Positions 1-64,000 are shown, counted from the first letter of the stretch. The stretch is DNA of 64,000 nucleotides from a bacterium (GCA_018825665.1 JAHJEG010000001.1:1-64000); one strand, 5' to 3'. Notes: generated by a model from the letters alone, not told the origin. Made by a program: numbers and translations.

Positions 1-61
1 ATATTATATTAGTTTTTTTTATATTTCGACGTTAAAATGTCCTATTTATATATATTTATAT

Positions 62-71
62 GGGGGGGGGG
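62..71. repeat. poly-G tract (10 G)
   Basis: Ten consecutive G residues stand in otherwise AT-rich, apparently non-coding DNA. G tracts of this length are the usual slipped-strand (phase-variation) sites in Campylobacter and Helicobacter. No convincing reading frame crosses it here; a short frame from 37 stops just after the tract. Any effect would therefore be on transcription or on a gene left of the window. Confidence 0.6.
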
Positions 72-194
72 AAATAATGTGACAGTTTTGTTTAAACTAA
101 GGTACGTCCCTTGTTGTTTTCCCTTACTTTTGGAATAAATAAAGTTGTTAGAAGTTATTTAGCAGGGTCATAAAACAGTTCCTGTTTAGGTGCC

Positions 195-239
195 ATTTAA
201 TACCTATTTAATACCTATTTAATATTATTTTGCTAGAAT
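195..239 (+). promoter_or_regulatory. promoter with three 11-bp direct repeats and a TAGAAT -10 box
   Basis: ATTTAATACCT occurs at 195-205 and 206-216, and a third copy, ATTTAATATTA, at 217-227. A 6-nt spacer leads to TAGAAT (234-239), preceded by an extended TG. Tandem 11-bp repeats in place of a -35 box are typical of sites for OmpR/PhoB-family activators. The geometry (three repeats, 6 nt, -10) is the same as in front of phoX at 48.55 kb, but the repeat sequence differs, suggesting a different regulator. Confidence 0.55.
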
Positions 240-275
240 TCCGACATGTAGAAACTTCGATATACAGGGTATATT

Positions 276-386
276 ATGCAAGATACGACGGATCCGATAG
301 ACTTAACCATTAGAACATTGGTACTGCTGGTAATTGCGGGGATATTTTACTTTACGCTCAAAAGTAAAAAAGAGGATAAAAAGTAA
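276..386 (+). CDS. small single-span membrane protein, function unknown
   Basis: A 36-residue frame begins MQDTTDPIDLTIRTL, continues as one hydrophobic segment (about residues 12-27) and ends in a lysine-rich tail (KSKKEDKK), so the C-terminus is probably cytoplasmic. The ribosome-binding site is weak. The frame lies about 36 nt downstream of a well-formed promoter at 195-239 and ends 9 nt before the convergent gene at 396. I do not recognise a family. The regulated-looking promoter is the main reason to believe it is expressed. Confidence 0.45.
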   Translation: MQDTTDPIDLTIRTLVLLVIAGIFYFTLKSKKEDKK

Positions 387-395
387 ACCGCTATA

Positions 396-722
396 CTAGT
401 GATTTACCTTTCTTTTTAAAACTTTTTCAACAGATTCTATCTTAGTTTTCAATCTATTTGTACACTCTTTTCTAATGTCAAATTTCAGTGAAGAATACAC
501 TCTCTCACAATCACTCAACTGCTCATACGCCAATGCAACTATATCCAAAGCTTCTTGCATACTTGAAGCCTCGATTACAGTGCCCATAGGTGTAAGCTGA
601 TAAGCGATACCTGATTTGTCTATAGCGTCTATTACCTTGCTTACATGTTTGGACACCGATGAGCCTTCTCTGCACTCATCAGATGTCGGAAACATTGAAA
701 ATTCCAAAAGAACACTTGTCAT
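396..722 (-). CDS. MTH1187/YkoF-type thiamine-binding-fold protein
   Basis: From the chosen start (MTSVLLEFSMFP) the protein is 108 residues and matches the small MTH1187 family (Pfam thiamine_BP, formerly DUF77). It has the N-terminal strand with EFSMFP, an SVSKHV segment, the YQLTPMGTVIEA hairpin and the RVYSSLKFDIRK strand. Family members form ferredoxin-like tetramers; some bind thiamine or related compounds, but an enzymatic role is not established. An upstream start at 773 would overlap the lipoprotein gene, so 722 is preferred, leaving 8 nt between the genes. They are probably co-transcribed. Confidence 0.7.
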   Translation of the reverse strand: MTSVLLEFSMFPTSDECREGSSVSKHVSKVIDAIDKSGIAYQLTPMGTVIEASSMQEALDIVALAYEQLSDCERVYSSLKFDIRKECTNRLKTKIESVEKVLKRKVNH

Positions 723-730
723 GAGAGTAT

Positions 731-934
731 TTAGTTTCCGTTTAGGTTCGTAGGATTTCCGTTCATCCCGCATCTACAGCCTGCACCGCATTGACACGGT
801 TTTGGGCACTTGCATTTAGGATTGTTGCATACTCCGCCGTTCATCCCGCCTAAGTTGCTTTGTGTCGGGGTACTGCATCCAGATATTAAGAACATCATTC
901 CCGCCGCTGCTATCACTTGAGCTATATATTTCAT
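731..934 (-). CDS. cysteine-rich (metallothionein-like) lipoprotein
   Basis: This 67-residue protein has a lipoprotein signal ending in the lipobox LISGC (about residues 17-21). The mature part is tiny and dominated by closely spaced cysteines: CNNPKCKCPKPCQCGAGCRC, seven Cys in 20 residues with three CxC pairs. The tail is Asn/Gly-rich. Such CxC spacing is the hallmark of metal-thiolate clusters, so a membrane-anchored periplasmic metal scavenger is a reasonable inference, not an established function. A GGAG ribosome-binding site precedes the ATG. An inverted repeat at 957-976 may be an operator. Confidence 0.7.
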   Translation of the reverse strand: MKYIAQVIAAAGMMFLISGCSTPTQSNLGGMNGGVCNNPKCKCPKPCQCGAGCRCGMNGNPTNLNGN

Positions 935-956
935 AACTACTCCTGCTTTTTTTTGA

Positions 957-976
957 TAAAGATAATAGTATCTTTA
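957..976 (-). promoter_or_regulatory. perfect inverted repeat upstream of the Cys-rich lipoprotein
   Basis: TAAAGATA (957-964) and TATCTTTA (969-976) are separated by 4 nt, just upstream of the ribosome-binding site of the lipoprotein gene. The position suits a repressor operator overlapping the promoter, but the regulator is unknown. Confidence 0.35.
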
Positions 977-1020
977 AAAATATTAATTGATTGTTAAAAA
1001 AATTTATACGTGAGGTTTTA

Positions 1021-1055
1021 AAAAAAGATTAAACAACCAAGCCCAAAAGGCTTGG
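1021..1055 (-). terminator. rho-independent terminator of sorAB
   Basis: CCAAGCC (1037-1043) pairs with GGCTTGG (1049-1055) around a 5-nt loop. Read on the minus strand the stem is followed by TTGTTTAATCTTTTTT. It lies just past the sorB stop codon. Confidence 0.8.
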
Positions 1056-1065
1056 ATATCGGGAT

Positions 1066-1377
1066 TTACTTAAGCTCGCCATTCCCATAATGTTCAAATA
1101 AATAATCAGTTGTAATCTCAACATCCTCTTTGGATATCGGTGCTTTAAAATGTATCACCATTTTAAGAACTTTTTTATTCCAGAAATCTTTGGATTGACG
1201 CCCCTGATTGATAATATAACCAAAAGAGTGGCACATGAGACAATTTGCCTGAATTGCATCAAAGCCCTTGCCCATTTTTATCTCATAAGGTATAAAAGGG
1301 ACTTCTACGGGTTCTTCTACCTGTGCAAATGCAGATGTGAAACTTAAAACTGCAATTAATACTATTTTTTTCATCAT
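1066..1377 (-). CDS. sorB: sulfite dehydrogenase, monohaem cytochrome c subunit (SorB-like)
   Basis: A 103-residue exported protein: signal peptide MMKKIVLIAVLSFTSAFA, then a single haem motif CLMCH (about residues 46-50). It follows sorA by 7 nt and is the natural electron acceptor of the molybdenum subunit, passing sulfite electrons to the periplasmic cytochrome pool. An AAGGTG ribosome-binding site favours the start at 1377 over the in-frame ATG at 1392, which lies inside sorA. The assignment rests on the haem motif and the pairing with sorA. Confidence 0.75.
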   Translation of the reverse strand: MMKKIVLIAVLSFTSAFAQVEEPVEVPFIPYEIKMGKGFDAIQANCLMCHSFGYIINQGRQSKDFWNKKVLKMVIHFKAPISKEDVEITTDYLFEHYGNGELK

Positions 1378-1384
1378 CTTCACC

Positions 1385-2581
1385 TTATACAACCTCCATA
1401 GTTACGACATCTATGCCGTTATACTTGTATCCGCCATGGTTCCACTTTATATCCTGCGCAAACGGCTGTTCGGCTCCAAGACGGTTGATAGCTTTTGCCA
1501 TGATGCTTACTTTTCCGTATTTCGTAGGTTTAAAAGCAAACCTAAATGCTCTAAAAGCATAACGCCCCGCATCCTTGTCCAGAATGGCAGTTTTCCATGT
1601 TTTTCCGCCATCAACCGAAATCACGACATCTTTGATTCCGTGTCCGTCATCAAAAGCAACGCCGCGAACAACAACATGTGAATTGTGATAGACGACAGTA
1701 TCGTTTGTCGGGTAGCCTATCACAGATTTTACATTCATCGTTGTTATAGGTTTGGTTGCCTTAAACTTATTATCCGGAGTTTCACATTCACAGTCATTAT
1801 CAGGAACACGATACGCAACATCCATAAAAAATAAAGATTCATATTCTGCAGTAACGGTAATATTGCTCAGCATTTTAACCCAGCTGTCCGAGTAGTGTCC
1901 AGGAATAACGAGACGCACAGGATATCCGTTTAGATAGGGCAGATCCTCTCCGTTCATCTCATATGCTACGATAACATGGTCGTCAAGCTCATCAATGCGC
2001 ATCTCTCTTACAAAGTTAGGGGTTTCATAATACGCTGCCGTTTCACTGCCGTTGAATCCAATCCAGTGTGCACCTTTTTTAAGTCCTGCACGATTGAGAA
2101 TATCACTCAGCCTCACACCCTTCCATTTGGCACAACCCATAGCTCCACTACCCCACTGTATACCGCCGGCTATAGGCTTGTATGCAGACCTGCTGTTTCC
2201 GCCGCACTGTAAAACTGCTGTAACTTCAACCTGCTCAAAATCTTTTTTTAATTCATTAAGCGAAATGGAAAGTTCCTGATTCACTAATCCGTTAATCTTA
2301 ATAGTATAGGTCTCAGGATCGATGTGTGTCGGGATTTCAGGCATATGCCATCTGACAAAGAACTCATCATTTGGCGTGATAGCCTTCGTAAAACTGTCTC
2401 TTGGAGTCTCAAGCAGAGGTGGTCTGTCTGAATAAGTGATTAACGGTCTTTTCTCCGGAAAAGCTATCTTGGAAACTTTACGGCTGTCTATCGGCTGCCC
2501 CGTAACTCCGGCAGATGCCGATGTACCCAGTGCAACTGCAGATGCTGCAAGTGATGCTTTTAAAAAATCTCTTCTTTGCAT
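1385..2581 (-). CDS. sorA: sulfite:cytochrome c oxidoreductase, molybdopterin subunit (SorA-like)
   Basis: 398 residues of the sulfite oxidase family. A Tat signal (QRRDFLKA) exports the folded protein. The Mo-binding region follows, with the ligand Cys at about 126 (VLQCGGNSR, equivalent to the CAGNRR motif of sulfite oxidases). The C-terminal half is the Ig-like Mo-co dimerisation domain (DVVISVDGGKTW). It oxidises sulfite to sulfate in the periplasm and transfers electrons to the cytochrome downstream. Related SoxC is possible by sequence, but there is no soxD-like or other sox gene beside it. A TAGAAT -10 box lies at 2606-2611. Confidence 0.85.
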   Translation of the reverse strand: MQRRDFLKASLAASAVALGTSASAGVTGQPIDSRKVSKIAFPEKRPLITYSDRPPLLETPRDSFTKAITPNDEFFVRWHMPEIPTHIDPETYTIKINGLVNQELSISLNELKKDFEQVEVTAVLQCGGNSRSAYKPIAGGIQWGSGAMGCAKWKGVRLSDILNRAGLKKGAHWIGFNGSETAAYYETPNFVREMRIDELDDHVIVAYEMNGEDLPYLNGYPVRLVIPGHYSDSWVKMLSNITVTAEYESLFFMDVAYRVPDNDCECETPDNKFKATKPITTMNVKSVIGYPTNDTVVYHNSHVVVRGVAFDDGHGIKDVVISVDGGKTWKTAILDKDAGRYAFRAFRFAFKPTKYGKVSIMAKAINRLGAEQPFAQDIKWNHGGYKYNGIDVVTMEVV

Positions 2582-2605
2582 AATCGCCCTTATATTTTTT
2601 ATTAG

Positions 2606-2611
2606 ATTCTA
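2606..2611 (-). promoter_or_regulatory. -10 element of sorAB
   Basis: TAGAAT on the minus strand, about 25 nt upstream of the sorA ATG. An AAGGGCG ribosome-binding site lies between them. No clear -35 box is seen. Confidence 0.45.
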
Positions 2612-2648
2612 TCATATGTGTAATTAAATGCAGTTAAACTATATTTTA

Positions 2649-4826
2649 TTACAAGGAATCCACGCTTAGTGATTTAGGCAATGTAATGCAAAAGACAGAA
2701 CCTTTATACACCACTCCGTTACATTCACTCTCTTTGTTTTTACACTCAATAGTTCCCTTGAGATGTTTGTCCAACAAGGTTTTTACTATAAACAGCCCAA
2801 GTCCCGTTCCCATCTCCTTGGTAGTATAATAGGGTTCAAAGATACGTTGCAATGTTTCTTTGTCTATCCCTCCGGCATTGTCACTCACCTCTATGACAAT
2901 ATTATCATCCGCTACATCCAAAAAGAGCGATATCTTTCTCTGACATGCATCCGAATCCCTTATACTCTCAATCGCATCTTTTGCATTGGCTATAAGGTTT
3001 AGCAAGATCTGCTTTAATTCACTTGGCAACCCCTCAATCGTAAAACCTTTGCGGGCTTCTTGTGTTTTGATGTCGCATACATTTAATACTCCGTTTTCAT
3101 CTCTGCAAAGAAGCTCAAAAGTAATATTATTCGCATTGAACTGTGCCCAGTACAGATGATGCAATTCTTCTATGGCATCAACGATATTAAATACTTTTTT
3201 GACATTTATCTTTGAAAAAAAGTTTCGAAACTCATCAATAGTATCCGACATCAGACGCACCTGAGACATCATTGCATCTCTTGATTTTTGCAAATACTCT
3301 GAATTTAACTCCCCGTATTTTTCGGCCGACACCAAATCCTGAATAATAAGCCCTATAGAATTAAGCGGCTGACGCCACTGGTGGGCGATGGCACTCAGCA
3401 TCTCACCCATTGCCGCAAATTTTGACTGCTGTAGTAGCATAGCTTCTTGTTCCCTTTGTTGGTCCTGAGCCAGCTTCAACTGTGAATAATCCCTGATACT
3501 TCCTACAAAAGAGAGTTCTCCATCCAATTCCATCTTCGAAACAGAAAGGCTTATAGGGATGAGATTTTGATCTTTATCCAGTCCGTGTATCTCCCGCTCC
3601 GCACCTATTACCGTACTGTGGCCGTCATCTTTATAATTCCTGATATATCCGTCATGCCTGCTGTGGTCCGGTTCGGGCACCAAAATATTTATATTTTTTC
3701 CAAGTAATTCTGATTCAGAATATCCAAACAGCTTTTCTGCCGAAAGATTAATCTTTTGTATAATCCCGACTCTGTTGATTACAAAGATTGCATCAAAAGC
3801 ATTATTAAAGATGGTTTCTATATAGTTTTGACTATGTTTGAGATTGTCTCTCTCTTCATTAAGGTTTTTTATAAAAAATACAATGATCCCAAATACCGGA
3901 ACCAAGACTAAAATTAACATAATAAATATAAAACCGCTTACCTGCACAGCCTTTTCAAAGAGCAGTGTGTCTATGGGAATTTTAGGCTCATACACGGCAA
4001 AAACTGTCTCATTGTTGAAAAAATGCATTTTTTTTACAAATAGATTGTCTGCTCTTTTTATATCTGAAAAATCATTTTTCAAGGCTTTTATTTGTGTAAA
4101 ATACTGATTAAAAAATTTTGGCGGAGTCTGATAACGAGACCACTTCCACTTTTCATCAGGATGCGAAATAAAATATCCATCAGAGTCCACGAGATAAAAA
4201 TTATTTAACGTAAGCTTAGAAATATCCTCTAGCCAGTGTTGCATACAATAGTTTGCGACAACCATTCCTACACGCCTGCCATCAATAAATACAGGTATGC
4301 CCATACGTAAAGTAGGTCTCCATGGAACTTCAACTTTTTTGTTTTCAACATTAAGGTCCAAAGATGAAAATCCCACACTGTTCTCATCAAGTTTTGAAAA
4401 TTTTATAAAATAATCTCTTTGGGATTTATCTTGTAAATCTTTTTCTTTGATTTGTACTATATCGTGGGCAATAGTTCTGTCAACTCTGACAAACTCCCTG
4501 CCGGAAGTATCAAGCAGCCTGAGCTGCATAATCATCTCGCTTCCCTTTACAAGATTATAAAAAAATATTTTGGTATCTTCCAGGGCATCACTGCCATTGT
4601 CATAAGAAAGAGATTTTCTGACGGCATGATGTTGCGAAATCATCTTGATGAAAAGATCCTTCTCTTTGACGAAATCCCTGAGCCTTTCTTCGATACCGTG
4701 ATGATTAAGTTCAATTTTTTCCATCTCGGTATCATAGAGATACTGTTCCATCTTCATCACCAAAAAAACAGCGACGAAAACAGCCGATACAACACTCAGC
4801 AGAAGAAATATGTAATGTTTTTTCAT
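2649..4826 (-). CDS. membrane sensor histidine kinase with extracytoplasmic domain and FixL-like PAS
   Basis: 725 residues. TM1 is about 5-24 and TM2 about 297-320, enclosing a large periplasmic Cache-type region. A PAS domain follows (about 335-450) whose RHDGYI segment puts His391 where FixL carries its haem-ligating His. Then come HisKA with phosphoacceptor His482 (AHQWRQPLN) and a HATPase with NLIANAKDAI, DNAGGI and GTGLGLFIVK. The gene starts 1 nt after the upstream PAS-GGDEF-EAL gene, and a lone receiver protein heads the operon. Haem binding is only suggested, because many non-haem PAS domains share HDGY. Confidence 0.85.
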   Translation of the reverse strand: MKKHYIFLLLSVVSAVFVAVFLVMKMEQYLYDTEMEKIELNHHGIEERLRDFVKEKDLFIKMISQHHAVRKSLSYDNGSDALEDTKIFFYNLVKGSEMIMQLRLLDTSGREFVRVDRTIAHDIVQIKEKDLQDKSQRDYFIKFSKLDENSVGFSSLDLNVENKKVEVPWRPTLRMGIPVFIDGRRVGMVVANYCMQHWLEDISKLTLNNFYLVDSDGYFISHPDEKWKWSRYQTPPKFFNQYFTQIKALKNDFSDIKRADNLFVKKMHFFNNETVFAVYEPKIPIDTLLFEKAVQVSGFIFIMLILVLVPVFGIIVFFIKNLNEERDNLKHSQNYIETIFNNAFDAIFVINRVGIIQKINLSAEKLFGYSESELLGKNINILVPEPDHSRHDGYIRNYKDDGHSTVIGAEREIHGLDKDQNLIPISLSVSKMELDGELSFVGSIRDYSQLKLAQDQQREQEAMLLQQSKFAAMGEMLSAIAHQWRQPLNSIGLIIQDLVSAEKYGELNSEYLQKSRDAMMSQVRLMSDTIDEFRNFFSKINVKKVFNIVDAIEELHHLYWAQFNANNITFELLCRDENGVLNVCDIKTQEARKGFTIEGLPSELKQILLNLIANAKDAIESIRDSDACQRKISLFLDVADDNIVIEVSDNAGGIDKETLQRIFEPYYTTKEMGTGLGLFIVKTLLDKHLKGTIECKNKESECNGVVYKGSVFCITLPKSLSVDSL

Positions 4827-4827
4827 A

Positions 4828-6417
4828 TTAAAAATCTACGACTTTATTCTCTTTTTGAGGTTCTTCTGAAGGCTGCGCAATATAATAGCCCTGAATCAGG
4901 TCGATTCCAAGGACCTTCACTGTATCAAATATTTCCTTGTCACTCACAAATTCCGCAACCGTTTGCATACCTAATTCACGCGCAAACATAGCTATGGACT
5001 GAACAATTATTTTTGAATTTTGGTCTATATTGACGTTGCGTATCAAAGAGCCGTCTATTTTCAATATATCGATATCGAGATTTATCAGATATGAAAAATT
5101 GGAATACCCGCTTCCAAAATCATCAATGGCAACACGAATTCCGTTTTCCTTGAGACGTGTCAAAACATTCCTGAATGTCTCAAAATTTTCTATCCCCTCA
5201 GACTCCAACACCTCCGCAATGACACGATTTTTCATATTGTTCTCGCTCACCGCAGAAATAAAATACTCTATTGTTTCCTCATCCAAAAGATCTTCTATGG
5301 AGAAATTCAGAGTAAGTATCTCTTTTCTTTTGGCAAACATTGCGCATCCCTGATTGATCATAGCCCTTGTAATCTGACTGTAGAGACGCGAATGCTTTGC
5401 AACTTCCAAAAAGACAAAAGGGGAGATGACGGTTCCATCTTCTTGTATGAGGCGCACAAGAGCTTCATATTTTGTTATGGATTTTTTTTGCACATCGTAA
5501 ATAGGTTGAAAGTATGCTCTTATTCTCTCATCCAAAAGAGCTTCTTTTATTTTTCTCGTCCATTCAAAATTTTTTTCATACTCATGCTGTTTTGATGACA
5601 ATTCATCAAAGATATGTAAAAAGTGTTTTGCTTTTTTAGCTGAGTCAAGTGCATCCAGAGCGGCTTCGAATAAATTTTCTATTTGCATGTTCTTGTAGGC
5701 AATGGAGCATGTCAGATCTATATCAAAAGATATCTCCTGATACTTAAAGGGATGTTTTTGAATAAAAGAGCGTACCGCATTTGCAAATGCTTCAAACTCT
5801 TCGACGCAGTTGCCGGATTTATACACGGCAAATTCATCCGCTGAAACTCTATAGGCGGAGGCATTCCCTACAGCAGGGATTAATTCAACTATAGTTTGCG
5901 CAAGGTACATTAAAGCCTCATCACCCAAACTCACTCCAAACAAAAGGTTGATCTCTTTAAAGTGGTTTATGTCCAAGATAAGCAGGCTTGCTTCTTCATC
6001 TTTTTTGATATCTTCTTGAAGCTTAATTCTGTTTGGAAGAGAGGTAAGCCTGTCGGTTATTATTTCTGATTGCAACTGTTCTTTGTTCAGTATAAGTGAC
6101 GTGATATCCGTCTTTATGGATATAAACTCCACAATCTGTCCCTTATTATCGAGAATAGGAGCGATTGTCGTCTCTATGTAAAAGTTGCTGCCGTCTTTGC
6201 GACGATTTTTTATAATCCCCTGCCAAACCTGCTTGTTTAGAATTGTACTCCACATGTTTTTGAAAAAACTCTTGGGCATATCCGGATGTCGAACGATGCT
6301 GTGCGGTTTTCCGACAAGTTCTTCCTCCTTGTATCCGCTTAAAACACAAAATTTTTCATTGACGTAAGAGATAATCCCTTTTTTATCTGTAATGGTTATA
6401 TTGTTACTTAAATCCAC
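4828..6417 (-). CDS. PAS-GGDEF-EAL protein, probable c-di-GMP phosphodiesterase
   Basis: 529 residues, soluble. An Aer-like PAS covers about 1-110 (ITDKKGIISYVNEKF, GYKEEELVGKPHSIVRHPDMP). The GGDEF domain is degenerate (SADEF in place of GGDEF), so cyclase activity is unlikely. The EAL domain keeps its catalytic signature: EAL in KYEALVRL, the Asn of TLNFS, the Glu of AEVLES, DDFGSG and LKIDGS. c-di-GMP hydrolysis is therefore the likely activity. It sits between the receiver gene (30 nt gap) and the sensor kinase (1 nt gap), which suggests phosphorelay input. Confidence 0.85.
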   Translation of the reverse strand: MDLSNNITITDKKGIISYVNEKFCVLSGYKEEELVGKPHSIVRHPDMPKSFFKNMWSTILNKQVWQGIIKNRRKDGSNFYIETTIAPILDNKGQIVEFISIKTDITSLILNKEQLQSEIITDRLTSLPNRIKLQEDIKKDEEASLLILDINHFKEINLLFGVSLGDEALMYLAQTIVELIPAVGNASAYRVSADEFAVYKSGNCVEEFEAFANAVRSFIQKHPFKYQEISFDIDLTCSIAYKNMQIENLFEAALDALDSAKKAKHFLHIFDELSSKQHEYEKNFEWTRKIKEALLDERIRAYFQPIYDVQKKSITKYEALVRLIQEDGTVISPFVFLEVAKHSRLYSQITRAMINQGCAMFAKRKEILTLNFSIEDLLDEETIEYFISAVSENNMKNRVIAEVLESEGIENFETFRNVLTRLKENGIRVAIDDFGSGYSNFSYLINLDIDILKIDGSLIRNVNIDQNSKIIVQSIAMFARELGMQTVAEFVSDKEIFDTVKVLGIDLIQGYYIAQPSEEPQKENKVVDF

Positions 6418-6447
6418 TATGTGCTTATACTGATTAAGCAGAGTTTT

Positions 6448-6840
6448 TTACTCTTGGAGTTCACTCTTGATTTTTATCTCCTGGGAGATCCGTTCAATCA
6501 TGGTGATTAGTTTTGGAATATCCACGGGTTTTGTCAAAAAGTGGCTGACTTTTGCTTCTATAGCCTTAATAAAATATTCCTGCTCGCTAAAGGCTGATAC
6601 AACGATTACAGGGATATCCGCATATAATTTTTTAATAATCTCAATCATTTCAAGACCGCTCATGCCCGGCATTTTTATATCCGTGATGATAAGATCGGGT
6701 CTCGATGTTTTTATGGCATGCAAAGCTTCTGAGGACTGTGAATAGGAGTGTAATGTACGCACTTCTCTTGATAAAATCCTGGACAATATCTCCCGAAGTT
6801 CTTTATCATCCTCAACAACCATCACATCTATATTCAGCAT
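6448..6840 (-). CDS. stand-alone response regulator receiver domain
   Basis: 130 residues containing only a REC domain: acidic pair in VVEDDKELR, phosphoacceptor Asp54 (IITDIKMPGMSG), the switch Ser in VVSAFSE, and the Lys of FLTKPVD. With no output domain it probably acts by protein contact, most simply with the PAS-GGDEF-EAL protein or the kinase encoded next in the operon. The ribosome-binding site AGGACGGA sits directly before the ATG. Confidence 0.85.
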   Translation of the reverse strand: MLNIDVMVVEDDKELREILSRILSREVRTLHSYSQSSEALHAIKTSRPDLIITDIKMPGMSGLEMIEIIKKLYADIPVIVVSAFSEQEYFIKAIEAKVSHFLTKPVDIPKLITMIERISQEIKIKSELQE

Positions 6841-6931
6841 TCATTCCGTCCTGTTTTATATTACATTCGAGTGATATGTTACCTGCCGCTAACATAAATA
6901 ATCATAAAACTTATAAATTGTTTTATTCATA

Positions 6932-6941
6932 TCCACATGCC
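6932..6941 (-). repeat. GGCATGTGGA motif (intergenic)
   Basis: 10-mer copy followed by T, in the gap between the divergent receiver and TonB-receptor genes; one of 28 copies in the window. Confidence 0.9.
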
Positions 6942-6949
6942 GATTCGAC

Positions 6950-6982
6950 TTACAATCCACTTAACACATAATTAACACAGCT
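6950..6982 (+). promoter_or_regulatory. 11-bp direct repeats upstream of the TonB-dependent receptor
   Basis: TTAACACATAA (6961-6971) and TTAACACAGCT (6972-6982) are adjacent 11-bp repeats; TTACAATCCAC (6950-6960) is a weaker third. The period fits an OmpR/PhoB-type regulator. No good -10 lies at the spacing seen at the phoX promoter, so the role is uncertain. Confidence 0.35.
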
Positions 6983-7026
6983 TTGTTAAAGTTTTGCAAT
7001 TTCAAAAATCACATTTAAGGAACCCC

Positions 7027-9120
7027 ATGAAAATAAGATACTCATTGGCAGCATTGATGGTGTTATCATCACTCAATGCCCAGGAAATAAACCTAGACTC
7101 AATCAGTGTTACGGCAACTAAAATCTCAACAGCTACCAAGGATATTTCGCAGTCCATTGCGGTTGTGGATAAACAGACCATTGAGGATAAGAATATTTTG
7201 AATATTCAAGAAGCTATAGAGAATATACCTGGTGTTAATGCAGAATCTTCTACAAACTCCCCGAGTCCGAGACTTATTATCAGGGGAGCAGGACTCAAAG
7301 CAAGATACGGTGTTCGAGAGATAATGGTGATGAAAGACGGTGTTCCTCTGACGGACCCAGATTCATTTACACGATTTGACTTTATAGATATGCAGGATGT
7401 CTCAAGCATAGAGGTACAAAAAGGGCCCGGCTCTATAAATGCGGCAAATGCCACGGGCGGCGTTATCCAACTCATCACCAAATCCGTTTTTGAAGATGAT
7501 AAAAACAGAATCAAAATGGGCATAGGAAATGACGGACAAAAAAATATCAACCTCAAAATAAGAGATGCACTTGGTGAGAATGATTTTGTATCGGCGACAT
7601 TAAGCAAAAGATACATAGACAACAGCTGGAGAGACAATAATGAATTCAATTCCGCCCAGGCAAGCATAAAGTACGGCCATATCTTTGAAGATGATTCCAC
7701 CATAGAGACAGAGTTTTCATATACCGAATCCAATATGAACATCCCCGCTTCAATGACGGCTGATGAGTTTGAAATATTCAAAGACACAGGAAGCCAACAC
7801 GACACGAGCTACCAATGGCAGCACAGTGCAAGGGATTCTAAAATCTTTGCCATCAATGCAAAATACGAAAAAGAGCTAGGCGATATCACCTACAAACCAA
7901 GGGTCTATTTCAATACCTGGGATCATTTCCACCCTGTAACGGGTCTCATTAATGACAGTACCGACAACAGTGTTTACGGAACCGATTTGGAGCTTAACTA
8001 CAGCCATAAACTCTTCGACAACAAAGCTTCTCTGGTTGCAGGTGTTACGGCAAAGACCGACGTAACCAAAGATGCCAAAAAATACGAGTACGCGGATTAT
8101 GAGACTGAGAATGCGACCAGCTGGCCTTTTACCCCTTATATAAGCAAAACTCTCTCCAATAACAAAGGTGCTTTGGCTCAGACCGAAGACAGTACAACGA
8201 CTTTATTCGGTGCTTATCTGATGGAAACATTTAAACCTGCCAAAGACCTTACTTTGGACTTCAGCACCAGAGTCGATAAGCTTAGTTTTGACATGAGCGG
8301 AAACGAAATCACTACCTATGACTATAGCACCAAGAACTACATAGCAGGTGTAGGGCTCTACACTCTGGACAAATCATACACTCTCTTCTCAGCCAAAGCT
8401 GGAGCCGTATATAAACTTACAGACATTACCAATATCTATGTATCGGTTGCAACCGCAAATCAGGCGCCTACAACAAGTGAGCTCTCAGACAACGAATCTC
8501 TTGAGAAATCTACAAGCGTAAACTACGAAATCGGTGTGAAAACAAGAGCCGAAAAAATCTCTTACGATGTTGCGGTGTATCAGAACAATGTAAGTGATGA
8601 GATTATCCAGATCCTGGATGCAAACGGCAATTCCATCTATGACAATGCAGGTAAAACACAAAAAAGAGGTCTGGAGTTTAATACAGCCTACAAAATCACA
8701 CAACCTCTCTCTCTGGGCGGAGCGTATGCCTACAGTGATTTCAAATTTATTAAGTTCAACGAATCAGTCCGAGGCACTCTGGTTTCCAGAGACGACAATT
8801 ATCTGCCTTATATCCCTAAACACCAGTATTCTATTTTTGCGGCACTGAAAATGAAAAATGGCTTCAAAGGAAGAATCACTACTAAGAGCTGGGGAAGCTA
8901 CTACATGGATAATGCCAACACAAAAGAGTATGAGGGGTATAAATTTGTAACCGATTTGATGTTGGGATATGAGCACAAAGAGCATAATCTACAGTTAAAC
9001 ATCAAAAATATAACGAACCAGTATTATGCGATGGAAGCCTTAAAAGACGTTTACGGAAATGAGTCTTACAAGGCTGCCGCACCGGTAAGCGGAATGCTGA
9101 CGTACAGCTATAATTTTTAG
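7027..9120 (+). CDS. TonB-dependent outer-membrane receptor
   Basis: 697 residues from the ATG at 7027, chosen for the AAGGA ribosome-binding site and a signal peptide starting there (MKIRYSLAALMVLSSLNA). The plug domain (about residues 20-150) has DSISVTATKIS, IPGVNAES, IIRGAG and the GPGSINAANATGG segment. A 22-strand barrel follows, ending in YNF. Such receptors import metal chelates or cofactors across the outer membrane using TonB. The next gene, 8 nt downstream, carries a NosL domain. Outer-membrane copper receptors of the NosA/OprC kind are known, so copper is a plausible but untested ligand. Confidence 0.85.
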   Translation: MKIRYSLAALMVLSSLNAQEINLDSISVTATKISTATKDISQSIAVVDKQTIEDKNILNIQEAIENIPGVNAESSTNSPSPRLIIRGAGLKARYGVREIMVMKDGVPLTDPDSFTRFDFIDMQDVSSIEVQKGPGSINAANATGGVIQLITKSVFEDDKNRIKMGIGNDGQKNINLKIRDALGENDFVSATLSKRYIDNSWRDNNEFNSAQASIKYGHIFEDDSTIETEFSYTESNMNIPASMTADEFEIFKDTGSQHDTSYQWQHSARDSKIFAINAKYEKELGDITYKPRVYFNTWDHFHPVTGLINDSTDNSVYGTDLELNYSHKLFDNKASLVAGVTAKTDVTKDAKKYEYADYETENATSWPFTPYISKTLSNNKGALAQTEDSTTTLFGAYLMETFKPAKDLTLDFSTRVDKLSFDMSGNEITTYDYSTKNYIAGVGLYTLDKSYTLFSAKAGAVYKLTDITNIYVSVATANQAPTTSELSDNESLEKSTSVNYEIGVKTRAEKISYDVAVYQNNVSDEIIQILDANGNSIYDNAGKTQKRGLEFNTAYKITQPLSLGGAYAYSDFKFIKFNESVRGTLVSRDDNYLPYIPKHQYSIFAALKMKNGFKGRITTKSWGSYYMDNANTKEYEGYKFVTDLMLGYEHKEHNLQLNIKNITNQYYAMEALKDVYGNESYKAAAPVSGMLTYSYNF

Positions 9121-9128
9121 GAAAGAAG

Positions 9129-10961
9129 ATGGTTGATTTTCAAAAAAGAGACAGGAACGATATTTACAATATTCCACTTTTGGGATTTTTGTTTAAAAAT
9201 AAGTTCTTCATCAAAGGGCTTCAGATATCTGTTTTAGCCCTGTTTGTCTATGCTATACTCTTTGGCATACTTTTCCCGACCAATGAGGAAAACATCTTCA
9301 CGACTGCGGTTTTCTGGTCTTTATTCTGGCCGCTTTTTGTTGTTGTCACACTCTCAACCTTTGGAAGAGTTTTCTGCGGAATCTGTCCGCACGGATTTAT
9401 CGGCAAATACATAACAAGATTCGGTCTTAAAAAAAAGATGCCCAAAGCACTGGAAAATCCTCTAATCGGTGTCCTTTTGCTTGTGCTTGGATTTTGGCTG
9501 GTCTATTATATCTACCCCCAGGCGTATAAAACTCCCATTGCAGCGGCGATATTTTTTCTCGTACTGACACTCCTTGCCCTTATATTTTTTTATATCTATA
9601 AAGATATGAGCTATTGCAAATCCATCTGTCCTATCGGAACACTTATGCGCGGATTCGGCAAAATATCTTTTACCACCCTTGGAACCTATGAGCACTCATG
9701 CAGGGATTGTAAAACATTTGAATGTGCGACTGCCTGCTCCTACAATCTAAAACCGTTTACTTTTGATAAGCGTTCAAGCATGACAGACTGTACTTTATGT
9801 ATGGATTGCTCACAAGCCTGCGAAGCAGTGAGCTTCAAACTCGTTCCTCCGTCCCAGTCGTTGTTGAAAAAATTTCAGATTCACAAAGCGGAGGTTTGGG
9901 CGTTTATCCTTATAACTGCGGCAATCACCATCACAATGAGTTTTCATCATGCTCTTGGGCGCGTAGCGATAGCAGATGAGTTTATCTGGTCGAAGCTCGG
10001 CATGTGGATAAGTGAGAAAGTTGCGATACCGGGCATAGATTATATCGGATTCTCGGCATTGTTCTTTGCGATGCTCAGCACCCTCTCTTTGGTATATGCA
10101 GGGATGTTTATAGCTTCAAAGGTTCTGAAAGAGGATTTTTCCAAAGTTTTTTATACGCTTGGCTACGCCTTTGCACCTTTGTTTATCATCGGAGGACTCT
10201 CGCACACCTATGAGTTTTTCTTTTTAGAGCACTACGGTGATATCGCAAACGGATTTATGCAGGGCTTTGGCATAGCAGGAGAAGAAGTACAGGCACTTGC
10301 TACAAGAAAAGACGCTTGGACGAAAATATTCTCGGTTATGAATCATATAGCAGTTCTGTGGGCATTTATTATCATGTACAAACGCGTAAACTTTTTCGAA
10401 GCTTCAAAAATCGCAAAAACCCTAGCCTTTGTCTCGGCATCTTTTCTTATTTTCTTTTATCTTGGACTGAATGTGTATAAGGGCTATGCCTTTAAAACCT
10501 ACGGTGCAAAAAAATCGGGACACTCGCACGGTATGGCAAACACACAAAAATTTCAATCCGTTGCTCTAAAAGACGCGACACTCCTTCAAATAGGAGATGC
10601 AAAGATGAGCGGTGTCGTCTGCGGGATGAACCTGCCGATGTTTTATAAAACAAACCACAGTGCCACTTTAAACAAAGAGCTAAGACAATACTGCTCCATC
10701 CATTGTCTGGCGGAAGACCTAGGCAAAGGGCTTGCGCTTGAAAATATACAGGTGGTCGATGTAGAGAGTCTAAAATTTATAGACGCCAAAAAAGCTTTTT
10801 ATGTTGTGGGAAGCAGACAAAAAGGGACCATGAGCGAAACAAGCAAATACGCATTCGAGAAACTTCCACATGCCAAAAGTTTTGCCAAAAAATACGGCGG
10901 CGAGATTATGGGTTTCAATGAAGCCCTTTTGCTTGCAAAAAAAGATTTTACCAAAAAGTAA
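9129..10961 (+). CDS. NosR/NapH-type membrane polyferredoxin fused to a NosL-like domain
   Basis: 610 residues. Four membrane segments (about 28-155) carry CGICPHG (83-89) and CKSICPIG (163-170). Two 4Fe-4S clusters follow: C191, C194, C199, C203 and C221, C224, C227, C231. Five more membrane helices end near residue 450. The C-terminal 140 residues resemble the copper chaperone NosL: CGM (498-500), YCSIHC (521-526), and a closing GTMSETSKYAFEKLPHAKSF region. The order suggests electrons delivered through the membrane to a periplasmic copper site. No nosZ is in the window, so this is not a standard nos locus. It forms a two-gene operon with the receptor. Confidence 0.75.
   Translation: MVDFQKRDRNDIYNIPLLGFLFKNKFFIKGLQISVLALFVYAILFGILFPTNEENIFTTAVFWSLFWPLFVVVTLSTFGRVFCGICPHGFIGKYITRFGLKKKMPKALENPLIGVLLLVLGFWLVYYIYPQAYKTPIAAAIFFLVLTLLALIFFYIYKDMSYCKSICPIGTLMRGFGKISFTTLGTYEHSCRDCKTFECATACSYNLKPFTFDKRSSMTDCTLCMDCSQACEAVSFKLVPPSQSLLKKFQIHKAEVWAFILITAAITITMSFHHALGRVAIADEFIWSKLGMWISEKVAIPGIDYIGFSALFFAMLSTLSLVYAGMFIASKVLKEDFSKVFYTLGYAFAPLFIIGGLSHTYEFFFLEHYGDIANGFMQGFGIAGEEVQALATRKDAWTKIFSVMNHIAVLWAFIIMYKRVNFFEASKIAKTLAFVSASFLIFFYLGLNVYKGYAFKTYGAKKSGHSHGMANTQKFQSVALKDATLLQIGDAKMSGVVCGMNLPMFYKTNHSATLNKELRQYCSIHCLAEDLGKGLALENIQVVDVESLKFIDAKKAFYVVGSRQKGTMSETSKYAFEKLPHAKSFAKKYGGEIMGFNEALLLAKKDFTKK
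10864..10874 (-). repeat. GGCATGTGGAA motif (coding)
   Basis: 11-mer copy inside the polyferredoxin-NosL gene, read there as Pro-His-Ala (residues 580-582). Confidence 0.9.
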
Positions 10962-10970
10962 AATCTTTTT
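10941..10970 (+). terminator. probable terminator after the polyferredoxin-NosL gene
   Basis: AAAGATTTTAC (10941-10951) pairs with GTAAAATCTTT (10958-10968), followed by a T run. The AT-rich stem overlaps the stop codon. A one-mismatch copy of the uptake-like motif (GGCATGTGCAA) follows at 10971. Confidence 0.5.
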
Positions 10971-10987
10971 GGCATGTGCAAACAATG

Positions 10988-11479
10988 CTAAATATACTGA
11001 GGTATAAGACTCTTTATCTTTTGAAAAAGTCTCTCAAAATCGGTTGAATACACTCTGGTCTGGGCTATTGCCGTAATAAAATTGGTATCTCTCTCCCAGC
11101 GGGGTACTAGGTGCATATGGATATGTTCTGCTATCCCTGCTCCGCCCGCTTTACCAAGGTTCATGCCGATATTGACACCCTGAGCCCTGACACCCTCTTT
11201 TAGAAGCCTCACGCCCTTTTGCGCCAAGGCACTCATATGAAGCCAGACTTTTGGGTCCAACTCTTCAAGTTTGTCGGTATGGGCATGTGGAATAATCATA
11301 AAATGGCCCGGAGTATAAGGGTATTTATTCATTACCATAAAGCAGTGCTCGTCTCTGTAGAGCACATGCAGCCCTTCATCCTCAGACGCATGGGAACTCA
11401 CATGACAAAAAACACAACCTTGTATTTTTTTGTTGGTAACATACTCATCCCGCCACGGGGCATATAAAATATCTTCCAT
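10988..11479 (-). CDS. HIT-family nucleotide hydrolase/transferase
   Basis: 163 residues with the histidine triad EHIHMHLVPRW near the C-terminus and the upstream VMNKYPYTPGHFMIIP strand and loop. It resembles the longer bacterial HIT proteins related to Ap4A phosphorylase (APWRDEY start; CVFCH may bind metal). HIT enzymes hydrolyse or transfer nucleoside monophosphates. In Helicobacter, as I recall, a HIT gene directly follows murF; here two TRAP transporter genes stand between them. The 56-nt gap from dctM may hold its own promoter. Confidence 0.85.
   Translation of the reverse strand: MEDILYAPWRDEYVTNKKIQGCVFCHVSSHASEDEGLHVLYRDEHCFMVMNKYPYTPGHFMIIPHAHTDKLEELDPKVWLHMSALAQKGVRLLKEGVRAQGVNIGMNLGKAGGAGIAEHIHMHLVPRWERDTNFITAIAQTRVYSTDFERLFQKIKSLIPQYI
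11282..11292 (+). repeat. GGCATGTGGAA motif (coding)
   Basis: 11-mer inside the HIT gene, read on its strand as Pro-His-Ala (residues 64-66). Confidence 0.9.
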
Positions 11480-11535
11480 CTTTTTCCTTTTGTCTCTTTT
11501 TAGAAATAAATCTCACTCGCTGCAACGGGAAGGTT

Positions 11536-12819
11536 TTACAAAAATGCGAAAACCAAATCCGGAAACATTATAACCAATCCCAAAGCCAAAAGCTGAAGCA
11601 GTATAAAAGGGATAATCCCTCTGTATATCTCCATCGTCTTAATCGTATCTCCGGCAGCTCCTTTTAGGAAAAAGAGAGACAGTCCAAAGGGAGGGGTCAA
11701 AAACGAAGCCTGAAGGTTAAGTGCGATTAACACCGCAAACCAAACAGGGTCTATTCCAAAAGCATGCATAACCGGTACCAGAATCGGAACAATGATAAAA
11801 GATATCTCTATAAAATCTATAAAAAAGCCAAGGATAAAGATACTGAGCATGGCGACCGCTATAAAGATCCATACATCCCCAATATCCTCGCTAAAGAACT
11901 CAAGTATCAGATCTGAACCGCCAAGCTCGTTAAAGACAAGCGAAAATGCAGTCGCACCTATGAGTATCATAAATATCATGCCGCTGAGTTTCACACTCTC
12001 AAGCGTTGCGTACTTTATCATCCCAAAAGAAAGCGATTTGTTTAAAACAGCAAGCAAGAGTGCTCCGATAACACCAAAAGCGGCTGATTCGGTAGGAGAT
12101 GCTATCCCCATAAATATACTTCCCAAAACCGATATCATCAAAAGCATAGGCGGGACTATGGAAATTATAATCTCTTTAAAAGAGACATCCTTTTTCTCTT
12201 TTGGTATCGGCGCGGCATGTGGATTCAGATATGCCTGTATCAAAATATAGAGTATATACAGCGCCACAAGAGTGAGTCCCGGCAATACGGCACCCATAAA
12301 CAGCTCACCCACACTTACATTCATAACATCACCCAGAATGATGAGGATGATAGAAGGGGGGATAATCTGCCCCAATGTACCGCTGGCCGCTACGGTTCCG
12401 CTTGCAAGCCCTTTATCGTATCCTGCTTTGAGCATAAGAGGAAGTGCGATGACGCTCATCATCACAACCGAAGCAGATACTATCCCCGTAGATGCCGCAA
12501 GGATCGCTCCAACCAGAACAACGCTCACCGCCAAGCCCCCTCTTACATCACGAAACAGGGCGCTCATCGAGACAAGCAGCCTCTCAGCCATAAGCGATTT
12601 TTCAAGCACAAGACCCATCGCGATAAAAAGAGGCACGGCCATAAGTGTGGTGTTGGACATAATCCCGTAAATGCGAAACGGCAATACAGAAAACACCTCA
12701 ATACCCAGCTCAGGGATAAGAAATGCAAAAACGATAGAAACGCTTCCAAAAACAAAGGCTACGGGAATTCCGACAAGCAGCAATGCCAAAACGACAAGAA
12801 ACATCAGCATTGCTATCAT
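11536..12819 (-). CDS. dctM: TRAP transporter large permease (DctM)
   Basis: About 427 residues, almost entirely hydrophobic with some 12 helices, and with typical DctM features (MAVPLFIAMG, GTLGQIIPPS, SPTESAAFG, LTPPFGLSLF). It is the ion-coupled membrane subunit of a tripartite ATP-independent transporter for organic acids. The start is set at the ATG at 12819, which overlaps the dctQ stop codon (ATGA); a GTG at 12831 is also in frame. No periplasmic binding protein (DctP) is encoded in the window, so the substrate is open. Confidence 0.9.
   Translation of the reverse strand: MIAMLMFLVVLALLLVGIPVAFVFGSVSIVFAFLIPELGIEVFSVLPFRIYGIMSNTTLMAVPLFIAMGLVLEKSLMAERLLVSMSALFRDVRGGLAVSVVLVGAILAASTGIVSASVVMMSVIALPLMLKAGYDKGLASGTVAASGTLGQIIPPSIILIILGDVMNVSVGELFMGAVLPGLTLVALYILYILIQAYLNPHAAPIPKEKKDVSFKEIIISIVPPMLLMISVLGSIFMGIASPTESAAFGVIGALLLAVLNKSLSFGMIKYATLESVKLSGMIFMILIGATAFSLVFNELGGSDLILEFFSEDIGDVWIFIAVAMLSIFILGFFIDFIEISFIIVPILVPVMHAFGIDPVWFAVLIALNLQASFLTPPFGLSLFFLKGAAGDTIKTMEIYRGIIPFILLQLLALGLVIMFPDLVFAFL
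12214..12223 (+). repeat. GGCATGTGGA motif (coding)
   Basis: 10-mer copy followed by T, inside dctM, read there as Pro-His-Ala. Confidence 0.9.
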
Positions 12820-13301
12820 AATGATTTCCACATGCCATAGTGCAAGAGAGCATCTTTTAGTGCCTGAAGCGATAAAAATATAAAAGAAAGAGGCATAAGC
12901 GCTTTAACCAAAAACCTGTATTCCAAGCCCCCGGGATTGGAGGAGGCTTCATTTTGCACAAAACTCATCGCCACAAAATCAAGACCTATATAGATAATCA
13001 AAAAGGAAAAAGGAAGAATAAAAAAGAGTGATGATACGAGATGGATAAGAGCCTTAGTCTTTTGGGAAAAACCGACATAGAATATATCCACCCTGACATG
13101 AGCATTTTCCCTCAAAGTATACGCTATCCCAAAAAGGATAATCACATCAAAAAGATGCCATTCCAGCTCCTGAAGGGCTATGGAACCGGTCGAAAACAGA
13201 TATCTCGCTGTAGCATCATACACCACCAAAAGCACCAGCACAGCCACGATAAAAGCTGTAAAATAGCCTAGATATTTTATGGTTTTGTCAATGACGTCCA
13301 T
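12816..13301 (-). CDS. dctQ: TRAP transporter small permease (DctQ)
   Basis: 161 residues with four predicted membrane helices and the family's conserved ALQELEWHLFDVIILFGIAY region around residues 41-60. It is the small membrane partner of DctM. Its stop overlaps the dctM start, indicating translational coupling. It begins 11 nt after murF, so it is probably co-transcribed with the cell-wall genes although unrelated in function. Confidence 0.88.
   Translation of the reverse strand: MDVIDKTIKYLGYFTAFIVAVLVLLVVYDATARYLFSTGSIALQELEWHLFDVIILFGIAYTLRENAHVRVDIFYVGFSQKTKALIHLVSSLFFILPFSFLIIYIGLDFVAMSFVQNEASSNPGGLEYRFLVKALMPLSFIFLSLQALKDALLHYGMWKSL
12826..12836 (-). repeat. GGCATGTGGAA motif (coding)
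   Basis: 11-mer in the last codons of dctQ (Gly-Met-Trp-Lys), just before the dctM start. Confidence 0.9.
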
Positions 13302-13312
13302 TTTCCAGCCTG

Positions 13313-14758
13313 CTATATAAAATTCGGTGCATCATTGGCGAACAGTATGATATCCCCTGCTTTTGTCCGGTTTGCCAAGACTTCGGTGAGAGCCGATTTG
13401 TCTTCTAAAAGAATTTTTTGTTTTACTTTTAGGTTTTTATCAAAAAGTGCGGCATTTAAAGATCCTGTGACAATCACTATATCAAATACTTCATTGACGG
13501 CATCTATGAGTTTTAGATTGAGTTCCTCCGTGCTCTCTACGAGTCCGGGTGTCACTATCACCTTGCGCCCCTGATGAAGGGAACAAAGTCTTATCCCCTC
13601 AAGCATTCCGTCAATATTGCCGTTATATCCGTCATCCAGGATAAGTTTGCCTCCGGCTTTTATCATCTGAAGTCTGTGCTCAACGGGAGTGAGCGAGCGT
13701 ACCGCTTCTTGTATCTCCTCATTGCTCATGCCGAAGCTTTTGGCGATTCTTACAGCCACCGCTATGTTCATAGTCTGAAATGCGCCCAGGATATCCGTAT
13801 GCAAAGACAAGAGTTCATCGCCCAGTTTTAAATCAAACTCCGTGCCCTCAAGCGTGGCATGCGTATTGAGCACTTCATCTCCGAAGAATGTGACTTTTTC
13901 GTGCGGCTCGTCCGTGACAGAGGTATGAATAAAAGCACGTTCAAGTCTAGGCGACTGCATGATTTCAAGTTTGGCAGCTATGATGTTTTTGAGTGATTTG
14001 AAATACTCTATATGCGCTTCACCCACCCTGCCTACGACTACGGTCTGCGGTTCAATAAAACTGGTAATCTCATAAATATCACCGCTTTGTCTTGCTCCTG
14101 CTTCGCAAACGTAAATCTCGGTATCGCTTGGCAGTGCGTTGTTGATATCTCCTACGATTCCGCCGATTGTATTGACGCTTCTTGGAGTTGCGTAGACTTT
14201 GAATTTTTTAGCGAGTATCTCTGCTACGAAATTTTTTATGCTTGTCTTGCCGTAGCTTCCCGTAATACATATCACCTGCATATCTTTCATCATAGAGAGC
14301 TTCTTCTTCGCTTCTTTCATATAGGTCGCAAAAAGAAATTTTTCTATCATAAAACTGCCTATGTACGCCAGAGCCAAAGGCATAAATACCCCGTAGGTTC
14401 CACATGCCGACTTGAGCGTACATAAGACATTCTGAAACAGGACCAAAGATATCAAAAGTATCAGAAATCTTTTTACTCTCCAGGTCAAAACAAGCTTTTT
14501 ATCGAGTCTCTTATGCCAGACGAACATTGCCGGCAGTATCGCAAAGATAAAGAAAATCGTAAAGAACTGCCCCGTCGTATAGTAGGCTATAAAGGGGATA
14601 AAGAAATAGATCAGATGCCATTGCGGCTTGTGGTGTTTTAAAATAACACGTGAGAGTTTATAATCGTACCATTGCAGATTCGTGATTAAATACCACCCCA
14701 AAACGGTGACGAACAGGACATTGACGACAAAAGATACCAAGACTTCATACCCTTGCAT
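13313..14758 (-). CDS. murF: membrane-anchored MurF-type ligase (UDP-MurNAc-tripeptide--D-Ala-D-Ala ligase)
   Basis: 481 residues. The first ~150 form a hydrophobic region with several membrane spans, replacing the usual MurF substrate-binding domain. The Mur ligase centre then has the ATP loop TGSYGKTSIKN (166-176), the SVNTIGGIVGDI region and CEAGARQSGDI. The C-terminal domain has DDGYNGN (375-381). It joins D-Ala-D-Ala to the peptidoglycan precursor. ddl two genes upstream makes that substrate, which supports the call. The start codon directly abuts the hydrolase stop. Confidence 0.85.
   Translation of the reverse strand: MQGYEVLVSFVVNVLFVTVLGWYLITNLQWYDYKLSRVILKHHKPQWHLIYFFIPFIAYYTTGQFFTIFFIFAILPAMFVWHKRLDKKLVLTWRVKRFLILLISLVLFQNVLCTLKSACGTYGVFMPLALAYIGSFMIEKFLFATYMKEAKKKLSMMKDMQVICITGSYGKTSIKNFVAEILAKKFKVYATPRSVNTIGGIVGDINNALPSDTEIYVCEAGARQSGDIYEITSFIEPQTVVVGRVGEAHIEYFKSLKNIIAAKLEIMQSPRLERAFIHTSVTDEPHEKVTFFGDEVLNTHATLEGTEFDLKLGDELLSLHTDILGAFQTMNIAVAVRIAKSFGMSNEEIQEAVRSLTPVEHRLQMIKAGGKLILDDGYNGNIDGMLEGIRLCSLHQGRKVIVTPGLVESTEELNLKLIDAVNEVFDIVIVTGSLNAALFDKNLKVKQKILLEDKSALTEVLANRTKAGDIILFANDAPNFI
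14398..14408 (-). repeat. GGCATGTGGAA motif (coding)
   Basis: 11-mer inside murF, read there as Ala-Cys-Gly. Confidence 0.9.
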
Positions 14759-15493
14759 TTAGTGCTCCAAAGTTTTTAAAAATATCGATTCAATTCTTTT
14801 AGATATGTTTTTTGCTTCTTTCATAAAGAAGTAGTGATCTCCCGCATATACATCCAACTCTGAATCTTTTATAAGTTTATGTATCTTGTTTGCCGAGCTT
14901 AGAGGTGTGGCCGTATCGCTCTCTCCCCAACAAAGAAGCGCCTTGCCGCCAAAATCCGAAAACTCACTTGAGAAGTCTTCGTTGACAACATTTTTAAATG
15001 TCTGGTACATCGGTTCACTCAAGGTCTTTGCGTCATCAGCCACAAACAAAGAACGAAGCTTTGCAAACCCGAAGATCTTAAGCATTTTAAACAGCGCAAT
15101 CTTTGTTTTTACTTTTAAACTCTTAGGGACATAGATTCCTGCACTGGCAACTAATACAAGTACTTTCGGTTCAAGCAAAACAGCTACTTTTCCGCCAAAA
15201 GAGTGTCCTAAGATAATATCTTTCGAGGCATTCATATGTATCATCAAAAGTTCTACGATTCTTGCGTAATCCGTGGTTTTTAGCGTCAGATTGCAGGTAC
15301 TTTTTCCAAAACCCGGCAGGTCTATATAAATATGGCGGAAACTGTCCATATAGGGAGAAAAAGCATTTTTCATCAGATTTTTATCACTGCCCCAGCCATG
15401 AAGTATGATAAGATCTACCTTTGCATCCGGATTCATTATCTCATAACTCATATTGATCGTGTGTTGATTATACTGAATCGATTTTACTGCCAT
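14759..15493 (-). CDS. alpha/beta hydrolase
   Basis: 244 residues with the oxyanion-side HGWGSDK motif (32-38), the nucleophile elbow GHSFGG with Ser98, and a late His (GDHYFF) completing a catalytic triad. The family covers esterases and C-C hydrolases; the substrate cannot be read from sequence. It is sandwiched between ddl (1-nt overlap, TAATG) and murF (0 nt). As I recall, the same ddl-hydrolase-murF order occurs in Helicobacter, so a link to the cell envelope is possible. Confidence 0.8.
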   Translation of the reverse strand: MAVKSIQYNQHTINMSYEIMNPDAKVDLIILHGWGSDKNLMKNAFSPYMDSFRHIYIDLPGFGKSTCNLTLKTTDYARIVELLMIHMNASKDIILGHSFGGKVAVLLEPKVLVLVASAGIYVPKSLKVKTKIALFKMLKIFGFAKLRSLFVADDAKTLSEPMYQTFKNVVNEDFSSEFSDFGGKALLCWGESDTATPLSSANKIHKLIKDSELDVYAGDHYFFMKEAKNISKRIESIFLKTLEH

Positions 15494-16530
15494 TATTTAC
15501 CTTTTGCGCTGGAGATTGAATGAATATAGTCGTAGGAGACCTTTGTTTTTTTGGCATGTGGAAGTGCGTTTGCAAGCGCTTCTATAGAGGACTTGAAATC
15601 TTCAAACAGGTAGTTCGCCATAGAACCGGGTATCGGGTTTATCTCATTTAAAAGAACCTCGCCCTCCACTACGAAGAAGTCACATCGTATAAGTGCTCCC
15701 TCAAAAAGATTTCTGTAGATTTTTTCAAAATTGGACTTGAGTTTTGTCTCAAGCTCTTCAGAGATCTCTGCCTTTAAAACCTGCTCACTTCTTGAAAAAT
15801 CCATATATTTTTTTTCAAAATCCAGGAACTCATTTTTTTGAGGCTCTTCAACTATTGAAAAATGCATCTCTCCATCAGCCATAAACCCTGCGAGATTGTA
15901 CTCTTTTACACCCTCGATAAAAGGTTCCACGATAGCACTCGAATCGTATTCAAAGGCAGTATCAAGCGCATAGTCCAGCTGGCTCTCCTCTTTGACGATG
16001 CTGACACCTATAGAACTCCCAAGACAAGAGGGCTTGATGATAAGTGGATATTCCAGCGAAAGGACCTTGCACTCGTCCGAACTTACTATCTCATACTCTA
16101 CACTTTTGATATCTTTTGCATCACACAGCCATTTTGTGTACCGTTTGTCATAGGAGAATACGCTTGCATCCACTCTGGGTCCGATATAGCTGATACTGAA
16201 AAAATCCAAAAGAGCAGCGATAGTGCCGTCTTCACCGTCACCGCCGTGAATAAGGTTTAAAACAGTGGCATTGTAGGCAGTTGAACTAAACATCCCTTTT
16301 TGAACAAAAGCACCGTTTGAGAGGCTGAGCTGAGGCATCTTTTTGTGCTCGCCCTTGGAAAAAGTGACCGCTTTCATTTTTGAAGGGTCTACGAGATAAA
16401 ATACATGGTCCTGGTCACAGAATATAAAATTCAAATCAAATCCGGAGAGTTTTTCTTTTAGAGTTATTGCACTGACTATGCTGATTTCATGCTCAAAACT
16501 GGCACCGCCAAATAAAATAGTTAATTTCAA
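15493..16530 (-). CDS. ddl: D-alanine--D-alanine ligase
   Basis: 345 residues of the ATP-grasp Ddl family: N-terminal LFGGASFEHEISIVSA, central LIHGGDGEDG, PLIIKPSCLGSSIGVSIV for ATP, and metal-binding LLNEINPIPGSM. It condenses two D-alanines for MurF. Lengths near 345 are usual in Campylobacterota. The gene lies 10 nt after ruvA in a long minus-strand operon. Confidence 0.93.
   Translation of the reverse strand: MKLTILFGGASFEHEISIVSAITLKEKLSGFDLNFIFCDQDHVFYLVDPSKMKAVTFSKGEHKKMPQLSLSNGAFVQKGMFSSTAYNATVLNLIHGGDGEDGTIAALLDFFSISYIGPRVDASVFSYDKRYTKWLCDAKDIKSVEYEIVSSDECKVLSLEYPLIIKPSCLGSSIGVSIVKEESQLDYALDTAFEYDSSAIVEPFIEGVKEYNLAGFMADGEMHFSIVEEPQKNEFLDFEKKYMDFSRSEQVLKAEISEELETKLKSNFEKIYRNLFEGALIRCDFFVVEGEVLLNEINPIPGSMANYLFEDFKSSIEALANALPHAKKTKVSYDYIHSISSAKGK
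15553..15563 (+). repeat. GGCATGTGGAA motif (coding)
   Basis: 11-mer near the 3' end of ddl, read there as Pro-His-Ala (residues 324-326). Confidence 0.9.
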
Positions 16531-16540
16531 TTTTTTCCTT

Positions 16541-17104
16541 TTAAAGTGTTTGTAATAATTTTAGAGCTTCTTTTACAAGTGAAGCCGTATCTGCAGCAGT
16601 GCAGGAGCTGAGAGCTTTTGATATTTTTTCTTTTTTAAAGCCCAGTGATTCGAGAGCTTCTGCAGCTTCGTTAAATGATTTGTTTTGAGGAGAGGTCGAA
16701 GAGACCAGTTCAACATCAAATCCGTTTAATTCTACAAGTATCCGTCCCGCACTCTTAGGCCCGATTCCCGGTACTTTTTTTACACCGTTCATATCTTTGT
16801 TGTTTATCACATTTGCAAATTGCGAAGGGGTGTACGTAGAGCATATGGCCATGGCAACTTTGGGGCCGACACCGCTTATTTTTATAAGTCTTTCAAACAT
16901 TTTTTTTTCACTCACATCCAAAAAACCGTACAAAAGCTGCGCATCTTCGCGAATTATATGGGAAGTAAAGAGCTTTACCTCCTCCTTGGGCAGAGCGGAA
17001 AATGTTTGAAGAGAGATAAATACTTCATACACTATACCGCCAACATTCACATGCACAAAACTCGGTTCTTTATTTTCGACAATTCCGTTTAAACCTACTA
17101 TCAC
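16541..17104 (-). CDS. ruvA: Holliday junction helicase subunit RuvA
   Basis: 187 residues: an OB-fold N-terminus (MIVGLNGIVENKEP), two helix-hairpin-helix motifs (LIKISGVGPKVAMAI and VKKVPGIGPKSAGRILVEL), and a C-terminal domain that contacts RuvB. It binds four-way junctions and loads RuvB for branch migration. The start is a GTG overlapping the fapA stop (GTGA), implying translational coupling. Confidence 0.93.
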   Translation of the reverse strand: MIVGLNGIVENKEPSFVHVNVGGIVYEVFISLQTFSALPKEEVKLFTSHIIREDAQLLYGFLDVSEKKMFERLIKISGVGPKVAMAICSTYTPSQFANVINNKDMNGVKKVPGIGPKSAGRILVELNGFDVELVSSTSPQNKSFNEAAEALESLGFKKEKISKALSSCTAADTASLVKEALKLLQTL

Positions 17105-19008
17105 TCTTTGACTACCTTTATCGCATATTCGCCATCATCGACCTCTACAAGACCAAAAACCTTCCCCAACGACCCCTCAGGCGGATTAAACTTGATCTCT
17201 ATAGGTGGATCTACGAGTTTAAACCTTATCTCGTTATGTCCAACCCATCTGTCCCTGTTTATGATTCTCGCATCAAAAATATTATCCTGATACGATGCCG
17301 TTCTTGTTGTCAGCAGCAAAAGCTGATCTTTTTTGGCGGCTATCTCTTTTTTAATGCTCTCTAAATGCTCCACTGCCTTTTGGAACTGTTTATACTGTTT
17401 GACAAAGGATTCGGGCATTTTTACGCCGTTCTTTTTATAATTGATAAGTCTTCTTTTTACATCGTTAAAAGTTGCCGTATTGCCCTTGATTGTCTTTGTA
17501 TAACTTTCTATCTCTCTGCTAATGCTTTTTATATCGTTTTCAAGGACCTTGATATTTTTTTCATTTTCATCAAAGCCTTTTTTATTCCCTTTTTTGAGTA
17601 AAGGGTCTATGGTAAAAACATTCTCGCTTCCGTGAAGTTTTTTAATCTCTATACGCTTGGAAGCTGTTGCTTTGACGTACGACCCGCAGATCTCTATAGC
17701 GACCTCCTTGCCTCTGACCTCGCCGCCCAAAGCCTGCGTGATATCGATGATGTCGCCGTCTATTTCTCCGTGTTCGAGCCTTGTTATATGGATATGCTTG
17801 CCGTAAGCCCTTCCTTTGTGCACATGGATCTTCAATTCATCCGCTCTTATCTGTGCCGTTTTGTGGGTTTGACCGCCTATAGTTGCTTTTATTGCGTCCA
17901 CTCTGGCATTTGGTCCTACATTTCCTTCGACCTCTATCTCGCTGACCTCAACGACCATACCCGTTCCGATAGCGTCTTTTATCGCATCTGCCTCTTTTAC
18001 GTTAATGGAAACATCCGAATCCAGACCCGTAGAGATGGAACCCGTAGTTTTAAAACTTATCTCCCCGATATCCACGTCTGTTTTTATCAGATAGACATTG
18101 TTCTCAAATGCGATATAGCCGTTTTCTTTGGCTCTGTATTCTATGTTGTCTGATGTTTCAATCACCTTTATGGTTTCATCCACCGTAAAAGTCGGTTCAT
18201 GGGATATCTCGAGCTCTCTTGGTCTCATAAACTCACCACGACAGTTTCTGCCCGGTATTCCCTCTTTTGCTTTGATATATTCTATTAAAAGCTCATCTTT
18301 GTGTACGCTGTGTATAAAACCCCTTGAAGCGTAGTTGATTCTCTCATGCTCACTCGGTTTCTCTTTTTTGTCAAAATGAAGGACAAGCTCGTCGTTTCTG
18401 GTAAGCGTCGGCTCATAACTTTGCGCTATGAGAATGGTTTCGCTTGTCTCGTAAAAAGCATTTTCCTGTATCTTCACATGTGCTGATATCTTTGAGATGA
18501 CGTCATCCATCATCTCATCAAAGATATTGATAAGAATTCCTGCACGAACCTTGCTTTTATTGATAAGCACATGCAGCTCTCTTGCAAAACTCGGGATATA
18601 GCTGACGCTCGAACCCTCTTTTATATTGAGGTAGATTTTACATTTTGTCGCGTTGGCACCCACGGCAAGATAAAAATCTCTATAAGGGTCGTTATCCGCA
18701 TCCTTTGAATATATCTCAACTTCATAGACCTGCTTGATCTCAAAAAGCGGATTTAAAAATGTATCATTTTCATCCAGCTCTTCAATCTGGAATTCATCTA
18801 TTTCCACCCAGTCAGTCTCATTTTTATCATCGGCCATTCTCGTATATGTCTGAACTTCAAGGATATTAAAATCCAGAGTCTCTACTTTTACACCGTATGA
18901 TTTAGCCAAAGCCATCAACTCTTTGGCTACATTTTGTGTTCGTATTACAGTTGGACGAACTTTTTTTATTGTTGGAGATTCTTTCTTGCCTGAGCCAAAT
19001 AATGTCAT
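17101..19008 (-). CDS. fapA: FapA family (DUF342) polymer-forming protein
   Basis: 635 residues. The central section shows the repeated right-handed beta-helix pattern of FapA (VEGNVGPNARVDA, HGEIDGDIIDITQALGGEVRG). A coiled coil follows at about 480-560 (repeated E/K heptads), then a short beta domain. FapA-type proteins are annotated as flagellar assembly proteins; the Vibrio homologue takes part in flagellar assembly and glucose signalling, but the role in Campylobacterota is unclear. It heads the operon running to the HIT gene and diverges from murJ across 117 nt. Confidence 0.8.
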   Translation of the reverse strand: MTLFGSGKKESPTIKKVRPTVIRTQNVAKELMALAKSYGVKVETLDFNILEVQTYTRMADDKNETDWVEIDEFQIEELDENDTFLNPLFEIKQVYEVEIYSKDADNDPYRDFYLAVGANATKCKIYLNIKEGSSVSYIPSFARELHVLINKSKVRAGILINIFDEMMDDVISKISAHVKIQENAFYETSETILIAQSYEPTLTRNDELVLHFDKKEKPSEHERINYASRGFIHSVHKDELLIEYIKAKEGIPGRNCRGEFMRPRELEISHEPTFTVDETIKVIETSDNIEYRAKENGYIAFENNVYLIKTDVDIGEISFKTTGSISTGLDSDVSINVKEADAIKDAIGTGMVVEVSEIEVEGNVGPNARVDAIKATIGGQTHKTAQIRADELKIHVHKGRAYGKHIHITRLEHGEIDGDIIDITQALGGEVRGKEVAIEICGSYVKATASKRIEIKKLHGSENVFTIDPLLKKGNKKGFDENEKNIKVLENDIKSISREIESYTKTIKGNTATFNDVKRRLINYKKNGVKMPESFVKQYKQFQKAVEHLESIKKEIAAKKDQLLLLTTRTASYQDNIFDARIINRDRWVGHNEIRFKLVDPPIEIKFNPPEGSLGKVFGLVEVDDGEYAIKVVKE

Positions 19009-19125
19009 TATCCCAACTACCTTTTAAGAGTATTTTTGCAACTGTCCTGCAGAATTAAAGGCTACATTTTAATCAAATATTTGTTAAACTTTCGTAAAAG
19101 TATCTTATATCACCAAAAGAAGCCC

Positions 19126-20532
19126 ATGTTTAAAGCCATCTTCACCAACAGTTTTGGAATTTTAGCATCAAGAATTTTAGGATTTATCAGAGACCTTATG
19201 ACCGCATCCGTCCTTGGTGCAAATATATACAGCGATATATTTTTTATCGCTTTTAAGCTGCCTAACCTTTTTCGACGCATCTTTGCCGAAGGCGCTTTTA
19301 CGCAGGCTTTTATCCCTGCCTATGCCCGCTCAAAACAAAAGTCTCTTTTCTCTGTGCATATCTTTGTTGTCTTTTTGTCGGCTATACTCATCATAAGCCT
19401 GCTCGTAAACCTGCTTCCGGCTTTGGCGACCAAGGCAATAGCCATCGGTTTTGACGAGCAGACCCTTAGCTTGGCGGCACCCTTTGTGGCGATAAATTTC
19501 TGGTATCTGCCCCTTATCTTTGCCGTTACATTTTTGAGCACCCTTTTGCAGTACAAACACCACTTTGCCACCTCTGCATTTTCAACGGCACTGCTCAACA
19601 TATCACTTATCCTGGCCATTCATTTCTCACAGGACAAAGCGCAATCAGATATCGTTTATTATATGAGTTTTGGAGTAGTTGTCGGAGGGATATTGCAATT
19701 ATTTGTACACATTCTCGCCATATACAATCTCGGTCTTTCCAAGATGCTTCTAGGCGGGTTTAAACACCTGAGGGTAAAATCCAAGATTATAAAAAAAGAG
19801 ACCAGAAAATTCAGACAGCAGTTCTTTCCTGCCGTGTGGGGCAACTCAACAGCTCAGGTAAGTGCCTTTTTAGATACCTGGCTGGCTTCTTTGCTTGCGA
19901 GTGGGGCTATCAGTTATCTTTACTATTCAAACCGCATTTTCCAGCTTCCCCTGGCTCTTTTTGCCATAGCTACATCTATCGCCCTCTTTCCAAGCATCGC
20001 AAAGTTTTTGAAAAAGGATGATGAGAGCGGTGCTCTGAGATTTATGGAAAAGGCCTTTTGGTTCCTGGCATTTTTACTTACAGCCAGCACCATAGGCGGG
20101 TACATCATGGCACACGAGATCACCTGGCTTTTGTTTGAAAGAGGCGCATTCAGCCAAGAGGATACCCTCAACACAACAGCCGTTTTGCAGATGTACATGA
20201 TCGGATTACTTCCCTTTGGTCTTCAAAAGCTCTTTTCTTTATGGCTCTATGCAAAAGAGATGCAGCTTCGTGCCGCAAAAATAGCAACTTTTTCTTTGGT
20301 GACGAATATAGTGCTCTCTCTTGCTCTTATCTCGCCTCTTGGTGCTGCGGGGCTGGCACTTGCAAGTACAGTAAGCGGATTTGCAGGTTTTATAATGACG
20401 ATACAGGCATTCGGTGCAAAAAAGTTTTTTGATATACTTTCGTCAAAAAAATCACTTTACCTCATTGCAGGTTCTGTTGTATTTGCTCTGTTATTAATGA
20501 TTATCAAGGATTTTACACGTGTTTATATATGA
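19126..20532 (+). CDS. murJ: lipid II flippase MurJ (MviN)
   Basis: 468 residues with about 14 membrane helices. The N-terminus is typical: TNSFGILASRILGFIRDLM and LPNLFRRIFAEGAFTQAFIP. It moves lipid II across the inner membrane for peptidoglycan synthesis. The start at 19126 is chosen because an AAAAGAAG ribosome-binding site precedes it and MFKAIFTNS aligns with the usual N-terminus; the frame remains open upstream to 19036. The 3' end overlaps cysS by 14 nt. Confidence 0.92.
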   Translation: MFKAIFTNSFGILASRILGFIRDLMTASVLGANIYSDIFFIAFKLPNLFRRIFAEGAFTQAFIPAYARSKQKSLFSVHIFVVFLSAILIISLLVNLLPALATKAIAIGFDEQTLSLAAPFVAINFWYLPLIFAVTFLSTLLQYKHHFATSAFSTALLNISLILAIHFSQDKAQSDIVYYMSFGVVVGGILQLFVHILAIYNLGLSKMLLGGFKHLRVKSKIIKKETRKFRQQFFPAVWGNSTAQVSAFLDTWLASLLASGAISYLYYSNRIFQLPLALFAIATSIALFPSIAKFLKKDDESGALRFMEKAFWFLAFLLTASTIGGYIMAHEITWLLFERGAFSQEDTLNTTAVLQMYMIGLLPFGLQKLFSLWLYAKEMQLRAAKIATFSLVTNIVLSLALISPLGAAGLALASTVSGFAGFIMTIQAFGAKKFFDILSSKKSLYLIAGSVVFALLLMIIKDFTRVYI

Positions 20533-21919
20533 TTCAGTACAAAAAACAAAAAGAGAGTTCACTCCGCTGATTGAGGGGAAGGCTTCACTCTATGTCTGCG
20601 GTCCGACTGTTTATGACGATGCGCATTTGGGACATGCAAAGAGCGCTCTTGTATTTGACCTGCTTGTAAGGGTACTAAAAGCAAACGGCTACGATGTGAC
20701 GTATGCAAGGAATATCACCGACATTGATGACAAGATAATCAAAAAAGCAAAAGAGCAGAACAAAACGATAAAAGAGATTACCGACTTTTACACAGATGCC
20801 TACCATGCGGAGATGCGACAGCTTGGCGTATCGGCTCCGGATATCGAGCCAAAAGCGACGGAGAGTCTGGAGGCGATATATGAGCTTATCCAAACACTTA
20901 TAGACTCCAAGCATGCCTATGCCACCGCCGATGGAGATGTCTACTTCGACACTTCAAGCGATAAAGAGTATCTGAGTCTCTCCAAGCGTATTCAGGATGA
21001 GGATGATAAACAAAACAGGGTCGAGAGTTCCAGTCTTAAAAAAAACGGTGCCGACTTTGCCCTATGGAAAAGCGTAAAAGACGGTTCTCTTACTTTTAGC
21101 TCACCTTTTGGAGAGGGGCGTCCCGGCTGGCATGTGGAATGTTCTGCAATGATAGAAAAACATATGGCACTTCCACATGCCGAGTTTGCCGTGGATATAC
21201 ACGGAGGAGGAGCAGACTTGCTTTTTCCCCATCATGAGAATGAAGCGGCGCAGACGAGATGCGGAACGAACCATGCGCTTGCGAATTACTGGATGCATAA
21301 CGGCTTTGTAAATATAGACGGAGAGAAGATGTCAAAAAGCCTCGGCAACAGTTTTTTCCTAAAAGACGCTCTGAAGGTCTATGACGGAGAAGTTTTGCGG
21401 TTTTATCTTTTAAGCACCCATTATAAAAGCAACTTCAACTTCAACGAAGAGGATTTAAGCGCTTCGAAAAAAAGGCTCGATAAGATCTACAGACTTAAAA
21501 AACGACTTTTCGGATTGGCTGAGAATGATGAACCGACACCCTTTCAAGCGCACTTGCTCAAAGCCCTGAGTGATGATTTGAATGTATCCAATGCTCTGGC
21601 TTTGATAGATGAAATGATTACAAAGACAAATGAGACGCTGGACACTCCGGGCAAACATAAACAGTTAAAAAAAGAGGCTCTCTCCAATCTTGCCTATATA
21701 AAGAATCTCTTAGGCTTCGGCACCAAAAATGCTTACGAGTATTTTCAGTTTGGAGTAAACGAAGCTGTAAAAACTAAAATCGACCTCTTGATTGCACAAA
21801 GAGATGAAGCGAAAAAAGCAAAAGATTTTGAAGCTTCCGATAAACTCAGAGATGAGATCCTGGCATGTGGAGTAAGTATTATGGACACACCGCAGGGAAC
21901 TTTTTGGGAGAGAGTGTAG
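20519..21919 (+). CDS. cysS: cysteinyl-tRNA synthetase
   Basis: 466 residues, class I synthetase: CGPTVYDDAHLGHAKS contains the HIGH signature (HLGH) and a zinc-ligand Cys, and EKMSKSLGNSFF is the KMSKS loop. Zinc-site residues continue in GWHVECSAM and FPHHENE. It charges tRNA-Cys in the cytoplasm. It overlaps murJ, an order I recall from other Campylobacterota. It carries three copies of the GGCATGTGGA motif, one of them encoding the zinc-site HVEC region. Confidence 0.95.
   Translation: MFIYDSVQKTKREFTPLIEGKASLYVCGPTVYDDAHLGHAKSALVFDLLVRVLKANGYDVTYARNITDIDDKIIKKAKEQNKTIKEITDFYTDAYHAEMRQLGVSAPDIEPKATESLEAIYELIQTLIDSKHAYATADGDVYFDTSSDKEYLSLSKRIQDEDDKQNRVESSSLKKNGADFALWKSVKDGSLTFSSPFGEGRPGWHVECSAMIEKHMALPHAEFAVDIHGGGADLLFPHHENEAAQTRCGTNHALANYWMHNGFVNIDGEKMSKSLGNSFFLKDALKVYDGEVLRFYLLSTHYKSNFNFNEEDLSASKKRLDKIYRLKKRLFGLAENDEPTPFQAHLLKALSDDLNVSNALALIDEMITKTNETLDTPGKHKQLKKEALSNLAYIKNLLGFGTKNAYEYFQFGVNEAVKTKIDLLIAQRDEAKKAKDFEASDKLRDEILACGVSIMDTPQGTFWERV
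21129..21139 (+). repeat. GGCATGTGGAA motif (coding)
   Basis: 11-mer in cysS, read as His-Val-Glu. Confidence 0.9.
21171..21181 (-). repeat. GGCATGTGGAA motif (coding)
   Basis: 11-mer in cysS in the opposite orientation, 31 nt from the previous copy, read as Pro-His-Ala. Confidence 0.9.
21862..21871 (+). repeat. GGCATGTGGA motif (coding)
   Basis: 10-mer followed by G in cysS, read as Ala-Cys-Gly. Confidence 0.9.
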
Positions 21920-21941
21920 CAAAAGCTACTCTTTGTTTATT
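21911..21941 (+). terminator. probable terminator between cysS and the convergent sensor gene
   Basis: AGAGTGTAGC (21911-21920) pairs imperfectly, with a small bulge, with GCTACTCT (21925-21932) across an AAAA loop; TTTGTTTATTT follows. It overlaps the cysS stop and may act in both directions. Confidence 0.5.
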
Positions 21942-24310
21942 TCAACCCTGTTTCTGCCCTTATGTTTAGCCTGATAGAGCAGATCATCAGCTTCTTTGTA
22001 TAACTGGTCCTGATTTTTAATCTTGTTTGCGTCTTTCACCACCACGCCAAAAGATGCAGTCACATATTTTGAGACACTGCTGTTTTTATGCTCTATCATA
22101 GAGTTTTCGATCTTGTCTTTTATGCTGTTTATAAAAAACAGGGAGTCCTCCGTATTTTGCTCTTTAAAGAGTATACCAAACTCCTCACCCCCGAGTCTAA
22201 ATGCATAATCATCCCCTCTTTTGAGTGAATCTTTTAAGACTTTGCTTATCTCTTTGAGCACCTCATCCCCGGCAAGATGTCCGTAGGTGTCGTTATATTG
22301 TTTAAAAAAATCTATATCCAGAATACAAAAAGCGATTTTTTTACCCTCTCTTTTTGAACTGTTTAACATCTTTTTTACAATCTCATTAAAATATCTTCTG
22401 TTATACAGCAGGGTCAATTCATCTGTTATAGATTTCTCCTGAAGTTTACTCTCTATCTCCAGCCTTCTTGCAATCTCTTTTTTGAGTCTTGCATTGGCTA
22501 CGATAAAGATAGAGATGACAATGCCAAATATAAACCCAAGACCCAGTACCCATTTCAAAACTTCTTCGTAATCGGTTTTCGTCTCATAAATCACGGAAAT
22601 CCAGCTGTTTAATATCTCTCTTTGCTTATCTTTGGGTATATCATTTATAAGCTTTTCAAAGATATCTTTTAAAAGAGGTTCATCATTTCTCGTACCTATG
22701 GACAAATCCAGGTTTTCTCCAAATTTTCCGGCAATTTTCAGCGTGCCGATATACTCTCTTTGGATAAAATATCCGATACTTGCAAGTGTATCTACGAAGC
22801 CGTAAAGCTTTGACTCGGCTACCATATTGAGTCCTTCTTCTATACTCTGCACTTCAACGATATTGATTCCCGGGTATCTTTTTTTTAGAATGTCTGCAAA
22901 TACATACCCCTTTACTATCCCTATTCTCTTCTCTAAGACATCGTTTAGGTCATTTACAAACAGCTCTTCCACCCTGGTCGATATGACGAGAGGAACTTTT
23001 AAATACGCTTTGGTGAAATCAAGATACTCTTCTCTGGATTCGGTTGGGATGGCAAGTGAGACCAGGTCGCATTTCCTGCTCTTTACACTCTGTATGCTTT
23101 CACTCCAGCTTTGTGTAGGATAGAGTTCAATCGGGATACTCAGACTGCTCTGAAACAGTTTAAAAAAATCGGCACTCATTCCTGAGAGTTTCGAATCCTC
23201 TATCTTCTCAAACGGCATCCAGTTTGGATCTACGCAGAGTTTTATCACTTTTTTATCTTTAAGGTACTGTTTCTCCTCCGCATTAAAAATATCACTCTTT
23301 TTTTTGGGAGTTTTGCTGATCTTTCTCTGCTCAAATATATAATTATCTATAGGTACGCTGCTTTTAATGAGTCCGTATTTTTTATACAGTTCAAAATTGT
23401 ATGTCAGTCTGCCTCTGTCCAAGCTTCCTATGGGAATTATCTTATGCTGTATAAGTTGCTCCAAAGCCTTGGCTTCATACATAAGATGCTCTTTTGATTT
23501 GTTTGTCGCGTATTTTTTATGTATAAGTTCGACAATCTCCTCTTTGTGCTCCAGAGCATATTCCCACCCCTTGATAGTGGCTTGTTTAAATTTTTCTACT
23601 CTTTGGGGATGCTTGCTTGCCTCATCCTGGTTTGTAAAAAGCATATCGCCATAAAGGTCCAGACCGTAATTCATAGGATTGATTATATTGATATCTATCC
23701 CTTTTTGCTTGAAATAATATGGCTCGTTCGTGATATAGGCGGAAAAGATATCAGCCTTGCCCTCAACAATGGAAAAATGGTCTGATTCTGTCTTTTTTCT
23801 ATCGATACGCGGCGCTATATCTAAGCTTTTGAGCATAGCCAAAAGAGCAAATCCGTCCGTGTCTTTTCGATAAAACAGCAGTCTTTTACCATCAAGGTCA
23901 TAGGGGGAGGACAATCCGCTGCTCTTAAGTGTAAGTAATACATTTGGAGAGTGCTGGAAAATAGGTGCGATGATGACAACGGGTTCATTTTTTACGACAT
24001 ATAAAAGCAAAATAGAATCTGCTATGCCGTACTCCGCTTCCCCTTCTAAGACTTGCGTGATATTATTTTTATAGATGTCTCTTTCTAAAATCTCGACATC
24101 CAGCCCGACTTCTTTGTAAAACCCTTTTTCCAGTGCCGCATAATACCCTGCAAACTGAAACTGGTGAAGCCATTTCAACTGCAACCTGACTTTTTCATCC
24201 GCATTCAGAGGTATCAGCATCAATACAGAGACTAAAAAAAGAATAATATTTTTCAAAATTTGACTACTTTGTATTTTATTTTTACATCTATTTTCAAGTA
24301 TTGTACTCAC
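21926..24310 (-). CDS. substrate-binding-protein / GGDEF hybrid sensor (probable diguanylate cyclase)
   Basis: 794 residues. A signal/anchor helix (about 20-37) is followed by an NMT1/THI5-like periplasmic binding domain (VRLQLKWLHQFQFAGYYAALE onward, about 40-330). A second binding domain of the SBP_bac_3 type comes next (about 350-570; CVDPNWMPFEKIEDSKLSGMSADF). A membrane helix near 595-615 leads to an intact GGDEF domain (RLGGEEFGILF). This arrangement suggests a membrane cyclase sensing two small ligands; the first domain resembles binders of pyrimidine or thiamine precursors. It is transcribed toward cysS. Confidence 0.85.
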   Translation of the reverse strand: MSTILENRCKNKIQSSQILKNIILFLVSVLMLIPLNADEKVRLQLKWLHQFQFAGYYAALEKGFYKEVGLDVEILERDIYKNNITQVLEGEAEYGIADSILLLYVVKNEPVVIIAPIFQHSPNVLLTLKSSGLSSPYDLDGKRLLFYRKDTDGFALLAMLKSLDIAPRIDRKKTESDHFSIVEGKADIFSAYITNEPYYFKQKGIDINIINPMNYGLDLYGDMLFTNQDEASKHPQRVEKFKQATIKGWEYALEHKEEIVELIHKKYATNKSKEHLMYEAKALEQLIQHKIIPIGSLDRGRLTYNFELYKKYGLIKSSVPIDNYIFEQRKISKTPKKKSDIFNAEEKQYLKDKKVIKLCVDPNWMPFEKIEDSKLSGMSADFFKLFQSSLSIPIELYPTQSWSESIQSVKSRKCDLVSLAIPTESREEYLDFTKAYLKVPLVISTRVEELFVNDLNDVLEKRIGIVKGYVFADILKKRYPGINIVEVQSIEEGLNMVAESKLYGFVDTLASIGYFIQREYIGTLKIAGKFGENLDLSIGTRNDEPLLKDIFEKLINDIPKDKQREILNSWISVIYETKTDYEEVLKWVLGLGFIFGIVISIFIVANARLKKEIARRLEIESKLQEKSITDELTLLYNRRYFNEIVKKMLNSSKREGKKIAFCILDIDFFKQYNDTYGHLAGDEVLKEISKVLKDSLKRGDDYAFRLGGEEFGILFKEQNTEDSLFFINSIKDKIENSMIEHKNSSVSKYVTASFGVVVKDANKIKNQDQLYKEADDLLYQAKHKGRNRVEINKE

Positions 24311-24394
24311 TTCCTATTCATATTTTGCTTAATATCATAAAGTACATATTAACGATAAAGTCTGTAAGATTACAAAAAAAAATGGACACTGTAT

Positions 24395-25321
24395 ATGAAT
24401 CTAGAAGAGTTGAAAAATCACCTGTTGCACAATTCAAAACATCTTACAAATGAGTTTAAAAGGCTTTTTCACGGTCGCGGAGGAGTTTATGAGGAATGGA
24501 AACATGTGACGATAGACTCGATTGACAATATACTCAGCCTTGCCCTTTATTTTGAGATGCCCCAAGATGAAGAAAATGCCTTCATCGATATGATTGAAAA
24601 CTATACGCAGACAAGCCGACACGATACGATTGTTCTGCAAAGAAGATATCTCAAAGGCGCGCCGAGCGAAATTATCAAAGGCTCCCTCGAAGATGATGCC
24701 TTTGTTGTGGAAAATGGACTCAAAATCAAACTTAATCTGCTTTCAAACCGTAACAGCGGGTATTTTCCCGATATGAAAAATGGGCGAACTTTTATCAGGG
24801 AGAATGCAAAAGACAAAAAAGTCCTGAACCTTTTTTCCTATACCTGTGCTTTTTCTCTGGCAGCTTTAAGCGGCGGAGCTTCAAAGGTTATCAACATAGA
24901 TATGAGCAAAAACGCTCTCTCAACGGGAAAAGCAAACCACTCTTTGAATAATCTCGACCCAAGAGCCGTAAGCTACCTGCCCTATAATATATTAAAATCA
25001 TTCTCAAATATAAAGAAAAAAGGGCCTTATGACTTGATAATCATAGATCCGCCCACCTTTCAAAGAGGGAGTTTTGAAGCTACCAGGGATTACACAAAAA
25101 TTATACAAAGGCTTCCCCAGATAGCCTCCGATGACTGTATGGTTTTGGCATGTCTCAACGCACCCGACCTGCAGAGCAGTTTTATTATCGATCTTTTAAA
25201 AGAGTTTGCGCCTGAGTTTAAATTTGTAAGAAGACTTCAAAATGTAGAGGAGTTTGAAAGTGCCGACGAAGAAAGAAGCCTGAAGAATCTGCTCTTTCAA
25301 AAAGAATCCTCCAGGGTATAA
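24395..25321 (+). CDS. class I SAM-dependent rRNA methyltransferase (RlmI/RlmK-like)
   Basis: 308 residues of the Methyltrans_SAM family. The SAM-binding loop is VLNLFSYTCAFSLAALSGGA, followed by VINIDMSK and the catalytic-side IIDPPTFQRG. The family includes 23S rRNA m5C/m2G methyltransferases, but this protein lacks the PUA domain of RlmI, so the target is unassigned. It diverges from the hybrid sensor across 84 nt. Confidence 0.75.
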   Translation: MNLEELKNHLLHNSKHLTNEFKRLFHGRGGVYEEWKHVTIDSIDNILSLALYFEMPQDEENAFIDMIENYTQTSRHDTIVLQRRYLKGAPSEIIKGSLEDDAFVVENGLKIKLNLLSNRNSGYFPDMKNGRTFIRENAKDKKVLNLFSYTCAFSLAALSGGASKVINIDMSKNALSTGKANHSLNNLDPRAVSYLPYNILKSFSNIKKKGPYDLIIIDPPTFQRGSFEATRDYTKIIQRLPQIASDDCMVLACLNAPDLQSSFIIDLLKEFAPEFKFVRRLQNVEEFESADEERSLKNLLFQKESSRV

Positions 25322-25326
25322 AAACA

Positions 25327-25357
25327 ATCCCGCCAACCAGGAGAAAATTGGCAGGAT
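25327..25357 (-). terminator. terminator of the outer-membrane protein gene
   Basis: ATCCCGCCAA and TTGGCAGGAT form a 10-bp stem with one mismatch and an 11-nt loop. On the minus strand it is followed by TGTTTTTATA. Confidence 0.6.
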
Positions 25358-25368
25358 AAAAAACGTGC

Positions 25369-26094
25369 TTAAAAATTATAGTTAAGCGACAAAGAGAGCA
25401 TATCCCCGCTATCGCTGCTTTGATACATAGAGCTGAGGGAAGTGTTTATCGCTTTAAAAAACATATCCAGACCAAATTGATACGCCAAAATAGGGTCAAT
25501 ATCAGCAGAGCTTGTATTTGTTGGATAAGGATTACCAGTGAGTGGATTTGTTCCATATTGAATCATTTCAGTTTCGCTGCTTCCAGAAATGTACGAAGCA
25601 AATACCCATGGGATTACCGAACCAAAAGAAACTGCCACATCATACTGAAAACCGGCATTGACACCATACATCATAGTATCAATATAAATATCAGACCCTG
25701 TGGTTGAGCCATAAGGCACCTCAAGGCTCGAACTTGAATAATTGATATTGGCACCTACAAACCCTATCAGCTCTTTTGATAAATTGTGGCCATAGAGATA
25801 ATTGACGTTATAAATATCCATCTCCATATCGTTGGATGCCGTAAGATTCATGTAGCCCGCAGAGATATAGTGCAGAGAACTCTCATCATTTCTTATGCGG
25901 TGTGAAAATCCGACACCATAACCTGTCATATCAAAAGAATCAGCGCTGTAACTGATATAATTAAGCCCGACTCCGGATTCGGAGCCTACCGTTTGTAAGG
26001 CACTGTAGCTGACCGGCGGAGGAGCGATAACAATCTCACCCTCGGCATGCAGCAGATTTGCGACTATAAAGGAAAATACTAAAATCTTTTTCAT
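25369..26094 (-). CDS. predicted outer-membrane beta-barrel protein, function unknown
   Basis: 241 residues: signal peptide MKKILVFSFIVANLLHA, then alternating amphipathic strands (YISYSADSFDMTGYGVGFSH, LHYISAGYMNL, YLYGHNLSKELIGFVGANINY), ending in LSLNYNF with a C-terminal Phe. This is the pattern of a small OmpA-like or porin-type barrel. I do not recognise a family. The start at 26094 has an ideal GGAGG ribosome-binding site at 5 nt. A TATAAT -10 and tandem repeats lie upstream. Confidence 0.7.
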   Translation of the reverse strand: MKKILVFSFIVANLLHAEGEIVIAPPPVSYSALQTVGSESGVGLNYISYSADSFDMTGYGVGFSHRIRNDESSLHYISAGYMNLTASNDMEMDIYNVNYLYGHNLSKELIGFVGANINYSSSSLEVPYGSTTGSDIYIDTMMYGVNAGFQYDVAVSFGSVIPWVFASYISGSSETEMIQYGTNPLTGNPYPTNTSSADIDPILAYQFGLDMFFKAINTSLSSMYQSSDSGDMLSLSLNYNF

Positions 26095-26111
26095 AAAAAC
26101 CTCCAAAAGTT

Positions 26112-26157
26112 ATTATAAAAGATTTTATCCCAAAGGTGTCACATTTCATGTCACATT
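26112..26157 (-). promoter_or_regulatory. promoter with 12-bp tandem repeat for the outer-membrane protein gene
   Basis: TATAAT lies on the minus strand at 26112-26117. Upstream, ATGTGACATGAA and ATGTGACACCTT form an adjacent direct repeat with a 12-bp period that overlaps the -35 region. It could be a regulator site. The half-site ATGTGA resembles that of the phoX promoter, but the period differs. Confidence 0.4.
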
Positions 26158-26724
26158 CTATGCGCAAAAATCAGCTAAAAGACCGCTTTTGAGCATTTTG
26201 TATGTTTCTTCCCCTTTTAGTTTTTTGACGATTTGCAGTGCGAAACAGATAGCCGTGGACGGCCCTCTGGATGTCATGACATTGCCGTCTTCAATGACCA
26301 TCGCTTTATCGCCCTGATACCCCTCTTCTCTTATCTGCTCCTCCACGGAGGGGTAACAGGTATAGTTATGCTTCAAAACACCTGCCTTGTTAAGCGCAAA
26401 AGGAGCTGCACAGATTGCTCCTATATTTTTCCCTTTTGCGTCCATCTCTTTTAAAATATTTTGGACGTTTTCATCATCTGCCAGGGCATGGGTTCCACCC
26501 CAGCCTCCAGGCAGGACAATCATATCCAGCTCATCGACATCTATATTTTTAAGCTCCATATCTGCCTCAACAGTGATGCCGTTTGCCCCTTTTACAAGTG
26601 AGTTTTCATCCAGACTTGCGAGTAAAACTTCTATTTCCGCCCGTCTTAGAACATCAATGATAGCAACCGCTTCAATCTCTTCAAATCCACATGCCAAAGG
26701 CACCAAAACTTTTATGTTATTCAT
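26158..26724 (-). CDS. DJ-1/PfpI family protein
   Basis: 188 residues of the DJ-1/ThiJ superfamily: the conserved acid in PLACGFEEIEAVAIID, LPGGWGGTHAL, the nucleophile elbow GAICAAP (Cys near 106), and TSRGPSTAICFALQIV. Relatives act as glyoxalases/deglycases or oxidative-stress proteins. Length and motifs match the DJ-1 subgroup more closely than PfpI proteases. It appears monocistronic. Confidence 0.85.
   Translation of the reverse strand: MNNIKVLVPLACGFEEIEAVAIIDVLRRAEIEVLLASLDENSLVKGANGITVEADMELKNIDVDELDMIVLPGGWGGTHALADDENVQNILKEMDAKGKNIGAICAAPFALNKAGVLKHNYTCYPSVEEQIREEGYQGDKAMVIEDGNVMTSRGPSTAICFALQIVKKLKGEETYKMLKSGLLADFCA
26686..26695 (-). repeat. GGCATGTGGA motif (coding)
   Basis: 10-mer followed by T near the 5' end of the DJ-1 gene, read as Ala-Cys-Gly (residues 11-13). 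Confidence 0.9.
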
Positions 26725-26802
26725 GGGGAACTCCTTGTTTATTAATATTTTACCTTTATTTTAGTATAATCTCTAAATTTTTAAAAGGTCAAAATAAACA
26801 AT

Positions 26803-27861
26803 ATGATAAATTACCAAAGTCTCAAACCGTGGCTGTTTAAATTAGAGCCTGAAACTGCCCATCATGTGGCGGCATGTGTCCTTCAGCTGCCGAATATATG
26901 CCAAATACCGTTTAACTCATTTTTGGAATCTCATTTTATCGCGGATGATATTTTGACGCAAAAGCTTTTTGGCCGTACTTTTTACAATCCCGTAGGGCTT
27001 GGTGCCGGTTTTGATAAAAATGCGACTATGATACGGGGCATCCAAACTCTCGGATTTGGTTATACCGAGGTTGGCACCATTACGCCAAAGCCTCAGGATG
27101 GAAATCCAAAACCAAGAATGTTTCGGCATGTGGAAGAGGAAACTCTTCAAAACGCTATGGGTTTTAACAATGAAGGTTTGCTAAAAGCGCAAAAAAGACT
27201 TAAGAAAATTTATCCCTTTACGACTCCCATCGGCGTAAACATCGGCAAAAACAAAATAACTCCGGAGAGCGAAGCTATCAGCGACTATACGACCCTTATC
27301 AAAGCTTTGCATTCTTTGGGAGACTATATGGTCATAAATATATCCTCACCCAATACTCCCGGCCTTAGAGACCTCCAAAACGAAGAGTTCATCACAAGAC
27401 TTTTTACTGAGGCAAAGGCTATAACGGATAAACCTATTTTACTCAAGATAGCTCCGGACATGAGGGAAGAAGATGCCGTAGCGCTTACAAAAATGGCTGT
27501 AGAAAAGGGTGCTGATGGTATCATTGCCACAAACACGACGATTGACTATTCCCTTGTAAAAAACCCAAAAGATATAGGCGGTTTGAGCGGTGCCGTTTTA
27601 AAACAAAAAAGTTTTGAAATCTTTGAAGCCATCGCAAAAGAGCTTTTCGGAAAGACTGTCCTTATCTCTGTAGGGGGAATCGACTCGGCCCAAGAAGCGT
27701 ACAGACGTATAAAAGCGGGAGCTTCTTTGGTGCAGATATACAGCGGACTCGTCTTTCACGGTCCCGATATGATAAAAGATATCAATCTCGGCCTCATCGA
27801 ACTCTTAAAGGCAGACGGATATACAAATATTACACAGGCGATAGGAAGCGATAGAAAATAA
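26803..27861 (+). CDS. pyrD: dihydroorotate dehydrogenase (quinone), class 2
   Basis: 352 residues. The N-terminal helical membrane-association segment of class 2 enzymes is present (LKPWLFKLEPETAHHVA). The FMN barrel follows: NPVGLGAGFDKNA, NRMGFNNEG-like NAMGFNNEG, NISSPNTPGLR with the catalytic Ser, LKIAPD, TNTTI and ISVGGI. It oxidises dihydroorotate to orotate and reduces quinone in pyrimidine synthesis. Its last base is the first base of the next start codon. Confidence 0.95.
   Translation: MINYQSLKPWLFKLEPETAHHVAACVLQLPNICQIPFNSFLESHFIADDILTQKLFGRTFYNPVGLGAGFDKNATMIRGIQTLGFGYTEVGTITPKPQDGNPKPRMFRHVEEETLQNAMGFNNEGLLKAQKRLKKIYPFTTPIGVNIGKNKITPESEAISDYTTLIKALHSLGDYMVINISSPNTPGLRDLQNEEFITRLFTEAKAITDKPILLKIAPDMREEDAVALTKMAVEKGADGIIATNTTIDYSLVKNPKDIGGLSGAVLKQKSFEIFEAIAKELFGKTVLISVGGIDSAQEAYRRIKAGASLVQIYSGLVFHGPDMIKDINLGLIELLKADGYTNITQAIGSDRK
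27125..27135 (+). repeat. GGCATGTGGAA motif (coding)
   Basis: 11-mer in pyrD, read as His-Val-Glu (residues 109-111). Confidence 0.9.
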
Positions 27862-29159
27862 TGAAATTATTTTTTTCTCTTATACTAATTTTAGGAACAT
27901 TAATGTCATCATCACTACCCAAGTACGAAACCAAAACACTTGAAAATGGACTGCAGATAGTTGTTATTCCATTGCACAACAATACCAATGTAATCAGCAC
28001 GGATATCTTCTACAAGGTTGGAAGCAGAAATGAGATCATGGGTAAAACGGGCATTGCGCATATGCTTGAACACATGAATTTCAAATCAACGAAAAACCTT
28101 CCCGCGGGAGAGTTTGACAAAGAGGTAAAAAGTATCGGCGGAGTAAATAACGCTTCTACAGGTTTTGACTACACCCACTATTATATAAAATCAAGTACGG
28201 ATAATCTTAACAAATCTCTTGAACTCTACGCAGAGCTTATGCAAAACCTTAATCTCAAAGATGAAGAGTTTCAACCCGAACGTGATGTCGTAACAGAAGA
28301 GAGACTTTGGAGAACAGACAACTCCCCTCTTGGATATCTTTATTTTAAGATGTTTAACAATGCCTATGTTTACCACCCATACCATTGGACTCCTATAGGT
28401 TTTATGAACGACATAAAGACATGGACGATAGAAGATATCAGAGATTTTCACAAGATCTACTATCAGCCAAGCAATGCAATTTTAATGGTGACGGGAGATA
28501 TTGACCCTCAAGAAGTTTTTAAAAATGCCGAAAAAGAGTTTGGAGCTATTAAAAACAGTGCAAAGATTCCCGAGTTTAAATTCGTTGAACCTGAGCAAGA
28601 CGGAGCTAAAAGGATAACAATCCATAAAGAAAGCGAAGTTGAAATGTTGGCAATCACTTTTCATATTCCTGACTTTAAAAGCCCTGATCAGGCAACATTG
28701 AGTGCAATCTCTGAGATTTTGTATTCCGGAAAAAGTTCAAGACTTTATAAAGAGCTGATAAATGAGAAAAAACTTGTCAATCAGATCTATGCATACAATA
28801 TGGAAAACATAAATCCGGGTCTTTTTATATTTTTGGCAGTTTGTAATCCTGGCATAAACGCCGAGGATGTAGAGCGTGAACTGATTGCCCAAATAGAACT
28901 TATAAAAAAGAAGCAGGTAAGTGAAGCGGAACTTGAGAAGGTAAAGATTAATACAAAAGCTGATTTTATCTATTCGCTTGAGAGTTCAACTTCTGTAGCC
29001 AATCTTTATGGAAGCTATCTCGTAAGAGGTGATATCACTCCACTTCTCACATATGAAGAAAATATAAACAAGATAACAGCCAAACAGGTTCAGGAAGTGG
29101 CAAAAAAATATTTTGATTTTGATAAATCTACAACACTAATTTTAAAAAAAGGTAACTAA
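27861..29159 (+). CDS. M16 family zinc metallopeptidase
   Basis: 432 residues. The start has a short hydrophobic signal (MKLFFSLILILGTLMSSSLP), so the protein is probably periplasmic. The inverted zinc motif HMLEH lies near residue 70 and the downstream Glu is in RDVVTEERLW. Two M16 halves are visible (YHPYHWTPIGF; RLYKELINEKKLVNQIYAY). M16 peptidases cleave small peptides. The position between pyrD and dapA is one I recall from Helicobacter. Confidence 0.88.
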   Translation: MKLFFSLILILGTLMSSSLPKYETKTLENGLQIVVIPLHNNTNVISTDIFYKVGSRNEIMGKTGIAHMLEHMNFKSTKNLPAGEFDKEVKSIGGVNNASTGFDYTHYYIKSSTDNLNKSLELYAELMQNLNLKDEEFQPERDVVTEERLWRTDNSPLGYLYFKMFNNAYVYHPYHWTPIGFMNDIKTWTIEDIRDFHKIYYQPSNAILMVTGDIDPQEVFKNAEKEFGAIKNSAKIPEFKFVEPEQDGAKRITIHKESEVEMLAITFHIPDFKSPDQATLSAISEILYSGKSSRLYKELINEKKLVNQIYAYNMENINPGLFIFLAVCNPGINAEDVERELIAQIELIKKKQVSEAELEKVKINTKADFIYSLESSTSVANLYGSYLVRGDITPLLTYEENINKITAKQVQEVAKKYFDFDKSTTLILKKGN

Positions 29160-30053
29160 ATGAATATTGTAACCGGTTCGACAACAGCACTGATTACTCC
29201 ATTTAAAAATGGAAAATTGGATGAGCAGACTTTTGCCGCGCTCATTCAAAGACAGATACATAACGGTATAAATGCAGTATGTCCGGTTGGTACAACCGGC
29301 GAGAGCGCTACACTCACATACGAGGAAGATAAAAGATGTATGGAAATCGCCGTAGCAGTCTGCAAGGGAACAAATACAAAAGTTTTGGCAGGAGCCGGAA
29401 GCAATTCCACTGCAGAAGCGATAAAAGCGGCGCAAACCGCTCAGGAGTGTGGTGTTGATGCTATATTTTCTGTAGCTCCTTATTACAATAAACCATCTCA
29501 AGAAGGGCTTTATCAGCACTACAAGGCGATTGCCGAATCTGTAAGCGGTCTTCCTTTTATGCTTTATAATGTTCCGGGCCGTTCTGTGGTTGACATATGT
29601 GCGGACACTGTTATCAGACTGTTTGATGATGTAGAGAATATTTACGGAATCAAAGAGGCTACAGGTTCTTTGGAGCGCACTATTGAACTCTTATCACGCA
29701 GACCGCAACTCAAAGTTTTTTCAGGCGATGATGCTATTGACTACCCTATTTTGGCAAACGGAGGAGCGGGAATCACTTCTGTGACTTCAAACTTGATGCC
29801 GGATTTAAAAAGCAAGCTCGTAAACCTGGCACTTGCCGGTGACTTTGCGGCGTCAAAAGAGATAAATGACAAACTCTACCCTTTAAATAAAGTAATGTTT
29901 TGTGAATCAAATCCTATACCTATCAAAGCGGCTATGTATATTGCCGGCTTAATTGATACATTGGAGTATAGACTTCCGCTTACTCCTCCAAGCCTTGAGA
30001 ATATGAAACAGATAGAAAAAGTTATGAAAAATTATGAGATTAAAGGATTATAA
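29160..30053 (+). CDS. dapA: 4-hydroxy-tetrahydrodipicolinate synthase
   Basis: 297 residues: GSTTALITPF start, VGTTGESATL, the catalytic Tyr in MLYNVPGRS, the Schiff-base Lys in YGIKEATG, and FSGDD. It condenses pyruvate with aspartate semialdehyde for lysine and diaminopimelate, so it serves the cell wall. Its start codon abuts the preceding stop. Confidence 0.95.
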   Translation: MNIVTGSTTALITPFKNGKLDEQTFAALIQRQIHNGINAVCPVGTTGESATLTYEEDKRCMEIAVAVCKGTNTKVLAGAGSNSTAEAIKAAQTAQECGVDAIFSVAPYYNKPSQEGLYQHYKAIAESVSGLPFMLYNVPGRSVVDICADTVIRLFDDVENIYGIKEATGSLERTIELLSRRPQLKVFSGDDAIDYPILANGGAGITSVTSNLMPDLKSKLVNLALAGDFAASKEINDKLYPLNKVMFCESNPIPIKAAMYIAGLIDTLEYRLPLTPPSLENMKQIEKVMKNYEIKGL

Positions 30054-30054
30054 A

Positions 30055-30822
30055 ATGCAGGGAAAAACATTATTTGTAAGTGGCGGAACGCGTGGAATAG
30101 GAAAAGCTATTGTATATGCTTTTGCACAAAAAGGCTGTAACGTAGCATTTACCTATGCTTCCAACGCCGATGTAGCCAACGAGATAGTTGCCGATGTAGA
30201 ATCAAAGTACGGCGTGAAAGCCCGTGCCTATTCTCTTAATATTTTAGAGCCCGACACATATAAAGACGTTTACAAACAGTTTGACGAAGATTTTGACAGA
30301 CTTGACTTTTTTATATCAAATGCGATTATCTCCGGCCGTGCTGTTGTCGGTGGATTTGGACCGTTTATGAGATTAAAACCAAAAGGTCTAAACAACATCT
30401 ATACTGCAACAGTCGATGCTTTTGTTGTCGGTGCCCAAGAAGCAGCCAAAAGAATGGAAAAAGTCGGAGGAGGAAGTATTATCAGCATGAGCTCGACAGG
30501 GAACCTTGTTTATACTCCAAACTACGCAGGACACGGAACGAACAAAGCCGCAGTTGAAGCTATGGTACGCTACGCGGCAGCTGAACTCGGTGAAAAAAAC
30601 ATACGCGTTAATGCGGTAAGCGGCGGTCCTATCGATACGGATGCCTTAAAAGCATTTCCTAACTATGAAGAGGTAAAGGGTGAAGTTGTAAGACGTTCTC
30701 CGCTTTCTCGCATGGGAGAAGCTACTGACCTGACTGGAGCCTGCCTTTTCTTATGTGGCGATGAATCGTCCTGGTTAACGGGACAGACTATCGTGATTGA
30801 CGGTGGAACTACTTTTCAATAA
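30055..30822 (+). CDS. short-chain dehydrogenase, FabL-like enoyl-ACP reductase
   Basis: 255 residues from the ATG at 30055, which has an AAAGGA ribosome-binding site. Cofactor loop: SGGTRGIGKA. The active site is NYAGHGTNK, a Tyr-x6-Lys spacing as in FabL/FabI enoyl reductases rather than the Tyr-x3-Lys of FabG. VNAVSGGPIDTDALKAFPN closely resembles the matching part of Bacillus FabL as I remember it. It probably reduces enoyl-ACP in fatty acid synthesis with NADPH, although automatic annotation would often give FabG. Confidence 0.7.
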   Translation: MQGKTLFVSGGTRGIGKAIVYAFAQKGCNVAFTYASNADVANEIVADVESKYGVKARAYSLNILEPDTYKDVYKQFDEDFDRLDFFISNAIISGRAVVGGFGPFMRLKPKGLNNIYTATVDAFVVGAQEAAKRMEKVGGGSIISMSSTGNLVYTPNYAGHGTNKAAVEAMVRYAAAELGEKNIRVNAVSGGPIDTDALKAFPNYEEVKGEVVRRSPLSRMGEATDLTGACLFLCGDESSWLTGQTIVIDGGTTFQ

Positions 30823-30840
30823 GGCTGAAAAACACCGTGT

Positions 30841-30868
30841 ATGAGTATTTGATTTTTCAAATACTCAT
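30841..30868. terminator. bidirectional terminator
   Basis: ATGAGTATTTG (30841-30851) and CAAATACTCAT (30858-30868) form a perfect 11-bp stem between convergent genes, with T-rich tracts on both sides. Confidence 0.7.
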
Positions 30869-30887
30869 ATTTTACACAAATTGATTA

Positions 30888-31169
30888 CTATTTACCGATT
30901 TTTTCTGCAATAGCGTTAATATCGGCATCACTCAAACTTTTAACCTGTCCTGCCATAAGACCTTTCATAGCACCGCCGTATGTTCCGCTTTTATAACCGT
31001 TCATTGCCGCAACTATATCTGCTTTGCTCATATCAGCTATCACCTTGCTCTTGTTCAAAGCACTTTTTTCACCATTAGCACCGTGACAACCGGCACATTT
31101 TTGATATGCATCAGCCATTGCCAAAGAACTTAAACCTAAAATTGCACATAATACGATTACTTTTTTCAT
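30888..31169 (-). CDS. small periplasmic c-type cytochrome (c553-like)
   Basis: 93 residues: signal peptide MKKVIVLCAILGLSSLAMA, haem motif CAGCH (about 25-29), and a Met ligand in the KGLMAGQ segment. Class I monohaem cytochromes of this size shuttle electrons between quinol-cytochrome c reductase and terminal oxidases or reductases. Monocistronic; a terminator hairpin lies just downstream. Confidence 0.88.
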   Translation of the reverse strand: MKKVIVLCAILGLSSLAMADAYQKCAGCHGANGEKSALNKSKVIADMSKADIVAAMNGYKSGTYGGAMKGLMAGQVKSLSDADINAIAEKIGK

Positions 31170-31232
31170 AACTTTCTCCTGAATTGAATACCTTATTCTA
31201 TATATTTCTGCCTGAATTTAACTTGACTCACA

Positions 31233-32429
31233 TCAAATTTTATTCATTTTATTTTTTATCAGTATGCTCCCGAGTACAAAGGCCAGGAAGATGCCCACAA
31301 CTATGAAAAAATCTTGTACACCAAAATAACTCACAACCGGATGAAAAACAATTGGTGAAAAAAACTGTCCCAGAAACAATGAACTTGTCAAATAACCTGA
31401 TGATTTCACTCTTTTGGTATGATGGGCTCTGCTTAACATCCAAGCAGAAATATTTGTCATAAGTATGCCTCCGCCAAAACCCATGATGGGAGAGGTCAGA
31501 AAAAACATCTCTACATCTCTTACTAAGCCTATAAGGATAAAACCTACAGCGATGATTGCCATCCCTATAAGATAAACAACCTGAAATGAGAACCTGTTTT
31601 TTAGTTTGGAAAACATCAAAGCTCCCAAGCCGTTTGACAAAAAGGCCAGAGCTATGATTCCCCCTGCCATTGTACTGCTCGCCCCAAAATGGTTTATAAT
31701 CAAAAACGGCATCTGGGTCGGAAGTATATAAAATACCAGCATCAGTAAAAAAGCAAGCAGATATACGCCCATAAGATTTGAGTTAAAATCAACTTCTGAT
31801 TCATCCTGCACAGGTTTTGTCTTTTCATCCAAAAACTTCAAAGCAAAAGGGATGAGCAAAAAACCAATCAGATAAATTCCAAAGGCGTATCTCCAATGTA
31901 TATCACTGAGGATTCCTCCTCCCACTACAAAGAACACCCCGCCTAGAGATATAAAGGCACTTTGGACTCCCATAAATTTATGTCTGGCTTCGCCTTGAAA
32001 ATAGTCGCCTACCAAAGAAGTGGAGACTATCATCAAAACAGCTATGGTAATGCCAAGCAGAAGTCTTGAAAAAAGTATGAGCTCCAAACTCTCAAGATAA
32101 AGCCCCGCACTGCCTGTGAGTGCAAAAAAGAACAAGGCACTCACCGCAGACTTATGTCTGCCTGCTTTATGTATCAGATGTCCTAAGAATGGCGCCAAAA
32201 AAGCTATGGAGAGTGAAGGCAGAGTTATCATCAGTCTGGATAAAAACTCTATGTTCTTTGTATCTAAAAAATATTCTTTTAAGTGCGGCAGTGTTGTTAT
32301 AATCGCCACATTAGACATCATCGTTGTCATTGCGATTAAAAGCAGGGTCAGTTTTGTCAGTTTAGCAATTTTATGCAAAATAGCGTATTCCCTCTTGCGT
32401 TGTATAGTATTTGTTTGCCATTTTATCAC
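31233..32429 (-). CDS. major facilitator superfamily transporter
   Basis: 398 residues with 12 predicted helices. MFS signatures include PSLSIAFLAPFLGHLIHKAGRH between helices 2 and 3. The first ~25 residues are charged and the true start may be an internal Met near residue 34 (MTTMMSN). The group resembles drug and small-molecule exporters; no substrate can be named. It diverges from pgsA. Confidence 0.8.
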   Translation of the reverse strand: MIKWQTNTIQRKREYAILHKIAKLTKLTLLLIAMTTMMSNVAIITTLPHLKEYFLDTKNIEFLSRLMITLPSLSIAFLAPFLGHLIHKAGRHKSAVSALFFFALTGSAGLYLESLELILFSRLLLGITIAVLMIVSTSLVGDYFQGEARHKFMGVQSAFISLGGVFFVVGGGILSDIHWRYAFGIYLIGFLLIPFALKFLDEKTKPVQDESEVDFNSNLMGVYLLAFLLMLVFYILPTQMPFLIINHFGASSTMAGGIIALAFLSNGLGALMFSKLKNRFSFQVVYLIGMAIIAVGFILIGLVRDVEMFFLTSPIMGFGGGILMTNISAWMLSRAHHTKRVKSSGYLTSSLFLGQFFSPIVFHPVVSYFGVQDFFIVVGIFLAFVLGSILIKNKMNKI

Positions 32430-32497
32430 AATAGCTTCAGTGTAGAGAGAAATAATAAATTATCAAGTCTAAATAAGTAAGAAGAAGTTAAAATCTC

Positions 32498-33076
32498 ATG
32501 AATAAAAAATCAAGGACCCTTTTGATAAACCTGCCTAATATTTTAGCTTCCCTTCGTATAATTATCGCTCCCCTGATGTTTTGGATTATATTGAATCCGG
32601 AATTTTTTACTGACAACGGATACCATATCACATGGAATTACTATTTTGCTTCTTTGCTGTTTGTTCTGGCAAGTGCCACCGACTTTTTTGACGGTTATAT
32701 AGCCAGAGAATGGAATCAGATGACGATGCTTGGAGCTATTTTGGATCCTTTGGCTGACAAGATGCTAACCCTTGCCGCATTTTTAGGTCTTATGATGATA
32801 GGAGAGGCTTCTGCCTGGGCTATTTATATTATTATAGTGCGCGAGCTTTTTATCACGGGAATCCGTACTGTCGCAGTCAGTGAAGGAATCAGCGTAAAAG
32901 CTTCATGGGCAGGCAAGGTCAAGACTGTCGCTCAAATGATAGCTATAGGTTTCTTGCTTATGCACTGGCCTTTTGGCGCTGAACTTTTATGGTTCGCCGT
33001 AGCTCTGACTGTTTATTCAGGTTTGGAATACCTTTGGGGATTCAAATCTGCACTCTTAAAGGATTCAAATTCATGA
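32498..33076 (+). CDS. pgsA: CDP-diacylglycerol--glycerol-3-phosphate 3-phosphatidyltransferase
   Basis: 192 residues, integral membrane. The CDP-alcohol phosphotransferase motif is present (SATDFFDGYIAREWNQMT, then GAILDPLADKM). It makes phosphatidylglycerophosphate for phosphatidylglycerol synthesis. Its stop overlaps the rseP start (ATGA). Confidence 0.92.
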   Translation: MNKKSRTLLINLPNILASLRIIIAPLMFWIILNPEFFTDNGYHITWNYYFASLLFVLASATDFFDGYIAREWNQMTMLGAILDPLADKMLTLAAFLGLMMIGEASAWAIYIIIVRELFITGIRTVAVSEGISVKASWAGKVKTVAQMIAIGFLLMHWPFGAELLWFAVALTVYSGLEYLWGFKSALLKDSNS

Positions 33077-34125
33077 GTTGGTTAGTATCTCTTATCGTCC
33101 TCTCGGCTCTTATCTTTTTTCATGAACTCGGGCATTACCTGGCTGCAAGGCTTATGGGTGTATATGTAGAAGTATTCAGTATCGGTTTTGGAAACAAGCT
33201 CGCATCTTTTCGTGCATGGAACACCGAATGGAAAATCGCAATGATACCGCTTGGCGGCTACGTAAAGATGAAAGGTCAGGATGATTCTGACCCAAGCGCA
33301 ATAAGTTATGACAATGACAGCTACAACTCAAAAACACCTATGCAGAGAATATTTATACTTCTTGCGGGTCCTGCGGCCAACTTTATACTGGCCTTCGTAC
33401 TTTATTTTTTTATCGCTCTGGGCGGACCTAACATTCTCTCTCCCGTTATCGGTGAAGTGGTAAAAGACTCACCTGCTTTTGCAGCAGGGCTGGAATCAAA
33501 CGACACAATCCGTTCTATCAATGCCGTAGAGATTTCCACATGGAAAGAGATGGCAGAGATCATCTCGACATCTGAGGGAACATTAAGTTTGGAGATTCAA
33601 AGAGACGGATTTATAGAGCATAAAATGCTTACACCGGAGCTTAGTGAAACTCAAAATATGTACGGAGAGACCATACAGAGAAAGATGATAGGGATATCAA
33701 GTGCGGGAGTCTCCCATAAACTCGAACTTGGGTTTAGCGATACTTTTTCATATGCAGCGGAACAAACCGTATTTGCTTCTACTTTGATTTTTACAGGGGT
33801 CAAAAAACTTATCCTCGGTGAGGTTCCGGCAAAAGAGCTTGGCGGAGTTATAAGCATAGTAAAACTGACCTCCGATGCGACAGATGCAGGTTGGATGAGT
33901 GTACTGTTTTTTGCAGCGCTGATATCAGTGAATCTCGGAGTTTTAAACCTTCTGCCGATACCGGCACTCGATGGCGGACACATAATGTTCAATCTGTATG
34001 AATTTATATCCAGACGCGTACCCAGCGAAGCCGTAATCATAAAACTCACTATCGCAGGATGGGTAGTGCTTTTTTCACTTATGGGGCTTGGACTTTACAA
34101 TGATATTAATAGACTAATAGGATAA
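33073..34125 (+). CDS. rseP: site-2 intramembrane metalloprotease RseP
   Basis: 350 residues from the ATG at 33073, chosen because it overlaps the pgsA stop and puts the zinc motif HELGH at the usual place near residue 17. A PDZ domain lies at about 115-190 (VVKDSPAFAAGLESNDTI), and the second active-site motif is LNLLPIPALDGGH. It cleaves membrane proteins within the bilayer, for example anti-sigma factors and leftover signal peptides. Confidence 0.93.
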   Translation: MSWLVSLIVLSALIFFHELGHYLAARLMGVYVEVFSIGFGNKLASFRAWNTEWKIAMIPLGGYVKMKGQDDSDPSAISYDNDSYNSKTPMQRIFILLAGPAANFILAFVLYFFIALGGPNILSPVIGEVVKDSPAFAAGLESNDTIRSINAVEISTWKEMAEIISTSEGTLSLEIQRDGFIEHKMLTPELSETQNMYGETIQRKMIGISSAGVSHKLELGFSDTFSYAAEQTVFASTLIFTGVKKLILGEVPAKELGGVISIVKLTSDATDAGWMSVLFFAALISVNLGVLNLLPIPALDGGHIMFNLYEFISRRVPSEAVIIKLTIAGWVVLFSLMGLGLYNDINRLIG

Positions 34126-34130
34126 TCAAA

Positions 34131-34805
34131 ATGACTGAAATAGAATATAAAATATACATAGATGACGTAATCAGAAGAGTTGAAACGGCAAGACTGAAAG
34201 TCAGTCCCCACCATATTGTTAAAATTGTCGCCATCAGCAAGTACTCTACTGCCGACGAGATAGAAAAACTGTACAAAATAGGTCAAAGAGCGTACGGAGA
34301 AAATAAGGTTCAGGATTTAAAAGAAAAGTCCAAAGAGCTTGAAGAGCTTCCTCTTGAATGGCACTTTGTCGGTAATCTGCAAAAGAATAAGATCAACAAC
34401 CTGCTCGATATCAATCCCACTCTTTTTCAGGGGCTTGATTCACTCGAACTGGCACAGGAGCTTCAAAAAAAACTTCAAGCCAGAGATATGACTCTCAATG
34501 CCCTTTTGCAAATCAACTCCGCCAAAGAGGAATCCAAGCACGGCTTTATGCCTGAAGTGGCATGTGGAATGTACGCACGGATTCAAAAAGAGTGCCCAAA
34601 TATTCATCTCAAAGGCGTTATGAGCATTGGTGCCCATACCCAGGACAAAGAGATAATCAAGAAAAGTTTTGAAACGACCTATACTATTTATAAGCAGCTT
34701 CAAGGCGCTACAATATGCTCTATGGGGATGAGTGAAGATTTTGAGCTGGCCATAGAGTGCGGTTCGAATATGGTAAGGCTCGGCTCGATTATGTTTAACA
34801 AATAA
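34131..34805 (+). CDS. yggS: YggS/PLPBP-type pyridoxal phosphate-binding protein
   Basis: 224 residues. The PLP-binding Lys is in VAISKYST; GENKVQDL, WHFVGNLQKNK and SMGMSEDFELAIECGSNMVRLGS are family signatures. It is a single-domain PLP protein involved in vitamin B6 and amino-acid homeostasis, not a demonstrated racemase. It lies 5 nt after rseP. Confidence 0.93.
   Translation: MTEIEYKIYIDDVIRRVETARLKVSPHHIVKIVAISKYSTADEIEKLYKIGQRAYGENKVQDLKEKSKELEELPLEWHFVGNLQKNKINNLLDINPTLFQGLDSLELAQELQKKLQARDMTLNALLQINSAKEESKHGFMPEVACGMYARIQKECPNIHLKGVMSIGAHTQDKEIIKKSFETTYTIYKQLQGATICSMGMSEDFELAIECGSNMVRLGSIMFNK
34559..34569 (+). repeat. GGCATGTGGAA motif (coding)
   Basis: 11-mer in yggS, read as Ala-Cys-Gly (residues 144-146). 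Confidence 0.9.
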
Positions 34806-34832
34806 TTCCTCTTTGGAGCTCTTTTGTTTTGA

Positions 34833-35486
34833 CTAGACTTTGCGTCTAAACCTTACAGCATTGCTCCTCGGGTTTGCTATTATCTTTTGCTGATACTCTA
34901 TCATCTTTAAAAAGGGATTTAAAAATCCCTCCAGCTCCTCACTCTCCAGATTTTCCACATGCCAGGCATTTAGAAGCTCCAAGACAACCAGTGCGGATTC
35001 TATGGTTGAGAGATAGCTGCTCTGGGGCTGCTCTTTTATCTGATACTGTGAGGTTTTTTGGGTGCTGAAACTGAGATGTTTTAGACTTCGAAGGTTCTGG
35101 CTCTGCGTAAATATTTTCTTTGTACATGCCCAGGTAGAATCGATTATAAATATTGCGATCTCTTTATCGCTTTTGAGCTTGGGATTTTGTTCATTGATAC
35201 TCAGGGCATGTGGAGAGGGAAAGAGTATATAGCTCTCATGCGTCGCTATTATCTCATTGATTCTTTTGTTGCTGCTAAAATCCACTCCGATAAAGAGTTC
35301 GGAGTTGCTCAGGCTGAGATGGGTAAAAAACCCCGTGTTGTTTTTGACCTTTTTAAACTCTTTTGGGTGCATAAGTATCACAAACTTTGTCTTTGTATCC
35401 ACTGCGCTTATATATCCGCACATGCAGGAACTCTTTGGTCTGTAGCAGCTGTAGCACTTCTCTCTGTCGCCGTAATATGTTTTCAT
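34833..35486 (-). CDS. DTW-domain protein, probable tRNA-uridine aminocarboxypropyltransferase
   Basis: 217 residues. An N-terminal Cys cluster (CYSCYRPKSSCMC) probably binds zinc, and the DTW signature appears as IIDSTWACTKK. The family (TapT/YfiP, TSR3-related) adds the acp group from SAM to tRNA uridine. The protein is about the usual length. Only 26 bp separate it from the divergent flavoprotein gene, so the promoters overlap. Confidence 0.82.
   Translation of the reverse strand: MKTYYGDREKCYSCYRPKSSCMCGYISAVDTKTKFVILMHPKEFKKVKNNTGFFTHLSLSNSELFIGVDFSSNKRINEIIATHESYILFPSPHALSINEQNPKLKSDKEIAIFIIDSTWACTKKIFTQSQNLRSLKHLSFSTQKTSQYQIKEQPQSSYLSTIESALVVLELLNAWHVENLESEELEGFLNPFLKMIEYQQKIIANPRSNAVRFRRKV
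34953..34963 (-). repeat. GGCATGTGGAA motif (coding)
   Basis: 11-mer in the DTW gene, read as His-Val-Glu. Confidence 0.9.
35205..35214 (+). repeat. GGCATGTGGA motif (coding)
   Basis: 10-mer followed by G in the DTW gene, read as Pro-His-Ala (residues 92-94). Confidence 0.9.
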
Positions 35487-35512
35487 AAAGCGAATTATAC
35501 TACAATTCGGGC

Positions 35513-36751
35513 ATGAACAAAAAATACGACCTTATAGTCATCGGTACAGGTGCCGCCGGTATCATCTCTGCTATTGTTGCCGCAAGAAAAGGCAAAAAAG
35601 TGCTGCTTTTGGAAAAGCTTCCCCGCATAGCATCCAAACTAAAAGCGACGGGCGGCGGGCGCTGCAATCTCACAAACACTCTCTCCAATGAAGATTTTAT
35701 GTCCCGATTCGGACGTGATGGCAGATTTATGCAGGATGCGCTTCGGGCTTTCGACCATGTGGCTCTAAGAAAATTTTTTAAAGATATCGGCGTGGAGACC
35801 CATGCTCCTGATGGCTATAGAATCTTTCCTACATCACACAGCTCGGCGACTATACTCTCGGCCCTCGAAAGTGAGATACAAGATCTGAAAATAGAGCTTA
35901 TCTGTTCACAAAAGGTAGAAAAACTGCTTTATGAAGACTCTGCAATCAGCGGTGTATCCACAAACGAGAGAACTTTTAATGCCCCAAATGTCATCGTGGC
36001 CACCGGCGGTCTTGGCTACCCTGCCCTTGGTGCAGAAGGAGACGGGTACAAGCTTGCATCGGAGCTTGGACACAGGATAACACAACTGCATCCCGCAATG
36101 ATGCCCTTAAAAACAAAAGAAGCGTGGGTAAAGAACTGTCGCGCGGATACAATCGCAAAAGTAGAGCTAAGGGTAGCTTTGCCAAAACACAAAAAACTTA
36201 GGGCAAACGGTGATTTGATCTTTACAAACAACGGTATCAGAGGTCCTGTTGTGCTTGATTTTGCCAGAGAGGTCACACCCCTTTTGAGCAAATACTCCGA
36301 AGTGCCTCTTCTTCTTAATCTCACAAAAGGGATGAACGAAGAGCAGATAAGCAAACATCTCAAAGAGGAAGTATTCAAAAATCCACATGCCAGGATGTTT
36401 GAGCTTGTACACACTCTGCTCCCTGAAGCTATTTCCAAAGAGCTTTGTATCCTCTGCGATATAAATCCAGAGGATACAAATGCAAAAATAAGCGGAGCAT
36501 CCCGTGCAAAACTTATACAAACCCTTGCATGGACTCCGCTGAGCGTTATCGGGCACGACGGATTCAAAATGGCTATGATAACCAGAGGGGGAATCAACCT
36601 AAAAGAGATAAACCCAAAAACCATGCAGAGCAAACTCATAAAAGGTTTGTACTTTTGCGGGGAGGTTATGGATCTTGATGGTCCCTGCGGAGGATATAAT
36701 CTGCAATGGAGTTTTGCAAGCGGGGCTTTAGCCGGAGAACTGTATCAATAA
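35513..36751 (+). CDS. HI0933/YhiN family flavoprotein
   Basis: 412 residues. FAD-binding VIGTGAAGIISAIVAARKGKK is at the N-terminus, KLKATGGGRCNLTN is the family signature, NVIVATGGLGYPALGAEGDG follows, and GLYFCGEVMDLDGPCGGYNLQ lies at the C-terminus. The family are putative NAD(P)/FAD oxidoreductases of unknown substrate. The 3' end overlaps the convergent thiE-like gene by 7 bp. Confidence 0.88.
   Translation: MNKKYDLIVIGTGAAGIISAIVAARKGKKVLLLEKLPRIASKLKATGGGRCNLTNTLSNEDFMSRFGRDGRFMQDALRAFDHVALRKFFKDIGVETHAPDGYRIFPTSHSSATILSALESEIQDLKIELICSQKVEKLLYEDSAISGVSTNERTFNAPNVIVATGGLGYPALGAEGDGYKLASELGHRITQLHPAMMPLKTKEAWVKNCRADTIAKVELRVALPKHKKLRANGDLIFTNNGIRGPVVLDFAREVTPLLSKYSEVPLLLNLTKGMNEEQISKHLKEEVFKNPHARMFELVHTLLPEAISKELCILCDINPEDTNAKISGASRAKLIQTLAWTPLSVIGHDGFKMAMITRGGINLKEINPKTMQSKLIKGLYFCGEVMDLDGPCGGYNLQWSFASGALAGELYQ
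36382..36391 (-). repeat. GGCATGTGGA motif (coding)
   Basis: 10-mer followed by T in the YhiN-like gene, read as Pro-His-Ala. Confidence 0.9.
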
Positions 36752-37299
36752 AAATATCGTATAGAAGCAAAACCCTGCACCCCGGTTTTTTCTACAGCTT
36801 CCACATGCCGGGGTTCGAGTATCCCCCCAAGAGCAAAAATTTTTATATCACTTTTGTCTTTTAATGCTTTTAGATCCTCTGTCCCTTTTGGTTCACCCTT
36901 GTCGGGGCTGGCAAAAACAGGACTGTATGTCACCGCGTCTGCACCGAGGCTCTGGGCTTTTAACACCTCTTCATGGCTGTGAGTGCTGATGATGACTTCA
37001 AGATTTTCACTCTTGGCATGTGGAATCTCAGCAAACTGTGTGGACGTAAGATGTACTCCGTCTGCTTTTAATGCACTCGCCGTTTTTATATCACTGTGGA
37101 TAATGCACACTAGCCCTTCAAATTCGCGGCACACTTCCATAAATCCACATGCCAGAGACTGATACTCAGGATTTTCTTTGTCACGAAACAGGGCATATTC
37201 CGGCATGTGGAGTTGAAGCTGTTTGCGCAGCCTTGTTTTAAAGGTCTCACTGTCTCTGCTGTAAAAATCGGCAGATGTTATAAGGTATTTTTGCATCAC
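36745..37299 (-). CDS. ThiE/TenI-like protein (thiamine phosphate synthase family)
   Basis: 184 residues, shorter than typical ThiE. Family traits: KADGVHLTS, an ISTHSHEEVLKAQSLGADAVTYSPVFASPDKG segment close to ThiE's GxDYixxGPvfxT strand, and ALGGI near the end. The N-terminal diphosphate-binding QxR/K signature is not clear, so a TenI-like or diverged role is possible. Four GGCATGTGGA copies fall within 413 bp of this gene, the densest cluster in the window. Its start shares one base with the stop of the preceding gene. Confidence 0.7.
   Translation of the reverse strand: MMQKYLITSADFYSRDSETFKTRLRKQLQLHMPEYALFRDKENPEYQSLACGFMEVCREFEGLVCIIHSDIKTASALKADGVHLTSTQFAEIPHAKSENLEVIISTHSHEEVLKAQSLGADAVTYSPVFASPDKGEPKGTEDLKALKDKSDIKIFALGGILEPRHVEAVEKTGVQGFASIRYFY
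36799..36809 (-). repeat. GGCATGTGGAA motif (coding)
   Basis: 11-mer in the thiE-like gene, read as His-Val-Glu. Confidence 0.9.
37015..37025 (+). repeat. GGCATGTGGAA motif (coding)
   Basis: 11-mer in the thiE-like gene, read as Pro-His-Ala (residues 93-95). Confidence 0.9.
37144..37153 (-). repeat. GGCATGTGGA motif (coding)
   Basis: 10-mer followed by T in the thiE-like gene, read as Ala-Cys-Gly (residues 50-52). Confidence 0.9.
37202..37211 (+). repeat. GGCATGTGGA motif (coding)
   Basis: 10-mer followed by G in the thiE-like gene, read as His-Met-Pro (residues 31-33). Confidence 0.9.
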
Positions 37300-37733
37300 T
37301 ACTTTTTTAACAGAGGGTTTTCAAAGTCGATATGTTCAACTTCGACATTGTTCTCATAACGAACGGCCATGGCATTGACATGGTACTGCAGTCTCTCAAG
37401 CAGATAAAGCTCATTTTTTGTATATTTGCTTTTGGCCTGGCTTATATAGTTTTGTAAAAATTCAAGTTTTTGAAGTTCATCATCAAACTCCATACTCTGT
37501 ATAAGCGCTTTTATCTCATCATATTCATTCCCGCATGATGAGAGAAAATCGTACGAGAGGTCCATAGTCTTGAGGTTTTCAAGAGCCTTCGAAAATGCAA
37601 AGTGATTATAAAGCATGCACCCCGCAAAATACTCTATATCCGAGCTTTCAAACTCGCTGTAGTGTGTATCTTCATCCTTAAAATGCTCATGCCAAATATC
37701 TAAAACTTTTTCTATTGTATTCTTATTATTCAT
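37299..37733 (-). CDS. hypothetical acidic helical protein
   Basis: 144 residues, rich in Glu, Leu and Tyr and predicted mostly alpha-helical (ALENLKTMDLSYDFLSSC, ELYLLERLQYHVNAMA), with no signal peptide or membrane segment. I recognise no family. It lies between the aldo/keto reductase gene (16 nt) and the thiE-like gene (1-nt overlap) in the polA operon, so it is probably co-expressed and cytoplasmic. Confidence 0.6.
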   Translation of the reverse strand: MNNKNTIEKVLDIWHEHFKDEDTHYSEFESSDIEYFAGCMLYNHFAFSKALENLKTMDLSYDFLSSCGNEYDEIKALIQSMEFDDELQKLEFLQNYISQAKSKYTKNELYLLERLQYHVNAMAVRYENNVEVEHIDFENPLLKK

Positions 37734-37749
37734 ATCTTCTCTTTATGAC

Positions 37750-38769
37750 TCAACCCATAGGGTATAAAATTTCATTGTGAACTGCGTCACATGCTTTTAA
37801 GACTTCATCGCTGAGTTCTAGATCCATGGCGGCCAAAGTCGCATCGAGCTGCTCTGCATTTGTGGCACCGATGATAGTTGATGCCACAAAACTGAACTGC
37901 TTGGACCAGGCTGTAGCCATCGTGACAGGATGGATGTTATGCTCTTTTGCGATTTTTAGATATTTTTGCGTTGAAGCCAGAGTCTTGTCATTCATAAATC
38001 TCTGCGCCATCACTCTTTGTCTTTTGTTTGAAGAGTTGATATACTCGCTAAAACGACCCTGCGCCAAACCTGCCTGATTATACTTTCCGCTCAAGACTCC
38101 GCCCGCCAGAGGGGAATAAGGCAGAAGTGACACCTGTTCTTTTTCCGCCAAAACTGCCAGTTCATCCAAAAATCTTCTGTTTAGAAGTGAAAAATTATTT
38201 TGAATGGACTCAAATCTGGCATAGCCTTTAAACATAGAGGTCATAAGCGCCTTGCCCGTTCCATACGCCGTATCGTTTGATGTTCCTATGTATCGTACTT
38301 TTCCGCTCTTTACCAGCCTGTCAAAGGCCTTTAGACTTTCTTCTATGGGCACAACGGTGTCAGGCCAGTGCATCTGGTATAAATCTATATAGTCGGTATT
38401 GAGTCTTTTAAGAGTTCCCTCAATGGCACGTTCTATATGAAAACTGTCAATGGCGGTCATTCCGTGACGGATAGGGGGAACAAACCAGCCGTTGGCGGCA
38501 CCCGCGATCTTTGAGGCCAAAATAATGCTCTCACGCGGTTTGCTCTTGAGCCATCGCCCCACAATCTCTTCCGTCAGCCCTGCCAGTTCACCACTTGGAG
38601 GAACAGGATAAAGCTCGGCGGTATCATAAAAGTTCACACCCCTCTCGTAGGCTTTGTCCATGATTCTAAAAGCCTCTTTCTCATCGGGCGTCTGCGTACC
38701 GAAGGTCATCGTTCCCATACAGATAGGACTGACTCTCAAGCCTGTTTTTCCTATGTATCTGTATTTCAT
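37750..38769 (-). CDS. aldo/keto reductase
   Basis: 339 residues forming an AKR barrel. The catalytic tetrad is visible: Asp and Tyr in NFYDTAELYPV, Lys in ILASKIAG, His in LYQMHWPD. The N-terminus (MKYRYIGKTGLRVSPICMGTMTFG) resembles the Tas/YajO subgroup. It reduces carbonyls with NADPH; the physiological substrate is unknown. Its start overlaps the polA stop by 4 nt. Confidence 0.9.
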   Translation of the reverse strand: MKYRYIGKTGLRVSPICMGTMTFGTQTPDEKEAFRIMDKAYERGVNFYDTAELYPVPPSGELAGLTEEIVGRWLKSKPRESIILASKIAGAANGWFVPPIRHGMTAIDSFHIERAIEGTLKRLNTDYIDLYQMHWPDTVVPIEESLKAFDRLVKSGKVRYIGTSNDTAYGTGKALMTSMFKGYARFESIQNNFSLLNRRFLDELAVLAEKEQVSLLPYSPLAGGVLSGKYNQAGLAQGRFSEYINSSNKRQRVMAQRFMNDKTLASTQKYLKIAKEHNIHPVTMATAWSKQFSFVASTIIGATNAEQLDATLAAMDLELSDEVLKACDAVHNEILYPMG

Positions 38770-41483
38770 TTGAGTTCACCCCAGTTGTCTCCGATATTCA
38801 TGCTGGCTTTTAGAGGAATATTCAGTTCCATGATATCTTCCATAATCTCTTTAAACTTTGCACCAAGCGCTTCGGCTTCTTGAGAATCTACTTCAAAGAT
38901 AAGCTCATCATGTATCTGTAGAAGCATTTTTGCGTTTAACTTCTCTTTTTGTATCACTCTATGGATTTTATTCATGCTGAGTTTTATCAAATCACTTGCA
39001 CTGCCCTGAAAAACAGTGTTGACGGATTCACGCTCATAGGCAGCCCTGAACATAGGTGTGGCATTTTCATAATCAAAATATCTTCTTCGTTTTAAAAGCG
39101 TTTGTATATAACCCTGCTCCTTGGAGCTCTCCACTATAGAACGAAAATATGTTTTTACGGTAGGAAAGCTGAGAAAATATTTTTCTATAATCTCTTTTGC
39201 CTCTTTTGTCGGTATTCCCAGAGTATCTGAGAGTTTTTTTTGTCCCATTCCGTAGAGGAGTCCGAAGTTTACGGTTTTTGCTATATTTCTTTTACCCGCA
39301 GCTTCCTCCTCGCCAAAAAGTGCTATAGCGGTCTGAAGGTGAATATCCTTGTCATTCTTAAAAGCATCCACGAGCACCTTGTCCCCGGAGAAATGGGCAA
39401 GCAGTCTAAGCTCGATTTGTGAGTAGTCTATGCTTATAAGCTTTTTGCCCTTTGGTGCGACAAAGGCTTCCCTGATGCGAAGTCCAAGCTCTGTCCTTGC
39501 CGGAATATTCTGCAGGTTTGGATTTTTGGAACTTAGCCTTCCCGTAGCTGTTCCCGTCTGGACAAAAGATGTATGGATACGGCTGTTCTCATTTTCAAGG
39601 CTGAGTTTTAACAGGGGTTCTATATAGGTGGAATACAGTTTATACACCTCACGATATTCCAAAAGCATAGGGATAATCTCGTGTGCCTCTTTTAAACCGT
39701 TTAGAACCTTTTCGTCGGTGGAATAGCCCGTTTTTGTCTTTTTGCCCACAGGCAGACCCAACTGCTCAAATAGAACAGCCCCAAGCTGCTGCGTGGAGTT
39801 GATGTTGAATTCGCTTCCTGCCTGTGCGTATATCTTTGTCGTGAGTTCTGCTAATCTCTCCTTTACCTCGACCAAAAAGCGTTCCAAAAACTTGGAATCT
39901 ACGGCTATCCCCTCTTTTTCCATACTCAAAAGCGTCTTGATAAACGGCACTTCCACATGCCAGGCCTCGTCTATGAGATCGCCCGCATCCTGGAGTTCAA
40001 GTTTTTGCAAAAAGAGATTGTAAAGCTTCAGGGTTATAAAAGCATCTTCGGCAGCATATCCACATGCCCTCTCAAGTTCCACGCTTGCAAAGGTGTCACC
40101 TTTTTTTACCGTGTCTTTAAAAGAGACCATCTTGTGCTCAAGCAGTTTCTCTGAGAGCTTATCAAGAGACAGGGCACTCTCAGGGTTTATCAGCCATCCC
40201 AGTATCATGCTGTCGGCATAGATATTCAAAGAATCGTTCTCTAAAAACCTTGTGACAAAATGCAGGTCAAACTTGATATTATGCCCCACTACGAGAGAAC
40301 CGAAAATATTTTTGATTGCTTTTTTAGCCACATCTTCGCTGATCTGTTCCCCCACACCGAGATAAAAATGCCCAAAAGGAACATAATACGCCTCTTCGTC
40401 ATTAAAACAAAAACTAAAACCGACCAGTTTATCCTTCTCGTAATCAAGACCCGTCGTCTCGGTATCAAAGGCCACAACCGTTTTTTCATCAAGTGTCGCA
40501 AGTATTTTCTCAAGCGCATTTGCATCCGTGATAAGCGTGGCTTTGAATTCAAGCTTTTTATCTTCTTGAATCTCCTCTTGTATTTTTTGTACCGCCTGAA
40601 CCTTGTCCTCTTCACTCACCATATTTTTGGCATGGATAACTCTGAGTATCGCATTTTGCTCGTATTTTACAAGTTCATCATAGATTTTTAAAAACGGATG
40701 ATCGATATCCATCCTGTACTCTTCAAAATCAAAGCTATCCAAAACATCATCACGGAGGGTTACAAGCTCTTTTGACATATACGCCTGTTCTTTGGATTCT
40801 ATAAGTTTTTTCTGCGTAGCACCTTTTATCGTGCCTATATTCGCATATATATTATCCAGACTTCCATACTCTTTCAAAAGCTTTTCAGCCCCTACTTTGC
40901 CTATTCCCCTTACTCCTGGAACATTATCCGCACTGTCGCCCAGGATAGACTGGTAATCTATGAACTGCTTTGGTGTCACACCGTATTTTTCATAACAGGC
41001 ATCCTCATCCACGCTCTTTTTCTTTATAGCGTCCACCATTACTATCTTGCCGTCGTCTATGAGCTGATAGAGGTCTTTGTCGTGCGAAACCACGCGGACG
41101 TTATAGCCCTTCTCTTTTGCGAATCTCACCACTGTGGCTATCATATCATCAGCTTCAAAGCCCACTTTGCCCAAGGTTTTGTAGCCCATCTTGTCTATCC
41201 ATTCTATCGCTATGGGAAGCTGCATGGAAAGCTCGGGCGGAGGAGCCTGACGGTTAGCCTTGTAATTGTCGTCTATATCGTTTCTAAAGGTGGGGCCCTT
41301 GGAGTCTACGGCAAAAACTATATAATCACTGTCATGCTGCTTTTGTAAAGTGGATATAAAGTTGGTGAATCCGGTCAAGAGTCCTGTCGGAAAACCCTCT
41401 TTGTTCTTTAAGTGTTGCGGAAGTGCATAAAAACTGCGAAAGAAAAAACCAAAAGTATCTATTACCGTGACTGTCTTACTCAT
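38766..41483 (-). CDS. polA: DNA polymerase I
   Basis: 905 residues with all three activities. The 5'-nuclease occupies about 1-290 (FAVDSKGPTFRNDI, GFEADDMIAT, GDSADNVPGVRGIGK). The 3'-5' exonuclease keeps its first motif DTETTGLDYEKD. The polymerase domain has SIDYSQIELRLLAHFS (motif A), KRNIAKTVNFGLLYGM (motif B) and QIHDELIFEV (motif C). It acts in gap repair and Okazaki fragment processing. It heads the operon running to the thiE-like gene. Confidence 0.97.
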   Translation of the reverse strand: MSKTVTVIDTFGFFFRSFYALPQHLKNKEGFPTGLLTGFTNFISTLQKQHDSDYIVFAVDSKGPTFRNDIDDNYKANRQAPPPELSMQLPIAIEWIDKMGYKTLGKVGFEADDMIATVVRFAKEKGYNVRVVSHDKDLYQLIDDGKIVMVDAIKKKSVDEDACYEKYGVTPKQFIDYQSILGDSADNVPGVRGIGKVGAEKLLKEYGSLDNIYANIGTIKGATQKKLIESKEQAYMSKELVTLRDDVLDSFDFEEYRMDIDHPFLKIYDELVKYEQNAILRVIHAKNMVSEEDKVQAVQKIQEEIQEDKKLEFKATLITDANALEKILATLDEKTVVAFDTETTGLDYEKDKLVGFSFCFNDEEAYYVPFGHFYLGVGEQISEDVAKKAIKNIFGSLVVGHNIKFDLHFVTRFLENDSLNIYADSMILGWLINPESALSLDKLSEKLLEHKMVSFKDTVKKGDTFASVELERACGYAAEDAFITLKLYNLFLQKLELQDAGDLIDEAWHVEVPFIKTLLSMEKEGIAVDSKFLERFLVEVKERLAELTTKIYAQAGSEFNINSTQQLGAVLFEQLGLPVGKKTKTGYSTDEKVLNGLKEAHEIIPMLLEYREVYKLYSTYIEPLLKLSLENENSRIHTSFVQTGTATGRLSSKNPNLQNIPARTELGLRIREAFVAPKGKKLISIDYSQIELRLLAHFSGDKVLVDAFKNDKDIHLQTAIALFGEEEAAGKRNIAKTVNFGLLYGMGQKKLSDTLGIPTKEAKEIIEKYFLSFPTVKTYFRSIVESSKEQGYIQTLLKRRRYFDYENATPMFRAAYERESVNTVFQGSASDLIKLSMNKIHRVIQKEKLNAKMLLQIHDELIFEVDSQEAEALGAKFKEIMEDIMELNIPLKASMNIGDNWGELK
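39951..39961 (-). repeat. GGCATGTGGAA motif (coding)
   Basis: 11-mer in polA, read as His-Val-Glu. Confidence 0.9.
40059..40068 (-). repeat. GGCATGTGGA motif (coding)
   Basis: 10-mer followed by T in polA, 108 bp from the previous copy and in the same orientation, read as Ala-Cys-Gly. Confidence 0.9.
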
Positions 41484-41497
41484 CTGTTGCCTTTATT

Positions 41498-42307
41498 TTA
41501 AAGATCATCGAGCATATCGTCTATAATATCTTCAAGCATCTCATGGTTGTATCCTGCATCACTTGCTTTTTTGAGTCCAAAATTTATGGCGACTTCGGAA
41601 AACGGTTTGTTTATTGGAAGAATCGTCTTAACTATATTGAGCGCCGTACTGTACTCAATGATATTTCCAGGTGCCAAAGAGGGATGATCGGAGTATTTGA
41701 TCATCTCTATGAATTCACTCTCAAAACCCCAATGTTCAAACACTTTCGCAGTCACTTCAGAGCTGGAGACATCCACATAGGATCTCTCAACCTGAGCCAA
41801 ATCGTTGGAGTTTTCCACTTCCGAAGAAAAACTGATCGCCTCGTCTTCTTGGATAACATCACTTGCTATAAGTATCTTGCCCGTTTCTTGCAAAAATGCT
41901 GCGAGATATAATTTTTCCGCCTTATTTTTATCGATTCTGCTATACCATCGCAACATCAAATCGGCTTGCCTGGAGGATATCTCCGCAAACTTTTCACTTG
42001 TCACGCCATAAGGCTGCATATCCACATTCAGGAGTTTTCTGACAGAGTTTCCGATTGCAATAGAGCGAGTCATACTCATGCCAAAAAGACTGACTGCCTG
42101 AGCAACACTCCGTATCTCCTTGCCAAAACTGTACAGAGGAGAATTGGCCGCTTTTAAGAGGTTTGCCACTATCATCGGATCGTGGTCAATAACCTTCGCC
42201 AAATCCGATATGGAAGAACTCTCATCTGCATAAACTTTATTGATATCCAATATGGTCTTTGAAAGCGGGGGGAGCGCTTTAATGCTGTCTATGATTGAAC
42301 TTTTCAA
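41498..42307 (-). CDS. HDOD domain protein
   Basis: 269 residues consisting of a HDOD domain: LPPLSKTILDINKVYAD, VIDHDPMIVANLLKAANSPLYS and SVAQAVSLFGM are its typical first half. HDOD proteins are catalytically inactive HD relatives that act in signalling and cell-cycle control by protein contact. It stands alone upstream of polA with a 14-nt gap and may share its transcript. Confidence 0.85.
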   Translation of the reverse strand: MKSSIIDSIKALPPLSKTILDINKVYADESSSISDLAKVIDHDPMIVANLLKAANSPLYSFGKEIRSVAQAVSLFGMSMTRSIAIGNSVRKLLNVDMQPYGVTSEKFAEISSRQADLMLRWYSRIDKNKAEKLYLAAFLQETGKILIASDVIQEDEAISFSSEVENSNDLAQVERSYVDVSSSEVTAKVFEHWGFESEFIEMIKYSDHPSLAPGNIIEYSTALNIVKTILPINKPFSEVAINFGLKKASDAGYNHEMLEDIIDDMLDDL

Positions 42308-42402
42308 AAATTAAGCCTTTTTTTGAGATTATTATAACACTTAAAACTTTTAGATGCAAAGAGGAATTGTATCTCTTGCACTTTTTATATACATAAATAA
42401 AA

Positions 42403-43113
42403 TCATTTATGACAATCGGTTAAAGTCTTTGAAGGGTTGGATATATAATCATATCCGTTGTACACGGTATAGATCCCATATAGGATTACGGCTATGGAAG
42501 ACAGACTCATCATCATATTTCTAAAACTTGTCTGACTTGAGAGCGATGTCAAAAACCCAAGTCCGAACATGGCCGGGATTGTGCTGATTCCAAAAATAGC
42601 CATAACCAAAGCGCCATACAAAGGATCAGCCGTACTTGCCGCGGTTATAGCGAAAAAATAAACAAATCCGCAGGGTAAAAGTCCGTTTAACATCCCCAAG
42701 ACAAAAAAACTCAGATTCGATTTTGAGTTCAAGACACTTTTAAAAGCGCTCTTATAGAGATTTGAAGAAGAAAAAGAGTGTTCTATAATCGTTAAAAATT
42801 TTATTTTTCCCATTAGAGAGAGTCCGGCTAAGACCATCACAACACCTGCAAAGATCAAAAGCCCCCCGTTGGCCGTGTTGCTAAAAGTCGCAACACCTCC
42901 AAGCGCACCGAACATGGCCCCTAAAACCGTATAGGTCAAAACTCTTCCAAACGAGTAAAGCAGGTGCGCAATACTTTGGGATACTTTTGTGCTGGCGGGT
43001 TCTATCTTTATGGAAGAATAGGCTACGACAATCCCTCCGCACATCCCTATACAATGCCCAAAGGAGCCTAAAAAAGCGATACTTATGATAGTGATTATAT
43101 TTACTGTTTCCAT
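42403..43113 (-). CDS. TauE/SafE- or DsbD_2-type membrane protein
   Basis: 236 residues with six or seven helices. The N-terminus has the GHCIGMCGGIV motif, and a second similar site is LLPCGFVYFF. This family (UreH/DsbD_2) is found beside cbb3 oxidase and metal-trafficking genes in Campylobacterota. Cys/Met-lined membrane sites suggest thiol or copper transport; sulfite export is the usual automatic label but is not supported here. It is translationally coupled (TAATG) to the NosL-like gene upstream, which favours a metal role. Confidence 0.75.
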   Translation of the reverse strand: METVNIITIISIAFLGSFGHCIGMCGGIVVAYSSIKIEPASTKVSQSIAHLLYSFGRVLTYTVLGAMFGALGGVATFSNTANGGLLIFAGVVMVLAGLSLMGKIKFLTIIEHSFSSSNLYKSAFKSVLNSKSNLSFFVLGMLNGLLPCGFVYFFAITAASTADPLYGALVMAIFGISTIPAMFGLGFLTSLSSQTSFRNMMMSLSSIAVILYGIYTVYNGYDYISNPSKTLTDCHK

Positions 43114-43616
43114 TACTTGCCTAAGAGCTGTTTTTTTATAAAGGGGTTGTTTAGAGTTTCACCGCGCAACATCCTAAGACGCATGGTATCATAATCGACA
43201 TGGGCGGCCTTGCGGATTTCATAAGCTCCAAATCCGTATCCCATGGGAGTTTTGTCTCTCAGAGAATAGAATGCTTTTTTTGCGTCTATCCATTTTTGAG
43301 TATCCCTGCTCATAACCCATATCACCGCATCTTCTTTAAAAGATTTATCTTCAAGCCAATGCACAAAACCGCCGTGGTCATGAAAAAACCAGGTTTTTCC
43401 ATTGGGTGCGATGACCTGGGACGCATAATGCAAATCTTCTATCACCATCCCGCAGTCACTGTCCTGATATTTATTCAATTCCATCTCAAGAGGCAACATT
43501 TTCAGATTGCCTTCTCGTATCACAATCATATTTTGCGAAGATGCCAGAGACAGAAACGTTACTATTATGAGCGCAAGCAAAACTGCTATAACTACAATTG
43601 GCATAATTTTTTTCAT
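43113..43616 (-). CDS. membrane-anchored NosL-like protein
   Basis: 167 residues from the Met at 43616; the frame also allows 43652. One N-terminal membrane helix (MKKIMPIVVIAVLLALIIV) anchors a periplasmic domain with DCGMVIEDLHYASQV, FFHDHGGFVHWLED, WIDAKKAFYS and PMGYGFGAYE. The order CGM, HDH-like strand, AFY and GYGFGAYE follows NosL, a Cu(I)-binding protein. No nosZ or other nos gene is close by, so it may serve another copper enzyme such as cytochrome oxidase. Coupled to the membrane protein downstream. Confidence 0.65.
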   Translation of the reverse strand: MKKIMPIVVIAVLLALIIVTFLSLASSQNMIVIREGNLKMLPLEMELNKYQDSDCGMVIEDLHYASQVIAPNGKTWFFHDHGGFVHWLEDKSFKEDAVIWVMSRDTQKWIDAKKAFYSLRDKTPMGYGFGAYEIRKAAHVDYDTMRLRMLRGETLNNPFIKKQLLGK

Positions 43617-43652
43617 TATTTGATAAAACTCCGAATTTATTTGATAAATCAA

Positions 43653-43882
43653 ATATAAATTTAAAAATATTTTGTCTTATAGAATTTATTTAGAAATATA
43701 CTCTATATCTGCATAAGAGACAAACGGATAATTCATGGTATATTTCTTTGATTTTTAAAAGAATAAAAACTCATCACTTCCACATGCCGAGATCCAAAAG
43801 TCACGACCCGTGCAATTATCTTTTTATTATATCAAACTAATCTAATAATTTATTTTTATCAAGTCCCCTGTTTTTGAAAAAT
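43653..43882. other. intergenic region, AT-rich, with one uptake-like motif
   Basis: About 230 bp between two minus-strand genes. I find no tRNA, ORF or strong hairpin. It contains one intergenic GGCATGTGGAA copy (43778) and must hold the promoter of the NosL-like operon. Confidence 0.5.
43778..43788 (-). repeat. GGCATGTGGAA motif (intergenic)
   Basis: 11-mer preceded by C, between the NosL-like and HD-domain genes. Confidence 0.9.
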
Positions 43883-44353
43883 CTATCTTCTTTTTTTCCC
43901 TTTTCCCATATCATCATAAACCAAAAATCTTTTCAAGTCCTCCTGCATCTTCTCGTCCAGACTCTCCCAGATCTCTTTTTTGGACTGATATCTCAAGGGT
44001 TCTTTGATCTTGTGTTTTTTAATATCCCGTATAAGATAATGGTGGCGTACAATCAGCTTTGTGTATCGGCTTATAAAAAACCAGTTCTTTATAATCTGAT
44101 AACTTCTCTCTTCATGGTCCATGAAACTGTACTCGCCGTGTTCAATATCTTCCTCTTTTTGATGTGCCACAAACGGTTTTCCGACATCATGCAAAAGTCC
44201 TGCTGCAAAAAATCTGAAATCCCCACCCCGAAGAGCGTAGTATGTAACCCTTAGGGTATGCAAGAAAACCCCATGCTGATGCCATTCATTTTGCATAAAA
44301 AATAGTGATTTAATAAATGGTTTTGAAAATATACTGTTATTCTTTCTGCTCAT
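43883..44353 (-). CDS. HD-domain protein
   Basis: 156 residues with an HD metal site: VFLHTLRVTYYALRGGDFRFFAAGLLHDVGKPF, then HEERSYQIIKNW and VRHHY. This is the fold of metal-dependent phosphohydrolases acting on nucleotides. No GYP signature of c-di-GMP phosphodiesterases is present. The C-terminus is basic (GKGKKRR). It stands alone, next to the remnant of a GGDEF gene. Confidence 0.75.
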   Translation of the reverse strand: MSRKNNSIFSKPFIKSLFFMQNEWHQHGVFLHTLRVTYYALRGGDFRFFAAGLLHDVGKPFVAHQKEEDIEHGEYSFMDHEERSYQIIKNWFFISRYTKLIVRHHYLIRDIKKHKIKEPLRYQSKKEIWESLDEKMQEDLKRFLVYDDMGKGKKRR

Positions 44354-44452
44354 ATACTGCCTTTGAAAATAAAATTCTACTATAATTTTTCTATTTAAAA
44401 ATCAATTTTTTATTTAAGAAATTTAGCATTCTGCGAGCAGAAACATTCTATA

Positions 44453-44536
44453 TTCAGAATAGGCAGGGAAGAATTTTGTATTGTTGTCCTGGGTATGCGT
44501 CTGGATGAACTTGAAGCCTATGCTCAGAATATAAGA
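44453..44536 (+). pseudogene. fragment of a GGDEF (diguanylate cyclase) domain
   Basis: Without a start codon, the plus strand reads FRIGREEFCIVVLGMRLDEL followed by EAYAQNIR. This matches the segment around the GGEEF signature of GGDEF domains; GREEF would be a one-residue change, and the following E-AYA-NIR helix is typical. The frame has no initiator, and the expected downstream T-x-SIG strand is missing. The rest of the gene is gone. It is a decayed relic between two intact genes. Confidence 0.5.
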
Positions 44537-44554
44537 ATATCCCACATAGCACCC

Positions 44555-46543
44555 TCACTTCTCAAATATTTGCGGATACTGAAGAATCGGCAAATATTCA
44601 GAATCGTAATTGTCTCCATTTTCAATTATGAGTGTCGGCGTAGTCCCGACACCTTTTAGAATCGTTTCGCTTTTGTCGTAGGGTCTGTCTGTGATAATAT
44701 CCCCAATCGCATACGGAGTGATATCATCCATATGCGTATAGCTTTCGTTCGTGTCTCTGTAATATTTAAAAGTAAAGGGAACTTCGCCAAAGTAATCTTT
44801 CCCTTTGGTATATCTCTGCGTCACCACCACCTTTTTATAACCTGCGGCTGCATCGAGTGATTCACTGCGGGTCGGGTACAGCAGGGCAGACTGTATATAG
44901 CGGTTCTTGTCCAGATAATCTTTTTTATGTGTAAACTCACGAATAAGCTTTAGTCTCAGAGTCTGAATCTCTTTTAATTTTGAAACGGAACTAAATTCAA
45001 GAGAGGGCATGGTATCGCTGTACCCATTTGATTTTTGAATGACACTGTGCAAATATCTTTCCATAGATTTGGGCATATCCCCAAAAAGAGAAGCCCCGAC
45101 CACATGATCTAAAAAGTATCTATACTCACCCATCTGGGCTTCACGGTTGAGCGGATCACCCATATTTGCAAAACCGCTTGTCTCATCATCTTTGGCATTG
45201 AGATTTTTGCTGTATCTCAAATAGTTCATCTCGCCCCAGCCCGAATCATCTGCAAACTTTCTTGCAAACGACCAAACCGTATCTATCGTGTTTCCTGTTC
45301 CGGATGTAAAGTGCTCGGGCTCAAATCCGTATGTCGAACTGTGACAGCCGACACATTGCATAAGTTCTTCGGATGTCTGCCCCCTCAGTGAGCCCTCTGC
45401 ATCTTCAATGAAACCCGACATCCACCAGCCTGCTCCATTGTCTATCCATGTTTCTTTTGAATTATAATACAGCGGTGCATCTTCATCTTTTGATATAGCC
45501 TCGCCTGGATAAAACATTTTGTACTTGACCATGTATCGTATCTCTTTGACCCTGTTTGCACGAAGACCCGGAAATTTATTTTGATGGGAGCTGTACATAT
45601 CCGCATCCACGTCCACATAATGCAGAGGATGGGCGAACTCGGTCTTTAGCGGAAACAGACCTCTGTCTATTTTCGTATCCCTGGCAAGACCTGCATAATA
45701 CAGTTCATGCGTCTGCAATCTGTCTTGAATCGCTTTTTCAAGAAGGCTGAGGTTCGTTTTGTATATTTGCAAATCAAATGCACCGCTCTCATCTTTCATA
45801 AACTTGGAATCAAGCCTGATATACACGCCGCTGACACTTCCGCTGTGGGGAGTAAATATACCATAGGGCATAAAATCAATACTTCTCCATCCAGTATTTT
45901 GGCCTATTTCATCCCCAAAAAGAGCTTCCTCCTGATTTTGGGTCCTGACAAACCCGTCTGAATCTGCCGGAAGAGATGCAGGGTTGAGAGCAGGAAAGAG
46001 TCTAAACGGATCATCTTTTATCCCGCTGTCGCTATGTGTCGGCTCCCCTTGTTTTTTATTGTAGGCCTCTTGCCAGTTGTCTTGTTTGATATATGTTTTC
46101 ATATCCCATTCTGAGGTGTTTATATCCAATTTTTGAAGCTCTTCATCGAGTTTATGGGGGAATATTGTATTTTCCCATGGATTCTTATTTGGAGACACCG
46201 CAAAACTGTTCACGGGTCCAAAAGCATAATCAAGCTGCAGGTTTCCTATTGCAGAATCAAGCCCCGCCTGAGGAAGAGTATTTCCCAAAGCCTTTCTCGC
46301 CGCAGCGTTTGAATGACAAAAAAGACAGGCATTCTGGGTTCCGTAAGAAGTTTCTATATAGCATTGTGCAGGAATATTGGCATAAGGATTCTCAAAGAGT
46401 GTACGGCTTCTGAATGCACCTGTCATCGGTGCTTTTGAAGTGCTGATACTATCGTTTTTCTGCATTGGGGATGTATCTGAAGGATTGCCGCAGGCAAGAA
46501 AAAAGAGTCCACTCATAAAAAGTAAAATTTTTGTATACATCAC
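44555..46543 (-). CDS. di-haem c-type cytochrome lipoprotein
   Basis: 662 residues. Lipoprotein signal with lipobox FLACG (Cys18). Two haem motifs: CLFCH (73-77) and CVGCH (396-400). The long region between has aromatic and Asp-rich segments but no domain I can name. It is therefore an outer- or inner-membrane-anchored periplasmic di-haem protein. It lies 68 nt downstream of phoX on the same strand, separated by a hairpin, and is probably co-transcribed. A redox partner in a phosphate-starvation operon is unusual. Confidence 0.75.
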   Translation of the reverse strand: MMYTKILLFMSGLFFLACGNPSDTSPMQKNDSISTSKAPMTGAFRSRTLFENPYANIPAQCYIETSYGTQNACLFCHSNAAARKALGNTLPQAGLDSAIGNLQLDYAFGPVNSFAVSPNKNPWENTIFPHKLDEELQKLDINTSEWDMKTYIKQDNWQEAYNKKQGEPTHSDSGIKDDPFRLFPALNPASLPADSDGFVRTQNQEEALFGDEIGQNTGWRSIDFMPYGIFTPHSGSVSGVYIRLDSKFMKDESGAFDLQIYKTNLSLLEKAIQDRLQTHELYYAGLARDTKIDRGLFPLKTEFAHPLHYVDVDADMYSSHQNKFPGLRANRVKEIRYMVKYKMFYPGEAISKDEDAPLYYNSKETWIDNGAGWWMSGFIEDAEGSLRGQTSEELMQCVGCHSSTYGFEPEHFTSGTGNTIDTVWSFARKFADDSGWGEMNYLRYSKNLNAKDDETSGFANMGDPLNREAQMGEYRYFLDHVVGASLFGDMPKSMERYLHSVIQKSNGYSDTMPSLEFSSVSKLKEIQTLRLKLIREFTHKKDYLDKNRYIQSALLYPTRSESLDAAAGYKKVVVTQRYTKGKDYFGEVPFTFKYYRDTNESYTHMDDITPYAIGDIITDRPYDKSETILKGVGTTPTLIIENGDNYDSEYLPILQYPQIFEK

Positions 46544-46580
46544 AAAGTACCTTGTTTTAATTTTTATAGATGGGCTTATG

Positions 46581-46608
46581 CAATAAGAGGCAGAGGGGCC
46601 TCTTATTG
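46581..46608 (-). terminator. intercistronic hairpin between phoX and the di-haem lipoprotein gene
   Basis: CAATAAGAGGC and GCCTCTTATTG form a perfect 11-bp stem with a 6-nt loop, directly after the phoX stop. There is no T run on the minus strand, so a processing or attenuating hairpin is likelier than full termination. Confidence 0.5.
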
Positions 46609-46611
46609 TGT

Positions 46612-48513
46612 TTATTTTATACCAGGTATTCCGCTGATATATCCAAATGGAGCGTTGAATTTATCTATTTTTCCCTCTACGGCATTTTTTACACTATCGG
46701 GTGTCGTCTTGGTAAAGTCGGCCAAATGTTGTGCATTACTCATGATATACGCATGTCCGTTCTCATTGTCAACTACCTGCAAGCCTGTAGCCTCTGCACC
46801 CGCCGGCAAAGACAAGATACGTGAAAGCTTCAGAGTATCTACATTGTACGCCCATACAAAGTTATTCGTATGCGTCCCGCTATCCTCACCGATAAAGAGT
46901 GTACGCATTTTGTCTGAGAAGAAAACATTATCGGTATTTGCTATCTTGTCAACCGAACATGTATTACCGTTTGCATCCGTTGCTATCTCCTCGCCTAAGA
47001 GTCCCGATGGCACATGCATACTTGTAGCTACAAGGTCAGAGGCAATCATATTTCCGTTGATATCTTTTTGCCCTGCGCTCAGAGATATCTCATACGTACC
47101 GCCACAGTTGTTTTTGGCGACTTTGATATGATCTATCTCAAAAGATCCGTCTTCCTTCATACCCTTGTCAATATAACTCATAGCCATATAAAGCTTCTTA
47201 TCCTGAGCGTTATACGCTACACCTTCCATCTTATTCCACTCCGTCGTCGCACCAAGCCATGCTGCATAACGTCTAGGCTCTAGAGCAGAGGCTACATCAT
47301 CCATCCCATCGACAAGTCTCAAGTATTCCGTACTTGTGCTTCCTGCTTTTAGAGCCTTGTATCCGGCTGGTAAAGTCCCGTTATAATCCGCAGGAGCAAT
47401 ATATTCAAAAATATCAGAGAATGTGTATATATCTTTGTACGATGCTACTTCTGCATTACTGTGGTGGCCAAGCTTCATCCATGTCAGGTACGCAGAACCG
47501 CCGTCCGTACTCCCTGGCGTGCTTGTCTGATTCCATTTTGCCGCATAGAGCGTTCCCGCACTTAAATCATTCGCTTTATCCGCAACATACATAAACATAC
47601 CGACATTGCTTCCGTCATCTCCAAAATAAGCCGTTTTCCCGTCATCAAGCACCTTGGCCATCTCCCAAGTACCTTTCCCCATAGAGTAGTGTTTTGTAAT
47701 TGTAGTGGATGCATCACTTTTGACTTCAACTTCAGTGATATAACCGTAGTCATAGGCTTTAGCCGTTTTCGTATTGTCAAAATACACTTCAGTCAATGCC
47801 TTGATTCCGGCTTCTGCACTTGCCAGGCTTGAACCGTTGCTTGCAGTGTAATACAGATCGTAATCTTCTTCGCTTCCCAAGTGTGTATTCCATGGTGTCT
47901 GAGAACCAAAACACGGTATCCATAATCCGTTTACACTTGAGAAATCAATCGCTTTTTGCTCACTCGCAATAAGCTTGCCGTCTGCATCCTGCTCTATGGA
48001 TGTCAAAAGCATACTCATAGGCATTCTTGAATACCATGACGGGTAACTATAGGCCTTTGAGCCGTCGCTTAATATCCAGTCATATTCAAGATGCGATACC
48101 AAGAACAGCTTGCCGCCTACATTCAAGAGTGAGTTTGAATCCGGAGTCTCAGCAAGTACAGGCTCATTCATCGGATCCAATACAGGTTCCATCTTGTAGT
48201 TATAAATCTGTCCTGCCTGATAAGGATTCGTACCAACCTTGTCTTTTACATTAAATAATGTAGTGTACGAAAGGTTATGCTCTGTGTATTCGGTTTCTGA
48301 AGTATATACACGTACTTTTGCATTCGAATAAGCACTGGACATCTCATCTGCACTCGAAGGTGCAGACATCCCTATAAATTCTACTTTCGTAGCTTCAACG
48401 CCGGCTGCAACAGCCGTAGTGTTACTATCTGTAGTGCTATCATCGTTTGCACAACCAACAAAACTAACTGCAAGTGCAGCTGCTGCTGCTAGAGAGATCC
48501 ATACATTCTTCAT
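46612..48513 (-). CDS. phoX: PhoX-family alkaline phosphatase (lipoprotein)
   Basis: 633 residues: lipoprotein signal ending FVGCANDD. PhoX/DUF839 family segments include IPCFGSQTPWNTHLGSEEDY (PhoX has a similar ...TPWGTW...EE motif), TTEWNKMEGVAYNAQDKKLY and RTLFIGEDSGTHTNNFVWAY. PhoX enzymes use Fe/Ca to release phosphate from organic esters in the periplasm. Most PhoX proteins are Tat-exported; this one has a Sec-type lipobox and no twin Arg, which is unusual for an Fe/Ca cofactor enzyme. Pho-box-like repeats lie upstream at 48557-48589. Confidence 0.82.
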   Translation of the reverse strand: MKNVWISLAAAAALAVSFVGCANDDSTTDSNTTAVAAGVEATKVEFIGMSAPSSADEMSSAYSNAKVRVYTSETEYTEHNLSYTTLFNVKDKVGTNPYQAGQIYNYKMEPVLDPMNEPVLAETPDSNSLLNVGGKLFLVSHLEYDWILSDGSKAYSYPSWYSRMPMSMLLTSIEQDADGKLIASEQKAIDFSSVNGLWIPCFGSQTPWNTHLGSEEDYDLYYTASNGSSLASAEAGIKALTEVYFDNTKTAKAYDYGYITEVEVKSDASTTITKHYSMGKGTWEMAKVLDDGKTAYFGDDGSNVGMFMYVADKANDLSAGTLYAAKWNQTSTPGSTDGGSAYLTWMKLGHHSNAEVASYKDIYTFSDIFEYIAPADYNGTLPAGYKALKAGSTSTEYLRLVDGMDDVASALEPRRYAAWLGATTEWNKMEGVAYNAQDKKLYMAMSYIDKGMKEDGSFEIDHIKVAKNNCGGTYEISLSAGQKDINGNMIASDLVATSMHVPSGLLGEEIATDANGNTCSVDKIANTDNVFFSDKMRTLFIGEDSGTHTNNFVWAYNVDTLKLSRILSLPAGAEATGLQVVDNENGHAYIMSNAQHLADFTKTTPDSVKNAVEGKIDKFNAPFGYISGIPGIK

Positions 48514-48544
48514 CTTTTTTTAATCCTTGTTATTTGATGCCGGA

Positions 48545-48589
48545 ATTCTATTTTGGCTTTATTACCTCTTTGTTACATTTTTATCACAT
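48545..48589 (-). promoter_or_regulatory. phoX promoter with three Pho-box-like 11-bp repeats
   Basis: Read on the minus strand: ATGTGATAAAA (48579-48589), ATGTAACAAAG (48568-48578), AGGTAATAAAG (48557-48567), 6 nt, then the -10 TAGAAT (48545-48550). Pho boxes are 11-bp direct repeats of CTGTCAT plus an AT-rich tetrad that replace the -35 box; these units fit the form xTGTxAy-AAAr. PhoB-type activation in low phosphate is inferred from the repeats and from the gene content. Confidence 0.6.
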
Positions 48590-48604
48590 TTGTATTGCTC
48601 ACGG

Positions 48605-48635
48605 TTACCGTTGAGATACAGCACTCTAACGGTAA
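48605..48635. repeat. imperfect inverted repeat in the phoX-olsF intergenic region
   Basis: TTACCGTTGAG (48605-48615) faces CTCTAACGGTAA (48624-48635), complementary except for one extra base. It lies between the two promoters and overlaps the upstream end of the olsF Pho-box-like repeats. It may be a second regulator site. Confidence 0.4.
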
Positions 48636-48663
48636 TGAAGCTGTAATAATTTGAGAGTACTAT
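48619..48663 (+). promoter_or_regulatory. olsF promoter with Pho-box-like 11-bp repeats
   Basis: CGGTAATGAAG (48630-48640) and CTGTAATAATT (48641-48651) repeat with an 11-bp period; a degenerate unit, CAGCACTCTAA, precedes them (48619-48629). After 6 nt comes TACTAT (48658-48663) as -10. The units resemble the CTGTCAT half-site of the Pho box. Spacing to the -10 is identical to that at phoX. Confidence 0.55.
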
Positions 48664-48690
48664 CCCAAAAATAACTTACAGGACACCTTT

Positions 48691-50415
48691 ATGATAGATG
48701 TAGAAAAAGAGATTTTTTCTAAGTTTCCAAAATTGCAAAAAAACAAACTCGTAAGAGATACGATCTCCAAATTTGCAAAGTCGATTATTCACCAGGATGA
48801 GATCAACAAGGCCCTAAACGAGATCCAACACCTGAGCGGTTTTGAGTTTGTAGATGCCGTAATGGATTACTTTGATTTTGATTTCAAGGTGAGTCAGAAC
48901 AGTTTGCAGAACATCCCCTCATCGGGAAAAGTAGTCATAATCGCAAACCACCCTCTTGGAGGATTGGACGGAATAGCTATTTTGAAGCTTGTCGGAAAAG
49001 TACGACAGGATGTAAAGATAATCGCCAATGATTTTTTAAACGGATTTGATGGGCTCAAGCCTCTTATGCTGAGCATAGACAATTTCAAAACCAGACAGAC
49101 AAAAGAATCTCTCAGCAATATTTATGAAGCACTCAACAATGAGCAGGCTGTGATTATCTTTCCAAGCGGTGAAGTCAGCAGAATGTCCCCTACAGGGGTC
49201 AAAGACAAATTTTGGCATAAAGGATTTCTAAAATTCGCATCCAGGACATCTTCGCCTATTCTGCCGATTTACATAGATGCAAAAAATTCAAAACGATTCT
49301 ATTCCATCTCGGCGATAAACAAAAAACTCTCTACTCTGCTTCTCGCGGATGAGATGTTTAGACAAAAATCCAAATCCATAGAGATGCATGTAGGCGAACT
49401 GATACCAAATGAAAATATTTTTCCAAAAGGGATAAAACAAAATGAGGTTGTAAACCTTTATAAAAAGCATTTGTACTCCATACCTAAAAAATACAGCTAT
49501 TTTATAACCCAAAAGTCCATATCGCACCCGCAGGACAGACGCTATATCAAACAAGAGCTGAAGGAATCCACCCTGCTTGGAGAGACAAAAGACGGTAAAA
49601 AGATTTATCTGTATGAATGCAAAAAGGATTCGAAGGTTCTTTATGAGATAGGACGCTTACGAGAGATCTCTTTTAGAAAAGTGGGTGAGGGAACCAACAA
49701 AAAAAGAGATATCGACGTCTATGACACCTATTACAAGCATATCGTGCTTTGGGATGATGAAGAGCTTGAAATCGTAGGCGCCTACAGAATCGCAGAGGTA
49801 AAAGATATCATAAAAACGTATGGCATAAGCGGGCTCTACACCTCCACTCTTTTTACTTTTGGTGAAAAATTCGACAAATATTTAGACGACTCCATAGAAC
49901 TTGGCAGAAGTTTTGTACAGCCCAAATACTGGGGAAGCAGAGCCCTTGATTACTTATGGTTTGGTATAGGAGCCTACTTAAAACACAATCCGCAGATAAA
50001 ATATATGTTCGGACCGGTTTCTCTGAGTGCTTCATACCAAAAAACAGCAAAAGATATAATCCTGTATTTTTACGACAGTTACTACGGAAGCAAAAAAACG
50101 CTTGTTTTGCCGAAAATACCTTACAACTTCAAACAGGAGAGTGATTTGATACGAACTCTGAAACATGAATTCAGCGAAGGTGATTACAAAGCAAATTTCA
50201 AACTTTTAAAAAATATGCTCAGTACTTTCAATGTGACTGTGCCTACGCTCTACAAACAGTATGCAGACCTTTGTGAAGAGGGCGGAATCGAGTTTTGCGC
50301 CTATAATGTGGACAAAGATTTCTCGGACTGTGTTGACAGTTTTATCCTTGTAAAAATAGATAAGATAAAAGAAGCTCAAAGAAAAAGATATATAGACAAC
50401 AATCTGGGTGCGTAA
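48691..50415 (+). CDS. olsF: OlsF-type bifunctional acyltransferase (ornithine lipid synthase)
   Basis: 574 residues. The N-terminal PlsC-like domain has the catalytic NHPLGGLD (86-93) and the FPSGEVSRM motif of lysophospholipid O-acyltransferases. The C-terminal domain (about 300-470) is a GNAT-fold acyl-ACP N-acyltransferase of the OlsB/Acetyltransf_5 type (GRLREISFRKVGEGT, YDTYYKHIVLWDDEE, ELGRSFVQPKYW). This fusion is the OlsF architecture, which makes ornithine lipids: N-acylation by the C-terminal part, then O-acylation by the N-terminal part. Ornithine lipids replace phospholipids in low phosphate, consistent with divergence from phoX. The amino acid acylated is not proven by sequence. 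Confidence 0.78.
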   Translation: MIDVEKEIFSKFPKLQKNKLVRDTISKFAKSIIHQDEINKALNEIQHLSGFEFVDAVMDYFDFDFKVSQNSLQNIPSSGKVVIIANHPLGGLDGIAILKLVGKVRQDVKIIANDFLNGFDGLKPLMLSIDNFKTRQTKESLSNIYEALNNEQAVIIFPSGEVSRMSPTGVKDKFWHKGFLKFASRTSSPILPIYIDAKNSKRFYSISAINKKLSTLLLADEMFRQKSKSIEMHVGELIPNENIFPKGIKQNEVVNLYKKHLYSIPKKYSYFITQKSISHPQDRRYIKQELKESTLLGETKDGKKIYLYECKKDSKVLYEIGRLREISFRKVGEGTNKKRDIDVYDTYYKHIVLWDDEELEIVGAYRIAEVKDIIKTYGISGLYTSTLFTFGEKFDKYLDDSIELGRSFVQPKYWGSRALDYLWFGIGAYLKHNPQIKYMFGPVSLSASYQKTAKDIILYFYDSYYGSKKTLVLPKIPYNFKQESDLIRTLKHEFSEGDYKANFKLLKNMLSTFNVTVPTLYKQYADLCEEGGIEFCAYNVDKDFSDCVDSFILVKIDKIKEAQRKRYIDNNLGA

Positions 50416-50444
50416 AATACTCAAATGATGCAAGCCGCCATCCC

Positions 50445-50455
50445 GGCATGTGGAA
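50445..50455 (+). repeat. GGCATGTGGAA motif (intergenic, left arm)
   Basis: Left arm of the inverted pair. Confidence 0.95.
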
Positions 50456-50457
50456 CT

Positions 50458-50468
50458 TTCCACATGCC
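50458..50468 (-). repeat. GGCATGTGGAA motif (intergenic, right arm)
   Basis: Right arm of the inverted pair. Confidence 0.95.
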
Positions 50469-50491
50469 GGGGGTATCACCACTGTCTTATT

Positions 50492-51316
50492 TTATTTGCG
50501 CGCCATAGGATGGCAAAACTCAACAGTCTCTTTTAGATCCTGCTTTTGGATATGTGTATAAATCTGCGTGCTTAAAAGCGAAGAGTGCCCTAAAAGTTCC
50601 TGCACGACTCTGAGGTCTGCACCTCCTCTTATAAGTGCCGTAGCATAGGAGTGGCGAAGAATGTGAGGAGAGACTCCGAGGTATTTTTGGCATATCTTAA
50701 ACGCGGATATCCGGCTCAGTCTTTCTCCCCTGTAATTACACCAGACAAAATCCTTTTCGTATTTAAACGCATTCAAATATGCATCGATCGCATCTCTTGC
50801 GACTTTTGCTATTGGGACAATCCGCTCTTTGTCGCCTTTTGCATGTCGTATATGAAGCCATTCTCCCTCTATGTCATCTCTGCCAAGGGCCAGACATTCG
50901 CTTATCCTTGCTCCCGTGGCATACAAAAATAATATCAAAGCATAATCACGAAGCCCTATCCAAGTACTTCTGTCTATACATTCAAGCGATTTTTGGATTT
51001 TTTCATGAGATAAGAATTTTGGCAGAAGTTTTGGTATTTTTGCAAATTTAAGCTTGGTCTTGTCGTCCGTAAAGCGGCTTTTATAGCAAAAATCAAAAAA
51101 TGCATTTACTGAAGAAAGTTTTCTGTTGAGTGTTCGTTTATTGCCGTATTTGCAGAGAAAGGCTAAAACCGCTTTAGTGTCGAGCTGAATAAGACTCTTG
51201 TTCAGCTCGTTTTCTATCGCTGTAAGATCACTTTTGTAAGCCTCAACGCTTTTTTTGCTCAGTGCTCTTGTTACACTGATATATTCCAAAAAAGCTTCAA
51301 GTTCTTTTGACATCAC
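50492..51316 (-). CDS. tyrosine recombinase of the XerC/XerD type
   Basis: 274 residues. A SAM-like N-terminal core-binding domain is followed by the catalytic domain with Arg137 (ATGARISE), Lys in RHAKGDKER, His218/Arg221 (HILRHSY), His244 (LLGHSS) and the nucleophile Tyr253 (QIYTHI). All catalytic residues are present. Size and context (3' end of a bamB-like operon, no adjacent mobile element) suit a chromosomal Xer recombinase. Campylobacterota usually have a single XerH of about 350 residues, so whether this is the dimer-resolution enzyme or a second recombinase is open. No dif-like site was recognised nearby. Confidence 0.85.
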   Translation of the reverse strand: MMSKELEAFLEYISVTRALSKKSVEAYKSDLTAIENELNKSLIQLDTKAVLAFLCKYGNKRTLNRKLSSVNAFFDFCYKSRFTDDKTKLKFAKIPKLLPKFLSHEKIQKSLECIDRSTWIGLRDYALILFLYATGARISECLALGRDDIEGEWLHIRHAKGDKERIVPIAKVARDAIDAYLNAFKYEKDFVWCNYRGERLSRISAFKICQKYLGVSPHILRHSYATALIRGGADLRVVQELLGHSSLLSTQIYTHIQKQDLKETVEFCHPMARK

Positions 51317-52308
51317 TCGACTGAGATATATGCATCGTCTATATAAAATTTCTTATCCGCTACAAAAATGTATCCGTCTTTTATATCAACCTTATACACG
51401 CTGTAATTGAGCAAGTCTTTTGTTACTTCGATAAGATATCCCTCTTTTTCCAAAATAAACAGCTTTTCATTGTGGACGATCATTCCCAAAAAGTGTGCAA
51501 AAGGAAATTTAACCTTGGCATTTACCTGTAGATCTGGAGTCAAAGAGACTACTTCACCCTGCTTTGTGGCTATATAGATAGTCTTGTCGTCATAAGCAAT
51601 ATTTCTGGCTTCATAATTCACCCTAATCTCTTTCGAGGCCAAAGAAAGTATCTTATGTGCCGTAGCAGCGATAAGCTTCCCGTCAATCACATTAAAATAT
51701 ATCACATTGTTAAAATACTCTTCTGAGCTGACAATGATTGTTCTTAGTTTTTTCTTGAGTTTTGAATTGACGATGACCACTTTTCCATCAAGCGTTAAGA
51801 ACAGTACCAAATCATTCATAAAATACGGATTGACAATCCTTGAATCAACAACGATAGAGGCATTGCCCTGCTCTTTTAGAAGCAACTCTTTTGTAGATAC
51901 GGAATAAAGCGCCATCTCATTGTCTCTAAAGAGTACGGCCAAGACATCATCCTTTACACTTGCGGCAGCTATAGTTTTTTTAAGCTCAAAATTCTCTTGC
52001 AAAGAACTGTCTGCGACAAAAGAAAGAGTCAGATTTCCATCAATGCTTGCACTGATAACCCAGCCGTCACTATGGCCTATAAGTCTATAGTCCTTTTTCA
52101 CGGTAACATCCAAAGGCTTGTCTTTTGAAAGAACCTTGGAGTTCTCCAAAAGAGCAACCGCAGAAGAGATATCCGCAACAGTCTCGTTGCTCTCTCCATA
52201 ATGTGCCCATGCGGCTTTAACCTCTTTGGGTTCAAACACTTTTTTTGTACTGCATCCGCTCAAAAAGAAAATAGACAGAAGTGTAAAAAGTAAAAATAAA
52301 ATTTTCAA
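51313..52308 (-). CDS. BamB-like beta-propeller lipoprotein
   Basis: 331 residues: lipobox FFLSGC, then repeated blades of a PQQ-like propeller (LIGHSDGWVISASIDGNLTL, DLVLFLTLDGKVVIVNSK, KTIYIATKQGEVVSLTPDLQ). In Proteobacteria BamB follows yfgM, and the gene directly upstream here is YfgM-like, which supports a role in outer-membrane protein assembly. Sequence similarity to E. coli BamB is not obvious by eye. Its stop overlaps the xer start by 4 nt. Confidence 0.65.
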   Translation of the reverse strand: MKILFLLFTLLSIFFLSGCSTKKVFEPKEVKAAWAHYGESNETVADISSAVALLENSKVLSKDKPLDVTVKKDYRLIGHSDGWVISASIDGNLTLSFVADSSLQENFELKKTIAAASVKDDVLAVLFRDNEMALYSVSTKELLLKEQGNASIVVDSRIVNPYFMNDLVLFLTLDGKVVIVNSKLKKKLRTIIVSSEEYFNNVIYFNVIDGKLIAATAHKILSLASKEIRVNYEARNIAYDDKTIYIATKQGEVVSLTPDLQVNAKVKFPFAHFLGMIVHNEKLFILEKEGYLIEVTKDLLNYSVYKVDIKDGYIFVADKKFYIDDAYISVE

Positions 52309-52311
52309 AAT

Positions 52312-52899
52312 TTATTTCACTCCGTAATGAAGTAACGCTTTTGCTATTTTACTCATTGAAGAATCTTCCGATACCATTTGCAGTTTTTGATGTGCCTGAT
52401 CCATTTTTTTCTCATGCATAAGAAGAACGGCACTCTGAACCAGGGCAAGGTCTTTATAGATCACGCCTTGTTTTGAAGCATAGTTATTCAAGGATTTGAC
52501 ATCTTTTGCCAGTTCATAAGAAGCGATATCGCCTATAATCAGAGCTTTTGAACCTGTAAGCTCTTTGAGCGTTACCAGGTCTTTGTCTGCCACCGCTTTT
52601 GATAAAATCCAGACATCATAAAGTGTCGAACTTTGTGCTTTGAGTTCTGTAAGCGCCTGAGTATTGTTCGCATCTTTCACAAGCGCTCCAAGAGCCGCAT
52701 TTGCTGATGTTATTTTTGATTGTTTGTTTATATCATACGCTATATTCGCAGCTACGACCACAACAACCGCGACCAAAGAACCTATCATAAGATTCTTGTA
52801 TTTTTTAACGAATCTCTCCGTCATTACCGCTTTTTCAAAAAACTTTTCTTCAGAGTTCAACTCTTCTTTTACCATACCTATGTTGTCTTTTAAGCTCAA
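52312..52899 (-). CDS. YfgM-like membrane-anchored TPR protein
   Basis: 195 residues: a short cytoplasmic N-terminus, one membrane helix (about 37-55, MIGSLVAVVVVVAANIAY), and a periplasmic helical domain of degenerate TPR repeats (DLALVQSAVLLMHEKKMDQAHQKL). YfgM works with the SecYEG/PpiD translocon. The identity is inferred from layout and from the bamB-like neighbour 3 nt downstream. Confidence 0.65.
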   Translation of the reverse strand: MSLKDNIGMVKEELNSEEKFFEKAVMTERFVKKYKNLMIGSLVAVVVVVAANIAYDINKQSKITSANAALGALVKDANNTQALTELKAQSSTLYDVWILSKAVADKDLVTLKELTGSKALIIGDIASYELAKDVKSLNNYASKQGVIYKDLALVQSAVLLMHEKKMDQAHQKLQMVSEDSSMSKIAKALLHYGVK

Positions 52900-52998
52900 A
52901 AATTTTCCTTAATTATATAAATTGTTTCAAAAAGTTTAAAATAATATCGCATACTTTGTTAAAGTTACATCAAACACATTCGTAATATAAGTTTTTTT

Positions 52999-53007
52999 TG
53001 TTACAAT
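52999..53007 (+). promoter_or_regulatory. gatC promoter (extended -10)
   Basis: TACAAT (53002-53007) with an upstream TG, preceded by a run of eight T. A T-rich tract in place of a -35 box is typical of Campylobacterota sigma-70 promoters. Confidence 0.55.
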
Positions 53008-53042
53008 CTTATACCAAATTAATATTTTTAGGACTTATATAT

Positions 53043-53333
53043 ATGCAAGTAGATGACGCACTATTAACCCGACTTGAAAAATTGTCTTTTTTAAAAGTTT
53101 CAGATGATAAAAGAGAAGAGATAATCCATCAGCTATCCGAAATAGTCAGCTTTGTTGATAATTTAAGCGAACTAAATACAGACAATGTGGATGCTAAATT
53201 TGCGATGAGCGATGCTGCCACATTTGCAAGAGAAGATATCCCTTCCTGCGATACAAGTGTCAATGACGATATCTTAAAACATGCTCCGCTCAGCGGCGAC
53301 CATTTCTTTATTGTTCCAAAGATCATAGAGTAG
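53043..53333 (+). CDS. gatC: aspartyl/glutamyl-tRNA amidotransferase subunit C
   Basis: 96 residues from the ATG at 53043, which has an AGGA ribosome-binding site; the frame is open upstream. Family traits: LTRLEKLSFLKVSDDKREEI, LSEIVSFVDNLSELNTDNV, REDIPSCD and FFIVPKIIE. It stabilises GatAB, which converts mischarged Glu-tRNA-Gln or Asp-tRNA-Asn. gatA and gatB are not in the window. Confidence 0.9.
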   Translation: MQVDDALLTRLEKLSFLKVSDDKREEIIHQLSEIVSFVDNLSELNTDNVDAKFAMSDAATFAREDIPSCDTSVNDDILKHAPLSGDHFFIVPKIIE

Positions 53334-53336
53334 ACG

Positions 53337-53678
53337 ATGATACAGGTATATGGAATTAAAAACTGCGACAGCGTAAAAAAAGCTCTCTCATTTTTTAAAA
53401 ATCATAAACTGGAGTATGAACTGCATGATTTTAAAACCGATAAGGTCTCCTCTGAGAAAATCTCTTCATGGCTCCGGCACGTACCGATAAAGACCCTTTT
53501 TAATTCAAGAAGTACGACTTACAGAGAATTAAAGCTAAAAGAGTTAGCTCTTGAGGACGAGGCCAAAGCACAATGGCTCGCAAAAGAGAATATGCTCATC
53601 AAAAGACCTGTCATAGAATTTGACGATACCCTCGTCGTTGGATTTAATGAAGAGAACTATAAAGGATTGTTTTTATGA
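53337..53678 (+). CDS. ArsC/Spx-family (YffB-like) protein
   Basis: 113 residues with a thioredoxin-like fold: YGIKNCDSVKKAL holds the single N-terminal Cys, and KRPVIEFDDTLVVGFNEENY is the family C-terminus. The CxxC of Spx is absent, so the YffB subgroup, thought to be glutathione- or thiol-dependent reductases, fits better. Arsenate reduction is not supported by context. It overlaps pilT by 4 nt. Confidence 0.82.
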   Translation: MIQVYGIKNCDSVKKALSFFKNHKLEYELHDFKTDKVSSEKISSWLRHVPIKTLFNSRSTTYRELKLKELALEDEAKAQWLAKENMLIKRPVIEFDDTLVVGFNEENYKGLFL

Positions 53679-54754
53679 GTGAAGAAGTAAGTGCTAAAAA
53701 AACTATAGATATTAAAAAACTTCTCAAGAGTGTTTTGGCGTATGGCTCTTCGGATTTGCACCTGGTAGTAGGAAGCGAGCCTCAGATACGTATCGATAAA
53801 GAATTAAGACCGCTCAACCTTGCCGTACTTTCATCAAAGGATGTCGAAGAGATGGCATATTCTCTCATAGAAGACAAACAGAAGAAAGTATTTGAAGACA
53901 AGAACGAACTGGATTTTTCTTTTGAGCTTGAAAATATAGGACGTTTTAGAGCTAACTATTACAGAACAATACACGGTATCGCCTGTGCATTTCGTATGAT
54001 TCCAATCGAAATACCTACGCTTGACCAATATAACAACAATCCCATTTTTAAAGAACTTGTAAAAAAAGAAAAAGGTCTTATCCTTGTAACAGGACCGACA
54101 GGAAGCGGTAAATCTACAACTTTGGCATCTATGCTCCATGAGATAAACATGACAGAGAGACGACATATCATTACCGTAGAAGACCCGGTTGAGTTTGTAC
54201 ACAAAAATATCAAATCACTCTTTTCACAAAGAGATGTCGGAAGCAGTACGGAATCTTTTGCGGCTGCACTCAAATATGCACTAAGACAGGATCCGGACAT
54301 CATCCTTATCGGGGAGATGAGGGATGCCGAGACTATCGGTGCCGCACTTACCGCTGCTGAAACGGGTCACCTTGTGTTTGGAACACTCCATACCAACTCT
54401 GCTCCTGGAACAATCAACCGTATCATTGACGTATTTGACGGAGAAGAACAGGCTCAGATAAGAGCACAACTCTCATCCTCGCTCGTCGCTGTAATATCCC
54501 AGTCTCTTATACCAAGAGTCGGCGGAGGAAAAGTTGCGACGCAAGAAGTGCTTATAACCAATCCGGCTGTTGCCAACCTCATAAGAGAGGATAAGGTTCA
54601 CCAGATCTATTCCCAGATGCAGCTCAATCAAAAAGAAACGCATATGAGTACGCAGACTCAAGAGCTGATAGAACTTCTGCAGAAAAAAAGCATCTCTAAA
54701 GAAAATGCCATCAAAAATTCAAACAGACCCGAAGAGCTTCAAAAGATGATATAA
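53675..54754 (+). CDS. pilT: PilT-type retraction ATPase
   Basis: 359 residues of the type II/IV secretion ATPase family. Walker A GPTGSGKS (140-147), the Asp box (TVEDPVEF), the Walker B region (DPDIILIGEMRDAETIGAALTAAETGH) and the His box (FGTLHTNSA) are intact; AIRNLIRE appears as AVANLIREDK. PilT powers pilus retraction, which drives twitching and DNA import in naturally transformable bacteria. No pilus structural gene is in the window. Its presence fits the uptake-sequence hypothesis but does not prove it. Confidence 0.92.
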   Translation: MSEEVSAKKTIDIKKLLKSVLAYGSSDLHLVVGSEPQIRIDKELRPLNLAVLSSKDVEEMAYSLIEDKQKKVFEDKNELDFSFELENIGRFRANYYRTIHGIACAFRMIPIEIPTLDQYNNNPIFKELVKKEKGLILVTGPTGSGKSTTLASMLHEINMTERRHIITVEDPVEFVHKNIKSLFSQRDVGSSTESFAAALKYALRQDPDIILIGEMRDAETIGAALTAAETGHLVFGTLHTNSAPGTINRIIDVFDGEEQAQIRAQLSSSLVAVISQSLIPRVGGGKVATQEVLITNPAVANLIREDKVHQIYSQMQLNQKETHMSTQTQELIELLQKKSISKENAIKNSNRPEELQKMI

Positions 54755-54766
54755 GGTCTATAAAGA

Positions 54767-56683
54767 CTAAACCTTCTGAAGATAGATAACACTCAGCGGC
54801 GGCAGTGTTATCTCTATCATATTTTTGCGTCCGTGACACTCTTGCGCATTTGTTTTAAGCTCCTCTTTTGCCTCAAAATCCCAACCCTGAAACATCTCTG
54901 ACTGAGAATTGAAAATCTCTTTATATACGCCTCTTGTAGGCATTCCAAGCTGATAGCCCACATGCTGTGTATCTGAAAAATTGCATACTACGATTACAGG
55001 TTTGTCTTTTGAAGTGCCTTTTCTTATAAAAGCAATCACATTGGCCTGATAGTCATTTTCATCAATCCATTCAAATCCTTTTACATCCGTATCGTATTTA
55101 TGTAAGGACGGCTCCTCTTTGTAGAGTTTGTTCAGCGTCTTCAATAGTGTTTGGATACCTCTGTTCTTCTCTTCATGAAGCAGATGCCAGTCTAAGCTTT
55201 GCTCGTAGTTCCACTCGGCGAACTGTGCAAACTCACCGCCCATAAAAAGAAGCTTTTTCCCGGGATGGGCTATCATAAACGCAAACATAGCACGTAAATT
55301 TGCGAACTTCTGATTATAGTCTCCCGGCATTTTGTTGATCAGCGAGCCTTTCATATGCACAACTTCATCATGGCTCAGGGGTAAGATGTAGTTTTCCTTG
55401 TACATATATACGAAACTGAAGGTCAGTATATTGTGGTGATGCTGTCTGTGAATCGGATCATTTTTAAAGTACTTCAGGGTGTCATGCATCCAGCCCATAT
55501 TCCATTTATAGCCAAAACCAAGCCCGCCCACATCGACAGGACGGCTAACCATAGGAAAAGCCGTTGATTCTTCTGCAAACATCATTATGTCTTTAAATTC
55601 CCCGTATACACTTGTATTTAGCTGTTTTAAAAACTTGATAGCTCCAAGATTTTTGTTACCGCCAAATTCATTTGCAATCCATGCGCCGTCTTCTCTTGCA
55701 TAATCCAAATGAAGCATCGAAGCAACAGCGTCCACGCGTATACCGTCTATATGGTATTTGTCAAGCCAAAACATTGCAGAGCTTATCAAAAAAGCTCGGA
55801 CTTCATTTCTCTCATAATTAAAAATAGCACTTTTCCATTCAGGATGGTATCCCAGACGCGGGTCTTCATGCTCATATAAGCAGGTACCGTCAAAATTCAT
55901 AAGTCCATGTCCGTCTGTCACAAAATGCGACGGGACCCAGTCCAAAATCACGCCGATTCCGTGCTGATGCATAATATCTACAAAACACATAAAATCATGA
56001 GGCGTTCCGTATCGGGAAGTCGGAGCAAAATATCCTGTCACCTGATAGCCCCAAGAACCTTCAAAAGGAAATTCTGTTATGGGTAATAATTCCACATGAG
56101 TAAAATGCATCTCACATAAATACTCAGCAAGTTCCTGTGCGGATTCTTTATATGTTAAAAAGCGGTTCCCCTCTTCTACTTTTCGTCTCCAAGAGCCAAG
56201 GTGAACCTCATAAATCGACTGGGCTGATTTATGTGAATTGTTTTTGCGGCGGGTTTTCATCCACGCATCATCAGTCCAGTCAAAATCATCTAAAGCACAG
56301 ATACGAGAGGCAGAGTTCGGAGCAACTTCGGCAAAAAAAGCATAAGGGTCCGCCTTGTCCGGATTTGCATTTTCTCCGGCAGTCTGTATGTGGTATTTAT
56401 AGGTCATCCCGTTGTTTGCACCGCACACAAAACCTTCCCATATTCCAGACCCGTCATTACGCATTTTCAAAGGATGGGAAGAGATATCGTAATTGTTAAA
56501 TTCAGCCCGCAGTGATACAGCCTGTGCATTTGGCGCCCAAACTGAAAAGTACACGCCGGCCTCATTGTTTCGCTCCATGTGATGAGCTCCCAAATGTTCA
56601 TAAAGCTTACTGTGCGAACCCTCTTTGAAGAGGTAGATATCGAGATCACTAAAACGACTCACATCATGATACATAGGATACAT
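54767..56683 (-). CDS. glgB: 1,4-alpha-glucan branching enzyme
   Basis: 638 residues: N-terminal CBM48 (VYFSVWAPNAQAVSLRAEFN), then a GH13 barrel with nucleophile Asp in DGIRVDAVASML, acid Glu in MFAEESTAFP and transition-state Asp in LSHDEVVH, and a C-terminal beta domain. It creates alpha-1,6 branches in glycogen. Last gene of the minus-strand glycogen operon, 11 nt after the first glgA. Confidence 0.95.
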   Translation of the reverse strand: MYPMYHDVSRFSDLDIYLFKEGSHSKLYEHLGAHHMERNNEAGVYFSVWAPNAQAVSLRAEFNNYDISSHPLKMRNDGSGIWEGFVCGANNGMTYKYHIQTAGENANPDKADPYAFFAEVAPNSASRICALDDFDWTDDAWMKTRRKNNSHKSAQSIYEVHLGSWRRKVEEGNRFLTYKESAQELAEYLCEMHFTHVELLPITEFPFEGSWGYQVTGYFAPTSRYGTPHDFMCFVDIMHQHGIGVILDWVPSHFVTDGHGLMNFDGTCLYEHEDPRLGYHPEWKSAIFNYERNEVRAFLISSAMFWLDKYHIDGIRVDAVASMLHLDYAREDGAWIANEFGGNKNLGAIKFLKQLNTSVYGEFKDIMMFAEESTAFPMVSRPVDVGGLGFGYKWNMGWMHDTLKYFKNDPIHRQHHHNILTFSFVYMYKENYILPLSHDEVVHMKGSLINKMPGDYNQKFANLRAMFAFMIAHPGKKLLFMGGEFAQFAEWNYEQSLDWHLLHEEKNRGIQTLLKTLNKLYKEEPSLHKYDTDVKGFEWIDENDYQANVIAFIRKGTSKDKPVIVVCNFSDTQHVGYQLGMPTRGVYKEIFNSQSEMFQGWDFEAKEELKTNAQECHGRKNMIEITLPPLSVIYLQKV

Positions 56684-56694
56684 TATTTATTCCT

Positions 56695-58164
56695 TTACTT
56701 AGTATGTTTGGCTAAAGCGTATTTGTATACGTCTTCATAAGCCAATGCCGCATCTCTCCAACTAAAATGGTTTTTCATTGCCCTTTTTTGCATCGAAAGA
56801 AAGGCTTTTTGATTGTTTTTATACACTCCCACAGCCCACATCACGGTATGATAAAGAGCGTCGTGCGTAGGTGCATAAAATTTGAATCCGTTGCCGCTGT
56901 TATGCGCCTCGTCAAAATTTTCTATGGTATCATCAAGACCGCCTGTGGCGCGCACGATAGGCAGGGTACCATAGCGAAGGCTGTATATCTGATTCAGTCC
57001 GCATGGCTCAAAAAGTGAAGGCATCAAAAACATGTCGCATCCAGCCTCTATCTGGTGCGCCAAAGCGTCAGAATATCCTACATGCAAGGCAAACTTATCA
57101 GAATGACGACCCGATATCTCACCAAAATAATGTTCTGCCCACTTTTCACCGGTTCCAAGCATCACTATCTGTAAGTCCTGCTGCATCAGACCGCTGATTA
57201 TTCCGGCAATGAGTCCTATCCCTTTTTGCGTTGCAAAGCGTCCTACAAAACCAATAAGCGGCACATCATCGCGCAGCTCAAGTCCAAAGTGTTTTTGCAA
57301 AGCCCGTTTGCATTCGAGTTTTCCATTCATATTGCCGATATCGAAATGTTCGGCTATATGCTTATCGACTGCCGGAGACCATTCATCATAATCGACACCG
57401 TTTAAGATTCCGAACAATTTGCTTGCATGTGCACGGATATGATGCTCCATACCAAATCCAAATTCTGAGGTCTGAATCTCCTGAGCGTAGCGTTTGGAGA
57501 CAGTGGTAACGGCATCGGCATGTGCAATTCCCCCTTTTAAGAGGTTTAACCTGTCATGACTTTCAAACTCCATAGGATTAAAATGGTGCCATCCAATTTC
57601 CATCACATCCATTCCGCCTTTATAAAAGTTCCCCTGATGTTCAAGATTATGAATCGTCAAAACAGTTCCCGCATTTGAAAAGTCTTCTGCAAACCTTGTT
57701 TTGCTTAAAAGCGGCAAGGATGCTGTATGCCAGTCATTTGCATGGATAATATCGGGCTTGAAATCAAGCATTTTACAAAGCTGCAAAGATGCCTTGGACA
57801 AAAAGATAAAACGGTTATCATTGTCTTCATACGGTGTGCCGTTTTCATCATATAGACTTCTGCGTCCGTAGAAATGCTCATAATCTATAAAATAGACACT
57901 CACTTCGCTTTGCGGAAGCTTTGTGGTGAATACTCCGGCCCATAGTTCACCCATTGGTCCCATAGGAACGCCAAGGGCACCATCGACATGTGTCAGTTTA
58001 CTTTTATCGATCTGATAATATCTCGGCATAACGACGATGATGTTATGGCCAAGCTCTTTGAGCGCTTTTGGAAGAACTCCTGCGACATCGGCCAAACCGC
58101 CGGTCTTTGCATACGGAAAAACTTCAGATGCTACAAACAAGATATTTAGTTTTTTCTTAGACAT
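56695..58164 (-). CDS. glgA: glycogen synthase GlgA (copy 1)
   Basis: 489 residues, GT5. The ADP-glucose motif KTGG is in VFPYAKTGGLADVAGVLP; C-terminal SLFEPCGLNQIYSLRYGTLPIVRATGGLDDT carries the E-x7-E motif and the second glycine loop. It extends alpha-1,4-glucan. It lies 9 nt after a second, clearly diverged glgA, so the two are not a recent duplication. Confidence 0.93.
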   Translation of the reverse strand: MSKKKLNILFVASEVFPYAKTGGLADVAGVLPKALKELGHNIIVVMPRYYQIDKSKLTHVDGALGVPMGPMGELWAGVFTTKLPQSEVSVYFIDYEHFYGRRSLYDENGTPYEDNDNRFIFLSKASLQLCKMLDFKPDIIHANDWHTASLPLLSKTRFAEDFSNAGTVLTIHNLEHQGNFYKGGMDVMEIGWHHFNPMEFESHDRLNLLKGGIAHADAVTTVSKRYAQEIQTSEFGFGMEHHIRAHASKLFGILNGVDYDEWSPAVDKHIAEHFDIGNMNGKLECKRALQKHFGLELRDDVPLIGFVGRFATQKGIGLIAGIISGLMQQDLQIVMLGTGEKWAEHYFGEISGRHSDKFALHVGYSDALAHQIEAGCDMFLMPSLFEPCGLNQIYSLRYGTLPIVRATGGLDDTIENFDEAHNSGNGFKFYAPTHDALYHTVMWAVGVYKNNQKAFLSMQKRAMKNHFSWRDAALAYEDVYKYALAKHTK

Positions 58165-58173
58165 TTCAATCCC

Positions 58174-59571
58174 TTAACAAACAGTATTTTTATACAACTC
58201 TACATAGGACTTGGCACTTTTTTCAAATGAAAAGTCGCAGGCCATATTAAAACGGATGAGCTCATCCATCTTTTTCTTATTGCGTTTTAATTCCAAAGCT
58301 CTCTCGATTGCATCCATAAAAGCTTTTTTGGAAGCTTTTGTAAACACTATCCCCCTGCCGCATTCCTCTTTGTCTTCATGAACACTGTCATAAAGACCTC
58401 CCACCGCATGAACGACAGGTACCGTGGCATATCGCATAGCTATCATCTGATTTAGCCCGCACGGCTCAAAAAGTGATGGCATCAGTAAAAAATCACCCGC
58501 CGCATAAACCTGATGCGAAAGTTTTTCATTGTATCCGTAGAGCATACAAAAATTATCATGTTTATCTGCGACTTCTTCAAGCTTTTGTCTGTATCCGCTT
58601 GCACCCTCGACCAAAATAAGCAAATTAAGCCTTTTTTTGAGCATCGGCTTTATCGACTCCAACAGAAGATCAAAACCTTTTTGATGAACAAGTCTGCTCA
58701 CCATTACAAAGAGCGGGATTCTTGGATCTTTGAGTCCGAGCTTTTTCACCAAGCCCTTTTTGTTTAGATATTTGTCTTCCAGATTTTTACCGTCATAATT
58801 GTATTCCAAATCATCATCGGCATGTGGATTAAATGTCGAAACGTCTATTCCGTTTAAAATACCGAAAAGTTTCTTGGAATGATGTTTTAAAAAACCTTCA
58901 AGCCCGCATCCAAACCTGCTTGTTAAAATCTCTTTTGCATATCTCGGGCTTACGGTGGTAATCACATCGCTGTACGCGATTCCCGCTTTCATAAAATTTA
59001 CACTGCCGTAGAACTCGATTCCCTCCATTGTGAAATATTTTTCATCTATGCCCAGACGCGACAGAGAAGAAATATCAAAGACACCCTGATATGCAAGATT
59101 ATGGATACTAAATACTGTTTTGATATCTAAATTCTTCTCTTGCACCATCAAGGGAACCAGGGCCGTATGCCAGTCGTTGAGATGAAGCAACTCTATTTGA
59201 AGCTTTTGGGCGAGTTCTACAATAGAGGCGCAAAAAATACCGAATCTTAAATCGTTATTTGAAAAATCCCCATTTTCATCACCGTATAAACTTTGCGTAT
59301 GGCTAAGCATAGGAGCATGCACAAAATAGATCTTTACACCATCGCTAAGAGATGAAAAAATTTCAACCTCATAATCCACTCCGCCCAGATATACGCTAAA
59401 AGCCAAATCTTCTTTTTTTAAAGAAGAGTTTTGCATAAAACCGTATAAGGGCATGACACAGGATACATCCAGTTCTTTTGAGAGATATTTTGGCAGAGTT
59501 CCGGCTACATCGGCCAGTCCTCCACTCTTGGCATGTGGAAATATTTCGCTTGCTGCAAAAAGAGTTTTCAT
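58174..59571 (-). CDS. glgA: glycogen synthase GlgA (copy 2)
   Basis: 465 residues, GT5, with KSGG instead of KTGG (IFPHAKSGGLADVAGTLP) and SLFEPCGLNQMIAMRYATVPVVHAVGGLYDS. Both active-site regions are intact, so it should be active, perhaps with a different donor or primer preference. The uptake-like motif falls on the PHAK codons beside the donor site, where copy 1 has PYAK. It overlaps galT by 1 nt. Confidence 0.92.
   Translation of the reverse strand: MKTLFAASEIFPHAKSGGLADVAGTLPKYLSKELDVSCVMPLYGFMQNSSLKKEDLAFSVYLGGVDYEVEIFSSLSDGVKIYFVHAPMLSHTQSLYGDENGDFSNNDLRFGIFCASIVELAQKLQIELLHLNDWHTALVPLMVQEKNLDIKTVFSIHNLAYQGVFDISSLSRLGIDEKYFTMEGIEFYGSVNFMKAGIAYSDVITTVSPRYAKEILTSRFGCGLEGFLKHHSKKLFGILNGIDVSTFNPHADDDLEYNYDGKNLEDKYLNKKGLVKKLGLKDPRIPLFVMVSRLVHQKGFDLLLESIKPMLKKRLNLLILVEGASGYRQKLEEVADKHDNFCMLYGYNEKLSHQVYAAGDFLLMPSLFEPCGLNQMIAMRYATVPVVHAVGGLYDSVHEDKEECGRGIVFTKASKKAFMDAIERALELKRNKKKMDELIRFNMACDFSFEKSAKSYVELYKNTVC
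58819..58828 (+). repeat. GGCATGTGGA motif (coding)
   Basis: 10-mer followed by T in glgA copy 2, read as Pro-His-Ala. Confidence 0.9.
59530..59540 (+). repeat. GGCATGTGGAA motif (coding)
   Basis: 11-mer at the 5' end of glgA copy 2, read as Pro-His-Ala (residues 12-14). Confidence 0.9.
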
Positions 59572-60593
59572 CAGTTCCCCTTTGAATTAAGAAGTGTTGC
59601 ACACTCTTCCGGAGACACTGGATTTATTGCCATTGCTGTTGAAATCTCAAATCCGCCTATCCTGTAAATACGCGGAGTGATTCGAACCGTAAAGCGGTAG
59701 TTCTTATTCAGATACGGCATAAATGTTTCATTGTCAAAATTTGGGTTAAGAGGTGCAAGTCCAAAGAACAGATTATAATCAAAATTACCCAATTGCTTGC
59801 TGTATTTTTTAAAAACCTTTTTGAAGAGCAGCGAGAGATCGATTATATCATCCCTTGTACACTCATCCAAACTGGAATAATTTTTCTTTGGTGCTATCAT
59901 CACTTCAAAAGGAAAACTGCTCGCATACGGACAAAAAGCCACAAAATTGCCTATCTCTTCAATCACCCTTTTTTTATTGTTCATTTCGTTTTGCACAATA
60001 TCTTCTATGATTCCACGTCCGTGGCGACGATAATAACGCATATTCCTGTCTATAAATATCAACTCGTTTGGAGGCATAACGGGTAATGCAAGTATTTGGG
60101 TATGCGGATGTTCCTGTGTCGCTCCGGCAGTTTGCCCGGAGTTTTTAAAGACGCTTAGATGGATAAGTCTTTTGTCTTTTTTCAAATCCTTAATACGGAT
60201 AATGATACTTCGAAGCCAGTTCTCAATTGCATGTACATCCAAAGCTTCAATCCCGCATTCGTGGCATGTGGAATCTATAAGTACCTCGTGTGCCCCGACT
60301 CCAGGGATAGATTCAAACATCCCGTCCCTGCGTGATTTGTTTTCAAGTTCAACCTGTACGGCCTTATAAAGATTTGGAACTATACGGGTTTTCCATCCGC
60401 TGCTGTTGGCATTATTATCACGAATAGCATACACCTCAGGAGGGGTCAGTGACTCATTTCCTTCACAAAACGGGCATTTGGCCTTGGGAATATTTAATTT
60501 CTTTTCTACAGCCAAATCAGGTCTGTGCAGCCTCTCCGGTGCGATTAGAACATATTGATTATGAATCCTATCCCTTCTAATCTCAGACATCAA
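59571..60593 (-). CDS. galT: galactose-1-phosphate uridylyltransferase family protein
   Basis: 340 residues: RIHNQYVLIAPERLHRPDL start, zinc-ligand CPFCEGNE, and the nucleophilic His in EHPHTQI (HPH). GalT exchanges UDP between glucose-1-P and galactose-1-P. Relatives act as ADP-glucose/glucose-1-phosphate adenylyl-transferring enzymes, and within a glycogen operon lacking a visible glgC such a role is possible. It overlaps the GH57 gene upstream by 11 nt. Confidence 0.85.
   Translation of the reverse strand: MMSEIRRDRIHNQYVLIAPERLHRPDLAVEKKLNIPKAKCPFCEGNESLTPPEVYAIRDNNANSSGWKTRIVPNLYKAVQVELENKSRRDGMFESIPGVGAHEVLIDSTCHECGIEALDVHAIENWLRSIIIRIKDLKKDKRLIHLSVFKNSGQTAGATQEHPHTQILALPVMPPNELIFIDRNMRYYRRHGRGIIEDIVQNEMNNKKRVIEEIGNFVAFCPYASSFPFEVMIAPKKNYSSLDECTRDDIIDLSLLFKKVFKKYSKQLGNFDYNLFFGLAPLNPNFDNETFMPYLNKNYRFTVRITPRIYRIGGFEISTAMAINPVSPEECATLLNSKGN
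60263..60273 (+). repeat. GGCATGTGGAA motif (coding)
   Basis: 11-mer in galT, read as Ser-Thr-Cys. Confidence 0.9.
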
Positions 60594-62613
60594 AGACTCC
60601 CAATAGCATTTTTAGATTGACTTGGGATGCAAAACTGTATGAGAATATAATCGAAATCTGTTGTGCGACCGCCTCAAATCCGCTCTCATTTTGTGAAATC
60701 GTATTGAGAATATACGCGTGAACATCGCATGTCTCACTACTTGATAAGACAATTCTTTTGTTTGTGAATGTATCTATTATCTCCAAGGTGTCCACTCCAT
60801 ACAGACTTAATCCCTCTTCGATCTTCACACCGTTTAATGTCGCCAGCTTTGGATGTGCCAAATGAAAGTTAAACTCCATCCCGTAATAGAGTTTCTCTTC
60901 ACAGATACTCTTTACACTCAGCTCAAGACCTACACCCGCATCTTCAAAGGTATACCTTTTTTCCATGCTTGCGGCATAGTTTTTCTCAAGGTAGAAGCCT
61001 CCATCCCTGTAAAAAGTATTCGTTTGCGCATCAAGCTCAAAAGCCTGGTTTGCAAAATCACCAACTTCATGAAACGAAACTTTTTTAAAATTATCCAGAG
61101 TAAAACCGTCCGTACTGAAATGATCGACAAAAGAGTGTTTAGGGTGCCAGTCATAAATCAGCTGTTCTTTGAGCGTGTCATTTACCTCTGCCCCGTCATT
61201 ATGTATCGTGGCAATCTCATCATCGCTGTTTATGCGCTCATGTACCTCTTTTGGATGAAGTATTTTTTCGTGATAGGCTTCTTCTCTGCGCATAAGCGTA
61301 TTTTGCCAGTTAAACAAAACGTCAAGTGAACCAAACTCAAGCATCTGTCCGCCAAATTTGCCTGAAAAGACAAGAGAAAGTGATTTACTCAGCACTTTGA
61401 GCTCTTCATATCCGTCTTGGTCTATATCTTTTACAAGACAAGATATCTTTTTCCTGCTGTAAAACTTTTCAATCTCAAGTAAGTACCTATAGGCATTATC
61501 GCGTAAATTTGGAAGGTAAAGCCCCCCGAAAACTCCATGCCAGAATACGTCATTTGTCTGAAGTTTATAAAGACTCTGCAGAGACTTTTTATCAAGCTTA
61601 TGCTGATTTTTACTGTGAAACAACATTCTTTTGTGAAGATAATTGCTCTCATGGTATTTGATAAAGAAATTTTTCCATATGCCGCCTTTTATAAAAGCAA
61701 CTCCCATAGTATTAAAATACTCAGTTCCCACCTGCTCTTTGAGCGCTTCAAGAGCCAGAGTCTGCTCACTTCGTAAACTCCACTCACCCATCTCAAAATA
61801 CGAGGTATTGTTGAGATACGCTATCCCTTTTGAACGGTTTTGCCCAAGATATTCGCTGTAATGCTGTGTTTGGATCTTATCATTTTTCAAGACTGCTTCA
61901 AGAAAATTTTCCAGCCATTTTTTCTCATATACCCATTCATTTGTTTTTGGCCAAAGACCGAATTTTTCACCGTCATCAAAAATAATCGCGGCAGAGTTCT
62001 CATCTTTTGCACATGCCAAGATAGCATCGATGGAGCGCTCAACGCTGAAAAAAGGCAATGCATATCTAAGAGACTGAGAAATAGGAAAAAGAGCCAGAGG
62101 AGTTCCCCCCTCTTCGGTCACATAATATCCGTCCATATCTTTTGCACTAAAACCGCTGCTTAAAAAATGGTAGTCATCCACTACCGCATAAGAGATATCA
62201 CAGGCATTCAAATCGGGTACTATCGATGATTCCCAGACTCTCTCTGTGAGCCATAACCCGTTTGGTGTTGTTTTTAGGTGCTTTTTGATATATGCATTTA
62301 ACTGATTAATCTGCGCTCTTCTGTCGCATGAGGGAATGGCACTGAGTATCGGTTCATAGTATCCTGCACCTATCCATTCAATCGAACCGAATTTTGTCAA
62401 TTTTTTTATATTTGCAAATATTTTCGGATGCTTCGTTCTTATCACGTCCAAAAGCCATCCGCTGCAGTGAACTGCAAATTTAAAATCCGGATATCTTGCC
62501 ATGGTTTCAAAAAACGGCGCATAACAAAGCTCTATAGCCTCATCGACCGCATCCCCGAAATTATCTATCGGCTGATGCATATGCACACCAAACAACAAAG
62601 AAACTTTACTCAT
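60583..62613 (-). CDS. GH57 4-alpha-glucanotransferase / alpha-amylase
   Basis: 676 residues. The GH57 barrel starts LLFGVHMHQPIDNFGD; the nucleophile Glu is in LTERVWESS (about 123) and the acid Asp in IIFDDGEKFGLW (about 214). DUF1925- and DUF1926-type domains follow, the layout of Thermococcus-type 4-alpha-glucanotransferases. It transfers or releases maltooligosaccharides during glycogen turnover. It lies 12 nt after the next GH57 gene. Confidence 0.88.
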   Translation of the reverse strand: MSKVSLLFGVHMHQPIDNFGDAVDEAIELCYAPFFETMARYPDFKFAVHCSGWLLDVIRTKHPKIFANIKKLTKFGSIEWIGAGYYEPILSAIPSCDRRAQINQLNAYIKKHLKTTPNGLWLTERVWESSIVPDLNACDISYAVVDDYHFLSSGFSAKDMDGYYVTEEGGTPLALFPISQSLRYALPFFSVERSIDAILACAKDENSAAIIFDDGEKFGLWPKTNEWVYEKKWLENFLEAVLKNDKIQTQHYSEYLGQNRSKGIAYLNNTSYFEMGEWSLRSEQTLALEALKEQVGTEYFNTMGVAFIKGGIWKNFFIKYHESNYLHKRMLFHSKNQHKLDKKSLQSLYKLQTNDVFWHGVFGGLYLPNLRDNAYRYLLEIEKFYSRKKISCLVKDIDQDGYEELKVLSKSLSLVFSGKFGGQMLEFGSLDVLFNWQNTLMRREEAYHEKILHPKEVHERINSDDEIATIHNDGAEVNDTLKEQLIYDWHPKHSFVDHFSTDGFTLDNFKKVSFHEVGDFANQAFELDAQTNTFYRDGGFYLEKNYAASMEKRYTFEDAGVGLELSVKSICEEKLYYGMEFNFHLAHPKLATLNGVKIEEGLSLYGVDTLEIIDTFTNKRIVLSSSETCDVHAYILNTISQNESGFEAVAQQISIIFSYSFASQVNLKMLLGVFDV

Positions 62614-62625
62614 ATTTTTACCACC

Positions 62626-64000
62626 TTAAACAAACCAGTTTTCATTATAATTAGTCGTTAAATCAATTTCAAGTTCTCCAAAACCCGGAAGTGACTGCAC
62701 AACAATGCTCTTTTTATAAAGTTCAAATCTAAACTGTACTTTTTGAGCCTGTATGGTACTTTTATCCACACCTATCTCAAGCCACTCTTCACATGCTACC
62801 TTTAAAGAGATATCATTAAAATACTCCTGCACATGCGTATCCTTGCAATTATGGACAATGATAGTCTCATTGAATCCAAGCGGCTCGATAATAATCCGCA
62901 GATAATCACACTCATATAACTGAGTCATATCCGAATCAAATGCGAAATAGATATTTTCCTCATTCTGTCCGTATAATATTTTGCGAACAGGACCGCGAAC
63001 CTTGTCCATAGTAGAAAAAAGCTTTGTCTCATCAACAACACCACACCCGATCCATTCAAAAAACGAATCATGCTTACCGTCAATATCGGGATAGATATGC
63101 GACTGCGGTTTCAGCCAAAAGTCTTGAGAGCTTTTATTTTCTATAATAGGCCTAAACAAATCAGAGGGAGGGCTTATCTCCATCAGATCGTATATTGAGA
63201 TCAGGTGGGAACGAAACAGAGTGTCAAACTCAAGACCAAAATCCGTGAAATGGTCATCTCCGTACCACCAAAACCAGTCCGAACACTCGGCTGCGAGGAA
63301 ATGCTCTGTTATTTTCGCTTTTACACTTTCATCCAGAAGCTGTTTATGATGTTCATAATCCCATTTGCTCATATAAATAAGTTCCCAGGCACGCGTCTTT
63401 TCATTATGCCCCACCCAGGTGTTAAACTCTCCGTGGATCCAGCTTCCGGGTGCTATATGTTCAAGAGTCTGCGCTTCAAGCTTTGCCACATCATCCATAT
63501 GTACCGTTTCGCACCAGGCCGTTTCACTGAGTTTGCTATAAAGGGAATCAAAAAAATCAAAACCGTTATTACTGAAAAACTCCCAGGCATTTTCACCGTC
63601 TAAAATAACAAAAACCACGCCCTGGGGATTGGATGTATTTATCTTTTGAAGTGAAGATATAAAGTGTTCGCTGGCTTTTTGCGGCTCCCAGAACCTGTAT
63701 GTAAATCCGATTAAATCGCTGATGCCGTGATCTCTGAATCCTATACACATCTCTTTGTAATCATAAGGTGTGTATAGCAGACCCCTGTCGTCGGAATGTT
63801 TAGATTTAAAAAGAATAGCCTCGTCTGTCGCTATCCATTTTATTCCGCACTGTTTCAAAAGTGCGATACTTTTTTCATCTACCGCTCCCTCCGCCGGCCA
63901 GAAACCCTCAGGGATAAAGCCGAAGGTTTCAATAAAAAGCTCCTTGGCTCTTTGAACCTGCAGCAAAGCATCCTCCTGCAGAGGTATGTGCTGCTGTGGG
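62626..64000 (-). CDS. GH57 family glycosidase, 5' part beyond the window
   Basis: The frame is open to the right edge, so the gene is truncated by the window; the TTG at 63966 is not taken as the start. At least 457 residues are visible. GFWPAEGAVDEKSIALLKQCGIKWIATDEAI and VFVILDGENAWEF are GH57 signatures; the latter holds the catalytic Asp (LDGENAWE). WFWWYGDDHFTD and a C-terminal beta domain follow. The close relatives are GH57 amylases and related alpha-glucan enzymes. It would be the first visible gene of the glycogen operon. Confidence 0.85.
   Translation of the reverse strand, partial: PQQHIPLQEDALLQVQRAKELFIETFGFIPEGFWPAEGAVDEKSIALLKQCGIKWIATDEAILFKSKHSDDRGLLYTPYDYKEMCIGFRDHGISDLIGFTYRFWEPQKASEHFISSLQKINTSNPQGVVFVILDGENAWEFFSNNGFDFFDSLYSKLSETAWCETVHMDDVAKLEAQTLEHIAPGSWIHGEFNTWVGHNEKTRAWELIYMSKWDYEHHKQLLDESVKAKITEHFLAAECSDWFWWYGDDHFTDFGLEFDTLFRSHLISIYDLMEISPPSDLFRPIIENKSSQDFWLKPQSHIYPDIDGKHDSFFEWIGCGVVDETKLFSTMDKVRGPVRKILYGQNEENIYFAFDSDMTQLYECDYLRIIIEPLGFNETIIVHNCKDTHVQEYFNDISLKVACEEWLEIGVDKSTIQAQKVQFRFELYKKSIVVQSLPGFGELEIDLTTNYNENWFV

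Follow-up and report, generated by a model that had tools for sequence, protein, structure and literature searches.

Predicted Pho boxes upstream of divergent phoX-like and olsF genes in a genome probably of the sulfur-metabolising Campylobacterota

The window analyzed in this study, a stretch of 64,000 nucleotides, is contig C25 of a 2.34-Mb bacterial assembly. A gene for a phoX-like phosphatase (46612-48513, minus strand) is followed on the same strand by a second gene, for a two-haem lipoprotein (44555-46543). The gene olsF, for a bifunctional ornithine-lipid synthase (48691-50415, plus strand), diverges from this pair across an intergenic region at 48514-48690. This layout had been proposed in an earlier examination of the same DNA (hereafter the sequence-only reading), and its coordinates were confirmed. 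The closest named relatives of the OlsF protein were found in assemblies of Epsilonproteobacteria, Sulfurospirillum, Sulfurovum and Sulfuricurvum, which points to a host among the sulfur-metabolising Campylobacterota.

The phosphatase matched the PhoX family (PF05787) with 63.4 bits against a gathering cutoff of 24, over part of the profile, the second half being weak (7.7 bits). Seven of its residues, C201, E216, E284, D300, K428, E430 and D528, are invariant in 19 divergent homologues and align with C179, E194, E273, D292, R385, E387 and D479 of 3zwu, the PhoX of Pseudomonas fluorescens (3zwu/4amf). All seven metal or catalytic positions tested are conserved in the window protein, with Lys in place of R385. 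The same R385-to-Lys change has been reported for Psip1, an active Fe/Ca phosphatase of picocyanobacteria (PMC11098088). The window protein differs from both of these enzymes in being a Sec lipoprotein, in its low overall identity and in its obligate-looking haem partner. Since its signal (MKNVWISLAAAAALAVSFVGC, lipobox VGC) contains no twin arginine, it was filed in a divergent clade. The PF05787 proteins of Campylobacterota in fact form two groups: a canonical one (L193-L219), with a twin-arginine signal in 21 of the 22 genes with a complete N-terminus (N-termini read by eye), and a divergent one, including the window protein, which lacks that signal and consists mostly of lipoproteins. Campylobacter jejuni, of the same phylum, places phoX and pst under a phosphate two-component system, PhosS/PhosR (PMC3197622). 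Its PhoX, however, is canonical, Tat-exported and without a haem partner. Single-sequence AlphaFold models of the window proteins had a mean pLDDT of 33 (phoX) and 30 (haem protein).

The haem protein has CxxCH motifs at residues 73-77 and 397-401, both invariant in the family alignment (A2), and matched no Pfam or NCBIfam family above cutoff. No relative came up when the PDB was searched with a profile of the haem family. Weak matches to PF16694 (cytochrome P460) were obtained around the second CxxCH in 17 of 19 family members. The best of them reached E 1e-6, below cutoff where shown, and the window protein gave no match even at E 1; the proteins do not qualify as cytochromes P460. The sequence-only reading had named the haem protein but offered no explanation of it. 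At 20 loci picked on PF05787 alone (L223-L242), divergent PhoX had a two-haem neighbour in 17. The figure was 19/20 in an earlier set (L173-L192), a partly selected count because those loci were picked with partial knowledge of the haem matches. Canonical Tat-exported PhoX had no such neighbour at any of 27 loci (L193-L219), with flanks of about 1.5 kb at most canonical loci as against about 3 kb or more at most divergent ones, the adjacent gene being covered in both. In one genus (L185, L186) the PhoX partner is a two-haem protein of the CCP/MauG type instead of the new family, and at three loci (L173, L174, L182) such a protein comes as the third gene, the assignment being by similarity in L174 and L186. 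CCP/MauG-type enzymes can thus occupy the same genomic place as the new family or come after it. A class-level sample of 369 gammaproteobacterial genomes contained the haem family in 18, and at 8 of the 12 loci inspected there PhoX was the neighbour; the family was found in none of 30 OlsF-bearing genomes of other phyla, a sample that is not representative.

At one locus (L183, 2660-9208) the PhoX/haem pair stands beside genes for a TonB-dependent receptor, a beta-propeller phytase (identified by family search) and ExbB/ExbD-like proteins, and the gene order is the same at another (L191, 2215-8719). These are likely loci for the uptake of phytate or organic phosphate, and their make-up supports a role of the pair in organic phosphate use. 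This bears on the identity of the phoX-like protein, which might be a beta-propeller enzyme of another kind, such as an oxidoreductase acting together with the haem protein, in which case the Pho box described below would serve a different phosphorus-related reaction. Its distance from PhoX proteins that have been characterised (63 bits over part of the profile), its export by Sec rather than Tat and its fixed two-haem partnership, whether with the new family or with the CCP/MauG type, would fit such an enzyme. They have to be set against the invariance of the seven 3zwu-matching positions in the 19 divergent homologues, the Lys substitution shared with an active phosphatase (PMC11098088) and the phytase and TonB receptor adjoining the pair in L183. 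We therefore regard this explanation as unlikely and take the protein to be a putative phosphatase.

A Sec-exported PhoX would have to take up its iron in the periplasm, in cells that live microaerobically or anaerobically. On this ground we tentatively propose, as one possibility among others, that the two-haem protein serves the Sec-exported PhoX clade specifically as a redox partner, oxidising or otherwise maturing its iron centre, and that a CCP/MauG-type enzyme takes over this part in some genomes. If true, a maturation step of a major phosphatase family would so far have gone unrecognised. No description of the PhoX and two-haem pair was found in the open-licence literature searched, relative to which it is new, and this study brings the conserved combination of phosphatase and haem protein to attention.

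The OlsF protein scored 807 bits with the equivalog model NF052615 (curated cutoff, 620) over residues 1-568. It contains an N-terminal acyltransferase domain (PF19576, 22-260) and a C-terminal GNAT domain (PF13444, 323-423), and is also matched by PF01553. It is predicted to make ornithine lipid. OlsF-like matches, mostly strong and full-length, were present in 118 of the 151 genomes of the family. The sequence-only reading had remarked that ornithine lipids are not commonly discussed for this phylum. This remark is outdated, since ornithine lipids have already been measured in Sulfurimonas gotlandica, at about 40% of its lipids (PMC9789136). In Vibrio cholerae, ornithine lipid is made at low phosphate by the OlsF-type synthase VC0489 in a PhoB-dependent manner, while another OlsF is under salinity control (PMC12186959), and an olsF mutant of Desulfovibrio grows more poorly when phosphate is low (PMC5193443). 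The window olsF resembles VC0489 in this respect, except that the PhoB link is experimental there and predicted here, and that the window gene diverges from phoX.

Both promoters in the intergenic region are built on tandem 11-bp direct repeats ending 6 nt before a -10 hexamer, as the sequence-only reading had described exactly to the base. For phoX, on the minus strand, three repeats at 48557-48589, namely ATGTGATAAAA (48589-48579), ATGTAACAAAG (48578-48568) and AGGTAATAAAG (48567-48557), precede TAGAAT (48550-48545). For olsF, on the plus strand, two repeats at 48630-48651, CGGTAATGAAG (48630-48640) and CTGTAATAATT (48641-48651), precede TACTAT (48658-48663). The Escherichia coli Pho box is likewise made of 11-bp direct repeat units (PMC4415409), which take over the position of the -35 element, the final core lying about 10 nt ahead of the -10 hexamer. 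Both window promoters have this construction, with at least two direct units and about 10 nt from core to hexamer. Their core, however, is TGTAAY and not the CTGTCAT of E. coli. Since the consensus of Pho boxes differs between species, as reviewed, the different core is no defining failure, and we interpret the repeats as predicted PhoB-type Pho boxes. An inverted pair, TTACCGTT / AACGGTAA, also lies between the promoters (48605-48635), its right arm reaching into the first olsF repeat; it is possibly a further operator.

A similar geometry was seen upstream of the canonical PhoX loci L203, L204 and L210, which have AAGTTTCCAAA-AAGTTTCCAAA-N6-TATACT, that is, the 11-bp period and 6-nt spacing of the window with the core AGTTTC instead of TGTAAY. 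On comparison of these promoters, the Pho box thus seems to have kept its geometry within the phylum but changed its core.

The same box was found at the pst locus of the genome, as had been suggested as a check. Contig C18 carries pstC-pstA-pstB-phoU, pstS, a Pit-like transporter gene, two polyphosphate kinase 2-like genes, a porin gene and a gene for a PhoB-like regulator (the Pit, Ppk2 and porin names were read from the sequence, without a family search). Ahead of pstS, pstC, the porin gene and the regulator gene alike, two 11-bp units with a TGTAAY core are followed by 6 nt and a -10 hexamer. As in the E. coli Pho regulon, boxes therefore precede pst, porin, phosphatase and regulator genes. 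A first box pattern, which was too strict at variable bases and gave background-level counts, was replaced by a weight matrix trained solely on these four C18 promoters. Among about 128,000 window positions, this matrix ranked the phoX box (48578, minus strand) first and the olsF box (48630, plus strand) second; with the term for the -10 hexamer removed, they ranked fourth and second, respectively. Their scores of about 17 are below those of the pst boxes (24-32), and 17.4 was reached once in ten shuffled windows. The third-best site of the window, at 53017 (minus strand), upstream of 52312-52899, reads TTGGTATAAGA TTGTAACAAAA, 6 nt, TATATT; this may be a chance match.

A search of the full 2.34-Mb genome with the pattern KGTAAY-N5-KGTAAY-N10-TANNNT gave seven exact matches, at pstC, pstS, the porin gene, phoX, olsF and two more places. 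With one mismatch allowed, 16 matches were obtained against 3 in the reversed control. Since the pattern was composed once the phoX, olsF and pst sites were known, what it contributes independently are the two extra sites and the control. One extra match (L246, C24:138501) precedes a gene for a secreted protein of 233 aa; the other (L249, C42:8509) precedes a gene for a short secreted protein, followed by one for an RND-like transporter. Both are candidates for further Pho promoters.

Most olsF orthologues and most divergent-clade phoX genes in Campylobacterota are preceded by the same box and spacing. The pst-trained matrix gave median scores of 14.5 for the regions ahead of olsF (40 genes) and 12.3 for those ahead of divergent-clade phoX (41 genes), compared with 0.8 for 311 other genes, which come from the same loci as the olsF genes scored. 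The Mann-Whitney p values against the other genes (5e-14 for olsF, 4e-17 for phoX) are nominal, the sequences being related. The haem genes had a median of 2.1, as expected for the second gene of an operon. The box lies mostly 23-40 nt ahead of the start codon. The matrix found no recognisable box upstream of several olsF orthologues (e.g. L076, L077, L079, L084), and Pho regulation of olsF is therefore not universal. The compact divergent module which the sequence-only reading had emphasised is not conserved either. The genes phoX and olsF are seldom physically linked (4/37 phoX genomes; G000, G002, G004, G020), and in the three linked genomes other than the host the haem gene lies between phoX and olsF on the same strand. 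Linkage of olsF to phosphate genes takes other forms. A Sulfurovum locus (L026) has the order pstS-pstC-pstA-pstB-phoU-regulator-olsF-regulator, both regulators being of the PhoB type, and in Sulfurospirillum (L016) olsF diverges from phoU-regulator-kinase.

The absence of a PhoB-family regulator from the genome would have spoken against the proposal, and such regulators are present. A PhoB/PhoR-like regulator-kinase pair lies at C54:28720-30780, and its response regulator and histidine kinase are 63% and 45% identical, respectively, to the L016 pair next to phoU and olsF. A box-like sequence, GTGAAACCAAA-TTGTAACCCAC, 7 nt, TAGAAT, stands ahead of the C54 pair. The second response regulator, on C18 beside pstS, is 52% identical to that of C54. 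The best regulator of the genome scored 189 bits with the PhoB model, under the cutoff of 296; in control genomes, 12 of 14 matched this model, only 2 of them above cutoff.

The pst-shared boxes, the regulators and the retention of the box in relatives largely support the proposal of the sequence-only reading that phosphate scavenging and a lipid swap occur together. Very probably, a regulator of the PhoB/PhosR type activates both divergent promoters at low phosphate. When phosphate is scarce, the phosphorylated homologue would occupy both boxes in 48514-48690, where the tandem TGTAAY units, ending 6 nt before the -10 hexamer, would stand in for the -35 element, and would recruit RNA polymerase to both promoters. 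One promoter would then drive phoX together with the haem gene, and PhoX, located in the periplasm, would cleave organic phosphate. The other would drive olsF, and phosphorus-free ornithine lipids would replace, and so spare, phospholipid. The expectation of binding and of a phosphate response rests on knowledge of the Pho regulon (PMC4415409) and on the control of OlsF by PhoB in V. cholerae (PMC12186959).

It is worth noting that the genome encodes twelve or more full-length regulators of the OmpR/PhoB type. Another OmpR-family regulator, answering to a redox or salinity signal, might bind the repeats, the likeness to the pst boxes then reflecting the relatedness of regulators. The salinity-controlled second OlsF of V. 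cholerae (PMC12186959) offers a precedent, and the 40% ornithine lipids of S. gotlandica were found on nitrate, with phosphate limitation unreported in the accessible part of that source (PMC9789136). The occurrence of the same box at pstS, pstC, the porin gene and the PhoB-like regulator gene, and of olsF inside pst/phoU/regulator clusters of other genera, makes this distinctly improbable. Chance similarity in AT-rich intergenic DNA, conceivable for a short motif in an AT-rich genome and in view of the one shuffled window in ten, is excluded in practice by conservation at the same spacing in orthologues, and two independent promoters 80 bp apart hold the two top scores.

Pho-regulated synthesis of ornithine lipids and PhosR control of phoX and pst are each known already, separately. 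New relative to the open-licence literature searched are TGTAAY as the putative Pho box of sulfur-type Campylobacterota and the predicted, widespread membership of olsF in the Pho regulon. With the former, promoters of the phosphate regulon could be recognised by a definite rule in the non-pathogenic Campylobacterota, a group plentiful in sulfidic waters. The latter predicts that most of these bacteria are able to swap phospholipid for ornithine lipid once phosphate is exhausted.

Two further observations were made. Second OlsF-like genes in six genomes (G059, G079, G091, G006, G034, G054) have ORFs of 710-739 aa, about 150 aa above the usual length, suggesting an extra domain. A glycogen-type cluster at 54767-63966 of the window contains genes for a branching enzyme, two adjoining glycogen synthase-like proteins, a galactose-1-phosphate uridylyltransferase-like protein and a glucan-active enzyme, all names being read from the sequence only.
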